NCBI GenBank assembly: GCA_015065215.1
Contig: SVQT01000009.1
Span: 1-54,098 of the forward strand
DNA from: Oscillospiraceae bacterium
GTDB lineage: Bacteria > Bacillota > Clostridia > Oscillospirales > CAG-272
DNA length: 54,098 nt
Reading direction: 5' to 3'
Shown here: positions 1 to 54,098 of the stretch, piece after piece
Position numbering within the stretch: position 1 is the first letter of the stretch
Layout: every line of letters begins with the position of its first letter
Translations under genes and position numbers: made by a program
Notes under the pieces: generated by a model
What the model saw: only the letters and a program-made list of their open reading frames with translations
Database searches by the model: none
Told to the model about the DNA's origin: nothing

Positions 1-1
1 G

Positions 2-535
2 GAGCCCTATGAAAAGCTCCCCTTTACGGTACTGTTCGTGGACGGCAACCACGAGAATTTCAGCCTGCTGAACGCCTATCCCGTGGAGACGTGGAAGGGT
101 GGCAAGATCCACCGTGTGGCACCCCACGTGATCCATCTCATGCGCGGTCAGATCTTTGAGATCGAGGGCAAGCGTATCTTCACCTTCGGCGGCGGCACCA
201 GCGTGGATAAGTATATGAGACGGGAAGGAGTCAGCTGGTGGCCTGAGGAGATCCCCAGCTTTGCGGAGTTTGACGAGGCGGTCACCAACCTGAAGCGCTA
301 TGGGCATAAGGTGGACTACGTGATCACCCATTCCTGCGATGAAAAGGCGCTTTACACGCCCTTGCTCGGTACCGTTTCCAAGTCCATGACCGTTTACCCC
401 GACAACTCCATGCTGATGGAGTTTGAGCGCACCGTGCAGTATGAGCATTGGTATTTCGGGCATTATCACGTGGATGGCTACGTGACCGAGCGCAAGACCG
501 CGCTCTATCACGACATCCTGCCGCTGGGGGATTGA
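2..535 (+). CDS. Metallophosphoesterase, 3' part (truncated by window edge)
   Basis: The reading frame is open from base 2, so the gene starts before the window. The visible part codes for a calcineurin-like metallophosphoesterase. It carries the metal-binding motif GNHEN near the start of the visible stretch, a VITHSC segment in the middle, and the C-terminal metal motif GHYHVDG about 30 residues before the end. The N-terminal DxH and GD motifs must lie upstream. The GNHE form together with a late GHxH is typical of small bacterial metallophosphoesterases that act on phosphodiesters or phosphomonoesters; the substrate cannot be told. A strong terminator follows directly, so this is the last gene of its transcript. 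Confidence 0.85.
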   Translation, partial: EPYEKLPFTVLFVDGNHENFSLLNAYPVETWKGGKIHRVAPHVIHLMRGQIFEIEGKRIFTFGGGTSVDKYMRREGVSWWPEEIPSFAEFDEAVTNLKRYGHKVDYVITHSCDEKALYTPLLGTVSKSMTVYPDNSMLMEFERTVQYEHWYFGHYHVDGYVTERKTALYHDILPLGD

Positions 536-550
536 CCCCCAAACGGTATG

Positions 551-579
551 AAAAAAGAGGGGATCTTCCCCTCTTTTTT
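551..579 (+). terminator. Intrinsic terminator after the metallophosphoesterase gene
   Basis: A-rich arm, GAGGGGA stem, TCT loop, TCCCCTC stem and a run of six T. It lies 16 bases after the stop codon. Confidence 0.9.
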
Positions 580-660
580 GATGATATGCAGCGTGCCGCG
601 AAAAGTGGCATTGTAAACAAATTGTAAACAAAACACAGAAAGGGTATAGAAGGGCAGGTT

Positions 661-684
661 TTGACCACCCCAAATTGGTATAAT
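661..684 (+). promoter_or_regulatory. Candidate extended -10 promoter of the small HTH gene
   Basis: TGGTATAAT (676-684) is a full extended -10 box. A TTGACC lies at 661-666, but only 12 bases upstream, which is too close for a normal -35 box, so the extended -10 is probably what counts. A strong ribosome binding site (AAAGGAG) sits before the ATG at 719. Confidence 0.5.
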
Positions 685-718
685 AATAGTAGAGGGACCA
701 CCTCGAAAGGAGAAGGGT

Positions 719-985
719 ATGAACGGAAAAAGGATCGCGCCTAAGACTATTGTGCTATACGTGCTGAACGTGATCAAGCTGTATGCCTCGGCGGAATATC
801 CCGTCAGCCAGACGGCCATTTGCAATTATCTCAACGAGATCGGCATTCCCTGCGACCGCAAAACGGTGGGGCGGAACGTGCGGTATCTGCAGGAATTCGG
901 CTATCCCATCGTACATATTCCGGTAAAGGGATACTACCTGGACGGGGAAGCCCTGGAAAAGTGTAAAAACAAATTGGTGGTGTAA
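719..985 (+). CDS. Small winged-helix/HTH-type regulatory protein
   Basis: An 88-residue protein made almost entirely of one HTH domain. The stretch around residues 8-60 (LYVLNVIKLY, then a QTAICNYLNEIG helix, then DRKTVGRNVRYLQEFG) has the layout of the N-terminal HTH of WYL/DeoR-type regulators, in which RKTVxRNVRYL is the recognition helix. The sensor domain that normally follows is absent, so the protein ends after the wing (GYPIVHIPVKGYYL). It could act as a free DNA-binding protein or be a remnant of a larger regulator. The start has a good ribosome binding site. The next gene begins 12 bases after the stop, with a GGAGGAG site between, so the two are probably co-transcribed. Confidence 0.75.
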   Translation: MNGKRIAPKTIVLYVLNVIKLYASAEYPVSQTAICNYLNEIGIPCDRKTVGRNVRYLQEFGYPIVHIPVKGYYLDGEALEKCKNKLVV

Positions 986-997
986 GGAGGAGAAACA

Positions 998-1408
998 ATG
1001 AGTGAGAAAGGCTACAGCACCGGATGGTTGCATTTCTTTTATCGCATTCGCGTGCCCTTTGGCGTGATCTTTTCCCTTGGTGGCGCGGCGCTGGGGGTGA
1101 GCGGCGTTCTTGCACCCGCGCAGCTGCCGCTTCTGCATGCGATCGGTATTATCGGCGGCGTTTTGAGCGGCATTTGCGCGCTGGGATACATAGCGGTATA
1201 TTTTGGTTATGTCAAGGGACGGTATTTTGATATTTACCCCTATTGGGTCTATCCGCTGACCCTTGCGTTGCTTTGGGTGGAGTGCGGCGCGGCATTTTTG
1301 GCGTATGCGCTAAATCCCGCTATGCTGATCGGGTTTCTCATATTCGGCATATGCAACACCGTATATTTTGTGCATCGGCGCTATTTGTATTATAAAAATG
1401 ATCCATAG
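998..1408 (+). CDS. Hypothetical four-helix membrane protein
   Basis: I do not recognise the family. The 136-residue product is very hydrophobic, with four likely membrane helices at about residues 20-40, 45-68, 80-100 and 103-122, and short loops between. The C-terminus is polar with tyrosines and basic residues (HRRYLYYKNDP). There is no signal peptide cleavage site and no conserved catalytic motif. It follows the small HTH gene by 12 bases and is followed at once by the next gene, so the three probably form one transcript. Start chosen at the ATG preceded by AAGGAGGAGAAACA. Confidence 0.7.
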   Translation: MSEKGYSTGWLHFFYRIRVPFGVIFSLGGAALGVSGVLAPAQLPLLHAIGIIGGVLSGICALGYIAVYFGYVKGRYFDIYPYWVYPLTLALLWVECGAAFLAYALNPAMLIGFLIFGICNTVYFVHRRYLYYKNDP

Positions 1409-1428
1409 CATAGAAAGGGATGACACAT

Positions 1429-1770
1429 ATGATAAAGATGCCATATTATTCCCCCGAGGATTTTGACGAATTGATCGAATACGCACGTATTATGAATATG
1501 TGTATTGAGCCGGGCTGCACCACCTGCGGTGCGATGCCGTTCCGAAAACTTTGCCGCGAGCAGATCGGTTATGAAAACATTTGCGCCATCGTGCGCGCAG
1601 TAACGCCGGATTATTTTGCGAAGCACTATACCTTTGCATGGATGCAGGCGGCAACGGTGTTGGATGTAGAGTTTTACCGTGAGGGAGGTCTGCCGCGTGA
1701 CAGCTATTTGTTGCAGGAGCTGGAAAAGCTGTCTCGGGAGCGTGAGAACAGAAGAACCAGGCAAGCATAA
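1429..1770 (+). CDS. Hypothetical protein, 113 aa
   Basis: I do not recognise this protein. It is soluble, mostly helical by composition, and has a cysteine-rich patch near the N-terminus (CIEPGCTTCG, about residues 22-31) followed by a later Cys (LCREQ). Four cysteines this close might bind a metal. The C-terminus is highly charged (LEKLSRERENRRTRQ). Two in-frame ATGs exist. The one at 1420 lies only one base after the AAAGG ribosome binding site, while the one at 1429 is at a normal distance, so I chose 1429. It is the last gene before a strong bidirectional terminator. Confidence 0.65.
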   Translation: MIKMPYYSPEDFDELIEYARIMNMCIEPGCTTCGAMPFRKLCREQIGYENICAIVRAVTPDYFAKHYTFAWMQAATVLDVEFYREGGLPRDSYLLQELEKLSRERENRRTRQA

Positions 1771-1812
1771 AGAAAACCCCGATAACGTATCACGTTATCG
1801 GGGTTTTCTTTA
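1769..1812. terminator. Bidirectional terminator between converging genes
   Basis: Near-perfect inverted repeat AAAGAAAACCCCGATAACG / CGTTATCGGGGTTTTCTTT with a 5-base loop. A-run and T-run on opposite sides let it serve both the plus-strand gene ending at 1770 and gatB on the minus strand. Confidence 0.92.
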
Positions 1813-3246
1813 TGCCTTATTGATCTCGTCGATCAGAAGGGTGCGGAGCACCTGCGGATCGCAGTTGCCCTTCAGCTGCTTCATACACTTGCCAAAGAGC
1901 GCCATCAGCGCCTTCTCCTTGCCGCCCTTGAAGTCGGCGACTGCCTTGGGATCGGCGGCGATCGCTTCCTTGATCACCTTTTCGATCAGGCCGGTGTCGT
2001 TGGAAACAATATAGCCGTTTTCTTCGGCGTACTTGGCGGGATCCAAATCAGCCTCAAACATGGCTTCCAAAATCTTTTTGGCGTTACCGCGGCCTACCTT
2101 TCCGTCGGCCACCAGCTTGATCAGCTGGCCAAGGGCCGTGCCGTTGACGGTCAGCTGATCGGCGGTCATCTGACGGCGGTTCAGAAGGTTCATGCAGTCC
2201 GAGATCAGCCAGTTTGCCGCCTCCTTAGCGCTGCCGCAAACGGCAAGCGCTGCCTCAAAGCAGTCGCAAAGGGCACGGCTGTCGGTCAGGAGGTTGGCGT
2301 CATAGTCGCTCAGCCCCAGCTCGGTGGTGTAGCGTGCCTTTTTGACCTCGGGGAATTCGGGCAGAGAGGCCTTGACGCTATCATACCAGGCGTCGTCAAT
2401 GACAATGGGCATGACATTGGGATCAGGGAAGTAGCGGTAATCGCCGGCGGTCTCCTTGTTGCGCATGGCAAAGCTCTTGCCCTTCACGTCATCCCAACGG
2501 CGGGTTTCCTGCACCAGCTCCTCGGTGCCGTTTTCAATGGCATCAATGTGTCGGGCGGTTTCGTATTCAATGGCGCGCACGATCGCGGAAAGCGAGTTCA
2601 TATTTTTCATCTCGGTACGCACACCCAATTTATCACTGCCCTCGGGGCGGACAGAAAGGTTGACGTCACAGCGCATCGAGCCCTGCTCCATGCGGCAATC
2701 GGATACCTTGGCAAAGCGCAAAAGCGAGCGCAGTCTTTCCAAATAGGCCACAACCTCCTCAGCACTGGAGAGGTCAGGCTGGCTGACGATCTCAATGAGC
2801 GGTACGCTGGTACGGTTGAAGTCCACAAGCGAGGTGTCGGTCCAATCGTCATGAACCAGCTTGCCGGCGTCCTCTTCCATGTGGATTTGCTTGATGCGGA
2901 TCGCCTTTTTACCGTTGGCGGTCTCAATTTCCACTGTGCCGTTGACGGCCACCGGGGCAAACCATTGGGTGGTCTGATAAGAGCAGGGCAGATCGGGATA
3001 ATAGTAGCTCTTTTTGTCAAAGGTGGTGGTGCGGTTAATGTGGCAGTTCAGCATCATGCCGGCGGTCATGCCAAGGTCTACCACCTTTTTATTGACGATG
3101 GGCAGCATGCCGGGCATACCGCAGCAGGCGGGGCAAACATGGTCGTTTTGCTCGGCGCCGAATTTGGCGGAGCAGGAGCAGAAGATCTTAGAGGCGGTGG
3201 CCATTTCTACATGGACCTCAAGACCGATGACAGTTTCAAATTTCAT
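1810..3246 (-). CDS. gatB: Asp/Glu-tRNA amidotransferase subunit B
   Basis: GatB of the GatCAB complex. It phosphorylates the side chain of Asp or Glu on misacylated tRNA(Asn) or tRNA(Gln) and then transfers ammonia to it. The 478-residue length is normal. The N-terminal kinase domain keeps the family signatures: GLEVHVEM near residue 8, the zinc-site cysteines (CSCS near 24 and CPACC near 39), the FDKKSYYYPDLP segment, the EEDAGKLVHD motif and the DYRYFPDPN motif. The C-terminal YqeY-like tRNA-binding tail is present (WLISDCMNLLNRR onwards). Nothing suggests loss of function, in contrast to its partner GatA. It is the last gene of aspS-gatC-gatA-gatB and starts one base after the gatA stop. 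Confidence 0.95.
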   Translation of the reverse strand: MKFETVIGLEVHVEMATASKIFCSCSAKFGAEQNDHVCPACCGMPGMLPIVNKKVVDLGMTAGMMLNCHINRTTTFDKKSYYYPDLPCSYQTTQWFAPVAVNGTVEIETANGKKAIRIKQIHMEEDAGKLVHDDWTDTSLVDFNRTSVPLIEIVSQPDLSSAEEVVAYLERLRSLLRFAKVSDCRMEQGSMRCDVNLSVRPEGSDKLGVRTEMKNMNSLSAIVRAIEYETARHIDAIENGTEELVQETRRWDDVKGKSFAMRNKETAGDYRYFPDPNVMPIVIDDAWYDSVKASLPEFPEVKKARYTTELGLSDYDANLLTDSRALCDCFEAALAVCGSAKEAANWLISDCMNLLNRRQMTADQLTVNGTALGQLIKLVADGKVGRGNAKKILEAMFEADLDPAKYAEENGYIVSNDTGLIEKVIKEAIAADPKAVADFKGGKEKALMALFGKCMKQLKGNCDPQVLRTLLIDEINKA

Positions 3247-3247
3247 C

Positions 3248-4369
3248 TTATTTGCCCTCCTTTACAAGGATTTTGGCAAGGTCAAGCAGAGCACTGTCCG
3301 CAAAGGCGGGGCCAATGAGCTGTACGCCACCGGCAACCACAGCGGGCAAGCCTGTGATAGAGGCAGGAGCGGTGTATTTGTTTTCTTCAAAAGCGGAGTC
3401 AGCATCGGTATAGGCCATCTTAGAGCAAGCGGGCATCAATACAGCGTCGGCATTCGCAAAGAGCTTAGCAAAGACCTCGGCGATCACGCGGCGGATACGC
3501 AAAGCCTTATCGTACTTGGCCATATAATTTTTGGTGGAAAGCACATCAGAGCCAAAGAGGATGGCTGTTTTCAGCAAGTCGCCAAAGGCCTCGGTGCGGC
3601 TGTTTGTGTACAGCTCATCAATGGTCTTGTAATTCTTGGTGCGGTAGCCGTATTTGATGCCGTCATAGCGGGAGACGTTGTTGCACAGCTCAGCGCACAT
3701 CAGAATGTTCCATGCAGTCTTTGCGGCCATCAGCTCGGCGGACTCGATTTCGGTGATTTCGATACCGTTTGCGGCCATTTCAGCCTTGGCGGCCTCGATT
3801 TTGGCGGTTACCTCCGCATCGGCGGCCATCTTGAGAATAGCCACCTTTTTGGCGGGTTTGGCCATATCCATGGCCAAATCATAGGTCAAAGCGTCAGCGT
3901 GCATGGTGCCGTCCCGCTCATCCTTGCCCACAATAGCGGTAAGCACCTGGCGGCAATCGGTAACGGTATTGGCCATGACGCCAACCGTTTCTCCGGAGCA
4001 AGCTACCGGCACAGTGCCATAACGGGAAACGGTGCCGTAAGTGGGCTTGAGGAATATAAGGTCGTTTTGCGCGGCAACGCGGCGGGGGGCGCCGTTCACA
4101 TCAAACGCGATAACCCCCGAAACGGTATCGTTTTTCAGTGCTTTCGCGGCGGCTGCGGTGTGTGTCGCGCCTGCGTAGCAGGTCTCACCGACAAGGTCAA
4201 TCGCCATTTCGCCAACAGGCACCTTGCCGCCAATTTCAAAGCCTGCGGCAGTGAGCTTTTCCACCACTGTAGCATCAAACAAGCTCATGTAGCCGTCCAG
4301 CATTTTAGAGCCGGCCGCGGTGGGCAGATCCTTGGTAAGGATCATATCGTCCAAAAGAATTTTCTTCAT
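3248..4369 (-). CDS. gatA: Truncated GatA-like subunit lacking the amidase catalytic triad
   Basis: By position between gatC and gatB, and by stretches such as SKMLDGY (21-27), FDATVVEKL (31-39) and KPTYGTVSRYG (108-118), this is the GatA subunit. Normal GatA (about 485 aa) is a glutaminase using a Ser-cisSer-Lys triad. Here the protein is only 373 aa and begins roughly where the catalytic Lys should be. The KDN motif reads as LDD, so Lys is replaced by about Asp7. The GGSSGGS loop reads AGATHTAA (66-73), and DTGGSIR reads DVNGAPR (90-96), putting Ala94 in place of the nucleophile. The glutamine-binding Asp near the C-terminus (NDILTIP type) appears as Asn (ENKYTAP). The frame is clean and codon use matches the neighbours, so this is not a simple frameshift. 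It may hold the complex together without making ammonia. Confidence 0.85.
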   Translation of the reverse strand: MKKILLDDMILTKDLPTAAGSKMLDGYMSLFDATVVEKLTAAGFEIGGKVPVGEMAIDLVGETCYAGATHTAAAAKALKNDTVSGVIAFDVNGAPRRVAAQNDLIFLKPTYGTVSRYGTVPVACSGETVGVMANTVTDCRQVLTAIVGKDERDGTMHADALTYDLAMDMAKPAKKVAILKMAADAEVTAKIEAAKAEMAANGIEITEIESAELMAAKTAWNILMCAELCNNVSRYDGIKYGYRTKNYKTIDELYTNSRTEAFGDLLKTAILFGSDVLSTKNYMAKYDKALRIRRVIAEVFAKLFANADAVLMPACSKMAYTDADSAFEENKYTAPASITGLPAVVAGGVQLIGPAFADSALLDLAKILVKEGK

Positions 4370-4380
4370 CTTGCGCCTCC

Positions 4381-4662
4381 TTACTCAACAAGGCGGGGAA
4401 CCTGCCAGTAGCCGTCCATTGTTTCGGGCGCGCCCTTTTGCAGCTCGTCACGGGTAAACAGTTTTTTCTCTACATCCTCACGCACAACGGTCAAGATGGG
4501 CATGACGTGTACCATGCGCTCTACGTTGGAGGTGTCGATGGCATTCAATGCCGCCATATCCTCCTCCTGCTTGGCAAAGAACGCGAGAACGGCATCTCTT
4601 TGGGCATCGGTCAGGGAAAGTTGATTTACTTTTTCCAAAGAGAGTAAAGTGTTTTTATCCAT
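4381..4662 (-). CDS. gatC: Asp/Glu-tRNA amidotransferase subunit C
   Basis: GatC is the small subunit that wraps around GatA and stabilises the GatA-GatB contact. The 93-residue length fits. The N-terminal helical part (VNQLSLTDAQRDAVLAFFAKQ) and the central segment AIDTSNVERMVHVMPILTVVREDV match the family pattern, in which a conserved P-x-x-h-x-x-h-R-x-D is followed by a proline-containing tail. The gene lies 11 bases before gatA and 40 bases after aspS, all on the minus strand. No residue stands out as abnormal, so the complex partners GatB and GatC look functional although GatA is degenerate. Confidence 0.9.
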   Translation of the reverse strand: MDKNTLLSLEKVNQLSLTDAQRDAVLAFFAKQEEDMAALNAIDTSNVERMVHVMPILTVVREDVEKKLFTRDELQKGAPETMDGYWQVPRLVE

Positions 4663-4702
4663 ATAAAACTATCTCCTTAAAAGGGATTTCGAATAGAATC
4701 GC

Positions 4703-6478
4703 TCAATCTCTGACCTTGATGTGGACCTCACGCAGCTGCTGCTCGGTGACCTCACCGGGGGCGCCCATCATCAGATCCTGGGCATTGCCGTTGAGCGGGA
4801 AGGCGATGACATCACGGATGGTATCCTCCTCGGCAATCAGCATGATCATACGGTCGACACCGGGGGCCATACCCGCATGGGGCGGTGCGCCATAAGAGAA
4901 GGCGGTGTAAAGCGCGCCAAATTTTGCTTTAACGTCTTCCTCTCCGTAGCCGGCGATTTCAAAGGCCTTGCGCATAATTTCGGGGTTGTGGTTGCGCACC
5001 GCGCCGGAGGAAAGCTCCACGCCGTTGCACACGATGTCGTATTGATAAGCAAAAATCTCCAAAGGATCCTTGTTCAGCAGGGCATCCATGCCGCCCTGGG
5101 GCATCGAGAAGGGATTGTGGGTAAAGTCGATCTTGCCGGTTTCCTCATTGCGCTCGTACATGGGGAAATCTACGATGAAGCAGAACTCAAAGCGATCTTT
5201 TCTGATCAAGCTCAGCTCGTTTGCGATCCAGGTGCGCATCTGACCCGCCAGAGAATTGATGACGGCGGGCGCATCACTGATAAAGAAGAGGGAATCGCCC
5301 TCCTTGATGCCGCAAAGGGCGGTCAGCTCAGCCTTTTCAGCCTCGGACAGGAACTTGGCGATCGGGCCCTTATACTCGCCGTCCTCCAGGGTGATATAGC
5401 CACAGCCAAACTTCATGCCGATGCTGCGGGAATAGGTGTCGATGGCTTTTTCAAAAGCTTTTTTGCCGTCGCCGCTGCCATCCTTTTTGACCAGGTAGTT
5501 GGCAACGATACCGCGCACCAGCTTGTTCTTAAAAGGAATGGTGCGGCCGTTGATCTCCAGAAAATCGTGAGAGGCAAAGAACGCGGTCAGATCCTTGATT
5601 TCCAAGGGGTTGCGCAGGTCGGGCTTGTCAGAGCCGTATTTCAGCATTGACTCGGCAAAAGTGATACGGCGGAAGGGGGGCTTGGAGACCTCTTTATCCG
5701 AAAACTTTTTAAAGGTGTTGTAAACCACCTGCTCGGCAACGGCGAACACGTCCTCCTGGGTTGCAAAGGACATCTCAAAGTCCAACTGATAGAATTCGCC
5801 GGGGGAGCGATCCTGGCGGGCATCCTCATCACGGAAGCAGGGCGCGATCTGGAAGTAGCGGTCAAAGCCGGAGGCCATGAGCAGCTGCTTGAACTGCTGG
5901 GGGGCTTGGGGCAGCGCATAGAACTTGCCCTTGTGCTTGCGGCTGGGCACCAGATAGTCACGGGCGCCCTCGGGAGAGGAGGCGGTCAGAATAGGGGTCT
6001 GGATCTCCAAAAAGCCCATATCCTCCATTTGAGAGCGGAGGTAGGAAAGAATTTTGGAGCGCAGTACAATATTATCGTGAATCTTACGGTTGCGCAGATC
6101 CAGGTAGCGATATTTCAGGCGCACCTCCTCACGGGTCAAGGTAGAGGCATCGATCTCAAAGGGCAGACCCAGCTGGCAGGGACCCAGCACCTCGATTTTG
6201 CCCGCGCGCACCTCAATCAGACCGGTATCAATTTTGGGGTTGACGGTCTCCTCATCGCGCTTGGTAACCTCGCCCTCGATGAGAACGACCGTCTCCTTGG
6301 TGATGCCGGAGAGCATTTTGTCGTCGGAAAATACGATCTGCGTCACGCCATAGTGATCGCGCAGATCCACAAACAGGACACCGCCGTGGTCACGGATTGT
6401 CTCCACCCAACCGGTCAGTACCACTTTCCTGCCGATGTGTGCCACATTCAGCTCGTTACAGGTATGTGTTCTTAACAT
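4703..6478 (-). CDS. aspS: Aspartyl-tRNA synthetase, probably nondiscriminating
   Basis: Class II AspRS of bacterial type, 591 aa, with an N-terminal OB-fold anticodon domain (about 1-110), the catalytic core with motif 2 (FRDEDARQDRSPGEFYQLD) and motif 3 (GMAPGVDRMIML), and the bacterial GAD insertion between them. Residue 31 is His in IRDHGG. In Pseudomonas aeruginosa AspRS, His31 and Gly83 are tied to charging of both tRNA(Asp) and tRNA(Asn); here His31 is present, but the second position appears to be Glu. With gatCAB downstream, an Asp-tRNA(Asn)-making role is likely. Start chosen at ATG 6478, where a GGAGG site lies just upstream; an open frame runs further into the T-box leader but is not expected to be translated. 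Confidence 0.95.
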   Translation of the reverse strand: MLRTHTCNELNVAHIGRKVVLTGWVETIRDHGGVLFVDLRDHYGVTQIVFSDDKMLSGITKETVVLIEGEVTKRDEETVNPKIDTGLIEVRAGKIEVLGPCQLGLPFEIDASTLTREEVRLKYRYLDLRNRKIHDNIVLRSKILSYLRSQMEDMGFLEIQTPILTASSPEGARDYLVPSRKHKGKFYALPQAPQQFKQLLMASGFDRYFQIAPCFRDEDARQDRSPGEFYQLDFEMSFATQEDVFAVAEQVVYNTFKKFSDKEVSKPPFRRITFAESMLKYGSDKPDLRNPLEIKDLTAFFASHDFLEINGRTIPFKNKLVRGIVANYLVKKDGSGDGKKAFEKAIDTYSRSIGMKFGCGYITLEDGEYKGPIAKFLSEAEKAELTALCGIKEGDSLFFISDAPAVINSLAGQMRTWIANELSLIRKDRFEFCFIVDFPMYERNEETGKIDFTHNPFSMPQGGMDALLNKDPLEIFAYQYDIVCNGVELSSGAVRNHNPEIMRKAFEIAGYGEEDVKAKFGALYTAFSYGAPPHAGMAPGVDRMIMLIAEEDTIRDVIAFPLNGNAQDLMMGAPGEVTEQQLREVHIKVRD

Positions 6479-6483
6479 GAGAA

Positions 6484-6775
6484 AAACCTCCAGTATATAT
6501 TCACAAATTTTGATTGCAAAAACAAAAAACGCCCTTCCTCCCACATACATGGGACGAAAGACGATCTTCCGCGATACCACCCAAATTGACCCGTAAGGGC
6601 CCCCTTCATTTGCATCTTGACGCGATGAACGGACGGTTCTAATCACCAATCGGTTTTCTTCCGTCGGCTCCGGAGTGTTTTTCTCGCAGGTCCCATTGCT
6701 GTATTTCCACCGACAACAGCTCTCTTGAAATGGGGGTTCTGGATACTCTCTCCCTCATTGCCTTCATTCAATATA
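6484..6775 (-). promoter_or_regulatory. T-box leader of the aspS-gatCAB operon, specifier AAC (Asn)
   Basis: The leader holds the T-box sequence TGGGTGGTATCGCGG (minus strand, 6569-6583), followed by the alternative terminator. Further upstream are Stem I features: a GAGAGAGTA segment, GGTGGAAATACAGC of the distal region, and the specifier side GAGAAAAACACTCC. Lining this up with the well-studied glyQS leader, where the specifier is followed by A and a short stem strand, puts the specifier at 6677-6679 and reads AAC, an Asn codon. That fits an operon that makes Asn-tRNA(Asn) by transamidation. Uncharged tRNA(Asn) should then pair with the T-box and prevent termination. A Glu codon (GAG or GAA) overlaps just upstream of AAC, so two-tRNA sensing as described for Clostridium acetobutylicum is possible. 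Confidence 0.88.
6525..6563 (-). terminator. Regulated terminator of the T-box leader
   Basis: On the minus strand CGTCTTTCGTCCCA and TGGGAGGAAGGGCG form a stem with a short ATGTATG loop, followed by TTTTTT. This is the structure that the T-box antiterminator would compete with. Confidence 0.85.
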
Positions 6776-6780
6776 TGGTT

Positions 6781-6809
6781 ATTGTATCACTTTTTTTCTT
6801 TGATGTCAA
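6781..6809 (-). promoter_or_regulatory. Sigma-A promoter of the T-box/aspS-gatCAB transcript
   Basis: Minus-strand TTGACA (6804-6809), 17-base spacer, TACAAT (6781-6786). The -35 box lies inside the 3' end of the small gene upstream, and transcription would begin at about 6775. Confidence 0.88.
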
Positions 6810-7035
6810 TAAGGCACCGCAAAAAACTTTGCAGTTTTCTCTTTCTTTCTATTGCCAATAAAGGAAGATAATCCGCCCAACGCTCTACCCGTATGGGCAT
6901 CACCGGCCGCATGGGATCGTCAAACAGCAACAGCATAGCTGGCGCAATACCGTGATAGGCCTCTACGATCAAAATGCCTTGCAACTGCCCCGCGGCAATG
7001 CGTTTTTTTGCTACCGCATGATAGGAATAATACAT
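6787..7035 (-). CDS. Hypothetical small protein, 82 aa
   Basis: I do not recognise a named family. The protein starts MYYSYHAVAKKRIAAG, has a hydrophobic middle (GILIVEAYHGIAPAMLLLFDD), a proline-rich turn (MRPVMPIR) and a basic C-terminal helix (AIERKRKLQSFLRCL). The pattern looks like a small soluble alpha/beta protein. The open frame extends further upstream, but the AGGTG ribosome binding site lies 7 bases before ATG 7035 and a TATAAT box lies just upstream of that, so a short gene is more likely. Its 3' end contains the -35 box of the aspS promoter. It is divergent from the gene at 7144. Confidence 0.6.
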   Translation of the reverse strand: MYYSYHAVAKKRIAAGQLQGILIVEAYHGIAPAMLLLFDDPMRPVMPIRVERWADYLPLLAIERKRKLQSFLRCLIDIKEKK

Positions 7036-7143
7036 TTTCATCACCTGTATTATAGTATGACAAAAAGCGGTTTTTCTATACCGTTTGCGCATAAATTGCG
7101 CGAAAGCGGGCAAAATGGAAAGAAAAAGAAAGGGGGATCTGAT

Positions 7144-7578
7144 ATGATTCAACCGGATACCATAAAACTGCTGCGGGAATGTGACGCGGGCATTAAAATG
7201 GGGGTATCGTCTATTGACGAGGTGTTGCCATATGTCCACTCGGATATATTAAAAGGACATTTAGAGCGGTGTAAGGAGGAGCATTTGGCACTGAAAAAAG
7301 AGCTCGGCGATTTGCTGCATCGCTATGAGGACGAGGGAAAAAATCCGAATCCGATGGCCAAGGGCATGTCCTGGATCAAGACCAATGTGCGGCTTGTTCT
7401 CAATGAAAGCGACAAAACCATTGCCGATTTGATGACAGACGGCTGCAATATGGGGGTCAAATCGCTCAACCGCTATCTCAATCAATACAAGGCGGCGGAC
7501 GAGGTTTCAAAAGACATTACCAAGCGGCTGATTAATTTGGAGGAGCAGTTGGCCATTGATATTCGCTCGTTTCTGTAA
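7144..7578 (+). CDS. Small four-helix-bundle protein (DUF2383-like)
   Basis: The 144-residue product is almost wholly helical, with four heptad-rich stretches: residues about 5-35, 37-62, 76-100 and 105-140. The layout and motifs (LRECDAGIKMGVSSIDEVLP, HLERCKEEHLALKKELGDLL) resemble the ferritin-like DUF2383 group, small cytosolic bundles of unknown role, sometimes tied to metal or stress handling. No full set of Glu/His metal ligands is obvious. Start chosen at ATG 7144 behind AAAGGGGG, rather than the longer open frame from 6952, which would run through the divergent promoter region. A strong terminator follows directly, so the gene is transcribed alone. Confidence 0.72.
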   Translation: MIQPDTIKLLRECDAGIKMGVSSIDEVLPYVHSDILKGHLERCKEEHLALKKELGDLLHRYEDEGKNPNPMAKGMSWIKTNVRLVLNESDKTIADLMTDGCNMGVKSLNRYLNQYKAADEVSKDITKRLINLEEQLAIDIRSFL

Positions 7579-7618
7579 TGCCAAAGCCGCGCCGACGGGC
7601 GCGGCTTTGGCATTTTTT
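7579..7618 (+). terminator. Intrinsic terminator
   Basis: TGCCAAAGCCGCGCC / GGCGCGGCTTTGGCA with a short GACG loop, followed by six T. It starts right at the stop codon of the four-helix protein. Confidence 0.9.
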
Positions 7619-7638
7619 ATAAAAATGCAGGATCATTC

Positions 7639-7667
7639 TTGCAATGTGCCGCAAAACATGATATAGT
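7639..7667 (+). promoter_or_regulatory. Candidate promoter of the surface metallophosphoesterase
   Basis: TTGCAA (7639-7644), 17-base spacer, TATAGT (7662-7667), about 35 bases before the start codon. Confidence 0.65.
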
Positions 7668-7703
7668 AATATTGTGTACAAAATGACCGAAGGGGGTCTT
7701 ATT

Positions 7704-10700
7704 ATGAAACGCTTTTTGAGCATTTTGCTGATGCTTGCCATGATCGTGCCATTGTTTACGGTGCTTTTGCCGTTAGGAGTGTTCGCTGAAACGGCGGCGG
7801 TCCATGACAAGCCGATCCATACCGACGCGACAGACGGGAGCGTGGGCCTGACCTTCGACGGCACGGTGGACAACGGGAAGACCTGTGCGGATGATAACTA
7901 CCGTCCCACCAAGCGATTTTCTGCCGTACCCCACACCTTTCAGGCGTGGGTCTATGTGCCGGAGGCTTACAAAATCACGAGCGCGGGTGTGATCATGGGC
8001 AATAAGACTGCCAACAACGATACCCGCGGCGCCTATCTCACCTTCTCTCTTGGTGACAACCGTGTACCGCAGATCTTCTACTATGACGATCTGCTGGTGG
8101 ACCACGAGGTGAAATTTACCAAGAGTGCCATCCCCGTGGGCAAGTGGACCATGCTGACCGTGGTGTGGGAGGGGGAGACCGGCTATGTTTCCTGCTACCT
8201 TGACGGTACGCTTTCCGAGCAGGCAAGCTTTCTGCCGGATCTGCATGAGCACGTGAACGAGCTGCCCCTGGCGCTTGGCGGCGACTACACGATGATGAAT
8301 ACCTCCTATTTCAGAGGCGGTTTGCAGGATGCCTCTCTTTATGCAACGGCACGCACTGCCGCCGAGGTCAAGGCGGACTATCAAAACGGCGTGAACATCA
8401 GCGACCCCGAGCTGCTTTGTCACTATGACGTGGATGCCTCGGATAAGGGCAAGGATATTGCGGACGCCTGCGGAAACGGCAACGACCTGCAGTATTCCAA
8501 GACCTGGCTGACCGAGGCGGAGATGGAGGCGATCCGCGCCAATTATACCTTTACTCCCTCCTACGCCTTCGCCGCCATCGGCGACACCCAGAAGACCACC
8601 TATCGCGAGGCGATCACCAATGCGATCACCACTCCCACCGCGGAGAACAGTGCCACCTACAGAATGTACAAATGGCTGGTGGATAACAAGACCTCTCGCA
8701 ATATTCAGCTGGTCATGGGCAGGGGTGATATCACCGATGCCAACCTTGCCCCCGAATGGGCGCTGATGCAGCAAGCTGTGGCACAGATGGATGCGGCGGG
8801 GATGAACTACACCCTAATCCGCGGCAACCACGACAGCAATACCGACACCAAGGCAGGGTATACCGGTCTTGCGGACACCGGCTTTGATACCTATTTCGGC
8901 AAAAATGCCACCGGCAGCGCGTATTACAAGCAGGTTGCCGACTACGGCGGATTTTATGATACCAATTCGGTGCGCAATACCTATCGCAAGCTGACGGTGG
9001 GGAACACCAAATGGCTGATCATCTGTCTGGACTACAAGGCAAGCGACAGCGTGATGAGCTGGGCGGGCAATCTGTGCGCCTCCAATTCCGACCACAAGGT
9101 GATCATCACCACTCACATTTACCTCAACGCGGAGGGCGAGCCCATCTCCTACGGCGGCCTTTCCGACTCCCCCAACAACGGCGACGACAAATGGAACAAG
9201 CTGGCATCCAAATATGCCAATGTGGAAATGGTGCTTTCCGGCCATATCGGTAGCGAGCGACTGGTGACCACCCAGGTGAAGGGCGTGAACGGCAATACCG
9301 TGACCCAGATGCTGATCGACTCTCAGGATTCGGACGGCTCGCTGGGCGGCTGCGGCTACGTGGCGCTCTACCGCTTCAATGCGGACGGCAGCGAGTTCTA
9401 TACCGAATACTATTCGGTGGAAAAGAACCGCTATCTGCTGACCTCTAACCAATTCCACGTGGATCTGGAGGCTGAGGGCACCGAGCAGGAGCTGATCGAC
9501 TGGGATCCCCTGAAGGGCAACAAGCCCTCCGGCTCCGGCACCGAGGCAAGTCCTTATCTCATCTCCCATGTCAAGCACCTTGCCTGGATGGCATATCAGG
9601 TCGATTATAACGATCATAAGGTTTACTTTACCAATACCTATTTCAAGCAGGTCTGCGATATCGATCTGCAGGGCTATTCGCTGCAATCCATCGGCGGCTA
9701 TTTCAAGACCACCACAGGCCCCTCCTCCGATCTGAACGTCAAGGCCTTCGGCGGTCATTATGACGGCGGCGGCTACACCATCAAAAACGGCACCATCACG
9801 CCCTGTCATCACGATAAATCCTTGAACAAGCGCAAGCAGTTCGGCCTGTTCGGCTGTATTTACGGCGCCACCGTTGAGAACGTGGTGTTGGAGGACGTCT
9901 GCATCGTGGGACGCGGCCCCACCGGCGGCATCGTGGGCAAGGCTATGGCGCCTTGGGACGGTAGTGCGGACGTGGGCTTCAACAAGATCATCAACTGTCA
10001 CGTGGGAGAGGGTGTGGAGCTTCGCACCTGGCATCCCGTGCCCGTCTACAATGCGGAATATGACGGGGAGTACAAGATGGCGGTCGGTGGTATCTGCGGC
10101 ATCGCTTACGCCACGCTGATCCAGGGCTGTACTGCCGCCAATACCTTCCGCACCTCCGGTGTGTTCAGCGGTATGCTGGGCGGTATTGCGGGCACGGCAG
10201 GCTACAATACGGTTATCGATCATTGCGCCTTTACCGGTGGTATTGAGGTGATGGATACCCACTATGCCGCATCGGTCTCGATCGGTGGTATCACCGGTTG
10301 TATGAGCCCTCATCGCGGCACCTTCGTGGACGTGGATCACAACATCGCCCCCATGGTTGGCGGCTTGAAGATCACCAACTGCTACAATGCGGGCTATTAC
10401 GAATTCAAGGGCACCGTTGCCGTTGACGTAGTGGATAAGACCAACGGTTACAATATCAACAACAAGAATATACATTGGGGCGGCATTATCGGCCACGCGG
10501 GCAGTATGATGGAAATCGCCTCTACCGCAGAGGAGCCTTACCCCTATCTGATCGAGAATTGCTACAACCTCTACAGTGAGCAGCGCAGTCCGCTGGAGCA
10601 GCACACCGCTCGCTATGTGTCCGGCGGCATCATCGGCAGATCCACGGCAAACAAGGCGGTCAGCAATGCCTTCTGGCTGAAGAATTGCTATTCGGTCAAG

Positions 10701-11465
10701 GTGGATGCGGGCGGTCTCAGCGGCACCACAAGCACCAACGAGTACCGCTGCGATGCTACGGGGCTTACCTCGGGCGGACTGCCTGCCACGCAGGTGGTGC
10801 CCGGCAGCACCGTTGCCACCAGGACGGTAGAGCAGATGCGCGCTGACATACTGAACATCGACGTGGGTATCGCGCGTATCCGAGACGGTGTCAAGGAGGC
10901 TGCCGTCTGGTATTTTGGCTCCGATGTGCCCACAGTCGCATCGGTCAAGGCAGGCGATCTGTATCTGGACGTGGCAACGGGCAACGCCTCCGTCTATCTG
11001 CCCTATCAGGTCAATGAGATCTACGATTACAGTGAATGGATGAAGCTCGGCACGCTGAAGGGTGCTGACGGACAAGACGGACAAGACGGACAAGACGGAG
11101 CCGTTGGCAGCAAGTGGTATACGGGCACCACGGGTCCCAACGTGTCCGATGCCAGCGCGGGCGATATGTATATGAATACCAAGGACGGCAACGTTTATCG
11201 CTACACCGGCTCCGCGTGGGCGCTGGTTGGCTGCCTGATGGGTCCAAAGGGCGAGGATGGTAAGGATGGCGAGGACGGTAAGAACGCCTCCGCTTCGGGC
11301 AACGTTAACACCGCCCCCGATACCAATGATGCGCTTGATCCCGCTCCCACGGGTGAGCAGGGCAGCAATGCAGTAGCCATCGTGGCGCTGATCATCGTCA
11401 TCCTGCTGTTGGTGGGCAATGCTTTGTTCATCGTATTCTATTTTATCAACAGAAAAAAAGCTTAA
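7704..11465 (+). CDS. Large surface-anchored metallophosphoesterase with LamG, beta-helix and collagen-like parts
   Basis: A secreted, membrane-anchored protein of 1,253 aa. Order of parts: signal peptide (1-28, ending VFA); LamG/concanavalin-like domain (about 35-225, ending in FRGGLQDASLYATART); calcineurin-like phosphoesterase (about 285-560) with AIGDTQ, GRGDITDAN, IRGNHDSN near 373, ITTHIYLN and LSGHIGSER near 512; then, from GSGTEASPYLISHVKHL at about 610, a long GLUG-type beta-helix to about 1030; two copies of a module built around GDLYLDVATGN and GDMYMNTKDGN, each followed by G-x-x repeats (GADGQDGQDGQDG and GEDGKDGEDGK); a C-terminal membrane helix (about 1224-1246) and a short basic tail. 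There is no LPxTG motif, so it is held by the membrane helix. The substrate may be an extracellular phosphoester. Start chosen at ATG 7704 behind GAAGGGGG. Confidence 0.9.
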   Translation: MKRFLSILLMLAMIVPLFTVLLPLGVFAETAAVHDKPIHTDATDGSVGLTFDGTVDNGKTCADDNYRPTKRFSAVPHTFQAWVYVPEAYKITSAGVIMGNKTANNDTRGAYLTFSLGDNRVPQIFYYDDLLVDHEVKFTKSAIPVGKWTMLTVVWEGETGYVSCYLDGTLSEQASFLPDLHEHVNELPLALGGDYTMMNTSYFRGGLQDASLYATARTAAEVKADYQNGVNISDPELLCHYDVDASDKGKDIADACGNGNDLQYSKTWLTEAEMEAIRANYTFTPSYAFAAIGDTQKTTYREAITNAITTPTAENSATYRMYKWLVDNKTSRNIQLVMGRGDITDANLAPEWALMQQAVAQMDAAGMNYTLIRGNHDSNTDTKAGYTGLADTGFDTYFGKNATGSAYYKQVADYGGFYDTNSVRNTYRKLTVGNTKWLIICLDYKASDSVMSWAGNLCASNSDHKVIITTHIYLNAEGEPISYGGLSDSPNNGDDKWNKLASKYANVEMVLSGHIGSERLVTTQVKGVNGNTVTQMLIDSQDSDGSLGGCGYVALYRFNADGSEFYTEYYSVEKNRYLLTSNQFHVDLEAEGTEQELIDWDPLKGNKPSGSGTEASPYLISHVKHLAWMAYQVDYNDHKVYFTNTYFKQVCDIDLQGYSLQSIGGYFKTTTGPSSDLNVKAFGGHYDGGGYTIKNGTITPCHHDKSLNKRKQFGLFGCIYGATVENVVLEDVCIVGRGPTGGIVGKAMAPWDGSADVGFNKIINCHVGEGVELRTWHPVPVYNAEYDGEYKMAVGGICGIAYATLIQGCTAANTFRTSGVFSGMLGGIAGTAGYNTVIDHCAFTGGIEVMDTHYAASVSIGGITGCMSPHRGTFVDVDHNIAPMVGGLKITNCYNAGYYEFKGTVAVDVVDKTNGYNINNKNIHWGGIIGHAGSMMEIASTAEEPYPYLIENCYNLYSEQRSPLEQHTARYVSGGIIGRSTANKAVSNAFWLKNCYSVKVDAGGLSGTTSTNEYRCDATGLTSGGLPATQVVPGSTVATRTVEQMRADILNIDVGIARIRDGVKEAAVWYFGSDVPTVASVKAGDLYLDVATGNASVYLPYQVNEIYDYSEWMKLGTLKGADGQDGQDGQDGAVGSKWYTGTTGPNVSDASAGDMYMNTKDGNVYRYTGSAWALVGCLMGPKGEDGKDGEDGKNASASGNVNTAPDTNDALDPAPTGEQGSNAVAIVALIIVILLLVGNALFIVFYFINRKKA

Positions 11466-11475
11466 CCAAATGAGA

Positions 11476-11510
11476 AATCGCCACGGTAGCGCGCTACCGT
11501 GGCGATTATT
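11476..11510 (+). terminator. Intrinsic terminator
   Basis: AATCGCCACGGTAGCG / CGCTACCGTGGCGATT, a perfect 16-base-pair palindrome with almost no loop, followed by ATTTTG. It sits 10 bases after the surface protein gene. The T-run is short. Confidence 0.75.
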
Positions 11511-11545
11511 TTGAGAAAACTGCGACAAATTCTGCCGATTTTGCA

Positions 11546-11574
11546 TTGACTTTGCCCGACACCTATGCTACAAT
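11546..11574 (+). promoter_or_regulatory. Sigma-A promoter of the DUF4965-type gene
   Basis: TTGACT (11546-11551), 17-base spacer, TACAAT (11569-11574). The start codon is about 50 bases further on. Confidence 0.85.
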
Positions 11575-11625
11575 ACAATTACAATGCCCCATTATGGGAA
11601 TTTTTAACTATAAGGAGAACAAGAT

Positions 11626-13632
11626 ATGAGACTTCGTCCGCCTTCTGTACCGCTGATTACCATCGACCCATTTTTTAACGTGTGGTCGCCTGCCGACAAA
11701 TTGACCGATGTGGATACCGCTCACTGGACCGGTTATACCAATGCCATTCTCGGCACTGTAGAAATTGATGGCGAAACCTTTCGTTTGATCGGCAAGGATC
11801 ATGGCGAAAACATTCCCGCCATGACGCAGGTGGAGATGGATGTTGATACCTTTACCACCACCTATGTATTTGAGGAGAAGGGCGTCCGTCTTCAGTTGCT
11901 GTTTACCTCGCCCATTATGCCCGACGATCTTTATTATCTGACAAGACCTGTGAGCTATTTGGAGATCCGTAAGGAGATCATCGACGGTCACAGACACACC
12001 GTAAAGGTAAAGCTGGCTGTTGCTGAGCAGTTCTGTGTTGACCGTGTTGGCGACGATGAGGTGGAAACCGAGATCCTTGCGCTGGAGGACGGTGTCAAAT
12101 CTGTCAAGATGGGCTCTAAGGGGCAAAAAATGCTGGCATACGATGCGGACGATGCCCGTATTTCTTGGGGTTATTTCTATCTTTCTACCGATGCGCCCAA
12201 GGCCGCGGTTGGGGTAGAGAAAAAGACCATTCGCTTCTATACTTACCGCAATTTGCCTGAGCAGGAAGCGGAAATGACCTTTGTTACCGCCGAGGCAAAG
12301 CTGGGTGACAGCACCTTGTTTACCTTCGCCTATGACGATGTCAAGTCAATTCAATACTATGGCAAAAATCTGACCTCGTACTGGAATATGGATGGCGAAA
12401 CGATCACCGACGAAATTGTGGCCGCCCACAGTGACTATGAGATTGTGCTGAACATGTGTGACATGTTTGCCAATGATATGTTTGTGCACGCTGTACGTGC
12501 CGGCGGTGAAAAGTACGCCGAGCTTTTGCAGCTGGCCTTCCGTCAAACCATTGCCGCTCACAAATTGGCGATTGATGAAGAGGGCGAGATTTTGTGGGTT
12601 TCCAAGGAGTGCTATTCCAACGGATGCGCCGCCACTGTTGACGTTTCCTATCCCTCTATTCCGCTCTTTCTGCTCTATAATCCTGAGCTTGTCAAGGGTA
12701 TGATGCGCCCCATCTACAAGTTTGCTGCTACCGATGCGTGGAAGTATGATTTCGCACCCCACGATGCAGGTCGTTACCCCCTGCTCAACGGTCAGGTCTA
12801 CGGCCTGAAGAACGGCGAGCTGCTGTTTGAAAAGCAGATGCCCGTGGAGGAATGCGGCAACATGCTGATTATGGAGGCCGCCGTTGCCATCGCGACCGGA
12901 GATGCCTCTTTTGCCAACGAGCACATGGACGTGCTGGATCAGTGGGTTAAGTACCTGATTGACAACGGCCGTGATCCCGAGAATCAGCTTTGCACCGACG
13001 ATTTTGCCGGTCACCTTGCTCACAACTGCAATCTGACCCTCAAGGCCATCATGGGTCTTGCTTGCTACGGTATTTTGCAGGGCATGAACGGCAAGAAGAG
13101 AGAAGAAAAGAAATATATCAATATGGCTCGCGACATGGCTACCGACTGGGCCAAGCGCGCCGCCAACGGCGACGGCAGCTACCGTCTGGCCTTCGACCGC
13201 CCCGGCACCTTCTCGATGAAGTACAACATCGTTTGGGATAAGCTGTTCGGTACCGAGATCATGGATCGTTCGGTGATCGAATCCGAGGTGGCCTCCTACC
13301 GCCGACGCGAGCATGCTTACGGCTTGCCCCTTGATAACCGTCAGCCCTATACCAAGAGCGACTGGTTGGTCTGGACCGCCACCCTTGCCGAGAACCGTGA
13401 CGATTTTGAGGCCATGGTGAACAAGATGTGGGAGGCCTTTAACAGCACCCAGACCCGCGTGCCCATGACCGACTGGTACTGGACTGTCACCGCAGGTCAG
13501 AAGGAGTACAACAGCAAGACCTATTGCGATTTCCATCCCGAAATGATCGTCAAGGGCTTCCAGAACCGCACCGTGCAGGGCGGCCTGTTCATCAAGCTGC
13601 TGGAGTACAGCGGTATCATGAAAATCAAGTAA
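11626..13632 (+). CDS. Glutaminase-like DUF4965/DUF5127/DUF1793 family protein
   Basis: The 668-residue protein matches a family first known from the fungal glutaminase GtaA. The N-terminal beta-sandwich part (about 1-240) opens with RPPSVPLITIDPFFNVWSP, and the C-terminal (alpha/alpha)6-barrel part (about 270-665) holds LCTDDFAGHLAHNCNL near residue 465 and TMKYNIVWDKLFG-type residues near 530. Many bacterial members probably act on glycans or glycoconjugates, so the glutaminase name is uncertain. Fungal members are secreted, but no signal peptide is visible here, so this one should be cytosolic. It is transcribed alone between its own promoter and a strong terminator. Ribosome binding site AAGGAG lies before ATG 11626. 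Confidence 0.8.
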   Translation: MRLRPPSVPLITIDPFFNVWSPADKLTDVDTAHWTGYTNAILGTVEIDGETFRLIGKDHGENIPAMTQVEMDVDTFTTTYVFEEKGVRLQLLFTSPIMPDDLYYLTRPVSYLEIRKEIIDGHRHTVKVKLAVAEQFCVDRVGDDEVETEILALEDGVKSVKMGSKGQKMLAYDADDARISWGYFYLSTDAPKAAVGVEKKTIRFYTYRNLPEQEAEMTFVTAEAKLGDSTLFTFAYDDVKSIQYYGKNLTSYWNMDGETITDEIVAAHSDYEIVLNMCDMFANDMFVHAVRAGGEKYAELLQLAFRQTIAAHKLAIDEEGEILWVSKECYSNGCAATVDVSYPSIPLFLLYNPELVKGMMRPIYKFAATDAWKYDFAPHDAGRYPLLNGQVYGLKNGELLFEKQMPVEECGNMLIMEAAVAIATGDASFANEHMDVLDQWVKYLIDNGRDPENQLCTDDFAGHLAHNCNLTLKAIMGLACYGILQGMNGKKREEKKYINMARDMATDWAKRAANGDGSYRLAFDRPGTFSMKYNIVWDKLFGTEIMDRSVIESEVASYRRREHAYGLPLDNRQPYTKSDWLVWTATLAENRDDFEAMVNKMWEAFNSTQTRVPMTDWYWTVTAGQKEYNSKTYCDFHPEMIVKGFQNRTVQGGLFIKLLEYSGIMKIK

Positions 13633-13639
13633 AAACAAC

Positions 13640-13678
13640 AAAAGCAGGGCAGAGGCCGTCGGCCTCTGCCCTGCTTTT
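13640..13678. terminator. Bidirectional terminator
   Basis: AAAAGCAGGGCAGAGGCC / GGCCTCTGCCCTGCTTTT with a GTC loop. It serves the DUF4965-type gene and the converging DUF6809-type gene. Confidence 0.9.
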
Positions 13679-13695
13679 CGTATGGGCTGATTTGA

Positions 13696-13959
13696 TCACA
13701 GCAGGCCTTCCAGGGCCAGCTGCATACCAAGGCGAAAGCCGCCTACAAAGACCTGCTCAAAGTAGAAGTCGTTCAGCTCGGCGTAGCAGTCGTCGTATTT
13801 TTCAAGTGCTTCCTTTTGCGCGTCGGTGAGGGTATCGCTCAACCTGTCTCGATTTTGTTGGATCAGACCGGTCAATTCCTTGACCTGCGGGCAGCCGCGA
13901 TTGCGCCCGAAGATCTCCTCTGTGTTGTCCAGCCAAAGCTGGTGTAGTGCTTTTTTCAT
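13696..13959 (-). CDS. Small DUF6809-like protein
   Basis: An 87-residue, all-helical, acidic protein. The layout (short N-terminal helix, a conserved LTGLIQQNRDRLSDTLTDAQKEALEKYDDCYAE-type core, and the ending FVGGFRLGMQLALEGL) is that of the DUF6809 group, which is common in Clostridia and their mobile elements and has no known function. Start chosen at ATG 13959, preceded by AGGAGG; the frame upstream of it runs into the promoter. Its promoter is a perfect consensus covered by repeated GATGT boxes and is shared with a divergent XRE regulator gene, which suggests that the regulator represses it. Confidence 0.68.
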   Translation of the reverse strand: MKKALHQLWLDNTEEIFGRNRGCPQVKELTGLIQQNRDRLSDTLTDAQKEALEKYDDCYAELNDFYFEQVFVGGFRLGMQLALEGLL

Positions 13960-13974
13960 ACAATCCTCCTTTGT

Positions 13975-14047
13975 ACATCCGAAGTGATGTGAACTAAGCT
14001 TATTATACACCAGATGTGATGTTATGTCAAGAGTTTTACATCAGATG
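13975..14047. promoter_or_regulatory. Divergent promoter/operator region with repeated GATGT boxes
   Basis: On the minus strand TTGACA (14025-14030) and TATAAT (14002-14007) stand 17 bases apart, a perfect sigma-A promoter for the DUF6809-type gene. GATGT or its complement ACATC occurs six times: the pair ACATC-6-GATGT at 13975-13990, two direct copies at 14013-14022 inside the spacer, and the palindrome ACATC-A-GATGT at 14037-14047. The last overlaps a candidate plus-strand promoter (TTTACA) for the XRE gene. This is the pattern of an autoregulated repressor with several operators. Confidence 0.65.
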
Positions 14048-14090
14048 TGGTAATATTTATTTATAAAACGTGATACGGAGGATCAACGCC

Positions 14091-14309
14091 TTGAAATATG
14101 CAAATAGACTACATGATATTAGAATAGACCATGATTTGAAGCAGGTAGACATTGCAAAAATTTTGGAGACAACACAACAATACTATAGCGCATACGAATC
14201 CGGCAAAAGGGATATGCCGTTTAGCAGAGCAATAGAGCTTGCAAAGTTTTATAATGTCAGCCTTGATTACTTGGCGGGATTGATTGATACACCTCGAAAG
14301 CTGAGTTGA
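14091..14309 (+). CDS. XRE-family DNA-binding regulator
   Basis: A 72-residue protein consisting of one Cro/C1-type HTH: LHDIRIDHDLKQVDIAKIL (first helices), then QQYYSAYESGKRDMP with the recognition helix, then the typical FSRAIELAKFYNVSLDYLAGL ending. It should bind DNA as a dimer. I chose the TTG at 14091 because GGAGG lies 9 bases upstream; the longer frame from GTG 14070 would place the ribosome binding site inside the gene. The gene is clearly more A+T-rich than its neighbours, which suggests it arrived by transfer. It is divergent from the DUF6809-type gene and probably controls it and itself. Confidence 0.82.
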   Translation: MKYANRLHDIRIDHDLKQVDIAKILETTQQYYSAYESGKRDMPFSRAIELAKFYNVSLDYLAGLIDTPRKLS

Positions 14310-14369
14310 GCCCGGTGCTCGTTGCGCTATGTGGAAATATAAAGTGCGGTGTGCGGCGGTCAGATGCCC

Positions 14370-14399
14370 TTGACAAGGCCTTGGGCGTATTGCTATAAT
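14370..14399 (+). promoter_or_regulatory. Sigma-A promoter of tcdA
   Basis: TTGACA (14370-14375), 18-base spacer, TATAAT (14394-14399). Both boxes match consensus. Confidence 0.85.
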
Positions 14400-14429
14400 A
14401 CATATGACAAACAGATAAGGGAGAAGATT

Positions 14430-15137
14430 ATGGCCGAAAAAGAAAGCTGGTATGCCCGCACCGAGCTGATGCTGGGCAAGGAGGGAATGGAACGCCTTTT
14501 TGCAACCCGCGTGGCGGTGTTTGGCGTCGGCGGCGTTGGTGGCTACGTGGTAGAAGCTCTGGCGAGAGCCGGCGTTGGCGCCCTGGATCTGTTTGATCCC
14601 GACACGGTGAGCGAAACCAACCTCAACCGTCAGATCATCGCGCTGCGCAGTACGCTGGGGCAGTATAAGACCGATGTGGCGGCGGCACGGGCCAAGGACA
14701 TCAACCCGGCAGTGAAGATCAACACCTCCCATTTGTTTTATCTTCCCGAAATTGCCGACCAAGTGGATCTTTCGGTTTATGATTATATTGTGGACGCCGT
14801 GGACACCGTAGCCGCAAAAATAGAGCTGATCCGCCGTGCTAAAAAGTTGGGGGTGCCGATCATTTCCTCTATGGGCACCGGCAATAAACTGGATCCGACA
14901 AGATTTCGGATCAGCGATATTGAAAAGACTTCTGTTTGCCCTTTGGCGCGTACCATGCGCGGACTTTGCCGCAGGGAAGGATTGAAGCACGTAAAGGTTT
15001 TGTGGTCTGCGGAGCAGCCGCAAAAGGTAAGCCTGCCTGCCGAGCATGGCCGTCACGCGCCGGGCAGCATTTCCTTTGTGCCTGCGGCGGCGGGGCTTTG
15101 TATCGCGGCTGAGGTGGTTCGGGATTTATTGAGATAA
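14430..15137 (+). CDS. tcdA: tRNA threonylcarbamoyladenosine dehydratase (TcdA/CsdL), ThiF family
   Basis: A 235-residue E1-like protein that in TcdA turns t6A37 of ANN-decoding tRNAs into its cyclic form, using ATP. The nucleotide-binding glycine motif VFGVGGVGGYVVEAL starts near residue 29, the E1 motif SETNLNRQII near 62, and the segment DYIVDAVDTVAAK near 116. The motif KLDPTRFRISDIEKTSVCPLARTMR near 155-180 is typical of TcdA rather than of ThiF or MoeB, which carry a CxxC zinc site that is not obvious here. Start chosen at ATG 14430 behind AAGGGAGAAG. It is transcribed alone, with its own promoter and terminator. Confidence 0.88.
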   Translation: MAEKESWYARTELMLGKEGMERLFATRVAVFGVGGVGGYVVEALARAGVGALDLFDPDTVSETNLNRQIIALRSTLGQYKTDVAAARAKDINPAVKINTSHLFYLPEIADQVDLSVYDYIVDAVDTVAAKIELIRRAKKLGVPIISSMGTGNKLDPTRFRISDIEKTSVCPLARTMRGLCRREGLKHVKVLWSAEQPQKVSLPAEHGRHAPGSISFVPAAAGLCIAAEVVRDLLR

Positions 15138-15183
15138 TCAGCGGTCAATCTCACCGATGGGGGAGCGGTCGTTGGTAAGGGCA

Positions 15184-15232
15184 ACACAAAAAACGCGTAC
15201 CGTTTTGCAAAACGGTACGCGTTTTTTTGTGT
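15184..15232. terminator. Bidirectional terminator between tcdA and the CD1247-type gene
   Basis: ACACAAAAAACGCGTACCG and its complement CGGTACGCGTTTTTTTGTGT, with a TTTTGCAAAA centre that extends the stem. A-run and T-run on both sides. Confidence 0.92.
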
Positions 15233-15239
15233 TTTCTGT

Positions 15240-15647
15240 TTAGCCGTTGCAGGAGATCTTCTCGCCGCAAGCGGGGCAGGTCAGGTTTTCGGGATCCAAG
15301 GTCTCGTCAAAGCAGATGGTCTCATGGCACTTGGGGCACTCTACCTCATAGGTCTCGCCCATGTCATAATCATCGCAACCGTCACAGCCTTCACAATCGC
15401 CGTCGCAGTAGTCCTCGTCCTCATCCAGATCAAGCAGAACCTCTTCTACATCGCCCAGATCCTCGTCCAGCTCCTCGCAGTAATCGTTCAGCTCCTGCAC
15501 GTCAAGATCCAACTCGTCTACCTTTTCGGCCAGAGCGTCTACCATGTCGAGAAGTGCGGCGATCAGCTTACCTTCCTTGGTCGTTTTGTCATATTCCAAA
15601 CCGTCAGCAAGGCCCTTGAGATAAGCGGCTTTTTCAGTCATCTTCAT
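15240..15647 (-). CDS. CD1247-type protein with C-terminal zinc ribbon
   Basis: The 135-residue product opens with MKMTEKAAYLKGLADGLEYD, the signature of the CD1247 N-terminal domain found across Clostridia, runs through a very acidic coiled-coil-like middle (about 30-90, rich in Asp/Glu and Leu), and ends in a zinc ribbon with CPKCH and CPACG (about residues 103-128). Cysteines inside the acidic part (CDGDCEGCDGC, about 80-92) could add another metal site. Function is unknown. The first ATG (15647) is preferred because GGAGG lies 9 bases upstream. It follows efp by 23 bases and is probably co-transcribed with it. Confidence 0.85.
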   Translation of the reverse strand: MKMTEKAAYLKGLADGLEYDKTTKEGKLIAALLDMVDALAEKVDELDLDVQELNDYCEELDEDLGDVEEVLLDLDEDEDYCDGDCEGCDGCDDYDMGETYEVECPKCHETICFDETLDPENLTCPACGEKISCNG

Positions 15648-15670
15648 AAGGGGTATCCTCCTGTTTTTTA

Positions 15671-16231
15671 TTATGCGCGAGAGAGATATTCGCCGGTGCG
15701 GGTGTCAATCTTCAAAACGTCGCCCTCGTTGATAAACAGGGGAACCTTCACTTCAGCGCCGGTCTCCAGCGTGGCGGGCTTGAGCGTGTTGGTGGCGGTG
15801 TTACCGGCAAAACCGGGGTCGGTCTGGGTAACGGTCAGCTCTACGAATGTGGGGGGCTCCACGCCAAAAACATTGCCCTTGTAAGAAACGATTTTGCACA
15901 TCATCTCTTCTTTTACGAACTTGAAGCTGTCGGGCAGCTTGTCGCTGTTCAGGGGGAGCATGTCAAAGGTCTCCATATCCATGAAGTAGTAAAGATCGCC
16001 GTCATTGTAAGAGTACTGCATCTCTTTGCGCTCGATATAAGCGTTTTCGAATTTGTCGGTGGGGTTGAAGGTCTTTTCAATGACCGCGCCGGTAATCACG
16101 TTCTTGAGCTTGGTGCGCACGAACGCGGCGCCCTTACCGGGCTTTACATGTTGGAACTCAACGACCTGCAAAACATTGCCCTGACCGTCGTCAAAAGTGA
16201 TACCGTTTTTAAAATCGCCTGCTACTACCAT
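15671..16231 (-). CDS. efp: Elongation factor P
   Basis: EF-P rescues ribosomes stalled at proline runs by entering between the P and E sites. The 186-residue length and the three-domain layout are normal: an N-terminal KOW-like domain (1-65) with the tip loop [10 protein letters not shown] near residue 30, then two OB-type domains, with the EF-P signature near [19 protein letters not shown] (about 139-157). The tip Lys in PGKG is where many bacteria place a modification; no modification enzyme is visible in the window. It has its own promoter, divergent from that of remA. Confidence 0.97.
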
Positions 16232-16300
16232 TGTGTTTCATCCTCCGAATTGTATTGTGTCCAATATAAGGGCAAGAGTTTGCCCATTAAATCACCATAT

Positions 16301-16329
16301 ATTATACTGTATGTAGACCGCTTTTTCAA
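16301..16329 (-). promoter_or_regulatory. Sigma-A promoter of efp
   Basis: Minus strand TTGAAA (16324-16329), 17-base spacer, TATAAT (16301-16306). A GGAGG ribosome binding site lies just before the efp start. Confidence 0.85.
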
Positions 16330-16390
16330 GGGGTTTTACGAATTTTCTTGAAAAAGTAATAAATTTTCGATGCGAAGTTTGAGCGATGCG

Positions 16391-16419
16391 TTGACAAACC
16401 TGTTTTTTTGTATTATAAT
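16391..16419 (+). promoter_or_regulatory. Sigma-A promoter of the remA-gmk-rpoZ-priA operon
   Basis: TTGACA (16391-16396), 17-base spacer, TATAAT (16414-16419). It leaves an untranslated leader of about 130 bases before remA. Confidence 0.88.
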
Positions 16420-16425
16420 ATATAC

Positions 16426-16554
16426 TGTATATTTATCGGCAGGTGAGCGTAAAACCAAAAAAGCCTGACATCAAGAAAATCCTGCTTGGATAAAGCGCTA
16501 TCGTGAAATCCCGGCGGGAGCCCATCTGTCGAATAACATTTTTGAGGTGATAAC
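16426..16554 (+). promoter_or_regulatory. Long untranslated leader of remA, no known motif recognised
   Basis: About 130 transcribed bases lie between the promoter and remA. I looked for purine, preQ1, ZTP, ykkC and c-di-GMP class motifs and recognised none. A short GC-rich stem (CCCGGCGGG around 16520) is visible. There is no U-run terminator. Confidence 0.3.
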
Positions 16555-16830
16555 ATGAAATTCATCAATATCGGCTTTGGCAACATGGTGGCTGTTGACC
16601 GCATGGTGGCACTGGTCAGCCCGGATTCCGCGCCGATCAAGCGTCTGATACAGGATGCGAAGGATAGCGGCCGTACCATTGACGTAACCTGTGGCCGTCG
16701 CACCCGTGCCGTGATCATTACCGATAGCGAGCACGTGATCCTGTCAGCCATCCAGGCAGAAACCATTGCCAACCGCCTCTACGACGATTCGCTGGAGGAT
16801 ACGGATGAGGAGGAGGCTGAAGATGCCTGA
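16555..16830 (+). CDS. remA: RemA-like DUF370 regulatory protein
   Basis: A 91-residue member of DUF370. In Bacillus subtilis, RemA is a DNA-binding activator of matrix and osmoprotection genes that assembles into rings. The signature is clear: [31 protein letters not shown] at the start and the [19 protein letters not shown] core at about 44-62. The C-terminal 20 residues are strongly acidic ([14 protein letters not shown]), longer than in Bacillus. It overlaps the gmk start by 8 bases, the usual Firmicutes arrangement of remA before gmk and rpoZ. Confidence 0.92.
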
Positions 16831-17440
16831 CGCACAAAAGAAGGGCTTGATGATTGTGGTTTCCGGACCCGCCGGCAGTGGTAAGGGGACGGTGCTCTCT
16901 CACTTGATGAAGGATGGCAACTATCGCTATTCGGTTTCTGCCACCACACGCGCTCCTCGCCCCGGTGAGGTGAACGGCGTTCATTATCATTACCTTACCA
17001 GAGAGGCTTTTATTGAGCGGATTTCCAAAGACGAAATGCTGGAATATACCGAGTATTGCGGCAACTACTACGGCACCCCCAAAAAGGAGGCTGAAGAAGT
17101 GCTTGCAAGCGGCTGCAATCTGATTTTGGAAATTGAGGTAGAGGGTGCCGCTAACGTGAAACGGAAATATCCGGAAGCGGTCACCATCATGCTGTTGCCC
17201 CCTTCGGGCGCGGTATTGGAGGCACGGCTGCGGGGGCGGGGGACCGAGACCGAGGCAGTCATCCAGGAGCGCATGGCGCAGGCCCGTAACGAGATCGCGC
17301 AGATCAGGCATTACGATTACGTGGTCTACAACTATGACAATAAAGCCGAAGAGGCCGCGGATATTATTCGTAGGATCGTATTTGCGGAACATTATTCCAC
17401 TGTACATCATCCGGATATTACCAAAACCTATTTTGCATAA
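16823..17440 (+). CDS. gmk: Guanylate kinase
   Basis: Phosphorylates GMP to GDP with ATP. The 205-residue protein has the P-loop [10 protein letters not shown] near residue 14, the GMP-binding segment [22 protein letters not shown] near 36-57, the [10 protein letters not shown] motif near 80, and [18 protein letters not shown] near 97-114. Start taken at ATG 16823, inside the remA end, with a GAGGAGG site directly upstream; the longer open frame from 16766 lacks a site. It forms one transcript with remA and rpoZ. Confidence 0.96.
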
Positions 17441-17486
17441 CAATTTTCAAACGCACAAACATTACCCATAGAAAGAGGAGAAAAAG

Positions 17487-17789
17487 ATGATTTACCCTAC
17501 TATTCAGGAACTGACAAAAGGCAATTACAATCGCTATCAGTTGGCCATTGCCACTGCCAAATGCGCGCGCATTATTACCGACGAGTATGATGAGCAGCGC
17601 AAAGCCGCTGAAAAAACCTTGACCGGTAGCAAAGAGGGTGCGGCGACCATCGCCTCTCTTATCGACCCCTCTCTTGCTAATGAGAAGGCGGTAAAAAATG
17701 CCATCAACCGCATTGATCGGGGCGAGTACGAAATTGTGGATTGCCCTGAGGTTGAGGAAGAACAAGAAGAGATTTTGCCGGAAGATTGA
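17487..17789 (+). CDS. rpoZ: RNA polymerase omega subunit
   Basis: Small subunit that helps fold and hold the beta-prime subunit. The 100-residue protein has the omega core YQLAIATAKCARIITDEYDEQ at about residues 17-37 and the following basic segment with AVKNAINRIDRGEYEIV. A 30-residue insert-like stretch (KTLTGSKEGAATIASLIDPSLANEK) separates them, and the tail is acidic. Position between gmk and priA matches the usual order. AGAGGAG ribosome binding site before the ATG. Confidence 0.92.
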   Translation: MIYPTIQELTKGNYNRYQLAIATAKCARIITDEYDEQRKAAEKTLTGSKEGAATIASLIDPSLANEKAVKNAINRIDRGEYEIVDCPEVEEEQEEILPED

Positions 17790-17841
17790 CGGCAAGGGCA
17801 TTTGCTTTGCAAATGATAAGGGATAGGAAGGGGGGATTTTC

Positions 17842-20322
17842 ATGCAGGAACGCTATGTAAAGGTCAGACTGCTGGATGCCCCCTTCTTTTTGGACCGGGA
17901 GTATGATTACCGCGTGCCGGAGGAGCTTTTCCGGCAGGTGCGACCGGGTAGCTTTGTCACGGTGCCTTTTGGTGGCGGTAATCGTCGCCGGATGGGCCTT
18001 GTAATGAGCGAGACCCAGCGGGATCCCACTCTGGTCACGACAAAGCCTATTCGCTCTGTTTCGACGCCTCGCATTTCTCTCTCAGAGGAAATGTTGGGGC
18101 TCGTGTGCTTTTTGCGGGAGCAGACACTTTGCACCACCGGGGACGCTGTTCATGCCATGATTCCCACAGGGGCGCTTGCGGGGCTTGCCGAGCGCTATCG
18201 CCGCACCGCGCAAACGGTGGGGGATGTGCGCAAGCTTTCCACAGGCGAAGCCTTTTTACTGGCGCATTTGGAAAAAGTGGGGGAGAGTGGCATTGAAAGC
18301 TTGAAAAACCGTTTTGGCCCCGAAACCGATGTCCGCCTCGCGCGTTTGTGCCGTATGGGATTGGTTGAGCGGGAGCTGGCCGAAAAGGCGGCTATGGCGG
18401 CAAAGGAAACGGTTATTTTTTCACTGGCGATCTCCCCCGAAACAGCTGAGGGCTTGATTGCCGGCACTGTTAAAACCCCACGCTTGGGGGAAAAACAAAA
18501 GATCGCGCTTTCGCGATTGCTGGAGGGTGAGCGCACGGCTGATGTGTTGCGTGAAGGGGGCTGCGGTAAGCAGCAGACAGACGCGCTCCTTGCCCACGGC
18601 CTGATACAAAGCCGCACCGAGCGGAATTATCGCAATCCCTACGCGGTGGAACAAGCCGATGCGATCCCTACTGAATTGGTTCTCAACCCAGAGCAGCAAG
18701 CCGCCTTTGACGAGATGAGCCGGCTTTTTGCCGACAGGGAAGCGCACGGTGTTTTATTGCATGGCGTTACCGGTAGCGGCAAGACCTGCGTTATGCTACG
18801 TGTCATTGATGAAATGCTTGCCGCCGGGCGCGGTGTGATCGTGCTGCTGCCCGAGATCGCTTTGACGCCACAGTCGCTTTCTATTTTTTGTTCCCGCTAC
18901 GGCAACCGCGTGGCGGTGATGCATTCCGCCTTGAATGCGGGGGAGCGTATGGATGCCTATCACCGTGTTCTGGCCGGTGAGGCGGATGTGGTGGTTGGTA
19001 CCCGCTCGGCTGTTTTTGCGCCTGTTAAAAATCTCGGCCTTATCGTTATGGATGAGGAACACGAGCACACCTATAAATCGGATATGAACCCGAAATACCA
19101 CGCAAGAGATGTTGCCAGGTACCGTTGCGCCTATCACAAGGCGATGCTGCTGATGTGCTCCGCCACCCCCTCGCTGGAAAGCTATAAGCGGGCCAAGGAG
19201 GGCAGATACACGTTGCTGACCTTGAAGCATCGGCATGCCGGCGCGGAATTGCCCGAGGTGCGGATTGCCGATATGCGCGGTGAAGTGGGTGAGGGCAATC
19301 TTTCGCCGCTGGGCGGGCAGCTGACCGCCGCTCTACAGCAAAATGTAGCGCAGGGTAACCAGGCGATCCTGTTTCTCAACCGCAGAGGGTACAATCATGT
19401 GGTTTCCTGCCGTTCCTGCGGCGAGGCTGTGACCTGCCCCGCATGCAGTGTTTCGCTGACCTATCACACCAAAAAGCACTCCTATGACGAGGGGTATCTG
19501 GTCTGCCATCTTTGCGGCAGACGGCAGCCTTTGCCCAAAGTGTGTCCTTCCTGCGGCTCAGAGCATTTGACAAGACTTGGCTACGGTACCCAGCGGGTGG
19601 AGCAGGAGCTTTCCGCATTGTTGCCAGGCGCGGGAATCTTGCGTATGGATACCGATACCACCGGTACCCGCTTTTCCTATGACGAGATGTTGGGCGCTTT
19701 TCGCCGACATGAGGCGGATGTTTTGCTCGGCACTCAAATGGTGACCAAGGGGCATGATTTCCCTGATGTGACGCTGGTGGGTGTTTTGATGGCAGATGCC
19801 TCGCTTTATCTGGATGACTACCGCGCCTCTGAGCGGACTTTTTCGATGCTGACACAGGTGATCGGCCGTGCGGGCAGAGCGAGAAAAAAGGGTGTGGCGG
19901 TGATTCAGACCTGCAATCCGGATCACGATGTCCTGCGCTTGGCGTGTGAGCAAGACTATGAGACTTTTTATCAAAGAGAGATCAAGTTGCGAAAGCTGTT
20001 GGTTTTTCCGCCTTTTTGCGACATCGCCTTGCTCACCCTTTCACACCGCGATGAGCGTGAATTAATGATGGCGGCAAAGGCGTTATCGGATGAGCTTTCC
20101 CGTCGTGTGGCGGCAGAATATAACGATGTGAAATTGATTGCTTTCGGCCCCTTTGAAGCGCCTGTTTACCGTGCCGACGGGCAGTACCGCATGCGCATGG
20201 TGATCAAATGCGGACTTTCCAAACGCACCAGAGCGCTTTTTGCTGAGCTGCTTTCTGTATTTCAAAAACAAGGGAACGGAACACCGCTTTTGTCGGTGGA
20301 TTTCAACCCGTCTACATTATAA
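17842..20322 (+). CDS. priA: Primosomal protein N' (PriA helicase)
   Basis: Restarts stalled replication forks by recognising fork DNA and loading the replicative helicase. The 826-residue protein shows the N-terminal DNA-binding part (about 1-110), a helicase core with P-loop GVTGSGKT near residue 310, the DEEH box near 399, and SATPSLESYK near 441. A zinc-binding insert holds four Cys pairs (CRSC, CPAC, CHLC, CPSC, about 516-575). The later motifs LGTQMVTKGHDFPDVTLV and QVIGRAGRA follow near 630-675. Length and order are normal. It belongs to the long housekeeping operon. Confidence 0.96.
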   Translation: MQERYVKVRLLDAPFFLDREYDYRVPEELFRQVRPGSFVTVPFGGGNRRRMGLVMSETQRDPTLVTTKPIRSVSTPRISLSEEMLGLVCFLREQTLCTTGDAVHAMIPTGALAGLAERYRRTAQTVGDVRKLSTGEAFLLAHLEKVGESGIESLKNRFGPETDVRLARLCRMGLVERELAEKAAMAAKETVIFSLAISPETAEGLIAGTVKTPRLGEKQKIALSRLLEGERTADVLREGGCGKQQTDALLAHGLIQSRTERNYRNPYAVEQADAIPTELVLNPEQQAAFDEMSRLFADREAHGVLLHGVTGSGKTCVMLRVIDEMLAAGRGVIVLLPEIALTPQSLSIFCSRYGNRVAVMHSALNAGERMDAYHRVLAGEADVVVGTRSAVFAPVKNLGLIVMDEEHEHTYKSDMNPKYHARDVARYRCAYHKAMLLMCSATPSLESYKRAKEGRYTLLTLKHRHAGAELPEVRIADMRGEVGEGNLSPLGGQLTAALQQNVAQGNQAILFLNRRGYNHVVSCRSCGEAVTCPACSVSLTYHTKKHSYDEGYLVCHLCGRRQPLPKVCPSCGSEHLTRLGYGTQRVEQELSALLPGAGILRMDTDTTGTRFSYDEMLGAFRRHEADVLLGTQMVTKGHDFPDVTLVGVLMADASLYLDDYRASERTFSMLTQVIGRAGRARKKGVAVIQTCNPDHDVLRLACEQDYETFYQREIKLRKLLVFPPFCDIALLTLSHRDERELMMAAKALSDELSRRVAAEYNDVKLIAFGPFEAPVYRADGQYRMRMVIKCGLSKRTRALFAELLSVFQKQGNGTPLLSVDFNPSTL

Positions 20323-20332
20323 GGAGAATGCT

Positions 20333-20788
20333 ATGGCTAAATTGCAAATTCGTAAGATCGGTGACGACGTGCTACGCAAGGTCAGCCGGCCTGTAGAGGA
20401 AATTACCCCCAGAATTCTGATGCTGTTGGCGGATATGACCGAAACCATGCGTGCCGCTGATGGGGTGGGACTTGCCGCGCCGCAGGTTGGCGTTTTGCGC
20501 CGCATTGTGGTTATCGAGGTAGAGGAAGGAAATGTGTTGGAGCTGATTAATCCCAAAATCGTTGCCACCGCCGGCGAGCAGGAGGGTGCAGAGGGCTGTT
20601 TGTCGGTTCCCGGGCGTCATGGTATTGTAAAGCGCCCCCAGCATGTAACGGTCCGCGCCCTCAACCGTTACGGTGAACGCGTGGAGATCAGGGGCTCTGA
20701 TTTGCTGGCAAGGGCCTTGTGCCACGAATTGGATCATTTGGACGGAAAGCTGTATGTGGACCGTGCCAGCTATGTGGAGGAGGAATAA
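20333..20788 (+). CDS. def: Peptide deformylase
   Basis: Removes the formyl group from the N-terminal Met of new proteins. The 151-residue protein has all three motifs: GVGLAAPQVG (about 43-52), EGCLSVPG (about 87-94, with the metal-binding Cys) and HELDHLDG (about 129-136, the HExxH-like site, here HELDH). The start at ATG 20333 follows AAGGAGAATGCT. It is immediately followed by fmt, its usual functional partner, since Fmt adds the formyl group that Def later removes. Confidence 0.97.
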   Translation: MAKLQIRKIGDDVLRKVSRPVEEITPRILMLLADMTETMRAADGVGLAAPQVGVLRRIVVIEVEEGNVLELINPKIVATAGEQEGAEGCLSVPGRHGIVKRPQHVTVRALNRYGERVEIRGSDLLARALCHELDHLDGKLYVDRASYVEEE

Positions 20789-20791
20789 GCA

Positions 20792-21730
20792 GTGCGTATT
20801 CTGTTCATGGGTACGCCTGAATATGCTTTGTTCAGCCTGCGTGCCCTTTGCGACGCGGGGGAAAACATCATAGGTGTTGTGACCCAGCCCGATAAGCCCA
20901 AGGGCAGAGGCTATGAGCTTTCTCCGCCCCCCGTGAAGATTTTTGCCGCCGCACGTGGGATTCCTGTTTATCAACCCGAAACTTTGCGGGGCGGTGCCTT
21001 TGACGCGGAGCTGAAAGAGCTTGCGCCGGAGCTGATTGTTGTGGTAGCATACGGTAAGATTTTGCCGCAAACGGTATTGGATTTTCCCCAATACGGATGT
21101 ATTAATGTGCACGGCTCGCTTTTGCCCGAATACCGTGGCGCCGCCCCCATGCAACGCGCAATTATCGACGGCAAGACCGAGACCGGGGTCACCACCATGC
21201 AGATGGCGGCGGGACTGGATACCGGCGATATGCTGGTAACGGTAAAGGTGCCGATCGGTGAAAACGATAATTTTGAGGATATGCACGACCGTTTGGGTGA
21301 GGCGGGGGCCGCGGCACTGACCGAGACCATCGCGCGCTTGCGCGCAGGGCGCTTGGTTGCCATTCCGCAAGATGACAGCAAGGCGACCTATGCCGCTAAG
21401 ATTGAAAAAGCGGATTGTTTGCTCGATTTTAGCAAACCCGCCAAGGCGCTGCACGACCGGATTCGAGGGCTTTCGCCTTTCCCTCTGGCCTTTACCAGAA
21501 CGCCGGATGGCAAGATGCTGAAGGTGCCCGAGAGCCGTGTGGGGCGGGAAATGGCGCCGGCTGACGCCAAGCCCGGTACCGTTTTGGCGCTTTCCGATAG
21601 GATCACTGTGGCTTGCGGTGATCAAACCACCTTGGAGTTGACGCGTGTTCTGCCCGAGGGAAAAGGACGTATGAGTGCTGCTGATTATATCCGTGGGCGG
21701 CGATTGTCTGTAGGAGATATGCTCGGATAA
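20792..21730 (+). CDS. fmt: Methionyl-tRNA formyltransferase
   Basis: Formylates Met-tRNA(fMet) using 10-formyl-THF. The 312-residue protein begins at GTG 20792, three bases after the def stop, with GAGGAG just upstream. It has the N-terminal Rossmann-type part with MRILFMGTPEYAL, the folate/catalytic segment NVHGSLLPEYRGAAPMQRAI near residue 108-127 (the conserved Asn, His and later Asp in TGDM), and a C-terminal OB-fold part starting around 205. Length and order are normal. Confidence 0.96.
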   Translation: MRILFMGTPEYALFSLRALCDAGENIIGVVTQPDKPKGRGYELSPPPVKIFAAARGIPVYQPETLRGGAFDAELKELAPELIVVVAYGKILPQTVLDFPQYGCINVHGSLLPEYRGAAPMQRAIIDGKTETGVTTMQMAAGLDTGDMLVTVKVPIGENDNFEDMHDRLGEAGAAALTETIARLRAGRLVAIPQDDSKATYAAKIEKADCLLDFSKPAKALHDRIRGLSPFPLAFTRTPDGKMLKVPESRVGREMAPADAKPGTVLALSDRITVACGDQTTLELTRVLPEGKGRMSAADYIRGRRLSVGDMLG

Positions 21731-21745
21731 AAAGGAGGTCTCTTT

Positions 21746-22465
21746 ATGTTTTTTGGATTTTGGTGGGATTGGACATTGATCATTCTGATCCCAGGTATTT
21801 TATTAACGCTATGGGCGCAGGTCAAAGTGAAGTCATCTTATACCCGTTATGAAAGCGAGTTACTGCCTTCGCATATGACCGGTGCCGCTGTCGCACGTCG
21901 CATTTTGGATGCCAATGGGCTTTCGCATCTGCCCATTGAAATGGTCCGTGGCCATCTTTCCGATCATTACGATCCCCGTGAGAAGGTGCTGCGCCTTTCC
22001 GAAGCGGTTTATCACGGTAACAACGTTGCGGCAGTGGGTGTCGCGGCTCACGAGGCGGGACACGCTTTGCAGGATGAAAAGGGATACGTCCCGTTGCGTT
22101 TCCGCATTGCGATGGTGCCTGTTTGTAATATCGGATCACATTTGGCGATGCCGCTTTTTATCATCGGACTGCTTTTTGCCGGTTTGGGCGCCTTTGCCGA
22201 TTGGTTGATGTTTGCGGGCATTGCTGTTTTTTCACTCTCTGTTCTGTTTCAATTGGTTACCCTGCCGGTGGAATTTAACGCCAGCCGCCGCGCGTTGCGT
22301 TGCTTAGAGGTTTCCGGCACCATGAACGATGAACAGCTAAAGGGTTCCCGTAAGGTACTTTCCGCCGCGGCAATGACCTATGTGGCGGCGTTGGCGGTCG
22401 GATTGCTGAGCTTGCTTCGCCTGCTTTTGATTATGGCCAGCGCTTCTGGCCGTCGCAACCGATGA
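21746..22465 (+). CDS. Membrane zinc metallopeptidase, YugP family
   Basis: A 239-residue membrane protein with an N-terminal helix (about 8-25), the metal motif AAHEAGHALQ near residue 100-109 (HExxH), and further hydrophobic helices at about 128-165, 168-188 and 205-228. This is the layout of the YugP/peptidase M50-like group (DUF2268-type zinc protease), whose substrates are unknown. It overlaps the rsmB start by 4 bases, so the two are translationally coupled. Position behind def-fmt and before rsmB is conserved in many Clostridia. Confidence 0.88.
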   Translation: MFFGFWWDWTLIILIPGILLTLWAQVKVKSSYTRYESELLPSHMTGAAVARRILDANGLSHLPIEMVRGHLSDHYDPREKVLRLSEAVYHGNNVAAVGVAAHEAGHALQDEKGYVPLRFRIAMVPVCNIGSHLAMPLFIIGLLFAGLGAFADWLMFAGIAVFSLSVLFQLVTLPVEFNASRRALRCLEVSGTMNDEQLKGSRKVLSAAAMTYVAALAVGLLSLLRLLLIMASASGRRNR

Positions 22466-23751
22466 GCGCACGCACTCTTGCCCTGGATCTTTTGCTTCGC
22501 TGTGAGGCGGCAGGGCAGTATGCCAATTTGGCGTTGGATCATGCTCTCAGACGGGAAAGTGGCATAACGGGTGCGGATAAAGCCCTTTGCACCGCTCTCT
22601 TTTATGCCACCATCGAACACAAAATCACGCTGGACTATATCATTGATGGGGCATCATCCATTCCACCCTCCGCCATTGAAAAAAGGGTGCGTATGATATT
22701 GCGCATGGGGCTTTGTCAGCTACTTTATTTTGATCGCGTTCCGGATCACGCGGCGATCAATGAAACCGTGGATATGACGCCTAAGCGCAGCAAAGGCTTT
22801 GTTAACGCCATTTTGCGCGGCTTTTGTCGGCAAAACAAGGAGATTGTCTATCCGAGTGCCACGGAGGAGCCGATCCGCTACCTCTCGGTGCGCTATTCAG
22901 TGCCGGAGGAACTGGCCAAAGCCTTTGTCAGTGGCTACGGCCTTGCCCGCGCCGAGCGCATTTTGAACGCCTTTGACCACGTTCCCGCGCTGACGGTGCG
23001 CGTGAATACCCTGCGCCATGGACGAGAGGATTTTATTCAGAGGTTTGGCGGCGAGCCCACCAAAATAGCCCCCAATGGGGTGCGTTTTGCTGATATGAGC
23101 GGTATTGCCGATGCCATTGCGACGGGAGAATGCTTTGTGCAGGATGAGGCATCGCAGATCTGCGTGGCGGCGCTGGATGCCGCCCCTGGGGAGCGGGTGT
23201 TGGATCTTTGCGCCGCTCCCGGTTCCAAATCCTTTGGCGCCGCCTTGATGATGCGAAATGCTGGGGTGGTTCGCAGCTATGATCTTCATGAAAACAAGAT
23301 CTCGCTGATTCGCCGTGGGGCAGAAAGCCTGGGGCTTACCAACCTGACTGCCGCCGCGGGGGATGCCAGAAAGGCTACCCCCGAAACGGTAGGCCTTTTT
23401 GACCGTGTGCTTTGCGATGTGCCTTGCTCTGGCTATGGCGTGTTGGCCAAAAAACCGGATATTCGCTATAAGGAATTTTCGCTGGCGGCGGGGCTTTTGC
23501 CTATTCAGGCGGCTATTTTAGAGGCCGCTGCCGCTTGCGTGCAGCCGGGGGGCGTGTTGGTTTACTCCACTTGTACCTTATTGCCTGCCGAAAACGAGGA
23601 GCAGATTACAGCGTTTTTAAAGCGCCATGCGGATTTTTCCTTGTTGCCTTTTTCGGTGGGTGAGCTGTGCTCCGACGGTATGTTGACCCTGACGCCGGAT
23701 GTTCACGGTACAGATGGCTTTTTTGTAGCGAAATTATGTAAAAAGAGATAA
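22462..23751 (+). CDS. rsmB: 16S rRNA m5C967 methyltransferase RsmB (Sun/Fmu)
   Basis: Methylates C967 of 16S rRNA using SAM. The 429-residue protein has an N-terminal NusB-like RNA-binding domain (about 1-140, opening with LALDLLLRCEAAGQYANLALDHAL), then the Rossmann methyltransferase domain with LDLCAAPGSKSFGAA near residue 247, and the catalytic DVPCSGYGVLAKKPDIRYK near 316-334. The second motif YSTCTLLPAENEEQI near 370 is also present. It starts inside the end of the protease gene and is followed by rlmN after 4 bases. Confidence 0.95.
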   Translation: MSARTLALDLLLRCEAAGQYANLALDHALRRESGITGADKALCTALFYATIEHKITLDYIIDGASSIPPSAIEKRVRMILRMGLCQLLYFDRVPDHAAINETVDMTPKRSKGFVNAILRGFCRQNKEIVYPSATEEPIRYLSVRYSVPEELAKAFVSGYGLARAERILNAFDHVPALTVRVNTLRHGREDFIQRFGGEPTKIAPNGVRFADMSGIADAIATGECFVQDEASQICVAALDAAPGERVLDLCAAPGSKSFGAALMMRNAGVVRSYDLHENKISLIRRGAESLGLTNLTAAAGDARKATPETVGLFDRVLCDVPCSGYGVLAKKPDIRYKEFSLAAGLLPIQAAILEAAAACVQPGGVLVYSTCTLLPAENEEQITAFLKRHADFSLLPFSVGELCSDGMLTLTPDVHGTDGFFVAKLCKKR

Positions 23752-23755
23752 AAGT

Positions 23756-24835
23756 ATGGAAAAAACAGAAAAAAGAGAGTTGCTGTCGCTTACCCCAAAG
23801 GAGCTGGAGGAGTTGCTTCTTTCACTGGGGGAGCCCAAATATCGGGCAGGGCAAATCTTTCCCCAATTACATAAAGGACTGTCGCCGGGGGAGATGACCA
23901 ACATTGGTAAAGTGACCAGAGCCAAGCTGGACGCGGTGGCCTTTTATCATTTACCAAGGGTAAAGCGCAAGCTCGTTTCGGCGCTGGACGGTACCATCAA
24001 ATATTTGTTTGAGCTAACCGACGGCAACTGCGTGGAAAGCGTGCTGATGCACTATGAGCATGGCACCACCATTTGCATTTCCACTCAGGTGGGTTGTAAT
24101 ATGGGATGTAAATTCTGTGCCTCCACCATTGGCGGCAAGGTGCGAAATCTGACCTCGGGGGAATTACTGGGTCAGGTGATTGCCGCTGGCAAAGATTCCG
24201 GCGAGAGTATTGGCGGTGTTGTCATGATGGGTATTGGCGAGCCGCTGGATAATTTTGACGCGGTGCTCCGCTTTTTGGATCTTGTCAACCGGCCTGAGGG
24301 CGTGAATATCGGCTATCGCCACATTTCACTTTCTACCTGCGGCTTGGTGGATAAGATCGATCGCCTTGCGGCGCAAAAACTGCCAATCACCCTGTCGATT
24401 TCGCTCCATGCGGCGGATGATGAGACAAGATCCGCCATTATGCCGATCAATAAAAAGTACAGCATCGCGACCCTGCTTGATGCCTGCAAGCGCTATTTCG
24501 CGGCTACCGGCCGACGCATTTCTTTTGAATATACGCTGATTTCAGGCAAAAACGATAGCCGCGAGTCGGCAGAAAAATTGGCACTGCTGCTCAACCGCAG
24601 TTTGCGCACCCGCAGCGAAACCATGCCGATCCATGTCAATCTGATTCCTGTCAACGAGGTAAAGGAAAGCGGTTTTCAGCGCTCAGGCGCCAAAGCAGTC
24701 AAGGCTTTCGCCGCCGTTCTGGAGAAAAACGGCATTCGCGCCACCACTCGCAGGACCTTGGGTGCTGACATCAATGCTTCCTGCGGCCAGCTACGCAAAG
24801 AGACCGCCGCTACTGAGGCGGCTTTGCATGAATAA
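23756..24835 (+). CDS. rlmN: Dual-specificity m2A methyltransferase RlmN (radical SAM)
   Basis: Methylates A2503 of 23S rRNA and A37 of some tRNAs. The 359-residue protein has the radical SAM cysteine motif CNMGCKFCAS near residue 115-124, the GIGEPLDNFDAV segment near 160, and the C-terminal ALGADINASCGQLR-type ending with the Cys that forms the methyl-transfer intermediate (about residue 342). N-terminal TPKELEELLLSLGEPKYRAGQIF is typical. Start at ATG 23756, four bases after rsmB. Confidence 0.96.
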   Translation: MEKTEKRELLSLTPKELEELLLSLGEPKYRAGQIFPQLHKGLSPGEMTNIGKVTRAKLDAVAFYHLPRVKRKLVSALDGTIKYLFELTDGNCVESVLMHYEHGTTICISTQVGCNMGCKFCASTIGGKVRNLTSGELLGQVIAAGKDSGESIGGVVMMGIGEPLDNFDAVLRFLDLVNRPEGVNIGYRHISLSTCGLVDKIDRLAAQKLPITLSISLHAADDETRSAIMPINKKYSIATLLDACKRYFAATGRRISFEYTLISGKNDSRESAEKLALLLNRSLRTRSETMPIHVNLIPVNEVKESGFQRSGAKAVKAFAAVLEKNGIRATTRRTLGADINASCGQLRKETAATEAALHE

Positions 24836-24883
24836 CCCCCGTAACGGGTAAAATAAGAGCGACTTTCATGAAAGGAGCTCTTT

Positions 24884-25045
24884 ATGGCGAAGGCAAAGAA
24901 AAACAGGGACAGGGCAGACAAAAAGGATGCTGTCAAGCGGCTTTTGATCGCCAATCTGATCGCCGCTTTAGGGCTTTTGACGATCACGGTGGCGGTGCTG
25001 TTCGCGCTGGGATTGTTGGATAGTATTTTTGCTTTTATCTTTTGA
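24884..25045 (+). CDS. Small single-pass membrane protein, 53 aa
   Basis: This short gene has a good AAAGGAG ribosome binding site 8 bases before the ATG and sits in the operon between rlmN and rsgA. The product begins with a very basic 19-residue stretch (MAKAKKNRDRADKKDAVKR) followed by one long hydrophobic helix (about 20-53), so it is an N-in single-pass membrane peptide. I do not recognise a family. In Bacillus and many Clostridia this interval holds prpC and prkC (a phosphatase and a PASTA kinase), which are absent here. Confidence 0.72.
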   Translation: MAKAKKNRDRADKKDAVKRLLIANLIAALGLLTITVAVLFALGLLDSIFAFIF

Positions 25046-25069
25046 ATTTTCAGAACAGGAAACAAACGC

Positions 25070-26053
25070 ATGCAATTTAAAGAAAAAGGAAAACTCATAC
25101 GGGGGGTTGGCGGTCTTTACGAGATTTTGCTCGCATCCGGGGAAACGCCGCTTTCCGGCCAAAAGATCACCTGCCGCGCCAAGGGCACCTTCCGTCATGA
25201 GGGGCTCACCCCTTTGGTGGGAGATCTGGTGTCGGTCTCCTTTGACGAGGCCGCCTTGCCCAAAGACGGTCAGGGCAACCCGACTCCCTCGGCGGATGGA
25301 GGCGGTATTGTGATCGAGGAGATCCTGCCCCGTAAAAATGCGCTGATCCGCCCGCCGATGGCAAATTTAGATATGCTGTTTATCACCTTTGCCGCCGCGC
25401 ATCCCACCCCAGCGTTAGAGACGGTGGACAAACTGATTTCTATTGCCGAGTACAATCACATCCAGCCTGTGATCGTGATTGGAAAGCGGGATATGTCGCC
25501 CGCGTACGCGGAGGAATTAAAAAACATCTATACCGTTTCTGGTTTCCCTGCTTTTTCACTCTCCGCATCTTCTGGCGAGGGCGTGGCAGAGCTGCGCGCG
25601 TTTTTACAAGCGAATATGGTGGGCAAGACCGCCGCTTTCGCGGGGGCTTCGGGCGTGGGAAAGTCCACCTTGCTCAACACGCTCTTCCCCTTTTTGTCAT
25701 TGCAAACCGGTGAGATCAGCCGTCGCATTGCGCGTGGCAGACATACCACCCGCCGGGTAGAGCTGTATCCATTGGATCATTTACCAGAAGCTTATATTGC
25801 CGACACTCCCGGCTTTAGCATGTTGGATTTTGTTCGCTTTGATTTCTTTACCCGTGATGATGTCGTGAACACCATGCGAGAGTTTTTGCCTTATATAGGG
25901 GCGTGCCGCTATAAAAAATGCACCCATACACGTGAGGACGGGTGTGCCATTTTGGAAGCGGTTCGCGCGGGGACCATTCCAATCAGTCGTCACCAAAGCT
26001 ATGTCAGTATGTTCGATGCCCTGAAAAACAAGCATGAATGGAGTAAAAAATAA
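25070..26053 (+). CDS. rsgA: Ribosome biogenesis GTPase RsgA
   Basis: A circularly permuted GTPase that helps the 30S subunit mature. The 327-residue protein has an OB-fold N-terminus (about 1-95), then G4 IGKRDMSPA near residue 135, G1 GASGVGKSTLLNTL near 191, G2 RGRHTTRRVEL near 221 and G3 DTPGFSML near 242. It ends in a zinc-binding domain with CRYKKCTHTREDGC (about 279-292). Order of the G motifs (G4-G1-G2-G3) proves the permutation. Its stop overlaps the thiN start by one base. Confidence 0.96.
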   Translation: MQFKEKGKLIRGVGGLYEILLASGETPLSGQKITCRAKGTFRHEGLTPLVGDLVSVSFDEAALPKDGQGNPTPSADGGGIVIEEILPRKNALIRPPMANLDMLFITFAAAHPTPALETVDKLISIAEYNHIQPVIVIGKRDMSPAYAEELKNIYTVSGFPAFSLSASSGEGVAELRAFLQANMVGKTAAFAGASGVGKSTLLNTLFPFLSLQTGEISRRIARGRHTTRRVELYPLDHLPEAYIADTPGFSMLDFVRFDFFTRDDVVNTMREFLPYIGACRYKKCTHTREDGCAILEAVRAGTIPISRHQSYVSMFDALKNKHEWSKK

Positions 26054-26688
26054 TGCGCGCTTACATATATACCGGTGGTGTGATCGACCCTGCCTATATC
26101 ACAGAACACCCCAAAGGAGAAGATCTGGTCATTGCCGCTGACAGCGGTTGGGAGAATGCCAAAAAGCTGGGCGAGAAGCCAACTGTTTTGTTGGGGGATT
26201 TTGATTCGCTCGGCGAGCCACAGGTGCCAAACCAGGTTGAGGTCATCCGTGTGCCAAAGGAAAAGGATTTAACCGATACCCAACTGGCGGTAGATTATGC
26301 CCTGCAAAAAGGGTTTCGTGATATTGTGCTGATTGGCGGCCTTTCGGGGCGGTTGGATCATACACTATCCAATCTGGCGATTTTAGAGCATCTGGAGACG
26401 TTGCGTGTTCACGCGCTGATGACCGATGGCTTCAATCGGGTTCGGTTTATTCGCAATAACAGCACGCTGATTCCAAGGGGTGCTTATACCTATCTTTCGC
26501 TGATCGCCGCCGACCCCGTTGTCAAAGGGGTGGAGATTGATGGCGTTCGTTACCCTTTGAAAAAGGCAAAATTGACCCGAAGCAATCAATACGCCATTAG
26601 CAATGAGCTGACCGGCAACTGCGCCTTTATCGCGGTGCGAAAGGGTGGCCTGTATATCATTGAGTCCCGGGACGCGAAAGGCCTTTGA
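26053..26688 (+). CDS. thiN: Thiamine diphosphokinase
   Basis: Converts thiamine to thiamine diphosphate with ATP. The 211-residue protein has IAADSGWENAKKLGEKPTVLLGDFDSLGEP (about 27-56), with the DFDS metal/ATP motif, then EKDLTDTQLAVDYAL near 76 and GLSGRLDHTLSN near 98-109. The C-terminal thiamine-binding beta-sandwich follows. The start overlaps the rsgA stop (TAATG). It is the last gene of the long housekeeping operon. The yloS/thiN-spoVM neighbourhood is conserved in Firmicutes. Confidence 0.93.
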   Translation: MRAYIYTGGVIDPAYITEHPKGEDLVIAADSGWENAKKLGEKPTVLLGDFDSLGEPQVPNQVEVIRVPKEKDLTDTQLAVDYALQKGFRDIVLIGGLSGRLDHTLSNLAILEHLETLRVHALMTDGFNRVRFIRNNSTLIPRGAYTYLSLIAADPVVKGVEIDGVRYPLKKAKLTRSNQYAISNELTGNCAFIAVRKGGLYIIESRDAKGL

Positions 26689-26726
26689 GGCCGCTTTCAC
26701 AACATTCAAGTTAAGCTTTTTGTGGA

Positions 26727-26770
26727 CCAAAGCAAAAAAGAGTGTCGGCGGACACTCTTTTTTGCTTTGG
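26727..26770. terminator. Bidirectional terminator between thiN and spoVM
   Basis: CCAAAGCAAAAAAGAGTGTC / GACACTCTTTTTTGCTTTGG with a GGCG loop. It closes the plus-strand operon and the minus-strand spoVM transcript. Confidence 0.92.
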
Positions 26771-26801
26771 CTTAGAAGGCAGCCGATCGCTTGCGCGGGA
26801 T

Positions 26802-26885
26802 TCATGATTTTTTCTTGTCTACATGGAACAGACGCCGCAACAGTGGAGCAAGAATAGCGGGGGATTTCATCAAAACAATCTTCAT
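26802..26885 (-). CDS. spoVM: SpoVM-like sporulation peptide, 27 aa
   Basis: A very short gene with a strong AAGGAG ribosome binding site. The product MKIVLMKSPAILAPLLRRLF plus a basic tail (HVDKKKS) follows the SpoVM pattern: Met-Lys start, a Lys followed by Ser/Leu-Pro near residues 7-9, and an amphipathic helix ending in Arg-rich and hydrophobic residues. In Bacillus subtilis SpoVM is 26 aa, sits on the convex forespore membrane and recruits the coat ATPase SpoIVA. Its place next to thiN matches the B. subtilis order, where spoVM also lies just past thiN. The 57-aa gene upstream ends one base before this ATG, so they are co-transcribed. Confidence 0.82.
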   Translation of the reverse strand: MKIVLMKSPAILAPLLRRLFHVDKKKS

Positions 26886-26886
26886 A

Positions 26887-27060
26887 TCAGCTCTCCTTAT
26901 TCGTAATGTTGGATGAAAGATGGCAGGCCAAGGCATATCCTGCCGTGAGCAAAAGTCCGGTACCAAGCAGGCAAAAAACGGCTTTGGGCAGGAGTAGCGC
27001 CGCCAATGCGCCAACCCCGAAGGCGGCAAACAGCTGCTTGCCGGTAAAGTGTTTGGGCAT
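26887..27060 (-). CDS. Small membrane protein co-transcribed with spoVM, 57 aa
   Basis: Starts at ATG 27060 behind GGAGGAG and ends in TGA one base before the spoVM start. The product has a basic, soluble first part (MPKHFTGKQLF) and one or two hydrophobic helices (about 10-25 and 28-48, FAAFGVGALAALLLP and VFCLLGTGLLLTAGYALAC), then a polar end. I do not recognise the family. The tight coupling to spoVM suggests a role at the forespore membrane, which is only inference. The frame is open further upstream, but that runs against the asnB start region. Confidence 0.65.
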   Translation of the reverse strand: MPKHFTGKQLFAAFGVGALAALLLPKAVFCLLGTGLLLTAGYALACHLSSNITNKES

Positions 27061-27144
27061 CAAGATCTCCTCCTTTTTTCTTCTTGCTATTAGGATATGC
27101 ACCTGCTTCGCCATTCGCTCATAGGATGGAGTGAGGTGAGGAAT

Positions 27145-28971
27145 ATGTGTTCGATCAACGGAATGATCAATTTTAGTGAGCCGGAAAAGATCTGTGGCAC
27201 AGAGATCGCTGCTGCCGGAGAGCGGCTCTGCCACCGCGGGCCGGATGGCAGCGGCGCCTTTTTTGCGCCGGGGGTGGGATTCTATCACAACCGCTTAGCG
27301 GTGATGGATCCTGAAGGGGGGGCGCAGCCCATGCGCGCCTTTTTCGGCGGACAATGGTACACGGTGGTTTATAACGGTGAAATTTATAATGGAAAGGAGC
27401 TACGCCGGGAATTGACCGCCAAGGGTGCGACCTTCCGCACAGATTGCGATACAGAAGTGGTGCTTTGGAGCTATATTCTTTATGGTGAGGATTGCCCCAA
27501 ATATCTCAATGGCATATTTGCTTTCGCTGTCTATGATCCCGGTAAGCAGAAAGTGTTTCTTGCCAGAGACAGAATGGGAGTCAAACCGCTTTTTTATGCC
27601 CGTTTTGGGGGTAATTTCTATTTTTCCTCTGAGATAAAGGCGCTTTTCGCTCATCGTGAGATCAGACCGGAGGTGAGCAAAGAAGGGTTGTGGCAGCTCT
27701 TTTATCTAACGCCGGTGACCCTGCCGGGCAGTGGTGTTTTTAAGCATATTTTTGAGGTTTTGCCCGGCAATGCCGCCCGTGTAACCAGAAACGGCTATGA
27801 GGAATGGCCCTATTGGAGATTGCAAGCTGGTCTTTGCCAAGACGACCGACCGACTGCCGCCCAGCGGGTGCGGGAACTGCTTGTAGATGCGGTAAAGCGA
27901 CAGCTTTCCAGTGATGTACCGTTGGCGGTTCTGCTTTCCGGCGGCTTGGATTCCTCTGCGATCAGCGCCGTGGCGGCGGCACATTTAAAAGAGCAGGGCA
28001 GAACGCTTTCCACCTATTCGTTTGAGCATGAAGGGAACAAAGAAAATTTTCAGTCTACCCTTTTTCAACCGCAAGGCGATGACGCTTATGCCACCGAGCT
28101 TGCCGCAACGCTTGGTACAGACCACAGGGTATTGACCGCCCCCGCCGCATTGGTGGCAGAGCGCCTGATCGATGCCACTCACGCAAGAGACCTGCCCGGG
28201 CAAGCGGACATTGACTCCTCCTTGCTCTATTTTTGTAATAAAATCAAGGAGCGGCATACGGTCATTCTTTCGGGGGAATGCGCGGATGAGATTTTTGGCG
28301 GGTACCCTTGGTTTTATCGCCCGGAGATGTTAGAGCGGGATTTCTTTCCCTGGCTGCACGATCCCCACACACGTATTGGCTTGTTTGACGAAACGCTGAC
28401 CCGCCCGCAGGAGGGCTTGCGCTATTTGCGTGAGGTTTGTCGCCAAAGTGTGCAAGATTGCCCTGTGCTTGAGGGGGAGGGGGTTGCTGACCGCACCGCG
28501 CGGATTGCGACCTGGCTATCTACCAAATATTTTATGGCCAATTTGCTCTCACGCAAGGATCGCATGAGTATGTACAGCTCGGTAGAGGTCCGGGTACCTT
28601 TTGCCGATCACCGCATCCTGGAGTATGTTTTTAACCTACCGTGGTCCATTAAGTACGAAAACGGTATTGAAAAAGCCTTGTTGCGCCGTGCGATGGCAGG
28701 CTATCTGCCCGACCGTGTGCTTTGGCGAAAGAAGAGCCCTTATCCCAAGAGTCACAATCCGCTATATGAAACATTGGTGCGCGGCATGCTAAAGGAGCGC
28801 TTAGAAAGAGGAGGCTTTCTTTCCACCTATTTGGACCGTCGCAAGCTGAAAGCGCTGTTGGAGGGGGAAAATGACACTTGGTTTGGGCAGCTAATGGCGC
28901 GCCCCCAACTAATCGCCTGGCTTTTGCAATTAGATGAGTGGTTTGATTTTTATCAGGTGAAATTGGTCTAA
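27145..28971 (+). CDS. asnB: Asparagine synthase, glutamine-hydrolysing
   Basis: Makes asparagine from aspartate with glutamine and ATP. The 608-residue protein opens MCSINGMINF, where Cys2 is the glutaminase nucleophile exposed after Met removal. The N-terminal Ntn domain (about 1-190) includes CHRGPDGSGAFF and YNGEIYNGKELR. The synthetase domain has the PP-loop LLSGGLDSSAIS near residue 263 and SGECADEIFGGYPWFY near 375-390. Start chosen at ATG 27145, behind GTGAGGTGAGGA, because Cys must follow Met directly. It makes free Asn, separate from the tRNA-dependent route encoded by aspS-gatCAB in this window. No clear promoter is seen between it and the divergent gene. Confidence 0.95.
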   Translation: MCSINGMINFSEPEKICGTEIAAAGERLCHRGPDGSGAFFAPGVGFYHNRLAVMDPEGGAQPMRAFFGGQWYTVVYNGEIYNGKELRRELTAKGATFRTDCDTEVVLWSYILYGEDCPKYLNGIFAFAVYDPGKQKVFLARDRMGVKPLFYARFGGNFYFSSEIKALFAHREIRPEVSKEGLWQLFYLTPVTLPGSGVFKHIFEVLPGNAARVTRNGYEEWPYWRLQAGLCQDDRPTAAQRVRELLVDAVKRQLSSDVPLAVLLSGGLDSSAISAVAAAHLKEQGRTLSTYSFEHEGNKENFQSTLFQPQGDDAYATELAATLGTDHRVLTAPAALVAERLIDATHARDLPGQADIDSSLLYFCNKIKERHTVILSGECADEIFGGYPWFYRPEMLERDFFPWLHDPHTRIGLFDETLTRPQEGLRYLREVCRQSVQDCPVLEGEGVADRTARIATWLSTKYFMANLLSRKDRMSMYSSVEVRVPFADHRILEYVFNLPWSIKYENGIEKALLRRAMAGYLPDRVLWRKKSPYPKSHNPLYETLVRGMLKERLERGGFLSTYLDRRKLKALLEGENDTWFGQLMARPQLIAWLLQLDEWFDFYQVKLV

Positions 28972-28975
28972 GCCC

Positions 28976-29005
28976 TTGACTTTTTCCCTCTTTGTGTTTT
29001 ATACT
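28976..29005 (+). promoter_or_regulatory. Sigma-A promoter of the glycerophosphodiesterase gene
   Basis: TTGACT (28976-28981), 18-base spacer, TATACT (29000-29005), 50 bases before the start codon. Confidence 0.8.
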
Positions 29006-29054
29006 GTTGCTAATGGCAATTATGCCGTATATAATCAAAAAGGGAGAGTTAAAA

Positions 29055-29891
29055 ATGGAGACTAAAGTAACGCTTGCGGGCCATAGAGGATGGCGTGCCA
29101 AATATCCGGAAAATACCATGCGGGGATTTCGCGAGGTGTTAAAAATTGATATTGATGCCATCGAAATGGACGCGCATATGACCAAGGACTATCATATTGT
29201 GGTGTGCCACGACGCCGATCTTTCCCGTACCACCGATAAAAGCGGCAAGATTTATCGCTTAACGCTGGACGAGGTGCGCCAAGCGGATGCCGGCATTAAA
29301 TTTGGCGAGGAATTTAAAGGCGAAAAGGTCCCTACGATGCAAGAGTTTTTGGAGCTGATGGCAACAAGACCTGACATCAAGCTTTTGCTGGAGTTGAAGG
29401 ACTACCCGGAGGAGTTGGGTGATTTTGCCTATGCTTCCGCTGAGCTGACGCTCTCGCTTTGCCGTCAATATGGCATTTTCGGCAAGGACCGCCTGACGGT
29501 TATCACCTTCTCCACCGCTCTTTGCGCTTGGTTGCGCACCCGGTATACCAAAGAGGATTTCTCGATCCACGGCTTCTATCCGAAGAGCATTATGAAGGGC
29601 TCGGATAAGGATGATCCCTACAAATACTACGATGAGGTCTGTATTTTCAACCGTGGCGGCAAGACCCCCGAGGGCTTTCCGATCAAGGTGGAGCATCCCG
29701 TTGCCGATAAGGCAAGATTTACCGAGTTCGCGTTGATGGGCATTAAACCCTGCGTACACTATGGCATGAACACCGATGAGGAAGTTTATCGCCTGTCACT
29801 GGAAAACGGAGCCATTGGCTTTACCTGTGATCACCCCGACATTTGCGGTGCTTACCTGGATAAGTACGGTGCCCGCAAATTGAAGAAATAA
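29055..29891 (+). CDS. Glycerophosphodiester phosphodiesterase family protein
   Basis: Hydrolyses glycerophosphodiesters, such as deacylated phospholipids, to glycerol-3-phosphate and an alcohol. The 278-residue TIM barrel has the N-terminal metal/catalytic motif GHRGWRAKYPENT (residues 9-21), then AIEMDAHMTKDYHIVVCHDADLSRTTDKSG near 35-64, which holds the second catalytic His (VCHD). LLLELKD near 110 is the middle Glu/Lys pair. No signal peptide, so it is cytosolic. Start at ATG 29055 behind AGGGAGAG. A repeat element with a terminator-like hairpin follows the stop. Confidence 0.88.
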   Translation: METKVTLAGHRGWRAKYPENTMRGFREVLKIDIDAIEMDAHMTKDYHIVVCHDADLSRTTDKSGKIYRLTLDEVRQADAGIKFGEEFKGEKVPTMQEFLELMATRPDIKLLLELKDYPEELGDFAYASAELTLSLCRQYGIFGKDRLTVITFSTALCAWLRTRYTKEDFSIHGFYPKSIMKGSDKDDPYKYYDEVCIFNRGGKTPEGFPIKVEHPVADKARFTEFALMGIKPCVHYGMNTDEEVYRLSLENGAIGFTCDHPDICGAYLDKYGARKLKK

Positions 29892-29892
29892 T

Positions 29893-30110
29893 CCGAAAAA
29901 GCTGTTGCGCGTCGCGCGGAGCGAAATATACAAAACAGAAAATAAACAACCGCTTTCGCTATCAAAAAGGATAGTGAAGGCGGTTTTTTCGGTAGAGATC
30001 TTTGCGAATTTCAATATGTGCTTGTTTCGTCGCGGCACCGGCCTTTCGGCGTAGCTTTATGTGCCAACGAAAAGCAAATTACCGCGTTTGCGTCTCGCGG
30101 CGACGCCCCT
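29893..30110 (+). repeat. Nested palindromic intergenic repeat, copy C
   Basis: Diverged third copy of the element seen at 46881 and 48744. The shared core is the hairpin CCGCTTTCGCTATC / GATAGTGAAGGCGG (29950-29983) followed by T-run and CGGTAGA, then CGAATTTCA. Outer arms (GCGCGGAGCGAAA and TTTCGTCGCGGC) pair, but with different bases from the other copies, so pairing is kept while sequence changes. A second hairpin (GCTTGTTTCGT / ACGAAAAGC) follows. It is the only content of the 283-base gap before the P-type ATPase gene, apart from a possible promoter. Confidence 0.65.
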
Positions 30111-30174
30111 TTAGTCTTTTTTGCGCCACTATCGCATAGGATAAAAGGAATTTGGCGAAAGCGAGGTTCCCAAA

Positions 30175-32820
30175 ATGACAGAAGAAGAAAGAAAAGCTTA
30201 TCAAGGGCTAAGCGAGAGCGAGGTGGAGGCGTCACGACGCGCTCATGGCAAAAACACCTTGAGACGGGCAGGGAAAAAGAGCTTTTGGCGGGTCTTTTTC
30301 TCCAATTTGGGGGATCCTGTCATCAAAGTCTTATTGGTGGCGTTAGGGTTGCATCTGCTATTGCTTTTTTACAACCGGGACTGGTTAGAGACAGTAGGAA
30401 TCGCCGTTTCGGTTTTTTTGGCGACTTTTATTTCCACCATGTCAGAGTACGGCAGCGAGACAGCCTTTCAGCGGCTGAATGATGCCTGCGGCACAGATCG
30501 TTGCCGTGTGCGCCGTGCGGGGGCCACTGTGGAAATTGATGTGGCGGATGTGGTGGTCGGAGACATCGTTTTACTCGGTGCCGGAGAAAAAATCCCCGCG
30601 GACGGGGTGCTTTTGGGCGGACATTTGACAGTGGATCAATCTCCTTTAACAGGAGAGAGCAGAGAGGCGGAAAAGCATCCTTACCGTCGAGGGGAAAAGA
30701 TAGAGCCTCACGCTTCGGGAGCGGTATTTTCAGGCTGTACCATTCTGTCCGGTGAGGGAGAAATGCGGGTAAGCGCTGTTGGCGACGCTACTTTCCTCGG
30801 CGGCATTTCAGGGGAATTGCAAACCCAGACCAGAGAAAGCCCGCTCAAATTGCGTCTTTCAAAATTGGCAAAGCAGATCAGCGTTGCCGGCTACGTGGCG
30901 GCGGTGATTTGCGCGCTGACATTCCTTTTTCACCGCTTGGTGCTGGATGCCGGTTTTTTGCCTGCTGAGATGCTGGCGCGTTTGCGGGATTTGCCCTATA
31001 TGGCAAATGTATTGCTTCACGCCTTAACCCTCGCGCTCACGGTAGTGGTGGTAGCGGTGCCTGAGGGGCTGCCAATGATGATCGCTGTGGTGCTGTCTGC
31101 CAATATTCGCCGCATGGTCAAGGATCATGTATTGGTCCGTAAACCTGCCGGCCCCGAGGCGGCGGGCAGTATGAATATCCTGTTCACCGACAAGACCGGT
31201 ACGCTCACTGCCGGTAAATTGAGCCTTTCGTCTATTCTGACCGCTAACGGGGATCACCGAGACGTGGGCATGCTGCGACGTAAGGCGCCACAGCTTTGTG
31301 ATCTTCTTTGCCTTTCTGCCCATGCCAATTCCGGCGCGGTAAGAGGAGAGCGAGAGGGGAAGGCGGCGGCATTGGGGGGCAACGCCACAGATCGCGCGTT
31401 GCTTTCCGCTTTCCTTGCTTTTCCCGCGCCAAAAATCGCCATTTCAGAAAAGCTCCCCTTTGACAGCAGTCGCAAATTTGCCGCCGTGCGTCTTGCCAAT
31501 GGGCAGGTTTTGGTAACCGGCGCGCCCGAACGGCTGGCACCGTATTTGCGTACCGCATGGCAGGAGGATGGCAGTAAAGTCTCGTTTATTGCCGCCCCCT
31601 TTCTTGCCCGTGTGCGCACACATATGAGCCGTGGGGAGCGGGTGGTCTTGCTTTGCGAAGGTGACCGTATCCCTCAAAACGGGCATGATTTCAACCTTTG
31701 TCTGTTGGCGGCGGTCGCTTTTGCCGATCCTTTGCGCCCCGAGGCAAAAGAAGCGGTGCGCAATCTGCGGGACGCGGGTGTGCAGGTGGTCATGATGACC
31801 GGTGATGGCAAAGAAACGGCCGCCCATATCGCTACAGCTTGCGGCATCCTTGGCAGAAAGGGTGTTGTGCTGGAGGGGGAGGAGCTGGCGAAAATGTCAG
31901 ATGAAGAGCTGAGCGCGTTGCTTCCCCGATTGGCGGTGATCTCCCGTGCCTTACCAGGGGATAAGAGCCGCCTGATTCGCTTATCCGAGGCGGCAGGCCT
32001 GGTGGTGGGCATGACAGGAGATGGGATCAATGATGCTCCGGCGCTGAAAATGGCAGATGTCGGGTTTGCCATGGGGAGCGGCACCCAAGTGGCAAAAGAG
32101 GCGGGGGATGTGGTGATTCTGGATGACAATCTTTCCTCTGTTTGTAAAGCGGTATTGTATGGACGCACGATCTTTAAAAGCATCCGAAAATTTATCACCT
32201 TGCAGCTGATTATGAATTTTTGCGCGGTGGGCATTTCGATTATCGGCCCCTTTATCGGCTTTGACGCACCGGTGACAGTGGTGCAGATGCTTTGGATCAA
32301 TATGATTATGGATACCTTGGGCGGCCTGGCCTTTGCGGGAGAAGCGCCAATGCCTTATTATATGAAGGAAGCCCCCAAAAAACGGGAGGAACCGATATTA
32401 ACAAGGGCATTGGCAGGCAGGATTGCCGTTTTGAGCGCCTTTACCGTGGGCCTTTCGGTTTTCTTTCTCACCTCACCGTGGGTGCGGTCTTTCTATCGGG
32501 CCAGTGAGGACCGGTTGCCATTGCTTACCGCCTTCTTTGCCTTTTTCATTTTCGCCGGTGTGTTGAATTGCTTCAACGCCCGCACTGATCGGGTGCGGAT
32601 GCTTGCGGGCATCGGTAAAAACGCGGCCTTCCTTTTGATTATGGCGCTGGTGGCGGTGGCCCAGATCCTGTTTGTCTATCTGGGCGGCAGTGTGCTTCGC
32701 ACCGTGCCGTTATTGCCGGGTGAGCTGTTCTTCACACTGGGGCTGGCGGCATTGACTTTGCCTTTTGGCTTTATTCATCTCGTCGCCCGCCGTCTTTGGG
32801 GAAAGGGAAGCCTATACTAA
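30175..32820 (+). CDS. Calcium-type cation-transporting P-type ATPase
   Basis: Pumps cations, probably Ca2+, across the membrane using ATP. The 881-residue protein has the N-terminal actuator part (LTGESREAEKHP near residue 158, the TGES-type motif), the transmembrane motif VPEGLPMMIAVVLSANIRRM near 295, typical of calcium ATPases, the phosphorylation site FTDKTGTLTAGK near 336, and TGDGINDAPALK near 617. Ten membrane helices are plausible. It is shorter at the N-terminus than some family members. The ribosome binding site is weak (GAGG, 10 bases upstream). It stands alone, closed by a strong terminator. Confidence 0.93.
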   Translation: MTEEERKAYQGLSESEVEASRRAHGKNTLRRAGKKSFWRVFFSNLGDPVIKVLLVALGLHLLLLFYNRDWLETVGIAVSVFLATFISTMSEYGSETAFQRLNDACGTDRCRVRRAGATVEIDVADVVVGDIVLLGAGEKIPADGVLLGGHLTVDQSPLTGESREAEKHPYRRGEKIEPHASGAVFSGCTILSGEGEMRVSAVGDATFLGGISGELQTQTRESPLKLRLSKLAKQISVAGYVAAVICALTFLFHRLVLDAGFLPAEMLARLRDLPYMANVLLHALTLALTVVVVAVPEGLPMMIAVVLSANIRRMVKDHVLVRKPAGPEAAGSMNILFTDKTGTLTAGKLSLSSILTANGDHRDVGMLRRKAPQLCDLLCLSAHANSGAVRGEREGKAAALGGNATDRALLSAFLAFPAPKIAISEKLPFDSSRKFAAVRLANGQVLVTGAPERLAPYLRTAWQEDGSKVSFIAAPFLARVRTHMSRGERVVLLCEGDRIPQNGHDFNLCLLAAVAFADPLRPEAKEAVRNLRDAGVQVVMMTGDGKETAAHIATACGILGRKGVVLEGEELAKMSDEELSALLPRLAVISRALPGDKSRLIRLSEAAGLVVGMTGDGINDAPALKMADVGFAMGSGTQVAKEAGDVVILDDNLSSVCKAVLYGRTIFKSIRKFITLQLIMNFCAVGISIIGPFIGFDAPVTVVQMLWINMIMDTLGGLAFAGEAPMPYYMKEAPKKREEPILTRALAGRIAVLSAFTVGLSVFFLTSPWVRSFYRASEDRLPLLTAFFAFFIFAGVLNCFNARTDRVRMLAGIGKNAAFLLIMALVAVAQILFVYLGGSVLRTVPLLPGELFFTLGLAALTLPFGFIHLVARRLWGKGSLY

Positions 32821-32821
32821 A

Positions 32822-32862
32822 AAAACGGGGGTTGAAAACGAAACGTTTTCAACCCCCGTTTT
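32822..32862. terminator. Bidirectional terminator
   Basis: AAAACGGGGGTTGAAAACG / CGTTTTCAACCCCCGTTTT with an AAA loop, between the P-type ATPase and the converging MBL-fold gene. Confidence 0.92.
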
Positions 32863-32873
32863 GTCGGTTTTGT

Positions 32874-33734
32874 CTACAGCGTCATTTCTACGGTGCCGTC
32901 AAAGGAGCGGTAGATCCGCTCCGCATTTTGCTCGGCCCATACATTGTCGGCGGCGTGTGCCTTTCCCTCATATGCGGTGTGCATCGCGCGGTCGCCCGCG
33001 ATGCAGGTGGGCTCCAGCAGGATTTTGGCATCCACCTCTTTATAAAAGGCCATAAGGCCGGTATCGCAAAGAGCGTGATGCGGCATTTGCAAAATATCGC
33101 ATTTCAGCCGCTTGCGATAAAGCCAGGTTACGACCTGTAAATTGCGGGAATTGGCATCGCCGGTAAACATGACCTTTTTATTTTTACCCTGTACCGTAAA
33201 GATCAGCGAGCAGACGTTGCAGTTGCCGATATGGTTGATGATGCGGCAGTCATAAGGATAATAAAGGAAATGAAATTCCATACCGTCAATCGTTATTTTT
33301 TCATCTAATTCGGGCTGATGATGGGCGGCACCGCAAAGGGCACTAAGCTCTGTTAGCCGCAGATTGGCGGCAATATTGGAGCGGTTGCCGTTTTTTTCTA
33401 CAAATTCTTCAGGGAAACGGTAGAGCAATGTCTTGATGGTTACCCGGTCTGACAGTGCCGGTGTTTGGCAGATTCTGGTCAACACTCCGTCGTGATCGGT
33501 GTGAGGATGGGTAATGATCCAAAGCGCCACCTCCGGTTTGTTGCCGTTTGCCGCGTTTTCCAACAGGGCAAGAAAATCCTCCGCGTCAGAGGGCGTGCCG
33601 CCGTCAATGACAATCAATTTGCCGTTTTCGGTTACTAAAATATATCCCATGCCGGCGGCGTGCCAGCCGACATCGTTGTTAAAAGCGCCGTCGTAAAGAG
33701 ATTCCTTGGTGCGGTATTGTATCAGCTTTTCCAT
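32874..33734 (-). CDS. MBL-fold metallohydrolase
   Basis: A 286-residue metallo-beta-lactamase-fold hydrolase. The metal motif ITHPHTDHDG lies at about residues 74-83 (HxHxDH), the middle ligand in VMFTGDANSRN near 194, and the late His in QMPHHALCDTG near 221. This layout, including the N-terminal YILVTENGKLIVIDGGTPSDAEDFL, resembles ComEC/Rec2-like and hydroxyacylglutathione-hydrolase-like MBL proteins; the substrate is unknown. It lacks the membrane helices of ComEC and has no signal peptide. Start chosen at ATG 33734 behind AAAGGAG. It has its own promoter. Confidence 0.85.
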   Translation of the reverse strand: MEKLIQYRTKESLYDGAFNNDVGWHAAGMGYILVTENGKLIVIDGGTPSDAEDFLALLENAANGNKPEVALWIITHPHTDHDGVLTRICQTPALSDRVTIKTLLYRFPEEFVEKNGNRSNIAANLRLTELSALCGAAHHQPELDEKITIDGMEFHFLYYPYDCRIINHIGNCNVCSLIFTVQGKNKKVMFTGDANSRNLQVVTWLYRKRLKCDILQMPHHALCDTGLMAFYKEVDAKILLEPTCIAGDRAMHTAYEGKAHAADNVWAEQNAERIYRSFDGTVEMTL

Positions 33735-33778
33735 AAAAAACTCCTTTCTGTGGCTACTGTGCCACTTGCTCTGCGATA

Positions 33779-33808
33779 ATGATACAATATTTTGCCGCGG
33801 TTTGTCAA
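33779..33808 (-). promoter_or_regulatory. Sigma-A promoter of the MBL-fold gene
   Basis: Minus strand TTGACA (33803-33808), 18-base spacer, TATCAT (33779-33784). Confidence 0.75.
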
Positions 33809-33879
33809 TAGTGAACTTGCCAAAAGAAAAAATGAGAAAGCGGGAGAAAAAGGCCACGGCGGACGAGAAAAAAAGACAT

Positions 33880-33931
33880 GGGAGACATCCAAATGGCCGA
33901 ATTTGTTTGCGAAAGCTCCGCATTGTCTCCC
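33880..33931. other. Small structured intergenic element (three-way junction-like)
   Basis: Outer stem GGGAGACA (33880-33887) with TGTCTCCC (33924-33931). Inside, CAAAT/ATTTG with a GGCCGA loop and TGCG/CGCA with an AAAGCTC loop. It lies between two divergent promoters. There is no proper T-run after it, so it is not a normal terminator. I match it to no known riboswitch. Confidence 0.35.
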
Positions 33932-33948
33932 TTTGACTTTAAAAAAGT

Positions 33949-33977
33949 TTGACAGACGGCGCCAACCGTGATATACT
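33949..33977 (+). promoter_or_regulatory. Sigma-A promoter of the nfeD-SPFH pair
   Basis: TTGACA (33949-33954), 17-base spacer, TATACT (33972-33977). Confidence 0.85.
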
Positions 33978-34029
33978 ATAATCACACAGCAAGTGTCGAT
34001 ACAATGTGTAGCGAAAGGAGGAAATGTAT

Positions 34030-34452
34030 ATGCTATTTGTATGGATCGCCATATTGGTGCTTGCCATTCTGATAGAGGCGGGAACCAGCGAGTTTGTGGC
34101 TATTTGGTTTTTGCCGGCAGGAATTGTCTCTATGATTCTTTCTTTGATTCCGGGTGTGCCAGTATGGGTGCAGGTGCTGGTTTTTGTCATTGTGGGACTT
34201 GTGTTGGTGATTGCCACCCGTCCTCTTTGCCGCAAGCTGACCAAGGGTAAAAAAAGCAAAACCAACACAGACGCCTTGATCGGTAGAACCTGTATTGTAA
34301 CCGAGGAAATTCGCAATATTGACGGGCTTGGCGAGGTCAAAATAAACGGCCTGTGCTGGTCCGCGAGAGCGCTGGAAGAAACCCGTGTGATCCCGGTGGG
34401 CGAGCAGGTGGAAATTGTTGAAATTCAAGGCGTTAAAATGATTGTAAAATAA
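34030..34452 (+). CDS. NfeD-family membrane protein
   Basis: A 140-residue protein of the short NfeD type, which works with SPFH/stomatin partners in membrane microdomains. It has two or three membrane helices at about 2-20, 22-38 and 45-65, then a soluble OB-fold part (about 80-138) with ALIGRTCIVTEEI, GEVKINGLCWSARAL and VEIVEIQGVKMIVK, the usual NfeD pattern. ATG at 34024 is too close to the AGGAGG site (2 bases), so ATG 34030 is preferred. It precedes the SPFH gene by 23 bases, the conserved pairing of these families. Confidence 0.9.
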   Translation: MLFVWIAILVLAILIEAGTSEFVAIWFLPAGIVSMILSLIPGVPVWVQVLVFVIVGLVLVIATRPLCRKLTKGKKSKTNTDALIGRTCIVTEEIRNIDGLGEVKINGLCWSARALEETRVIPVGEQVEIVEIQGVKMIVK

Positions 34453-34475
34453 TTAAAAATTTAGGAGGATTTGTT

Positions 34476-35405
34476 ATGGGAGTTGTTATCGCGCTTATCA
34501 TTGTAGCGGTCATCGCGATTATTCTGCTGATCGCAAACATTCACATCGTACCCCAGGCACATGCCTATGTTGTCGAGCGGCTTGGTTCCTATCACGCTAC
34601 TTGGAAAAACGGCATGCACATCAAGATTCCCTTTGTGGATCGTGTCAGTAAAAAGATCAATCTGATGGAACAGGTGGTGGACTTCCCGCCGCAGTCGGTG
34701 ATTACCAAGGATAACGTCCGCATGCAGATTGACACAGTCGTTTATTACCAGATTACCGACTGCAAGCTCTACGCTTACGGTGTAACCAATCCTATTTTTG
34801 CGATTGAAAACCTGACTGCAACCACGCTGCGTAATATGATCGGTGAGCTGGATCTGGACGGCACGCTGACCTCTCGTGATACCATCAATACCAAGATGCG
34901 TGCCATTCTGGATCAGGCAACCGATGCCTGGGGCATCAAGGTCAACCGTGTTGAGCTCAAAAACATCATCCCGCCCCGTGAGATCCAGGATGCCATGGAA
35001 AAGCAGATGAAGGCGGAGCGTGAACGCCGCGAGGCGATCCTGCGCGCTGAAGGCGAAAAGAACTCGGCGATTTTGGTGGCAGAAGGCCGCAAGCAGTCGG
35101 CTATTTTGGAAGCGGAGGCTGAAAAGCAAGCCGCCATTCTGCGCGCGGAGGCGGAGCGAGAGGCTCGCATTCGTGAGGCAGAGGGTGAGGCTGAGGCGAT
35201 CCTTAAGGTGCAGGAAGCAACTGCCGCGGGTTTAAAGATGTTGAACGAGGTCAAGCCCGGTCAAGAGGTGCTGACTCTGAAGAGCTTTGAGGCTCTTGCC
35301 AAAGTGGCGGATGGCCAAGCGACCAAGATTATTATCCCCTCGGATCTACAGGGCATGGCAGGACTTGCCACTGCCTTTGCCGAAACGGTGAAAGAGAGCA
35401 AGTAA
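34476..35405 (+). CDS. SPFH/Band 7 (stomatin-like) protein
   Basis: A 309-residue membrane-anchored SPFH protein. It starts with one membrane helix (about 2-21), then the SPFH domain (about 25-180) with VPQAHAYVVERLGSYHATWKNG near 27-48 and AWGIKVNRVELKNIIPPREIQDAM near 150-173. A coiled-coil, Ala/Glu/Arg-rich region (about 172-250) has repeated AEGEKxSAIL-type units, as in QmcA and stomatins. The C-terminus is soluble. Such proteins form oligomeric cages or microdomains and interact with NfeD, which is encoded directly upstream. Start at ATG 34476, with AGGAGG upstream. Confidence 0.93.
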   Translation: MGVVIALIIVAVIAIILLIANIHIVPQAHAYVVERLGSYHATWKNGMHIKIPFVDRVSKKINLMEQVVDFPPQSVITKDNVRMQIDTVVYYQITDCKLYAYGVTNPIFAIENLTATTLRNMIGELDLDGTLTSRDTINTKMRAILDQATDAWGIKVNRVELKNIIPPREIQDAMEKQMKAERERREAILRAEGEKNSAILVAEGRKQSAILEAEAEKQAAILRAEAEREARIREAEGEAEAILKVQEATAAGLKMLNEVKPGQEVLTLKSFEALAKVADGQATKIIIPSDLQGMAGLATAFAETVKESK

Positions 35406-35411
35406 CCCTAC

Positions 35412-35443
35412 AAAAGGCCGCAAGTGAACCTTGCGGCCTTTTT
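35412..35443 (+). terminator. Intrinsic terminator after the SPFH gene
   Basis: AAAAGGCCGCAAG / CTTGCGGCCTTTT with a TGAAC-type loop and five T. Confidence 0.9.
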
Positions 35444-35463
35444 GAAAGAGCGGAGTGTGACAG

Positions 35464-35574
35464 ATGCGTTTGAATTTGAAAAGAAAGCGAAAGAAAGACC
35501 TTGTGTGGTGGGTGACCTTTGGCACCGTGATGGCCGCCATGAGTGTGGCAAGGCATTTGAGAAAAAGGAGATAA
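35464..35574 (+). CDS. Possible small basic membrane peptide, 36 aa
   Basis: A short frame behind GGAG (9 bases upstream of the ATG). The product is a very basic N-terminus (MRLNLKRKRKKD), a short hydrophobic stretch (LVWWVTFGTVMAAMSVA) and a basic end (RHLRKRR). This is a typical layout for a single-pass small protein, but no promoter is evident and a competing frame covers the same bases, so it could be chance. Confidence 0.35.
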   Translation: MRLNLKRKRKKDLVWWVTFGTVMAAMSVARHLRKRR

Positions 35575-35639
35575 GCGCTTATTTTGAGAGTGTTCGGCAA
35601 AATCCAAAGAAATGCAAAATATTTGAGAAAGAAATGCTA

Positions 35640-35668
35640 TTTACACAGGGTAGACGCTCCCTTATAAT
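35640..35668 (+). promoter_or_regulatory. Sigma-A promoter of the TIM-barrel gene
   Basis: TTTACA (35640-35645), 17-base spacer, TATAAT (35663-35668). Confidence 0.8.
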
Positions 35669-35714
35669 AAAATCGGATATTTCGTGGTGAGCGATGTAAA
35701 AGGAGGTATGTGAG

Positions 35715-36572
35715 ATGTATCCATTTCCCATTGGCGCGATTGTAGAATCTTTCAAGCAAGACACCTATGAAGCGGTGCGGACCGCCGCTAAAATGGGCAT
35801 TCAGGGGTTGCAGCTGTACTGCACCAAGGGCGGTCATTCGCCCGAAAATTTCGCCGCCGCGCAGCGGCGCGAGCTGTTGGATTTTGTAAAATCCAATGGG
35901 CTTTGCTTTTCGGCGCTTTGCGGTGATCTTGGCCGTGGATTTGGCAATCCTGAGCTCAACCCCGAGTTGATAGAGAAATCCAAACGTATCATCGACCTGG
36001 CAAAAGATCTGGAAACCGATATTGTAACCACCCATATTGGCGTGGTGCCGGAGGATCCGAACCATCCCCGCTATCAGATCATGCAGGAGGCTTGCTACAG
36101 CCTGGCCCAATACGCGGACAGCATCGGCGCGCATTTCGCGGTAGAAACCGGCCCCGAGACTGCCGCTACCCTGAAAAAATTTCTGGATTCATTGGGTTCC
36201 CGCGGCGTGGCGGTCAATCTTGACCCGGCTAACCTTTGCATGGTGACCGGTGACGATCCGGTACAGGCGGTGTATACCCTGAAGGACTATATCGTGCACA
36301 CCCACGCCAAGGACGGCAATTTGCTGGTCAAGGGGAATCCCGAGTACATCTACAAGGCTGTTCATCCGGTGCCGGAGGAATGTAAAGGTATACGTTATTT
36401 TGAAGAAGTACCTCTTGGTACCGGCTCGGTACCCTTCCCGGCTTATCTCAAGGCGCTGGAGGAGATCGGCTACCGCGGTTATCTTACCATCGAGCGTGAG
36501 GTGGGCAGTGACCCTGTAGGCGACATCAGAATTGCTTATAACCACTTGAAAAAGGTTATATCTGAAAACTAA
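35715..36572 (+). CDS. Sugar phosphate isomerase/epimerase-like TIM-barrel protein
   Basis: A 285-residue member of the xylose isomerase-like TIM-barrel group. Visible segments are MGIQGLQLYCTKGG near 28-41, DIVTTHIGVVPEDP near 99-112, AVETGPETAATL near 142-153 (first metal Glu), VNLDPANLCMV near 170-180 (metal Asp), IVHTHAKDGN near 195-204 (His), and LTIEREVGSDPVGDI near 260-275 (last Glu). These residues make up the metal site of this fold. The substrate is unknown. It is read from its own promoter. A similar barrel is encoded at 49498. Confidence 0.85.
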   Translation: MYPFPIGAIVESFKQDTYEAVRTAAKMGIQGLQLYCTKGGHSPENFAAAQRRELLDFVKSNGLCFSALCGDLGRGFGNPELNPELIEKSKRIIDLAKDLETDIVTTHIGVVPEDPNHPRYQIMQEACYSLAQYADSIGAHFAVETGPETAATLKKFLDSLGSRGVAVNLDPANLCMVTGDDPVQAVYTLKDYIVHTHAKDGNLLVKGNPEYIYKAVHPVPEECKGIRYFEEVPLGTGSVPFPAYLKALEEIGYRGYLTIEREVGSDPVGDIRIAYNHLKKVISEN

Positions 36573-36573
36573 G

Positions 36574-36672
36574 GGCCGCGTTCATTTAGATGCAAAAGCC
36601 GTGCTTTGCTTCTCGTTGGCGTACAATGCCACGAAAGAGAACCAAAGCACGGCTAAAAATATACAGAAGACT
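36574..36672 (-). repeat. Partial, inverted copy of the nested palindromic repeat, copy D
   Basis: Read on the minus strand, this stretch matches the right half of the repeat family: a TTTCA segment, a TTTTTAG run, a hairpin (GCCGTGCTTTGG / GCAAAGCACGGC with GGCAT and TACGCC inside) and the end TGCATCTAAATGAACGCG, close to TGCATCTAATGACGCAG of copy A. The central terminator-like hairpin is missing. It lies between the TIM-barrel gene and the glyA terminator. Confidence 0.55.
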
Positions 36673-36696
36673 TGAAATTTGTCAGAACATCTAAGC

Positions 36697-36737
36697 AAAA
36701 AACGCTTTTGCCATTTTTAACGGCAAAAGCGTTTTTT
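36697..36737 (-). terminator. Intrinsic terminator of glyA (probably bidirectional)
   Basis: AAAAAACGCTTTTGCC / GGCAAAAGCGTTTTTT with an ATTTTTAAC-type loop, 45 bases past the glyA stop. Confidence 0.9.
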
Positions 36738-36782
36738 GACTTGTTTGTGTATTTTTGTTTTGCGCTCGGTGAAGCAGCCTTT

Positions 36783-38021
36783 TTACTTATCGTAGATGGG
36801 GAATTTTTGGCAAAGCGCGATGACTTCCTTGGTGATGCGGTCCTTGCTATTTTCAAAATCGTTGATGACGTCAGCGATCCAACCGGCGATCAGATCCATC
36901 TCGGCGACACCAAAGCCGCGGGAGGTAACGGCTGGGGTGCCGATGCGCACACCGCTGGTGATAAAGGGACTGCGGGGCTCGTTGGGCACGGTGTTTTTAT
37001 TGGCGGTGATGTGTACCTCGTCCAGACGATGCTCCAGCTCCTTGCCGGTCAGCTCCAGACCGCGCAGATCAAGCAGCATCAGGTGGTTGTCGGTGCCGCC
37101 GGAGACCAGCTTGAAGCCACGGTCAGTCAGCCCCTTGGCAAGAGCGGCAGCGTTCTCTACGATGCGGCGCTGATAATCCTTGAACTCGTCGGTCAGGGCC
37201 TCGCCAAGAGCCACGGCCTTGGCGGCGATGATGTGCATGAGAGGGCCGCCCTGGGTGCCGGGGAATACCGCCTTGTCGATCTGCTTTGCCAGCTCCTCGC
37301 GGCAAAGGATCATGCCGCCGCGCGGGCCGCGCAAGGTCTTATGGGTGGTGGTGGTCACCACGTCGGCGAAGGGGACGGGAGAGGGATGCATGCCGGCGGC
37401 AACCAAGCCTGCGATATGGGCCATGTCCACCATAAAGTAAGCGCCCACCTCATCCGCGATCTCACGGAAGCGCTTGAAGTCGATCACGCGGGGATAGGCA
37501 CTGGCGCCGGCCAGGATCAGCTTGGGCTTGCATTCCAAGGCCAGCTCACGTACCTTATCATAGTCAATGGTTTCGGTATCATCGGCAACGCCATAGGGAA
37601 CAATGTTAAAGTACTTGCCCGAAATATTCACGGGGGAGCCGTGAGACAAATGTCCGCCGTGAGCAAGATTCATCGAAAGAACGGTATCGCCGGGCTCCAA
37701 TAGCGCAAAGAAAACAGCCAGGTTCGCGTTGGCGCCGCTGTGGGGCTGTACATTGGCATGCTCGGCACCAAAAAGCTTCTTGGCGCGCTCACGGGCAATC
37801 TCTTCTACCTCGTCAACATAAACGCATCCGCCATAGTAGCGCTTGCCGGGATAGCCCTCGGCATATTTGTTGGTCAGCACAGTGCCGGCCGCCAGGAGAA
37901 CCGCCTTGGAAACAATGTTCTCAGAAGCGATCAGCTCGATATTGTTTTGCTCACGGTCATACTCACGACCGCAGGCGGCAGCGACCTCGCTGTCATAATT
38001 TTTCAGGTCATCAAAAAACAT
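36783..38021 (-). CDS. glyA: Serine hydroxymethyltransferase
   Basis: A PLP enzyme that turns serine and THF into glycine and methylene-THF. The 412-residue protein has [14 protein letters not shown] near residue 28, [14 protein letters not shown] near 53-66, the PLP Lys motif [20 protein letters not shown] near 220-239, and [15 protein letters not shown] near 335. Length and order are normal. The start follows AGGAGG. A DUF445 gene ends 41 bases upstream, with a weak or no promoter between, so the two are probably co-transcribed. Glycine also appears in the nearby glycine riboswitch and symporter. Confidence 0.96.
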
Positions 38022-38062
38022 TTTTAGTGTCCTCCTTGTTTTTTTATATTACACAAATGTTT

Positions 38063-38947
38063 TTAGGCAAAATAGGGGGTTAGGAAATTGAGCAGACCCA
38101 GCAGAAAACCGATGACGCCGCCAAGACCGATGATAGCATTCAGTTCTTTTTTCATAACCGAAAGCACCAGCTCCTCCAGCTGCTCCGCGGGCATGGCGTT
38201 GACCTTGTCCTCTACGGTTTGCGCAATCTGAAAATGCGATGCGATGGCATCGGCGTGCCGTTCTACGATGCGCTGATACAGACTTTTCAAGAATTTGGCA
38301 AAGGACTCTGTGTTCGTCATCCATTCGTTTACAGGCTTGTCCTCAAACTTGTCTAATTCCTCAGATAGCGCCAACAACAATTTTTCACGGCCGGTTCCGT
38401 CTAAAAATTCCAAAAATTTTTCGCCGAGCGGGGCGGTGAGCTGGTTCATGGTCGATTCAGTCAAAAAGATACCGACCAGCGGGTTTTTGGAGGCAAAGGC
38501 TTTGATCACATCGTTGGCTTCCGCGGTCAGCGTGGCGCCAAGATCCATGCCTTTCACACCGGCGATGATTTTATCCGCCATTTTTTCCAATAGCCACTCT
38601 CGCTTTTCCTCATACTCCTCGGGATATAGCGATTCTGCCGTGGCTCGCAGCGAGGGGAGCGAAAGAATACCGTTGACAACAGTATCCGAAAAAGCGTCTG
38701 ATAGCAATGCCTTTTTCAGATCCTCCTTGCGAATCAGCGATTCGCTGATGGCGGTGCCCAATGCTTTTCCCAACGCCTTTTGGCGGGAGGGGATGATGCC
38801 GGGGGTAAAGGGGAGCCTTAGCTTGCCAATATAGACGGGTTTATACGGGCGGAACAGCATTTTGACCGCAATGAAGTTGGTAAAAAGACCGATGACCGCT
38901 CCGATGATCGGAACCAACAACAGCTCCAACAGATTCAGAAAATCCAT
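38063..38947 (-). CDS. DUF445 family membrane protein
   Basis: A 294-residue protein of the DUF445/YheB group. It has a membrane helix at the N-terminus (about 2-26, LLELLLVPIIGAVIGLFTNFIAVKM), the family motif MLFRPYKPVYIGKLRLPFTPGIIPSRQ near 26-52, a long helical middle, and a second membrane helix at the C-terminus (about 272-292). The middle should lie inside or along the membrane. Function is unknown. Start chosen at ATG 38947, 5 bases after GGGAGG; an ATG further upstream is less well placed. Confidence 0.88.
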   Translation of the reverse strand: MDFLNLLELLLVPIIGAVIGLFTNFIAVKMLFRPYKPVYIGKLRLPFTPGIIPSRQKALGKALGTAISESLIRKEDLKKALLSDAFSDTVVNGILSLPSLRATAESLYPEEYEEKREWLLEKMADKIIAGVKGMDLGATLTAEANDVIKAFASKNPLVGIFLTESTMNQLTAPLGEKFLEFLDGTGREKLLLALSEELDKFEDKPVNEWMTNTESFAKFLKSLYQRIVERHADAIASHFQIAQTVEDKVNAMPAEQLEELVLSVMKKELNAIIGLGGVIGFLLGLLNFLTPYFA

Positions 38948-38992
38948 ATCTGCCTCCCTCACGTCATCACTGTTAAAACAACATTCAAAATT

Positions 38993-39021
38993 AGTATATC
39001 ACACAAGGAAAGAAAATGCAA
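38993..39021 (-). promoter_or_regulatory. Sigma-A promoter of the DUF445-glyA transcript
   Basis: Minus strand TTGCAT (39016-39021), 17-base spacer, TATACT (38993-38998). Confidence 0.75.
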
Positions 39022-39059
39022 GAGCGTTGCATCAGTTTTTTCTCGCGCGCAGTTTTTTC

Positions 39060-39088
39060 TTGCGTATGTTTTTAAAATATGTTATACT
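39060..39088 (+). promoter_or_regulatory. Sigma-A promoter of the SbcD/SbcC-like pair
   Basis: TTGCGT (39060-39065), 17-base spacer, TATACT (39083-39088). Confidence 0.75.
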
Positions 39089-39130
39089 AAATAAAGAGAT
39101 TAAGCAGGGGATCCCCCGGAAAGGATCGTT

Positions 39131-40234
39131 ATGTTGAAGTTTTTACACGCCGCTGACCTGCACCTTTGCGATCACATGGCGCTTTTTACGCCCCGTGTGG
39201 CGGCAAAGCGGCGGGAAAGACATTTTGCCGCTTTGGAAATGCTCTTTGCGGATGCGTTGGCGCAGGGCGCCCAAATGATCCTGTTGGCAGGGGACGTGTT
39301 TGATACTCCCTGTCCCGACCGGAGCGGTGTTGCCCGTTTTTTTGGAATTCTAAAAGAACTGCCGGTGCCGGTGGTTATCGCGCCGGGCAATCATGATTAT
39401 CTTTGTGAGGGGGGCGCTTGGCTGGAACGTTTGCCGGAAAACGTCTATCTCTTTGACCGCCCCACGCTTGGATGCTTTGATTTTCCGACTTTGGGCGCGG
39501 CGATTTATGGGTATGCTTTTGTCAGTGAGCATATGAAAGCGCCCAAGCTTTGCGCGGCAAAGGATCTGATCCCCGGGCGTGTGTCGATCTTGCTTGCCCA
39601 CGGTGATCTGCTGTCTCCTCTTTCCGCCTATGCGCCAATCGGCGGCGGACAGTTGGAGGTTTCCGGCTTTTCCTATGCCGCAATGGGGCACATTCACAAG
39701 CCGATGTCCGCACGAAAGTATGGCAGGACCACCGCCGCTTACAGTGGTTTTTTTGCCGGACGGGGGTTTGACGAAATCGGCGCGGGACAAGCATTGATGG
39801 TGCAAATCGAGGGAGAGGATGTGCGCACCACGGTTTTGGCATCTGCCGCTGACCGTTTCGAGATGGCTGAGCTGGATTGCACCGGCGCCATTACGGGTGA
39901 AGAGATCTGTGCGCGGCTACGGCACTTTTTGGCAGAACGCTCTTTTCCTGAGCAAACGGCGCTCAGAATATGTTTAGTGGGTGCCGTGGGGCTTTCCTGC
40001 GTTGTGGAGTCTGCCGCTTTGGCGGTCCTTGGAGAGCGTTTTGCGCTGTTTGAGGTACGGGACGAAACGGTGCCGATCTTTGACGGTGCCTATCTGGAAA
40101 AAGATCCTACCCTGCGCGGTGCTTTTTACAGAGCACTGTTGCCGCGATTGACTGCCGCTGACACCGAAACACGCACACTTGCTGCCGAAGCGTTACGGCT
40201 GGGCTTTGCCGCTCTTTCGGGGCGGGAGGTGTGA
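39131..40234 (+). CDS. DNA repair exonuclease, SbcD/YhaO-like
   Basis: A 367-residue metallophosphoesterase of the Mre11/SbcD type. It has FLHAADLHLCDH (4-15), LLAGDVFDTP near 53, IAPGNHDYL near 80, VSILLAHGDLL near 150-160 and YAAMGHIHKP near 181, in the right order for a two-metal nuclease. A C-terminal part of about 150 residues follows, as in YhaO. It is followed one base later by an SbcC-like ATPase, and the two should form one complex that cuts DNA ends or hairpins. Which subtype (SbcD or YhaO) is uncertain; the ATPase partner with membrane helices favours YhaO/YhaN. Confidence 0.88.
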   Translation: MLKFLHAADLHLCDHMALFTPRVAAKRRERHFAALEMLFADALAQGAQMILLAGDVFDTPCPDRSGVARFFGILKELPVPVVIAPGNHDYLCEGGAWLERLPENVYLFDRPTLGCFDFPTLGAAIYGYAFVSEHMKAPKLCAAKDLIPGRVSILLAHGDLLSPLSAYAPIGGGQLEVSGFSYAAMGHIHKPMSARKYGRTTAAYSGFFAGRGFDEIGAGQALMVQIEGEDVRTTVLASAADRFEMAELDCTGAITGEEICARLRHFLAERSFPEQTALRICLVGAVGLSCVVESAALAVLGERFALFEVRDETVPIFDGAYLEKDPTLRGAFYRALLPRLTAADTETRTLAAEALRLGFAALSGREV

Positions 40235-40235
40235 G

Positions 40236-42515
40236 ATGAAAATACTGAAAATTGAAGTAAACAGCTTTGGCAGATTGCGGGAGCTTATGATAGAACCGGG
40301 CGACGGTATGACTTTGATTGAGGGAGAAAATGAAAGCGGTAAAAGCACGCTATTGGCCTTTTTTCGCTTTATCTTTTACGGATTTCCCAGAAAAGGCGGT
40401 CGGGATGGCGAGGAGCGGGATAAGCGCGTTTCTTGGCAAAACCGCACAGCGGCAGGGCGATTGACATTAGAGCGGGACGGGGTGCGTTATTGCGTATCCA
40501 GGCACTGTTATTTGCGTGGGAGCGCCGGCCGAGAGACGTTTTCTGAGGAGCTGTCGGTGATTGCCCTGCCAGATGGGGAAGAGATTTCTTTGGGTGCAAA
40601 GAGCCCGGGAGAATTTTTTCTTGGATTGCCGGCTGAGCTGTATGACGGTAGCCTGTCACTGGTGCAGTCGGGGGCAGACCGTGTCTGCCGGCCTGATATG
40701 GGAGAGGCTGTGGGCGATCTGCTGTTCCATGACGATGCGGTATTTTCAGCCGAGACGGCGGAAAGCAAGCTACAAGCGGCCCGCCGAGAATTGCAATATG
40801 CCAAAGGACGGGGTGGAAAAATAGCCGATCTTGAGGATCGGCTATTGGAAATTGACCGTGCTCTGTCAGAGGCGGCAGAAACACAAAACCGCTTGGAGCG
40901 GTTGCGCGCCGCAATACAACAGTGCCGCAGTTCCATTGCGGAAAAGCGGCGTGAGCTCGCCGAGATCGGCGCCGCTTTTGAGGCGATAGAGCTGAACCGT
41001 ACCGTGGCACTGCTTGAAGATCTCGAGCGTGCCAGGGCGGTGGAGATGGCTTGTGCCGCACAGTTGGAGAAGGTGGAGGCGCAAGCGGCGGCTGAATTGC
41101 CGGATGCGGATTGCTTACAACGCATGGCAGACGCTTTGCGCGGGGCGATCACCGCCGGCGAAAAGGTGGAACGCCTCATGCCGGAATTGGCGCGTCTCGA
41201 TGGGATCCGGCATGAAGAAAAGCTGTTAAGCGGAGCAGGGAAATTGGCGGAGGCGGGGGGTGCCGAAGCCTGGCTGCAAAAGGTTAAAAAACAAAACAAA
41301 AAGCGCAACGGGCGGTTGCTGACCGGTAGCGTTTTGACAACGATCGGCTTAGGCGTTGGCGCGGTCGGTTTTTGGCACGCCGCTTGGCGCCCGTATGCCT
41401 TTGGCGGTGCCGCGCTTTTTTTGCTGATAGGTATTGCGTTCTTGCTAACTGGCGTTCTGGCAGGTGTTCGCAAAGCACAACTGCTTTCGGCTGTGGGTGC
41501 TACTCATGTGCCGCTGTTACGCACCTATGTCCTGCAATGTGAGCGTGAAGCGGAAGCTTACCGCGCGCATGCTGAGCGACGGCAGGGTTTATCTGTGGAA
41601 TATGAGGCGGCAAAGCGGCAGCAAACAGAGGCCGAGGCACTTTTGCGTGCCGAATTTGAAGGATTGGGCAAAGCCGCCCTTTATCGGGATCCCCAAAGCG
41701 TTGCTGATTTTTTGGCACAGCTGACCCAGCGAAAAGATGCGTTACAAGCGGCTCTTGCAAAGGCAACCATCGCCTATGAACGCGCGCGCGGCGTGGTTGA
41801 GGCGCTTTCAAAACGTCTGGCGGGGGTAGATGAGACCGCTTTGCGCGCGAGAAAGCAGACCCTGCCGCAGATAACAGAAGATTTGGATACGCTCAGTCAA
41901 AGACGCGGCTTTTTGGAGAAGGAGTTGCTTGATCTGGAGCAAAGGACGGCGGAAACCGAACGGGCAGAAGCGGCCTTGGCGGCGGTTGCGAGAGAACCCT
42001 CCCCGCTTGAGCGGGAGCGGGTAGCGGTAGTAAAGGCGCTGGAGGGGGCTCGCCGGCGCTTGGCGGCCATCCGTATGGCCCTTGACGGTTTGAAGAGCGC
42101 CGCCGAGGATTTGCGCAAAGAGCTGACACCCAAGCTTGGCGTTCAGACGGCAAAAATTTTTGATCAGTTGACCGAAGGCGCCCATGGTGAATTGCGTCTT
42201 GGCAATGATTTTTCGATGACATTAGAGGGGGAAGGGATGCCAAGACCGCTTTCCTATTTTAGCGCAGGCTGTCGGGACGCGGCCTGTCTTTCGCTCCGTC
42301 TGGCTCTGCTTAGCACTGTGTCGAAAGAGCGGTTGCCTCTGTTTTTTGATGAGGCTTTTTCCCGTTTGGATGACCGCCGCACCTGTCAGCTGTTGCAAGT
42401 GCTGCGGCAATACTGCTTAGAGGGGGGACAGTGCTTGCTTTTCACCTGCCACGGGCGAGAAGCGGCGTTTTTGAGCTCGGACGCCGGCGTAAAGCGCTTT
42501 GCGCTGAAAAAATAA
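40236..42515 (+). CDS. SbcC/YhaN-like AAA ATPase with central membrane helices
   Basis: A 759-residue SMC-like ATPase. It begins with MKILKIEVNSFGRLRELMIEPG and the P-loop IEGENESGKSTLL (28-40). Long coiled-coil, Ala/Glu/Arg-rich arms flank the middle (about 185-340 and 415-640), between which lie two hydrophobic helices (about 365-385 and 388-412). The ABC signature appears as SYFSAGCRDAACLSLRLAL near 672, and Walker B as LPLFFDEAFSRLDDRR near 700. Ordinary SbcC lacks the helices, whereas YhaN-like proteins have them, so this one may sit at the membrane. ATG 40236 follows GGGAGGTGTGAG and lies one base after the exonuclease stop. Confidence 0.85.
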   Translation: MKILKIEVNSFGRLRELMIEPGDGMTLIEGENESGKSTLLAFFRFIFYGFPRKGGRDGEERDKRVSWQNRTAAGRLTLERDGVRYCVSRHCYLRGSAGRETFSEELSVIALPDGEEISLGAKSPGEFFLGLPAELYDGSLSLVQSGADRVCRPDMGEAVGDLLFHDDAVFSAETAESKLQAARRELQYAKGRGGKIADLEDRLLEIDRALSEAAETQNRLERLRAAIQQCRSSIAEKRRELAEIGAAFEAIELNRTVALLEDLERARAVEMACAAQLEKVEAQAAAELPDADCLQRMADALRGAITAGEKVERLMPELARLDGIRHEEKLLSGAGKLAEAGGAEAWLQKVKKQNKKRNGRLLTGSVLTTIGLGVGAVGFWHAAWRPYAFGGAALFLLIGIAFLLTGVLAGVRKAQLLSAVGATHVPLLRTYVLQCEREAEAYRAHAERRQGLSVEYEAAKRQQTEAEALLRAEFEGLGKAALYRDPQSVADFLAQLTQRKDALQAALAKATIAYERARGVVEALSKRLAGVDETALRARKQTLPQITEDLDTLSQRRGFLEKELLDLEQRTAETERAEAALAAVAREPSPLERERVAVVKALEGARRRLAAIRMALDGLKSAAEDLRKELTPKLGVQTAKIFDQLTEGAHGELRLGNDFSMTLEGEGMPRPLSYFSAGCRDAACLSLRLALLSTVSKERLPLFFDEAFSRLDDRRTCQLLQVLRQYCLEGGQCLLFTCHGREAAFLSSDAGVKRFALKK

Positions 42516-42530
42516 ACCGGAAGGGGGATG

Positions 42531-42555
42531 CGTTTCAACGACACATCCCCTTTTT
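42531..42555 (+). terminator. Intrinsic terminator of the SbcD/SbcC-like operon
   Basis: AAGGGGGATG / CATCCCCTTTTT with a loop of about ten bases, 15 bases after the ATPase stop. Confidence 0.75.
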
Positions 42556-42658
42556 CGCGTGTGTCAAATTCTGTTTGTGTAATGTGTGATGATTTGACAG
42601 TCGCTCACAGGATAGATGTTACGCTTTTGACAAAATTTGAAAAAGCCGTTCCAGAGCC

Positions 42659-42687
42659 TTGACAAAGCTTGTCGAATGTGCTACAAT
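42659..42687 (+). promoter_or_regulatory. Sigma-A promoter of the glycine riboswitch transcript
   Basis: TTGACA (42659-42664), 17-base spacer, TACAAT (42682-42687). Confidence 0.88.
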
Positions 42688-42743
42688 GTGCAGGTATTAC
42701 CGCAGAAGCCCTCGGAATTGATCAAAAACCGTGGGTGGAGGAA

Positions 42744-42820
42744 GCTCTGGAGAATCTCCCATGGAGTGCCGAAGGTGCAAGGCGATCCGTCGCCGAATCT
42801 CTCAGGCCAAAGGACAGAGC
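42744..42820 (+). promoter_or_regulatory. Glycine riboswitch aptamer (single)
   Basis: P1 is GCTCTG / CAGAGC. Between are the conserved GGAGAATCTCCC, GGAGTGCCGAAGGTGCAA, a GGCGATCCGTCGCC hairpin and TCTCAGGCCAAAGGACAGAG, the core of the glycine aptamer. I see only one complete aptamer. The downstream expression platform is a terminator at 42868-42897. The gene behind it is a glycine/alanine symporter, so glycine sensing of its own uptake or efflux fits. Confidence 0.93.
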
Positions 42821-42867
42821 AGAAAATACTCTACATATTTTCTGTTACCATGTGATATTTTTTGTGA

Positions 42868-42897
42868 GCTGCCGAGGCGGGCAGCATTTTTATTTTT
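42868..42897 (+). terminator. Expression-platform terminator of the glycine riboswitch
   Basis: GCTGCC / GGCAGC with a GAGGCG-type loop, followed by ATTTTTATTTTT, directly before the ribosome binding site of the symporter gene. Confidence 0.8.
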
Positions 42898-42908
42898 CGG
42901 AGGAAAAT

Positions 42909-44399
42909 ATGGATTTTCTGGCAAATCTCGTTGACAAGATCAACGGCGCTATTACAGACTACTGTCTGGTGTTCCTGCTGATCGGCGTTGGATTGTATTT
43001 CACCATTCGCACCAAATTCGTTCAGGTGCGTTGCTTTGGTGAGGGCATGCGCAACGTGTTCGGTAAGCTGTCCTTGAAGGGTGGCAAGCAAAAGGGAGGA
43101 CTTTCTTCCTTCCAGGCTTTGGCAACCGCAATTGCCGCGCAGGTGGGTACCGGTAACATCGTTGGTGCCTGCGGTGCGATCTTGGTCGGTGGCCCCGGTG
43201 CCATTTTCTGGATGTGGGTCATCGCCTTCCTTGGCATGGCAACCATTTATTCCGAGGCAGTGCTGGCACAAAAGACCCGTGTGGTCAATGCGGATGGCAG
43301 TGTTGAAGGTGGCCCTGTTTACTACATCAAGCACGTATTCAAGGGTGGCTTTGGCAAATTCCTTGCCGGCTTCTTTGCCGTAGCTACGCTGCTGGCACTG
43401 GGCTTTATGGGCTCCATGGTGCAGTCCAACTCGATTGCCGGCACCGCAACCACCGCTATGGGCATTGATGCCAAGTTCGGCTGGATCATCGGCCTTGTGG
43501 TGGCAGCGCTCGCCGCTGTCGTATTCCTTGGCGGTGTCAGCCGTCTGGCATCGGTGACCGAAAAGATCGTGCCCGTTATGGCAGGTCTGTATATCCTGGG
43601 CTCGCTGGTGGTCATCTTTGCCCGCATTCAGTACATCCCCGAGACCTTCGGCATGATCTTCAAGTACGCGTTTAACGCCAACGCCCTCATCGGCGGTGGC
43701 ATCGGCGCGGCCCTCAAGGTTGCCATCAGCCAAGGTGCCAAGCGCGGCCTGTTCTCCAACGAGGCGGGCATGGGCTCCACGCCGCACGCTCACGCGCAGG
43801 CAAACGTCAAGACCCCCCATGAGCAGGGCGTTACCGCTATGATCGGTGTGTTTATCGACACCTTCATCGTGCTGACCCTGACCGCTCTGGTGGTGATCTC
43901 CACCCTGTATGCCGGCGGCGGTGAGTTGGGCAACTCCCTCTCCTACGACGCTGTGAACGGCGGACTTCTGAACGCCGCAGCCTTCCCCAAGGCAAATCTG
44001 GCGCAGATGGCCTTTGGCTCCATCTTCTGGGGTAAGACCTTTGGTAATATCTTCGTTGCCGTATGTTTGTTCTTCTTTGCCTTCTCTACCATTCTCAGTT
44101 GGAATTTCTTCGGCAAGATCAACTTCCAGTATCTTTTCGGTAAGAAGTACACCATCATCTACACGGTGCTGGCCGTTGCCTTCGTATTCCTTGGCTCCAT
44201 CTTCCAGAATGATTTTGTCTGGAACCTGACCGATTTCTTTAACAACCTGATGGTCATTCCCAACGCGATCGCGCTGGTGTTCCTGGGCTCGCTTGTGGCG
44301 GTATCCGCCAAGACCCGCGGCAAGTGTGATCTGCCTGCTGATGACGAGGCAGCCACCGAGACCATCGAGGAAGAAGCAAACGACGAGACAAACGCTTGA
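42909..44399 (+). CDS. Alanine/glycine:cation symporter family protein
   Basis: A 496-residue membrane transporter of the AGCS family that moves Ala or Gly with Na+ or H+. About eleven membrane helices are visible. Motifs are FSSFQALATAIAAQVGTGNIVGACGAI (about 64-88, the GTGNI segment at the substrate/sodium site), GGPGAIFWMWVIAFLGMATIYSEAVLAQ near 91-118, and SNEAGMGSTPHAHA near 284-297. The C-terminus is acidic. The glycine riboswitch upstream indicates that it handles glycine. Start chosen at ATG 42909 behind CGGAGG; the frame is open further upstream through the riboswitch and is not coding there. Confidence 0.94.
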   Translation: MDFLANLVDKINGAITDYCLVFLLIGVGLYFTIRTKFVQVRCFGEGMRNVFGKLSLKGGKQKGGLSSFQALATAIAAQVGTGNIVGACGAILVGGPGAIFWMWVIAFLGMATIYSEAVLAQKTRVVNADGSVEGGPVYYIKHVFKGGFGKFLAGFFAVATLLALGFMGSMVQSNSIAGTATTAMGIDAKFGWIIGLVVAALAAVVFLGGVSRLASVTEKIVPVMAGLYILGSLVVIFARIQYIPETFGMIFKYAFNANALIGGGIGAALKVAISQGAKRGLFSNEAGMGSTPHAHAQANVKTPHEQGVTAMIGVFIDTFIVLTLTALVVISTLYAGGGELGNSLSYDAVNGGLLNAAAFPKANLAQMAFGSIFWGKTFGNIFVAVCLFFFAFSTILSWNFFGKINFQYLFGKKYTIIYTVLAVAFVFLGSIFQNDFVWNLTDFFNNLMVIPNAIALVFLGSLVAVSAKTRGKCDLPADDEAATETIEEEANDETNA

Positions 44400-44414
44400 T
44401 CTGAATTTGATTTT

Positions 44415-44440
44415 GGGCGGTCGGCTTTTGTCGACCGCCC
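44415..44440 (+). terminator. Possible weak terminator after the symporter gene
   Basis: GGGCGGTCG / CGACCGCCC with a GCTTTTGT loop, but only a short T-run (TTCT), so some read-through into the AraC gene is likely. Confidence 0.45.
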
Positions 44441-44458
44441 TTCTCAAGTGGGGGAACT

Positions 44459-45298
44459 ATGAAAATCTATCGTTCGCAGACGCTGATCGAAAAGGGGAGC
44501 ACAATCCATATTTTTACACATACGAGCAGCGAGCCTATGCCCGCGCACACACACGATTTTATCGAGATCGTTTATGTGCGCGCCGGTACCGCTACCGAAT
44601 CGGTAAACGATGCCACTTACGAGATCGGCCGGGGAGATTTTACCTTTATCAACTACGGCGCGACCCATCAATTTACGCCCCATGGCGACTTTTCCTATAC
44701 CAATATCTGTTTCGCGCCCGAAACACTGGAGGATGCCATCACTCCCGAAAACGCCTTTGCGCTCTTACAGCTGACCGCCTTTGACGAGATCAGGCGGGAG
44801 GGGGATAGCGGTGTCGTTTCTTTTGCCGCCGCCGAGCGCGAGGAAATCGAACCGCTGCTTTTTGCCATGCAGCAAGAATACGAAAAAAAGCAGGTATCCT
44901 GGCAAACGGTATTGAAAAGCTATATGAATATTCTGCTGGTGCGATTGCTGCGTAAGATCACCGCCGGACAAAGCGACACGGCACAAGAAGGCATCTGGCA
45001 GGAGCTCTCGGACTATATTGATGGCAATTTGGGCGGCGAGCTGTCGCTTTCCGCGTTGGCTGGGAAATGTTTTTATAACCCCTCCTATTTCAGCCGCGCC
45101 TTCAAGGAAAAGTTTGGCATGACCCTGACCGACTATGTCGCTCGTCGCAAGGTGGAGCAGGCCGTTTTGCTTTTAAAAGAAACCGATTTTTCGGCTGATC
45201 AGATTGCCGAGCAGGTAGGCTTTTCAGGGAAAAGTGCTTTGTATCGTGCCTTTCAAAAGGTGAAAGGGATCAGCTTTGCGCAGTATCGCCAAAAGTAA
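44459..45298 (+). CDS. AraC-family transcription regulator
   Basis: A 279-residue regulator. The N-terminal cupin-like sensor domain (about 1-130) contains PAHTHDFIEIVYVRAGTATESVND near residue 22-45, with His residues typical of such barrels. The C-terminal DNA-binding part (about 175-279) has two HTHs, LSLSALAGKCFYNPSYFSRAFKEKFGMT (first) and FSADQIAEQVGFSGKSALYRAFQKVKGISFAQYR (second, the AraC signature). It probably senses a sugar or related ligand and may control the ADP-ribosylglycohydrolase gene downstream, but that is inference from position. Ribosome binding site GGGGGAA. Confidence 0.9.
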   Translation: MKIYRSQTLIEKGSTIHIFTHTSSEPMPAHTHDFIEIVYVRAGTATESVNDATYEIGRGDFTFINYGATHQFTPHGDFSYTNICFAPETLEDAITPENAFALLQLTAFDEIRREGDSGVVSFAAAEREEIEPLLFAMQQEYEKKQVSWQTVLKSYMNILLVRLLRKITAGQSDTAQEGIWQELSDYIDGNLGGELSLSALAGKCFYNPSYFSRAFKEKFGMTLTDYVARRKVEQAVLLLKETDFSADQIAEQVGFSGKSALYRAFQKVKGISFAQYRQK

Positions 45299-45310
45299 AA
45301 ATTTGCAACC

Positions 45311-45350
45311 AAAAAGTAAAATCAGGCGCTTGCCCGATTTTACTTTTTTT
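45311..45350 (+). terminator. Terminator of the AraC gene, overlapping the next promoter
   Basis: AAAAGTAAAATC / GATTTTACTTTTTTT with a loop AGGCGCTTGCCC. Its right half contains the -35 box of the next gene. Confidence 0.85.
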
Positions 45351-45358
45351 GTTACAAT
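45330..45358 (+). promoter_or_regulatory. Promoter of the ADP-ribosylglycohydrolase gene
   Basis: TTGCCC (45330-45335), 17-base spacer, TACAAT (45353-45358). It lies within and just beyond the AraC terminator. Confidence 0.7.
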
Positions 45359-45386
45359 GGAAATATCATAGGAAAGGAGTTTTGCT

Positions 45387-46880
45387 GTGAAACTGAATTT
45401 TGATACGTATAAGGATAAGGTCTATGCCTGTTGGATCGGTAAGAACGTGGGCGGCACCATGGGTACCCCTTATGAGGGCAAGCGAGAGGTGCTGGATGTA
45501 AAGGGTTTTGCCACCGCCCCCGGTGAGCCCTTGCCCAACGACGATTTGGATCTTCAACTGGTCTGGTTGCACGCGATGGAAAACGAGGGACCCTACGCAC
45601 TGGACTGCAAAAAGCTGGGGGAGTATTGGCTCACGCTTGTTTCCCCCTTCTGGAACGAGTACGGTATCGGCAAGACCAATATGCGGCACGGTCTGTTGCC
45701 CCCGCTTTCCGGCGATTATGAGAATACCTGGAAGCATTCCAACGGCGCGTGGATCCGCACTGAGATCTGGGCATCTATGGCACCGGGCTGCCCCCAGATT
45801 GCGGCAAAGTATGCGATTGAGGACGCATGTGTGGATCACGGTGCGGGCGAGGGCACCTTTGCCGCCGCCTTCGTTGCGGCGATGCAGGCCACTGCTTTTG
45901 TGATTCCCAATATCCGCAAGTGTATCGATGTGGCGCTTTCCGCGATCCCTGCCGACTGCCGCGTGGGCAACACGGTTCGCAAGGTGCTGTCATGCTACGA
46001 TAACGGCGTTTCTTGGTTGGATTGTCGCAACACGGTGTTGGAGATGAACGCCGACATCGGTACCGGTTGGTTTGAGGCCCCCTCCAACGTAGGGTACACT
46101 GTGCTGGGTCTTGTGTACGGTGAGGGGGATTTTAAAAAATCTATGATTTCCGCGATCAACTGCGGTGACGATACCGATTGTACCGCCGCTACCGTGGGGG
46201 CTACCCTCGGTATTCTCGGCGGCAGTGCCGCCATTCCGCAGGATTGGAAAGAGTATATTGGTGATCGCATCATCACCATGTCCGTCGCGGAGGGTATTAT
46301 TCGCAATCTGCCCGATACCTGCACCGCGCTGACCGAGCGTGTGGTGAAGATGGCACCTATCGTGTTGCGGGCAAACGGCGCAAAGGTGGAATTGACGGCG
46401 GGTGAGAGCGAATCGGACGGGTGCGAGCTGCCTACCGCCGATACCGTGAGTGACATCAGAAAGCGTCTTTGTGCGCTAAAGCCCTATCAGTTTGAGATCG
46501 ACGCGGGTATTTTCAAGGTGCGCGTGACCTATGACCGTGCCCCCGATATTGCTCCCGGCGAGGAGCTTGGCGTGACCCTGAGCCTTCTGCATCCTATGCA
46601 GGCGCGCGAGCGACGCAATTTCGGTGATTTTGGCAACGTGCCCTACAGCCTAAATCTGCGTTGGTGGCTGCCCGACGGCTTTACTGTTGAGGGCAAAAAG
46701 AGCGTGTTCCTGTACCACAACACCTCCCGCGACGGCTATCCCGGCCGCGTGCCCTTCCACGATATCCGCTGCGTGATCCGCGCGGGCGAGACCGTAGAGG
46801 CGGTCAACCGTTTGGTGCTGGAGGTAACGGCAGACGGCAGACCCACCGCCGCTTACGTACCGCTTGTGCTGATGGGTTAA
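45387..46880 (+). CDS. ADP-ribosylglycohydrolase family protein with extra C-terminal domain
   Basis: A 497-residue protein of the ADP-ribosylglycohydrolase (DraG-type) family. The N-terminal part has CWIGKNVGGTMGTPYEGKRE near residue 10-29 and NDDLDLQLVWL near 51-61, the first metal site region. The second motif INCGDDTDCTAATVGATLGILGG lies near 253-275 and carries the conserved acidic pair. A further domain of about 150 residues (about 350-497), rich in beta-strand sequence, has no counterpart in short family members. Substrate is unknown; family members act on ADP-ribose or related glycosides. GTG 45387 is behind AAAGGAG. The AraC gene upstream could control it. Confidence 0.88.
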   Translation: MKLNFDTYKDKVYACWIGKNVGGTMGTPYEGKREVLDVKGFATAPGEPLPNDDLDLQLVWLHAMENEGPYALDCKKLGEYWLTLVSPFWNEYGIGKTNMRHGLLPPLSGDYENTWKHSNGAWIRTEIWASMAPGCPQIAAKYAIEDACVDHGAGEGTFAAAFVAAMQATAFVIPNIRKCIDVALSAIPADCRVGNTVRKVLSCYDNGVSWLDCRNTVLEMNADIGTGWFEAPSNVGYTVLGLVYGEGDFKKSMISAINCGDDTDCTAATVGATLGILGGSAAIPQDWKEYIGDRIITMSVAEGIIRNLPDTCTALTERVVKMAPIVLRANGAKVELTAGESESDGCELPTADTVSDIRKRLCALKPYQFEIDAGIFKVRVTYDRAPDIAPGEELGVTLSLLHPMQARERRNFGDFGNVPYSLNLRWWLPDGFTVEGKKSVFLYHNTSRDGYPGRVPFHDIRCVIRAGETVEAVNRLVLEVTADGRPTAAYVPLVLMG

Positions 46881-47093
46881 GGGGCTGAGTCATGAGCGCC
46901 GAACAAAAAACACACGAAAAAGAATAGAACAAGCCGCTTTGCCATCAAAAAAGTGATGGTGAAGCGGTTTTTCGGTAGAAATTCTATCGAATTTCATTTT
47001 TTATGTGTATTTTTTTAGTTGCGCTCTCGGCACTCGACGTATATGATACGCCTATCGTACCGAGATCACATCTTCTGCATCTAATGACGCAGG
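46881..47093 (+). repeat. Nested palindromic intergenic repeat, copy A
   Basis: Begins right after the glycohydrolase stop. The outer arms GCGCCGAACAAAAAACACACG and TATGTGTATTTTTTTAGTTGCGCTCTCGGC are complementary in large part. Inside is a terminator-like hairpin CCGCTTTGCCATC / GATGGTGAAGCGG (46934-46968) with a T-run and CGGTAGAAAT. Downstream is a second, looser hairpin based on CTCTCGGCAC, ending TGCATCTAATGACGCAG. Copy B at 48744 is nearly identical along most of its length. Confidence 0.75.
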
Positions 47094-47280
47094 CTCACTA
47101 ACAAATAATCCCGGTTATACCGTGGGAGGAAATGCTTTAGCGATAAGGCTCCCATCTACAAACGGGAAGCTATTTTTAGCCGGCTTTCCGGCGACAGTGC
47201 ACGTGGGTGCGGTTGGCAGAGCGTTCGGGCACGATAGTGCTGCCGGCAATGGTCTCTGATAGGGGTGGCCCTGACTTATT
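47042..47280 (+). ncRNA. Candidate structured non-coding RNA, unassigned
   Basis: From about 47094 to 47280 there is no protein frame of note, but dense complementarity: GGC(T)CACT / GGTGGCC as a closing stem, CCCGGT / ACC-GT-GGG, CCCA-TAC / GTG-TGGG, GCCGG / CCGGC with a CTTT loop at the centre, and GTTGGCAG / CTGCCGGC. A possible promoter (TTGCGC 47019-47024, 17 bases, TATGAT 47042-47047) would start transcription near 47055. Length of about 200 and a long rod-like shape recall 6S RNA, but I cannot identify it. It might also be the leader of a lost gene. Confidence 0.3.
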
Positions 47281-47301
47281 TGCAAATTTCTTCAAAACGA
47301 C

Positions 47302-47330
47302 TTGACTTGCGTTTCCTGTGCGGATATAAT
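47302..47330 (+). promoter_or_regulatory. Sigma-A promoter of the FAD oxidoreductase
   Basis: TTGACT (47302-47307), 17-base spacer, TATAAT (47325-47330). The -10 box is perfect. Confidence 0.85.
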
Positions 47331-47376
47331 GAAACCAAAGAGCATATTTTCAATTCAAGGAAAGGCGGTTTATGAT

Positions 47377-48258
47377 ATGAAGCAGATAAAGAAGGATGTC
47401 GTTGTCATCGGCGGCGGTCCCGGCGGTTTGGCGGCGGCCATCACTGCGGCAAGAGAGGGTGCCTCGGTGCTTTTGGTAGAGCGCAATGGCTATCTTGGCG
47501 GACAGCTTGGTAGCGGACTGCCCTTTTTGGGCTTTTTGGATAAAAAGCGTCGCCGGATCATCGGCGGCTTTGCCCAGGAGTTTGTGGATCGACTGGAGGC
47601 CGCGGGCGCTTCCTATGGGCATGAGTATTGTCCGCATCATCTGTCCACTACGCTGATCGACCCCTTCTATGCCCGTATTTTGTCCTTTGAAATGGTCAGG
47701 GAGGCGGGCGTGGAAATCCTGCTACATTGCGAGCTTTCGGATGTCAAGACCGAAAACGGTAAGATCACATCGGTCACGGTTGCCGGCAAGGGCCAGCAGA
47801 TCGAGCTGCTGGCTAACGTTTTTGTGGACGGCACCGGCGATGCGGACCTTGCTTATATGGCGGGTGCCGAGTGCGTGAAGGGGGATGAGGACGGCGTATT
47901 GCAACCTCCCACGCTGATGTTCAATCTGGGTGGCGTGGATATTGATCGCTTTGCTGATTATCTGGCGGCCAACCCTGAGCAGCTGCCTCATGCGGTGATC
48001 CCCAACATCGAGGAAGGATATGATGCCGAGTTCATCCGCAATACCAAGAGCGCCATTTTCCTTGGTTTGAATCCCTTGATTGAAAAATTGCGCAAAGAGG
48101 GCAACTGCCCTGTTTACCGTGATACGGTGATCTTTATCAAGCAACCCATCCCCGGACATGTGGCCATCAATACCATTCGTCTGCTAACTTTGATGGCTCA
48201 GATCTTTGCGACCTTAGTAACGGTGAGATGGAGGCCCATTTGCAGATCCCCGCGCTGA
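47377..48258 (+). pseudogene. FAD-dependent oxidoreductase, 5' part before a frameshift
   Basis: N-terminal part of a flavin oxidoreductase (FAD-dependent, as in the fumarate reductase/dehydrogenase-like group). It has the dinucleotide-binding motif VVVIGGGPGGLAAAITAAREGASVLLVERNGYLGGQLGSG at residues 9-48, and FVDGTGDADLAYMAGAECVKG near 149-169. The frame fits the family until GHVAINTIRL near 48180, after which it becomes unrelated sequence and stops. The matching continuation lies in another frame from about 48183, so one base is missing around 48175-48190. Either the gene is broken or the sequence has an error. Start at ATG 47377 behind AAGG. Confidence 0.85.
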
Positions 48259-48743
48259 TCCGCATGTTCAAGGAGCATGTGCCCGGCTTTGAGCATTGCT
48301 ATCTGACCTTCATCAATTCGGTCATTGGCGTGCGTGAGAGCCGCCGCGTGGTAGGTCGTAAGACACTGACTATGGAAGACGCGGTGGCGGGCTACAAGCC
48401 TGCGGATACCATCGGCCTTTGCAATTATTTTCTGGACGTGCACAATGGCGCCGGGCAGGGCACCTTCCGCGTGGAGATCGAGGAGCCCTTTGGCATTCCG
48501 TTTGGCGCGCTGGTCTCCAAGGATATTAGCAACCTGATGATCACCGGCCGCCCCATCAGCACGGATCGCATGACCTTTGGCGCTACGCGTATCATGAATG
48601 TGTGTATGGCGGTAGGGCAGGCAGTTGGCGATGCGGCAGCGATGGCAGTCAAGGCGAACGTTCCTCCGCAGGAGATTGACATTGCGCTTTTGCGCCAAAA
48701 GCTATTGGAGCAAAAGGCCATTTTGGATACCAAAGACCTTTAA
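48228..48743 (+). pseudogene. FAD-dependent oxidoreductase, 3' part after a frameshift
   Basis: C-terminal continuation of the preceding frame, shifted by one base. Read in this frame from about 48190, the sequence gives FDGSDLCDLSNGEMEAHLQI, which is the expected continuation of INTIRL. Later, NSVIGVRESRRVVGRKTL, LVSKDISNLMITGRPISTDRMTFGATRIMNVCMAVGQAVGDAAAMAVK (FAD-binding C-terminal motif) are intact. An ATG (48228) opens this frame but has no ribosome binding site, so separate translation is unlikely. Adding one base near 48183 would restore one protein of about 455 aa. Confidence 0.85.
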
Positions 48744-48959
48744 AGGGGATTTCACACGGGCGCCGAGCAAAAAACACACGAAAAAGCATAGAAAAAAGCC
48801 GCTTTGCCATCAAAAAAGTGATGGCAAAGCGGCTTTTTAGGTAGAAATTGTATAATTCCATTTTCATGTGTGTTTTTAGTTGCGCTCTCGGCACGACAGG
48901 CGTACAACGGCACGCCGAGTGCCGAGAGCACAATTTCTGCATCGAATGACGCGTCCCCT
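48744..48959 (+). repeat. Nested palindromic intergenic repeat, copy B
   Basis: Best-preserved copy, directly behind the oxidoreductase stop. Outer arms GGGCGCCGAGCAAAAAACAC and GTGTGTTTTTAGTTGCGCTC pair, with a perfect inner hairpin AAGCCGCTTTGCCATC / GATGGCAAAGCGGCTTTTT (48798-48837). Then CTCTCGGCAC / GTGCCGAGAG forms a further hairpin (48887-48929), ending TGCATCGAATGACGCG. The inner hairpin plus T-run should act as a terminator. Confidence 0.78.
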
Positions 48960-48964
48960 TGTGT

Positions 48965-49204
48965 TTAAACGACACCAACAAAGGCAAGTATGCACAGAAC
49001 AATGCCGATCAGGGTGTAAAGACCCATCAAAGAGCCAACGATGCCGAAGATGATACCAACGATCGGAACCGATGCCAAAATGCCAATCAGAACACCGACA
49101 ACAGCGGTAATGACGATGAAGATGATCAGCTGGACCAAGAAAGAGACCAGATTGCCCTTTTCAATCTTAAAGGGAGTCGGCCAAATTTTTCTCATAATAT
49201 CCAT
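48965..49204 (-). CDS. Small two-helix membrane protein, 79 aa
   Basis: The product has a short polar start (MDIMRKIWPTPFKIEKGN) followed by two long hydrophobic helices (about 20-47, LVSFLVQLIIFIVITAVVGVLIGI, and 50-78, VGIIFGIVGSLMGLYTLIGIVLCILAFV), with a glycine-rich turn between. I do not recognise a family; many Clostridia have such tiny membrane proteins. Start chosen at ATG 49204, 10 bases after AGGAGG. It has its own sigma-A promoter and no visible neighbour in the same transcript. Confidence 0.7.
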   Translation of the reverse strand: MDIMRKIWPTPFKIEKGNLVSFLVQLIIFIVITAVVGVLIGILASVPIVGIIFGIVGSLMGLYTLIGIVLCILAFVGVV

Positions 49205-49235
49205 TGCCCCAAAACCTCCTATAGTATTTTTATAC

Positions 49236-49264
49236 ATTATAGCATAAGATGTTGGAAAATGCAA
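49236..49264 (-). promoter_or_regulatory. Sigma-A promoter of the small membrane protein
   Basis: Minus strand TTGCAT (49259-49264), 17-base spacer, TATAAT (49236-49241). Confidence 0.75.
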
Positions 49265-49432
49265 TAGAACGCATGAAAAAAACGCAGACAGAAGATGCGG
49301 TTTTTCGGGGAAAAGAGATAGAAAAAAAGCGTAATAGAGAAAAAACGCGGGTTTTGGCCAATATTTTTTTCAGGAAAGAATAGGGGCATCAGAAAGATAG
49401 CAATATTTGTCTGCCAAAATGCCAATCTTGAC

Positions 49433-49461
49433 TTGCGATAGGGCAGATTTTGTCTTATAAT
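49433..49461 (+). promoter_or_regulatory. Sigma-A promoter of the isomerase-oxidoreductase pair
   Basis: TTGCGA (49433-49438), 17-base spacer, TATAAT (49456-49461). A TTGACT lies just upstream but too far from the -10 box. Confidence 0.75.
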
Positions 49462-49497
49462 GAAATTACCGAAATTTGTTCTTTGGAGGTAATTGCA

Positions 49498-50313
49498 ATG
49501 GCTTTGTCGATTGCGGTTCAGGTTTACTCTGTGCGTGACGACGCGAAAGAGGATCTTCGCGGTACGCTGGAAAAGATCAAGAAGATGGGCTATGACGGTG
49601 TGGAGTTCGCCGGCCTTTATGGCAATTCTCCTGCCGAGATCAAGGCAATGTGCGCCGAGATCGGCCTGACACCCATTTCCGCTCACGTTCCCTATCTGGA
49701 TATGCTGGCTGACCCCAAGGGCGTGCTTTCTCAGTATGCCGAAATTGGCGTGAAATTCGTGGCGGTTCCGTATCTGACCCCCGAGTATCGCCCCGGCACC
49801 GACGCCTTCCCCGAGGTGGTGAAGAATGTGGAAATGCTGGGCAAGGTAGCAAAGGAGCTGGGTATTCAGCTGCTGTATCACAACCACGATTTTGAGTTTG
49901 CCAAGATCGACGGCAAATATGCGCTGGATATGCTGTATGATACCGTTCCCGCCGATTACCTCAAGACCGAGCTGGACGTGTGTTGGGTCAATGTGGGCGG
50001 TGAGGTTCCCGCCGATTATATCCGCAAGTACAGCGGCCGCGCTCCCGTTGTGCATCTGAAGGACTTTTACGGCGAGAAGGATGAGAATATGTACGAGCTG
50101 ATCGGCATCAACACCCCCGCCCCCAAAAAGCCCGGCAACTTCGAGTTCCGTCCCGTCGGCTCCGGCCTCAACGATTTTCCCGCCATTCTGGCAGCCGCAA
50201 CCGAGGCGGGCGCCGAGTGGGTGGTCGTAGAGCAGGATAAGCCCTCGATGGGCCTGACCCCCTTGCAGTGTATCGAAAAGAGTATCAACTATCTGAAATC
50301 TATCGGTTGCTAA
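49498..50313 (+). CDS. Sugar phosphate isomerase/epimerase family protein
   Basis: A 271-residue xylose isomerase-like TIM barrel. Visible segments are IKKMGYDGVEFAGLYG near 27-42 (first Glu), ISAHVPYLDML near 60-70, LLYHNHDFEFAKIDGKYALDML near 123-144 (metal His/Asp region), TELDVCWVNVGG near 158-169 (metal Asp) and VHLKDFYGEKDENM near 185-198. The last Glu is in VVVEQDKPS near 242. It is followed 31 bases later by a Gfo/Idh/MocA oxidoreductase. This pair is typical of inositol, rhizopine or sugar acid pathways, so the two enzymes probably work in one sugar or polyol route. Start at ATG 49498 behind TGGAGG. Confidence 0.9.
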   Translation: MALSIAVQVYSVRDDAKEDLRGTLEKIKKMGYDGVEFAGLYGNSPAEIKAMCAEIGLTPISAHVPYLDMLADPKGVLSQYAEIGVKFVAVPYLTPEYRPGTDAFPEVVKNVEMLGKVAKELGIQLLYHNHDFEFAKIDGKYALDMLYDTVPADYLKTELDVCWVNVGGEVPADYIRKYSGRAPVVHLKDFYGEKDENMYELIGINTPAPKKPGNFEFRPVGSGLNDFPAILAAATEAGAEWVVVEQDKPSMGLTPLQCIEKSINYLKSIGC

Positions 50314-50344
50314 AATACCGATTAAATAAAGGAGGATTATTCCC

Positions 50345-51529
50345 ATGGCAGAAGATAAGGATCTGAATGCGTTTAAGGAGTCCCAAGAGGAAACCGTAAT
50401 TGACACCACCAAGAAGTTGCGTATCGGCTTTATTGGTTGCGGATGGATTGCCGGCAGCCACATCAAGTCGCTTCTGAAGCAGCCCGACGTTGAGATCGTG
50501 GCAGGTGCTGACCTGATCCCCGGCAAGGCAAAGGCTTTCTTTGAAAAGTACGGTGTTGAGGGCGTGAAGACCGACTATGCCTCCCACAAGGAGATGCTGG
50601 CCGACAAGTCCCTGAACTTGGACGCCGTCACCATCTGTACCTACAACCGTCAGCACGCGCAGCCCGCCATCGACTCTCTGAACGCAGGCCTGCACGTATT
50701 GCTTGAGAAGCCCTTTACCGTCACCACCGAGGAGGCTGTCGAGGTCATGCGCGCTGAGAAGAAGAGCGGCAAGATCCTCTCCATCGGCTTCCAGCCCAGA
50801 CTTGACGAGAACATGATCATGGTCAAGGATGTGGTTCAGTCCGGCGTTCTGGGTCAGATCTACTACGTCCAGACCGGTGGCGGCCGCCGCCGTGGCATTC
50901 CCACGCCCTTCGGCACCACCTTCATCGAGAACGAGACCGCAGGTCTCGGCGCATTGGCCGATATCGGATGCTACTCGCTCGATATGGTGCTCAACGCGCT
51001 GGGCTATCCCAAGCCCCTGACTGTTTCTGGCTACAAGTCGGATTTCTTTGGCAAGGACCCCAACTACATCGGTTACAAGAAGTGCGGCCATCCCGAATAT
51101 CACGAGAAATTCGGCGTTGACGATTTTGCCGCGGCCTTCATCCGTCTGGAGGGTGGCATTGTTGTGTCCTTCCGTATCGCTTGGGCTATGAACCTGGATA
51201 CCTCCGGTGATACCATCATCTACGGCACCAAGGGAAGCTTGCGCATCCCCTCTACCGAGTGCTGGAACGGCACCATCGGCGGCGATCTGACCATCTATCA
51301 CGAGGTCGCCGGCAAGCAGGTCGAGACCAAGATCCCCCAGATCATTCCGAAGACCGGCGCGCCCTCCAACTTCGACAAAAAGATCCGCTCCTTCTGCGAC
51401 GCGGTGAAGAACGGCGGCACTGCTCCCGTTCCTTCCTCCCAGATCCTGTACAACCAGGCGATCCTGGACCACATCGCAAAGTCCTCCGATCTTGGCCGCG
51501 AGGTCGAGGTCGTGATCCCCGAGATCTAA
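50345..51529 (+). CDS. Gfo/Idh/MocA family oxidoreductase
   Basis: A 394-residue NAD(P)-dependent oxidoreductase. After a polar N-terminal extension of about 25 residues, the Rossmann motif IGFIGCGWIAGSHIKSL starts near residue 29. The GLHVLLEKPFTVTTEEAVEVM segment near 116-136 holds the catalytic EKP. The C-terminal part has GGRRRGIPTPFGTTFIE and ALADIGCYSLDMVLNALGYPKP (about 203-222), typical of substrate-binding domains of glucose-fructose oxidoreductase relatives. The substrate is unknown. It forms a unit with the preceding isomerase and ends in a strong terminator. Confidence 0.93.
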   Translation: MAEDKDLNAFKESQEETVIDTTKKLRIGFIGCGWIAGSHIKSLLKQPDVEIVAGADLIPGKAKAFFEKYGVEGVKTDYASHKEMLADKSLNLDAVTICTYNRQHAQPAIDSLNAGLHVLLEKPFTVTTEEAVEVMRAEKKSGKILSIGFQPRLDENMIMVKDVVQSGVLGQIYYVQTGGGRRRGIPTPFGTTFIENETAGLGALADIGCYSLDMVLNALGYPKPLTVSGYKSDFFGKDPNYIGYKKCGHPEYHEKFGVDDFAAAFIRLEGGIVVSFRIAWAMNLDTSGDTIIYGTKGSLRIPSTECWNGTIGGDLTIYHEVAGKQVETKIPQIIPKTGAPSNFDKKIRSFCDAVKNGGTAPVPSSQILYNQAILDHIAKSSDLGREVEVVIPEI

Positions 51530-51536
51530 ACAAAAC

Positions 51537-51572
51537 AAAAAAGAAACCGCTCGTCGAGCGGTTTCTTTTTTG
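51537..51572. terminator. Bidirectional terminator
   Basis: AAAAAAGAAACCGCTCG / CGAGCGGTTTCTTTTTT with a very short loop, between the oxidoreductase and the converging ldh gene. Confidence 0.92.
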
Positions 51573-51578
51573 TTGCTT

Positions 51579-52538
51579 TTAAAATTCAACCTGATCCAGC
51601 ACCTGCCGCAGGCATTGGGCGCTGTATTGTAGCTTTTCGGTCTCCTTTTTGGTCAGCTCCACCGGGATATGAGCCTTAACGCCGTTGGGGCCCACCAGCG
51701 CCAGCGTAGAGAGGCAAACGTTGTCGATGCCGTATTCGTTGTGGTGCATGGTAGAAACGGTCATAGCCGTATCGTTGCCGCTGAAGATACATTTGCAGAT
51801 ATGTACCGCCGCGGTGGATACCGCATAGTAGGTGGCACCCTTGCGGGCAATGATCTGAGAGCCGGAGGTGCGTACGTAATTTTCAGCCTCGTTGCGATTC
51901 AAGGGCGGGATGGGAACTGCGTTTTCATGGGATACCTGGCGGTATTTCTCCACGTCCACGCAGGAAATGTTGACCTGAGACCACGGCACAAAGGAGGAGT
52001 CACCGTGCTCGCCAAAAACGAAGGCGTGCACGTTCTGACGGCTGATATGGAAGTGATCACCGAGATAAGAGCGCAGACGGGAGGTGTCCAGAATGGTGCC
52101 GCTGCCGATGATGCGGCTCTCGGGGATGTTGGTGATCTTGTTGAACGCATAGGTCAGCACGTCCACGGGGTTGCTGATCAGCAGATAGATGGCATCGGGG
52201 GCGTAGGCGGTGATGTCCTGGGCGATGCGCTTGAGGATGTCCACGTTCACCTGCGCCAGCGCCAGGCGGCTCTGGCCCGCGGTGCGTGCCACACCGGAGG
52301 TGATGATCACGATATCCGAGTTTACGGCATCCTTATATTCGCCCGCTACCACGCGGGTGCCCTTGAAGAAGGGAGAGCCTTGGGTAATGTCCATGGCCTC
52401 GCCCTCGGCCTTGTCGGTTTTGATGTCGATCATAACGATCTCGTTGGCGATACCCTCGATGGCAAGGGTGTAAGCGATGGTAGCGCCCACGTTGCCGGCA
52501 CCGATGATTGTTACTTTTCTTAAATCCGGTTCACGCAT
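51579..52538 (-). CDS. Lactate/malate dehydrogenase family protein (LDH-like, Arg at the specificity site)
   Basis: A 319-residue LDH/MDH-family enzyme. NAD-binding IIGAGNVGATIAY starts at residue 11, the active-site loop ITSGVARTAGQSRL at 79-92, ISNPVDVLTYA near 118, GTILDTSRLRSYLG near 149-162 (conserved Arg of the substrate site) and FVFGEHGDSSFVPWS near 176-190 (catalytic His). In most L-lactate dehydrogenases the loop has Gln at the position numbered 102; here the aligned residue is Arg85. Arg there is the hallmark of malate dehydrogenases in this family. The overall sequence still looks LDH-like, so lactate versus malate cannot be decided. It lies 9 bases behind pfkA on the same transcript, which favours a glycolytic role. 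Confidence 0.9.
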   Translation of the reverse strand: MREPDLRKVTIIGAGNVGATIAYTLAIEGIANEIVMIDIKTDKAEGEAMDITQGSPFFKGTRVVAGEYKDAVNSDIVIITSGVARTAGQSRLALAQVNVDILKRIAQDITAYAPDAIYLLISNPVDVLTYAFNKITNIPESRIIGSGTILDTSRLRSYLGDHFHISRQNVHAFVFGEHGDSSFVPWSQVNISCVDVEKYRQVSHENAVPIPPLNRNEAENYVRTSGSQIIARKGATYYAVSTAAVHICKCIFSGNDTAMTVSTMHHNEYGIDNVCLSTLALVGPNGVKAHIPVELTKKETEKLQYSAQCLRQVLDQVEF

Positions 52539-52547
52539 AATATCTCC

Positions 52548-53624
52548 TTATTTGCTGGTCTCGGCTACCATTCTGTAGATGTCCAGCATCTCCTCGTGAC
52601 GTTGGGTAGCCAGGTCCTTCATGGCGGCTACCTGCTCAGCGCTGAATTTCTCCAGATCGCCGGGCTTGAGCTTGTTCTTATAGTTGCGGTCCGCAATCAA
52701 GGCGTAGTTGATGTCAAGATCGGTGATCTTGCCGTCGATCTCGCATACCACCAGATTGCTCTTGCCCTCCAGCAGCAGCTCTACGGCGCGTACGCCCATA
52801 CGGGAGGCGGTCAGGCGGTCACGCAGGGTGGGATCGCCGCCACGGACTACATGGGCAAAACGGGCGAACTTGGTTTCAATGCCGGTCTCGGCGTCAATCT
52901 TCTTGGCCAGGACCTCGCCGTACTTTTTGCCGTCCTCGGTAAATACGCCCTCGGAAACGATCACAAGGAAGCCGCGCTTACCGTCGGCCTTCATTGCCTT
53001 GATGCGCGCGATGGTACCGGCCTCATCAAAGGGAACCTCGGGGATGACGGCGGCAGCCGCACCAGAAGCGAGGGCGGTAAAGAGGGCGATCTGGCCGCAG
53101 TCGCGCCCCATAACCTCTACGACGTTGCAACGGGCATGAGATTCGCAGGTGTCACGCAGACAGTCGATCATTTTGAGGGCCGTGTTCATGGCCGAGTCAA
53201 AACCGATGGTATAGTCGGTTGCGGTAATGTCGTTGTCAATGGTGCAGGGAACGCCAACAGTGGGGATGCCACGGTTGGTCAGGTCGGTAGCGCCGCGGAA
53301 GGTGCCGTCACCGCCGCAAGCGACAATGGCCTCAATGCCGTGCTTTTTGCAGGTAGCGATTGCCTTTTGCATGCCTTCTTCGGTTTTGAACTCATCACAG
53401 CGGTCAGAGTAGAGGAAGGTGCCGCCACGGGAGATGATGTTGGAAACGGCGCGAGGAGTCAGCGACACGATGTTATCGTGGATCAGGCCGGAGTAACCGC
53501 CTATAATGCCTACAACCTCCATTCCCTCGTCCAACGCTTTTCTGGTAATAGCGCGGAGAGCGGCGTTCATGCCAGGGGCATCGCCGCCGGAAGCCAATAC
53601 ACCGATTTTACGAAATTTTGCCAT
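52548..53624 (-). CDS. pfkA: 6-phosphofructokinase
   Basis: Phosphorylates fructose-6-phosphate. The 358-residue protein has GVLASGGDAPGMNAALRAI (8-26), VACGGDGTFRGA (101-112), PCTIDNDI (126-133), GFDSAMNTALKMIDCLRDT near 141 and the later RGGDPTLRDR and DINYALIADRN segments. Gly107 in GGDGT points to ATP rather than pyrophosphate as donor. The position that is usually Gly (ATP type) or Lys (pyrophosphate type) before TIDND is Cys127 here. The C-terminus is about 35 residues longer than in the E. coli enzyme. It leads the pfkA-ldh transcript. Confidence 0.94.
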   Translation of the reverse strand: MAKFRKIGVLASGGDAPGMNAALRAITRKALDEGMEVVGIIGGYSGLIHDNIVSLTPRAVSNIISRGGTFLYSDRCDEFKTEEGMQKAIATCKKHGIEAIVACGGDGTFRGATDLTNRGIPTVGVPCTIDNDITATDYTIGFDSAMNTALKMIDCLRDTCESHARCNVVEVMGRDCGQIALFTALASGAAAAVIPEVPFDEAGTIARIKAMKADGKRGFLVIVSEGVFTEDGKKYGEVLAKKIDAETGIETKFARFAHVVRGGDPTLRDRLTASRMGVRAVELLLEGKSNLVVCEIDGKITDLDINYALIADRNYKNKLKPGDLEKFSAEQVAAMKDLATQRHEEMLDIYRMVAETSK

Positions 53625-53701
53625 AATAACATTCCTTTCTTTTGCCCCGCAATATGCGAGAATTTACTACTTAAAAAGGTAAAAATTGCAAGTTTGATAT
53701 T

Positions 53702-53730
53702 ATTTTAACACAATCCGCGGATGCTGTCAA
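53702..53730 (-). promoter_or_regulatory. Sigma-A promoter of pfkA-ldh
   Basis: Minus strand TTGACA (53725-53730), 17-base spacer, TAAAAT (53702-53707). Confidence 0.85.
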
Positions 53731-53773
53731 GGCTTATCGATCACTTTCAATAGTATTTATATGATAAATAAAC

Positions 53774-54098
53774 TTATTCAGGCAGGTGCAGATGATTCAA
53801 AAGTCGCCAAGCGTCTAAGATGGCGTTGGTGGCGGCCACTGTGCGGATATAAGCACGGTCACGCAGGGGGGAAAGCGAGAGCCGACGGCAGACAGTGTTC
53901 TCTTTGGTGGCAACAGCGATGTAAACAGTGCCGACAGGATCCTGCTCGGTGCCGCCGCCGGGGCCGGCATAACCGGTGGTGGCAATGGCGAGGTCGGTGT
54001 CAAATGCTTTTAAAGCTCCCTCAGCCATGGCTTTTGCCACAGGAGCGCTTACAGCGGTATGCGTTTCGATCAAGGCCGGAGCAACATGAAGAATAGCG
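53774..54098 (-). CDS. CinA/PncC-type nicotinamide-nucleotide amidohydrolase, 3' part
   Basis: The frame is open to the window edge, so the N-terminus lies beyond it. The visible 107 residues match the C-terminal CinA domain, which deamidates NMN to nicotinic acid mononucleotide: APALIETHTAVSAPVAKAMAEGAL, then DLAIATTGYAGPGGGTEQDPVGTVYIA, the family signature. Whether it is a full CinA (with a competence-damage N-terminal domain) or a stand-alone PncC cannot be seen. It ends 149 bases before the pfkA start, on the same strand, but pfkA has its own promoter between. Confidence 0.92.
   Translation of the reverse strand, partial: AILHVAPALIETHTAVSAPVAKAMAEGALKAFDTDLAIATTGYAGPGGGTEQDPVGTVYIAVATKENTVCRRLSLSPLRDRAYIRTVAATNAILDAWRLLNHLHLPE

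Follow-up and report, generated by a model that had tools for sequence, protein, structure and literature searches.

Short GatA proteins that have lost the amidase active site within GatCAB operons of Clostridia

To our knowledge, the GatA glutaminase is always paired with GatB in bacterial GatCAB amidotransferases. The operon described here shares with the aspS-linked bacterial GatCABs the same three subunits, of which GatB and GatC score over curated cut-offs and GatA has an amidase-family core. It is unlike them in that GatA is short and has neither the catalytic triad, the serine loop, the glutamine-binding residues nor the N-terminus, and in that several conserved GatB positions, including Lys88, are changed. 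The operon is thus a GatCAB variant, i.e., GatB and GatC belong to their families whereas GatA lacks the defining catalytic features.

Clostridium acetobutylicum reportedly makes Asn-tRNA by a T-box-controlled AspRS-GatCAB route and has two AspRS in its genome; its GatA is said to be canonical and glutamine-dependent. The system analyzed here is similar in its T-box control, its AspRS-GatCAB route to Asn-tRNA and the presence of two AspRS, but differs in that the GatA of C. acetobutylicum is canonical. In archaeal GatDE, the GatB homologue receives its ammonia from an asparaginase-family protein. Likewise, an asparaginase-like gene adjoins some short-GatA operons. In contrast to GatDE, however, the short-GatA operons have a GatC and still contain GatA, as a pseudo-amidase; their GatB is not a GatE, and the asparaginase-like neighbor lacks the classical Lys. 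According to a study on yeast GatFAB, this enzyme uses NH4Cl, and a domain of GatF props the GatA glutaminase site (PMC4027206). GatF truncation lowers glutamine use and shifts the enzyme toward free ammonium, with NH4Cl-dependent transamidation raised in one truncation mutant (PMC4027206). Yeast GatFAB keeps a working glutaminase, whereas the site of the short GatA was lost in nature. Among titles and abstract beginnings of open-access papers, we recognized no description of a GatA without amidase site; subscription papers lie mostly outside this set, so the negative result carries little weight.

The window operon and its GatA

The window, i.e., the whole analyzed stretch of 54,098 nucleotides from an Oscillospiraceae bacterium, contains the genes aspS-gatC-gatA-gatB in this order, with gatC adjoining aspS, as found from open reading frames and profile searches (Table 1). 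GatB scored 600 bits with NF004012 (cut-off 338) and is therefore a member of the GatB family; with the GatE-type model NF003107 it reached 157 bits against a cut-off of 456. GatC lies within the operon and scores over its cut-off, hence it is a GatC by family. A sequence-only reading of this DNA had described the gene between gatC and gatB, behind aspS, as a clean frame coding for 373 aa, and this was borne out.

Table 1. Features of the short-GatA operon in the window. Residue numbers after three-letter codes of reference positions follow S. aureus.
Feature	Position	Strand	Basis
Short amidase-dead GatA (pseudo-GatA), 373 aa	3248..4369	-	clean frame; PF01425 and TIGR00132 matches
GatB, 478 aa, kinase/transamidase residues intact	1810..3246	-	profile match, alignment; downstream of gatA
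GatC, 93 aa	4381..4662	-	58 bits, cut-off 47; upstream of gatA
aspS (aspartyl-tRNA synthetase), motif RDHGGV, probably non-discriminating	4703..6475	-	PRK00476, 763 bits, cut-off 443
T-box leader, specifier AAC (Asn), upstream of aspS	6547..6767	-	RF00230, 101 bits, gathering 93
Asp7 codon, catalytic Lys79 position	4349..4351	-	alignment
Ala94 codon, nucleophile Ser178 position	4088..4090	-	alignment
Ala269 codon, glutamine-carboxylate-binding Arg358 position	3563..3565	-	alignment
Asn330 codon, glutamine-binding Asp425 position	3380..3382	-	alignment
GatB residue 88 codon (Cys), aligned with Lys88 of S. aureus GatB	2983..2985	-	alignment

We compared the window GatA with S. aureus GatA (2df4_A), in which we take Lys79, Ser178, Arg358 and Asp425 to have the roles given in Table 1. 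Corresponding residue roles are described for the yeast homologue in PMC4027206. The phmmer alignment spans chain residues 79 to 440 and starts at query residue 7, which aligns Lys79 with Asp7; Ser178 is replaced by Ala94, Arg358 by Ala269 and Asp425 by Asn330. A stretch of about 12 residues at the GGSSGGS loop is absent, as are the N-terminal approximately 70 residues. Hence, of the Ser-cisSer-Lys triad the Lys and both Ser are gone, as are both glutamine-binding residues, Arg358 and Asp425. The sequence-only reading had assigned Asp7 to the catalytic Lys, Ala94 to the nucleophile and an Asn to the glutamine-binding Asp, all correctly by this alignment. It had read the loop as altered to AGATHTA; the loop is better called deleted.

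The protein still matches the amidase family PF01425 (161 bits, cut-off 27), whereas with the NCBIfam equivalog TIGR00132 it scored 222 bits against a cut-off of 481; the other short GatAs tested also stayed under this cut-off. An AF2 model computed from a 41-row family alignment had a pLDDT of 90.5 and a pTM of 0.91, which suggests that the window GatA is a well-folded protein. The pseudo-GatA keeps the core fold and has lost the residues that bind and hydrolyze glutamine.

A clade of short GatA proteins

In a search of the window's own genome and 58 relatives, short gatA-like genes were present in five other genomes of the same genus and also outside it, in additional genera and families. 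Scanning 84,980 species genomes yielded at least 595 confirmed GatA relatives; 48 of the best 80 of these were short forms, mostly from metagenome-assembled genomes (MAGs) of herbivore-gut Clostridia. At 411 bits or more, 17 of 394 genomes matched in an order-level survey, with a gap to the next match at 310 bits, and 2 of 398 in a phylum sample, own genome included; both counts miss low-scoring dead forms, e.g., the G780 and G279 copies. Among the matches listed we found 56 distinct short GatAs, all without Lys79, the loop, Arg358 and Asp425; the nucleophile Ser survives in 13 of them.

For residue counts, these 56 sequences gave 57 aligned rows, as the window was entered twice; two loci that were cut or frame-broken (L058 and L069) were left out. 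The canonical set comprised 61 of 66 loci picked by serine-loop, DTGG and Lys-Asp motifs and is therefore a fair control for Arg358 and Asp425 only. By eye, the five excluded loci (L082, L090, L092, L103, L110) also have the Lys, the serine loop and DTGGS. Position 358 is Arg in 61/61 canonical rows and V, A, T, N or H in 57/57 short rows. At position 425, Asp occurs in none of the 57 short rows; the canonical rows have Asp in 60 and Glu in one of 61. Position 79 is Asp or Glu in all 57 short rows and Lys in all 59 canonical rows that are not gapped at this position, and position 178 is A in 34, S in 13, T in 8, and Y and F in one short row each. No GGSSGG-like motif was present in the 57 short rows. 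New near-invariant residues are Asn in place of Gly176 (56/57) and Arg in place of Gln181 (57/57).

In a quick tree search, the short GatAs formed one clade (SH-aLRT 100). They are under purifying selection: among the 40 closest pairs, dS was saturated in five, and the other 35 gave dN/dS of 0.06–0.18. As 56 distinct homologues lack the same Lys, loop and glutamine-binding residues, and given these dN/dS values, chance, misassembly and a pseudogene are ruled out. The observation made on the window is thus confirmed and wider than one gene.

The order aspS-gatC-gatA-gatB recurs in related loci wherever reading frames were resolved. It was seen for most of 48 loci, with GatA clustered in 44, GatB in 44 and AspS in 42. 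AspS and GatC are fused in 25 of these loci and separate in 12; the remaining 11 have no call. An AlaX-like alanyl-tRNA editing gene, named by eye, follows gatB in nine of the 48 (L040, L043, L045, L049, L050, L051, L055, L058, L094).

Nine genomes of the same genus without AsnRS (G003, G009, G010, G012, G013, G015, G018, G019, G020) have a full-length canonical GatA. In all three that were opened it sits behind aspS-gatC, in the same gene order as in the short operon. The short form is hence one of two alternative versions within the genus and not an isolated mutation. A full-length gatA in related strains, which the sequence-only reading had named as possible counter-evidence, does occur in this weak form. 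In genome G007, a second, canonical gatA-gatB pair (L181:3786-7359) lies behind a gene that by eye resembles an Amt ammonium transporter.

Three more divergent relatives bear on how the dead form arose. The GatA of G780 (L191:6015-7385, minus strand) has 456 residues and keeps an N-terminal region and the loop; Lys79 is replaced by Glu, the loop has no serine pair, the nucleophile position is also Glu, and the partner GatB has Asn88. In G338, GatA has 414 residues and lacks the N-terminus; its loop persists but has no serine pair, the nucleophile position is occupied by Ser, and GatB has Ala88. In G279, GatA is about 370 residues long, with Ile at the nucleophile position, and GatB again has Ala88. 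The dead forms group together, with support of 100/99 in a 47-row GatA tree and 100/100 in a 45-row GatB tree. In the GatB tree, G279 and G780 are at the base of the dead group, and G338 branches off next, before the short forms. The GatA tree leaves the placement of G279 and G780, both on long branches, unsure. From these sequences, catalysis was likely lost first and truncation came after, with the G780 protein as an apparent intermediate stage.

Partner GatB and the supply of Asn-tRNA

In 48 of 48 partner GatBs, Glu10, His12, Lys79, Glu124, Glu125, Glu152, Asp194, Asn196, Lys214 and Asn215 are kept. The sequence-only reading had stated that GatB is free of decay, which is right for these catalytic residues; GatB is not unchanged, however, since 22 canonical GatBs share 123 conserved positions, of which the 48 short-operon GatBs keep 90 (L076 was left out of the GatB counts). 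R78K, F82Y, S93T, G147S and Q233H occur in 48/48. Tyr82 is also found in one canonical locus (L087) and Thr93 in two (L104 and L111), and the G279 GatB keeps Phe82.

Residue 88 is Cys in 34, Ala in nine, Gly in four and Ser in one of the 48 short-operon GatBs; with G780, G338 and G279 included, Lys88 is lost in 51 of 51 GatBs that partner a dead GatA. It is Lys in five aligned PDB GatBs, with numbering identical to S. aureus, and together with Glu125 we take it to be the gate of the ammonia tunnel. Among 31 canonical-GatA loci with a readable motif, 27 have Lys, three Gln and one Ser at this position. When the motif YPDLP was required, Lys was found in 22/22 loci; the loci thus excluded add five Lys, three Gln and one Ser, and in one more of them (L092) motif reading found no GatB motif. 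The replacements lie in the motifs YPDNPQNYQ or YPDNPSAYQ, with Gln in L088, L096 and L109 and Ser in L104. The GatA of these four loci has a full active site despite the missing Lys88. Lys88 loss as a mark of dead GatA is thereby weakened, i.e., it is usual with dead GatA but not confined to it.

The specifier triplet AAC of the window T-box aligns with UUC in the RF00230 consensus, which we take to be the specifier. A T-box upstream of aspS reached the Rfam gathering score in two of eight loci run (L034 and L037), both with AAC. By motif, 39 of the 43 loci for which upstream sequence was available have one before aspS, as does the window; GAAAAACAC with explicit AAC occurs in the window and seven loci. 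A second clade has atypical T-boxes with an apparently shortened stem I (L043:5633-5820, L047:5585-5811, L065:2410-2618; 40–52 bits, gathering 93). AACACT is contained in 30 of 40 leaders, and an Asn specifier is suggested for those of the second clade. The operon AspRS has His in RDHGGV, presumably the mark of a non-discriminating enzyme, where the second AspRS of the genome has Leu in RDLGAL. By this motif the operon AspRS is probably non-discriminating. The Leu copy, on contig C85 (L176:82-1893, minus strand), is probably discriminating.

We surveyed 58 distinct short-GatA genomes (59 rows, one genome being entered twice), most of them incomplete MAGs. AsnRS was over cut-off in eight and was not found in 50, with sub-cut-off AsnRS-like matches in three genomes (G078, G080, G096). 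A full-length canonical gatA was found in 16, split between contigs in one case, and none in 42. In the window's own genome, whose assembly is 84.6% complete, neither a second gatA nor an asnS was over cut-off. Neither AsnRS nor canonical GatA was detected in 35 of the 58, own genome included, and there the short complex is the only recognized route to Asn-tRNA; it is not the sole route in the genomes with AsnRS or canonical GatA. The asparagine synthetase AsnB (E ≤ 1e-30) is also missing in 21 of these 35. The own genome has a glutamine-dependent AsnB in the window (27097-28971, plus strand; 464 bits, cut-off 267), and since no AsnRS was detected there, free Asn would not go directly to Asn-tRNA.

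Within the genus, asnS is present in G002 and G017, where no GatA was detected, whereas each asnS-less genome tested has a short or a full GatA. From this swap pattern, the short operon appears to replace the same Asn-tRNA function as AsnRS or canonical GatA. Synthesis of Gln-tRNA by the short complex is unlikely. GlnRS matched at E ≤ 1e-60 in 52/58 short-GatA genomes, and canonical GatA was present in five of six genomes without GlnRS versus 11 of 52 with it (Fisher p 0.005, phylogeny ignored), in line with a short complex dedicated to Asn. G059, with neither GlnRS nor canonical GatA, is an exception.

From the window alone, a kept, changed function with ammonia from another source had been proposed for the short GatA. 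The comparisons support this view; that the function is kept is backed by purifying selection, the single clade, the operon order, the Asn T-box and the missing AsnRS.

The source of ammonia

Taking these comparisons together, we consider it probable that the operon encodes a glutamine-independent Asp-tRNA(Asn) amidotransferase with the pseudo-GatA as scaffold and GatB working on free ammonia or on ammonia made in trans. The operon would then be a dedicated tRNA-dependent asparagine system. The probably non-discriminating AspRS would form Asp-tRNA(Asn), which GatB, GatC and the short GatA would convert to Asn-tRNA(Asn). Ammonia would enter GatB either directly from solution or after release by another enzyme, passing a tunnel whose glutaminase end is gone and which, on the GatB side, lacks Lys88. 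We infer a complex that is active, does not use glutamine and takes its amide nitrogen from free or in-trans ammonia. Free ammonia is expected to be plentiful in the herbivore gut. By analogy, free ammonium would be the simplest nitrogen source.

Ammonia made in trans for pseudo-GatA and GatB by the asparaginase-family protein beside some operons, parallel to GatD with GatE, is a rather unlikely alternative overall. Of the 58 short-GatA genomes, 16 contain a linked asparaginase-like subfamily (>300 bits), as against none of 22 other genomes searched; 15 of these 16 genes lie within 5 kb of a short gatA, and GatD (1zq1) is among the best PDB relatives of the protein. The subfamily is, however, absent from 42 of the 58, own genome included, which has only a distant, unlinked asparaginase relative (G000:C15:3889-4815). 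With looser relatives (≥130 bits), 47 of 58 asnS-less genomes are positive versus two of 22 asnS-bearing ones, phylogeny ignored, but this correlation also fits plain Asn-to-Asp salvage, and such a relative is also found with canonical GatA (6/22). As a general answer we thus rejected the asparaginase partner and kept it as a rival only, because the linked subfamily is present in 16/58 and the looser relative tracks AsnRS absence, not short GatA. The asparaginase-like neighbor keeps the Thr/Thr-Asp motifs and not the Lys, and none adjoins the window operon. At what we take to be the classical catalytic Lys of the family, these proteins have Gln or varied residues, which makes their activity uncertain; they are possibly a new type of hydrolase, judging from these residues. 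Asparaginase-family proteins with LSEN/LSES, HGTD and a conserved YHS or FHS are near the operon in L034, L035, L037, L038, L049, L051, L056, L058, L059, L060 and L074, and the own genome has one as well (L172). The further-reaching proposal, that the only Asn-tRNA source of the cell would be a glutamine-independent amidotransferase fed by a trans-acting, re-wired asparaginase-family protein, with hydrolase and transamidase on two different proteins, GatA as a docking and tunnel subunit, and the arrangement reached independently of archaeal GatDE, seems unlikely to us.

Glutamine use itself might persist if the short GatA had re-invented a glutaminase site from its new invariants Asp/Glu79, Asn176 and Arg181. 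These are near-invariant (57, 56 and 57 of 57 rows, respectively), and Ser or Thr at the nucleophile position in 21/57 rows leaves room for new chemistry. But the loop and the two residues that bind glutamine are missing, the nucleophile position is variable and the new residues may simply hold the fold together, so that we regard such a site as very unlikely. Most improbable appears a complex that no longer amidates, i.e., a regulator or decaying relic beside Asn-tRNA synthesis by an unrecognized enzyme. AsnRS in eight and canonical GatA in 16 of the short-GatA genomes would agree with it, yet a relic is at odds with purifying selection, the intact GatB catalytic residues, the Asn T-box and the 35 of 58 genomes without another recognized Asn-tRNA route.

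The glutamine-independent amidotransferase is hence the reading we prefer. The equivalog gatA model scores the short GatAs tested under its cut-off, a warning to annotation pipelines. With GatA kept but its chemistry deleted, the clade amounts to a natural separation-of-function mutant, which would reveal which roles GatA has beyond ammonia, how GatB adapts once the glutaminase is gone, and if free ammonia is enough for the essential synthesis of Asn-tRNA.
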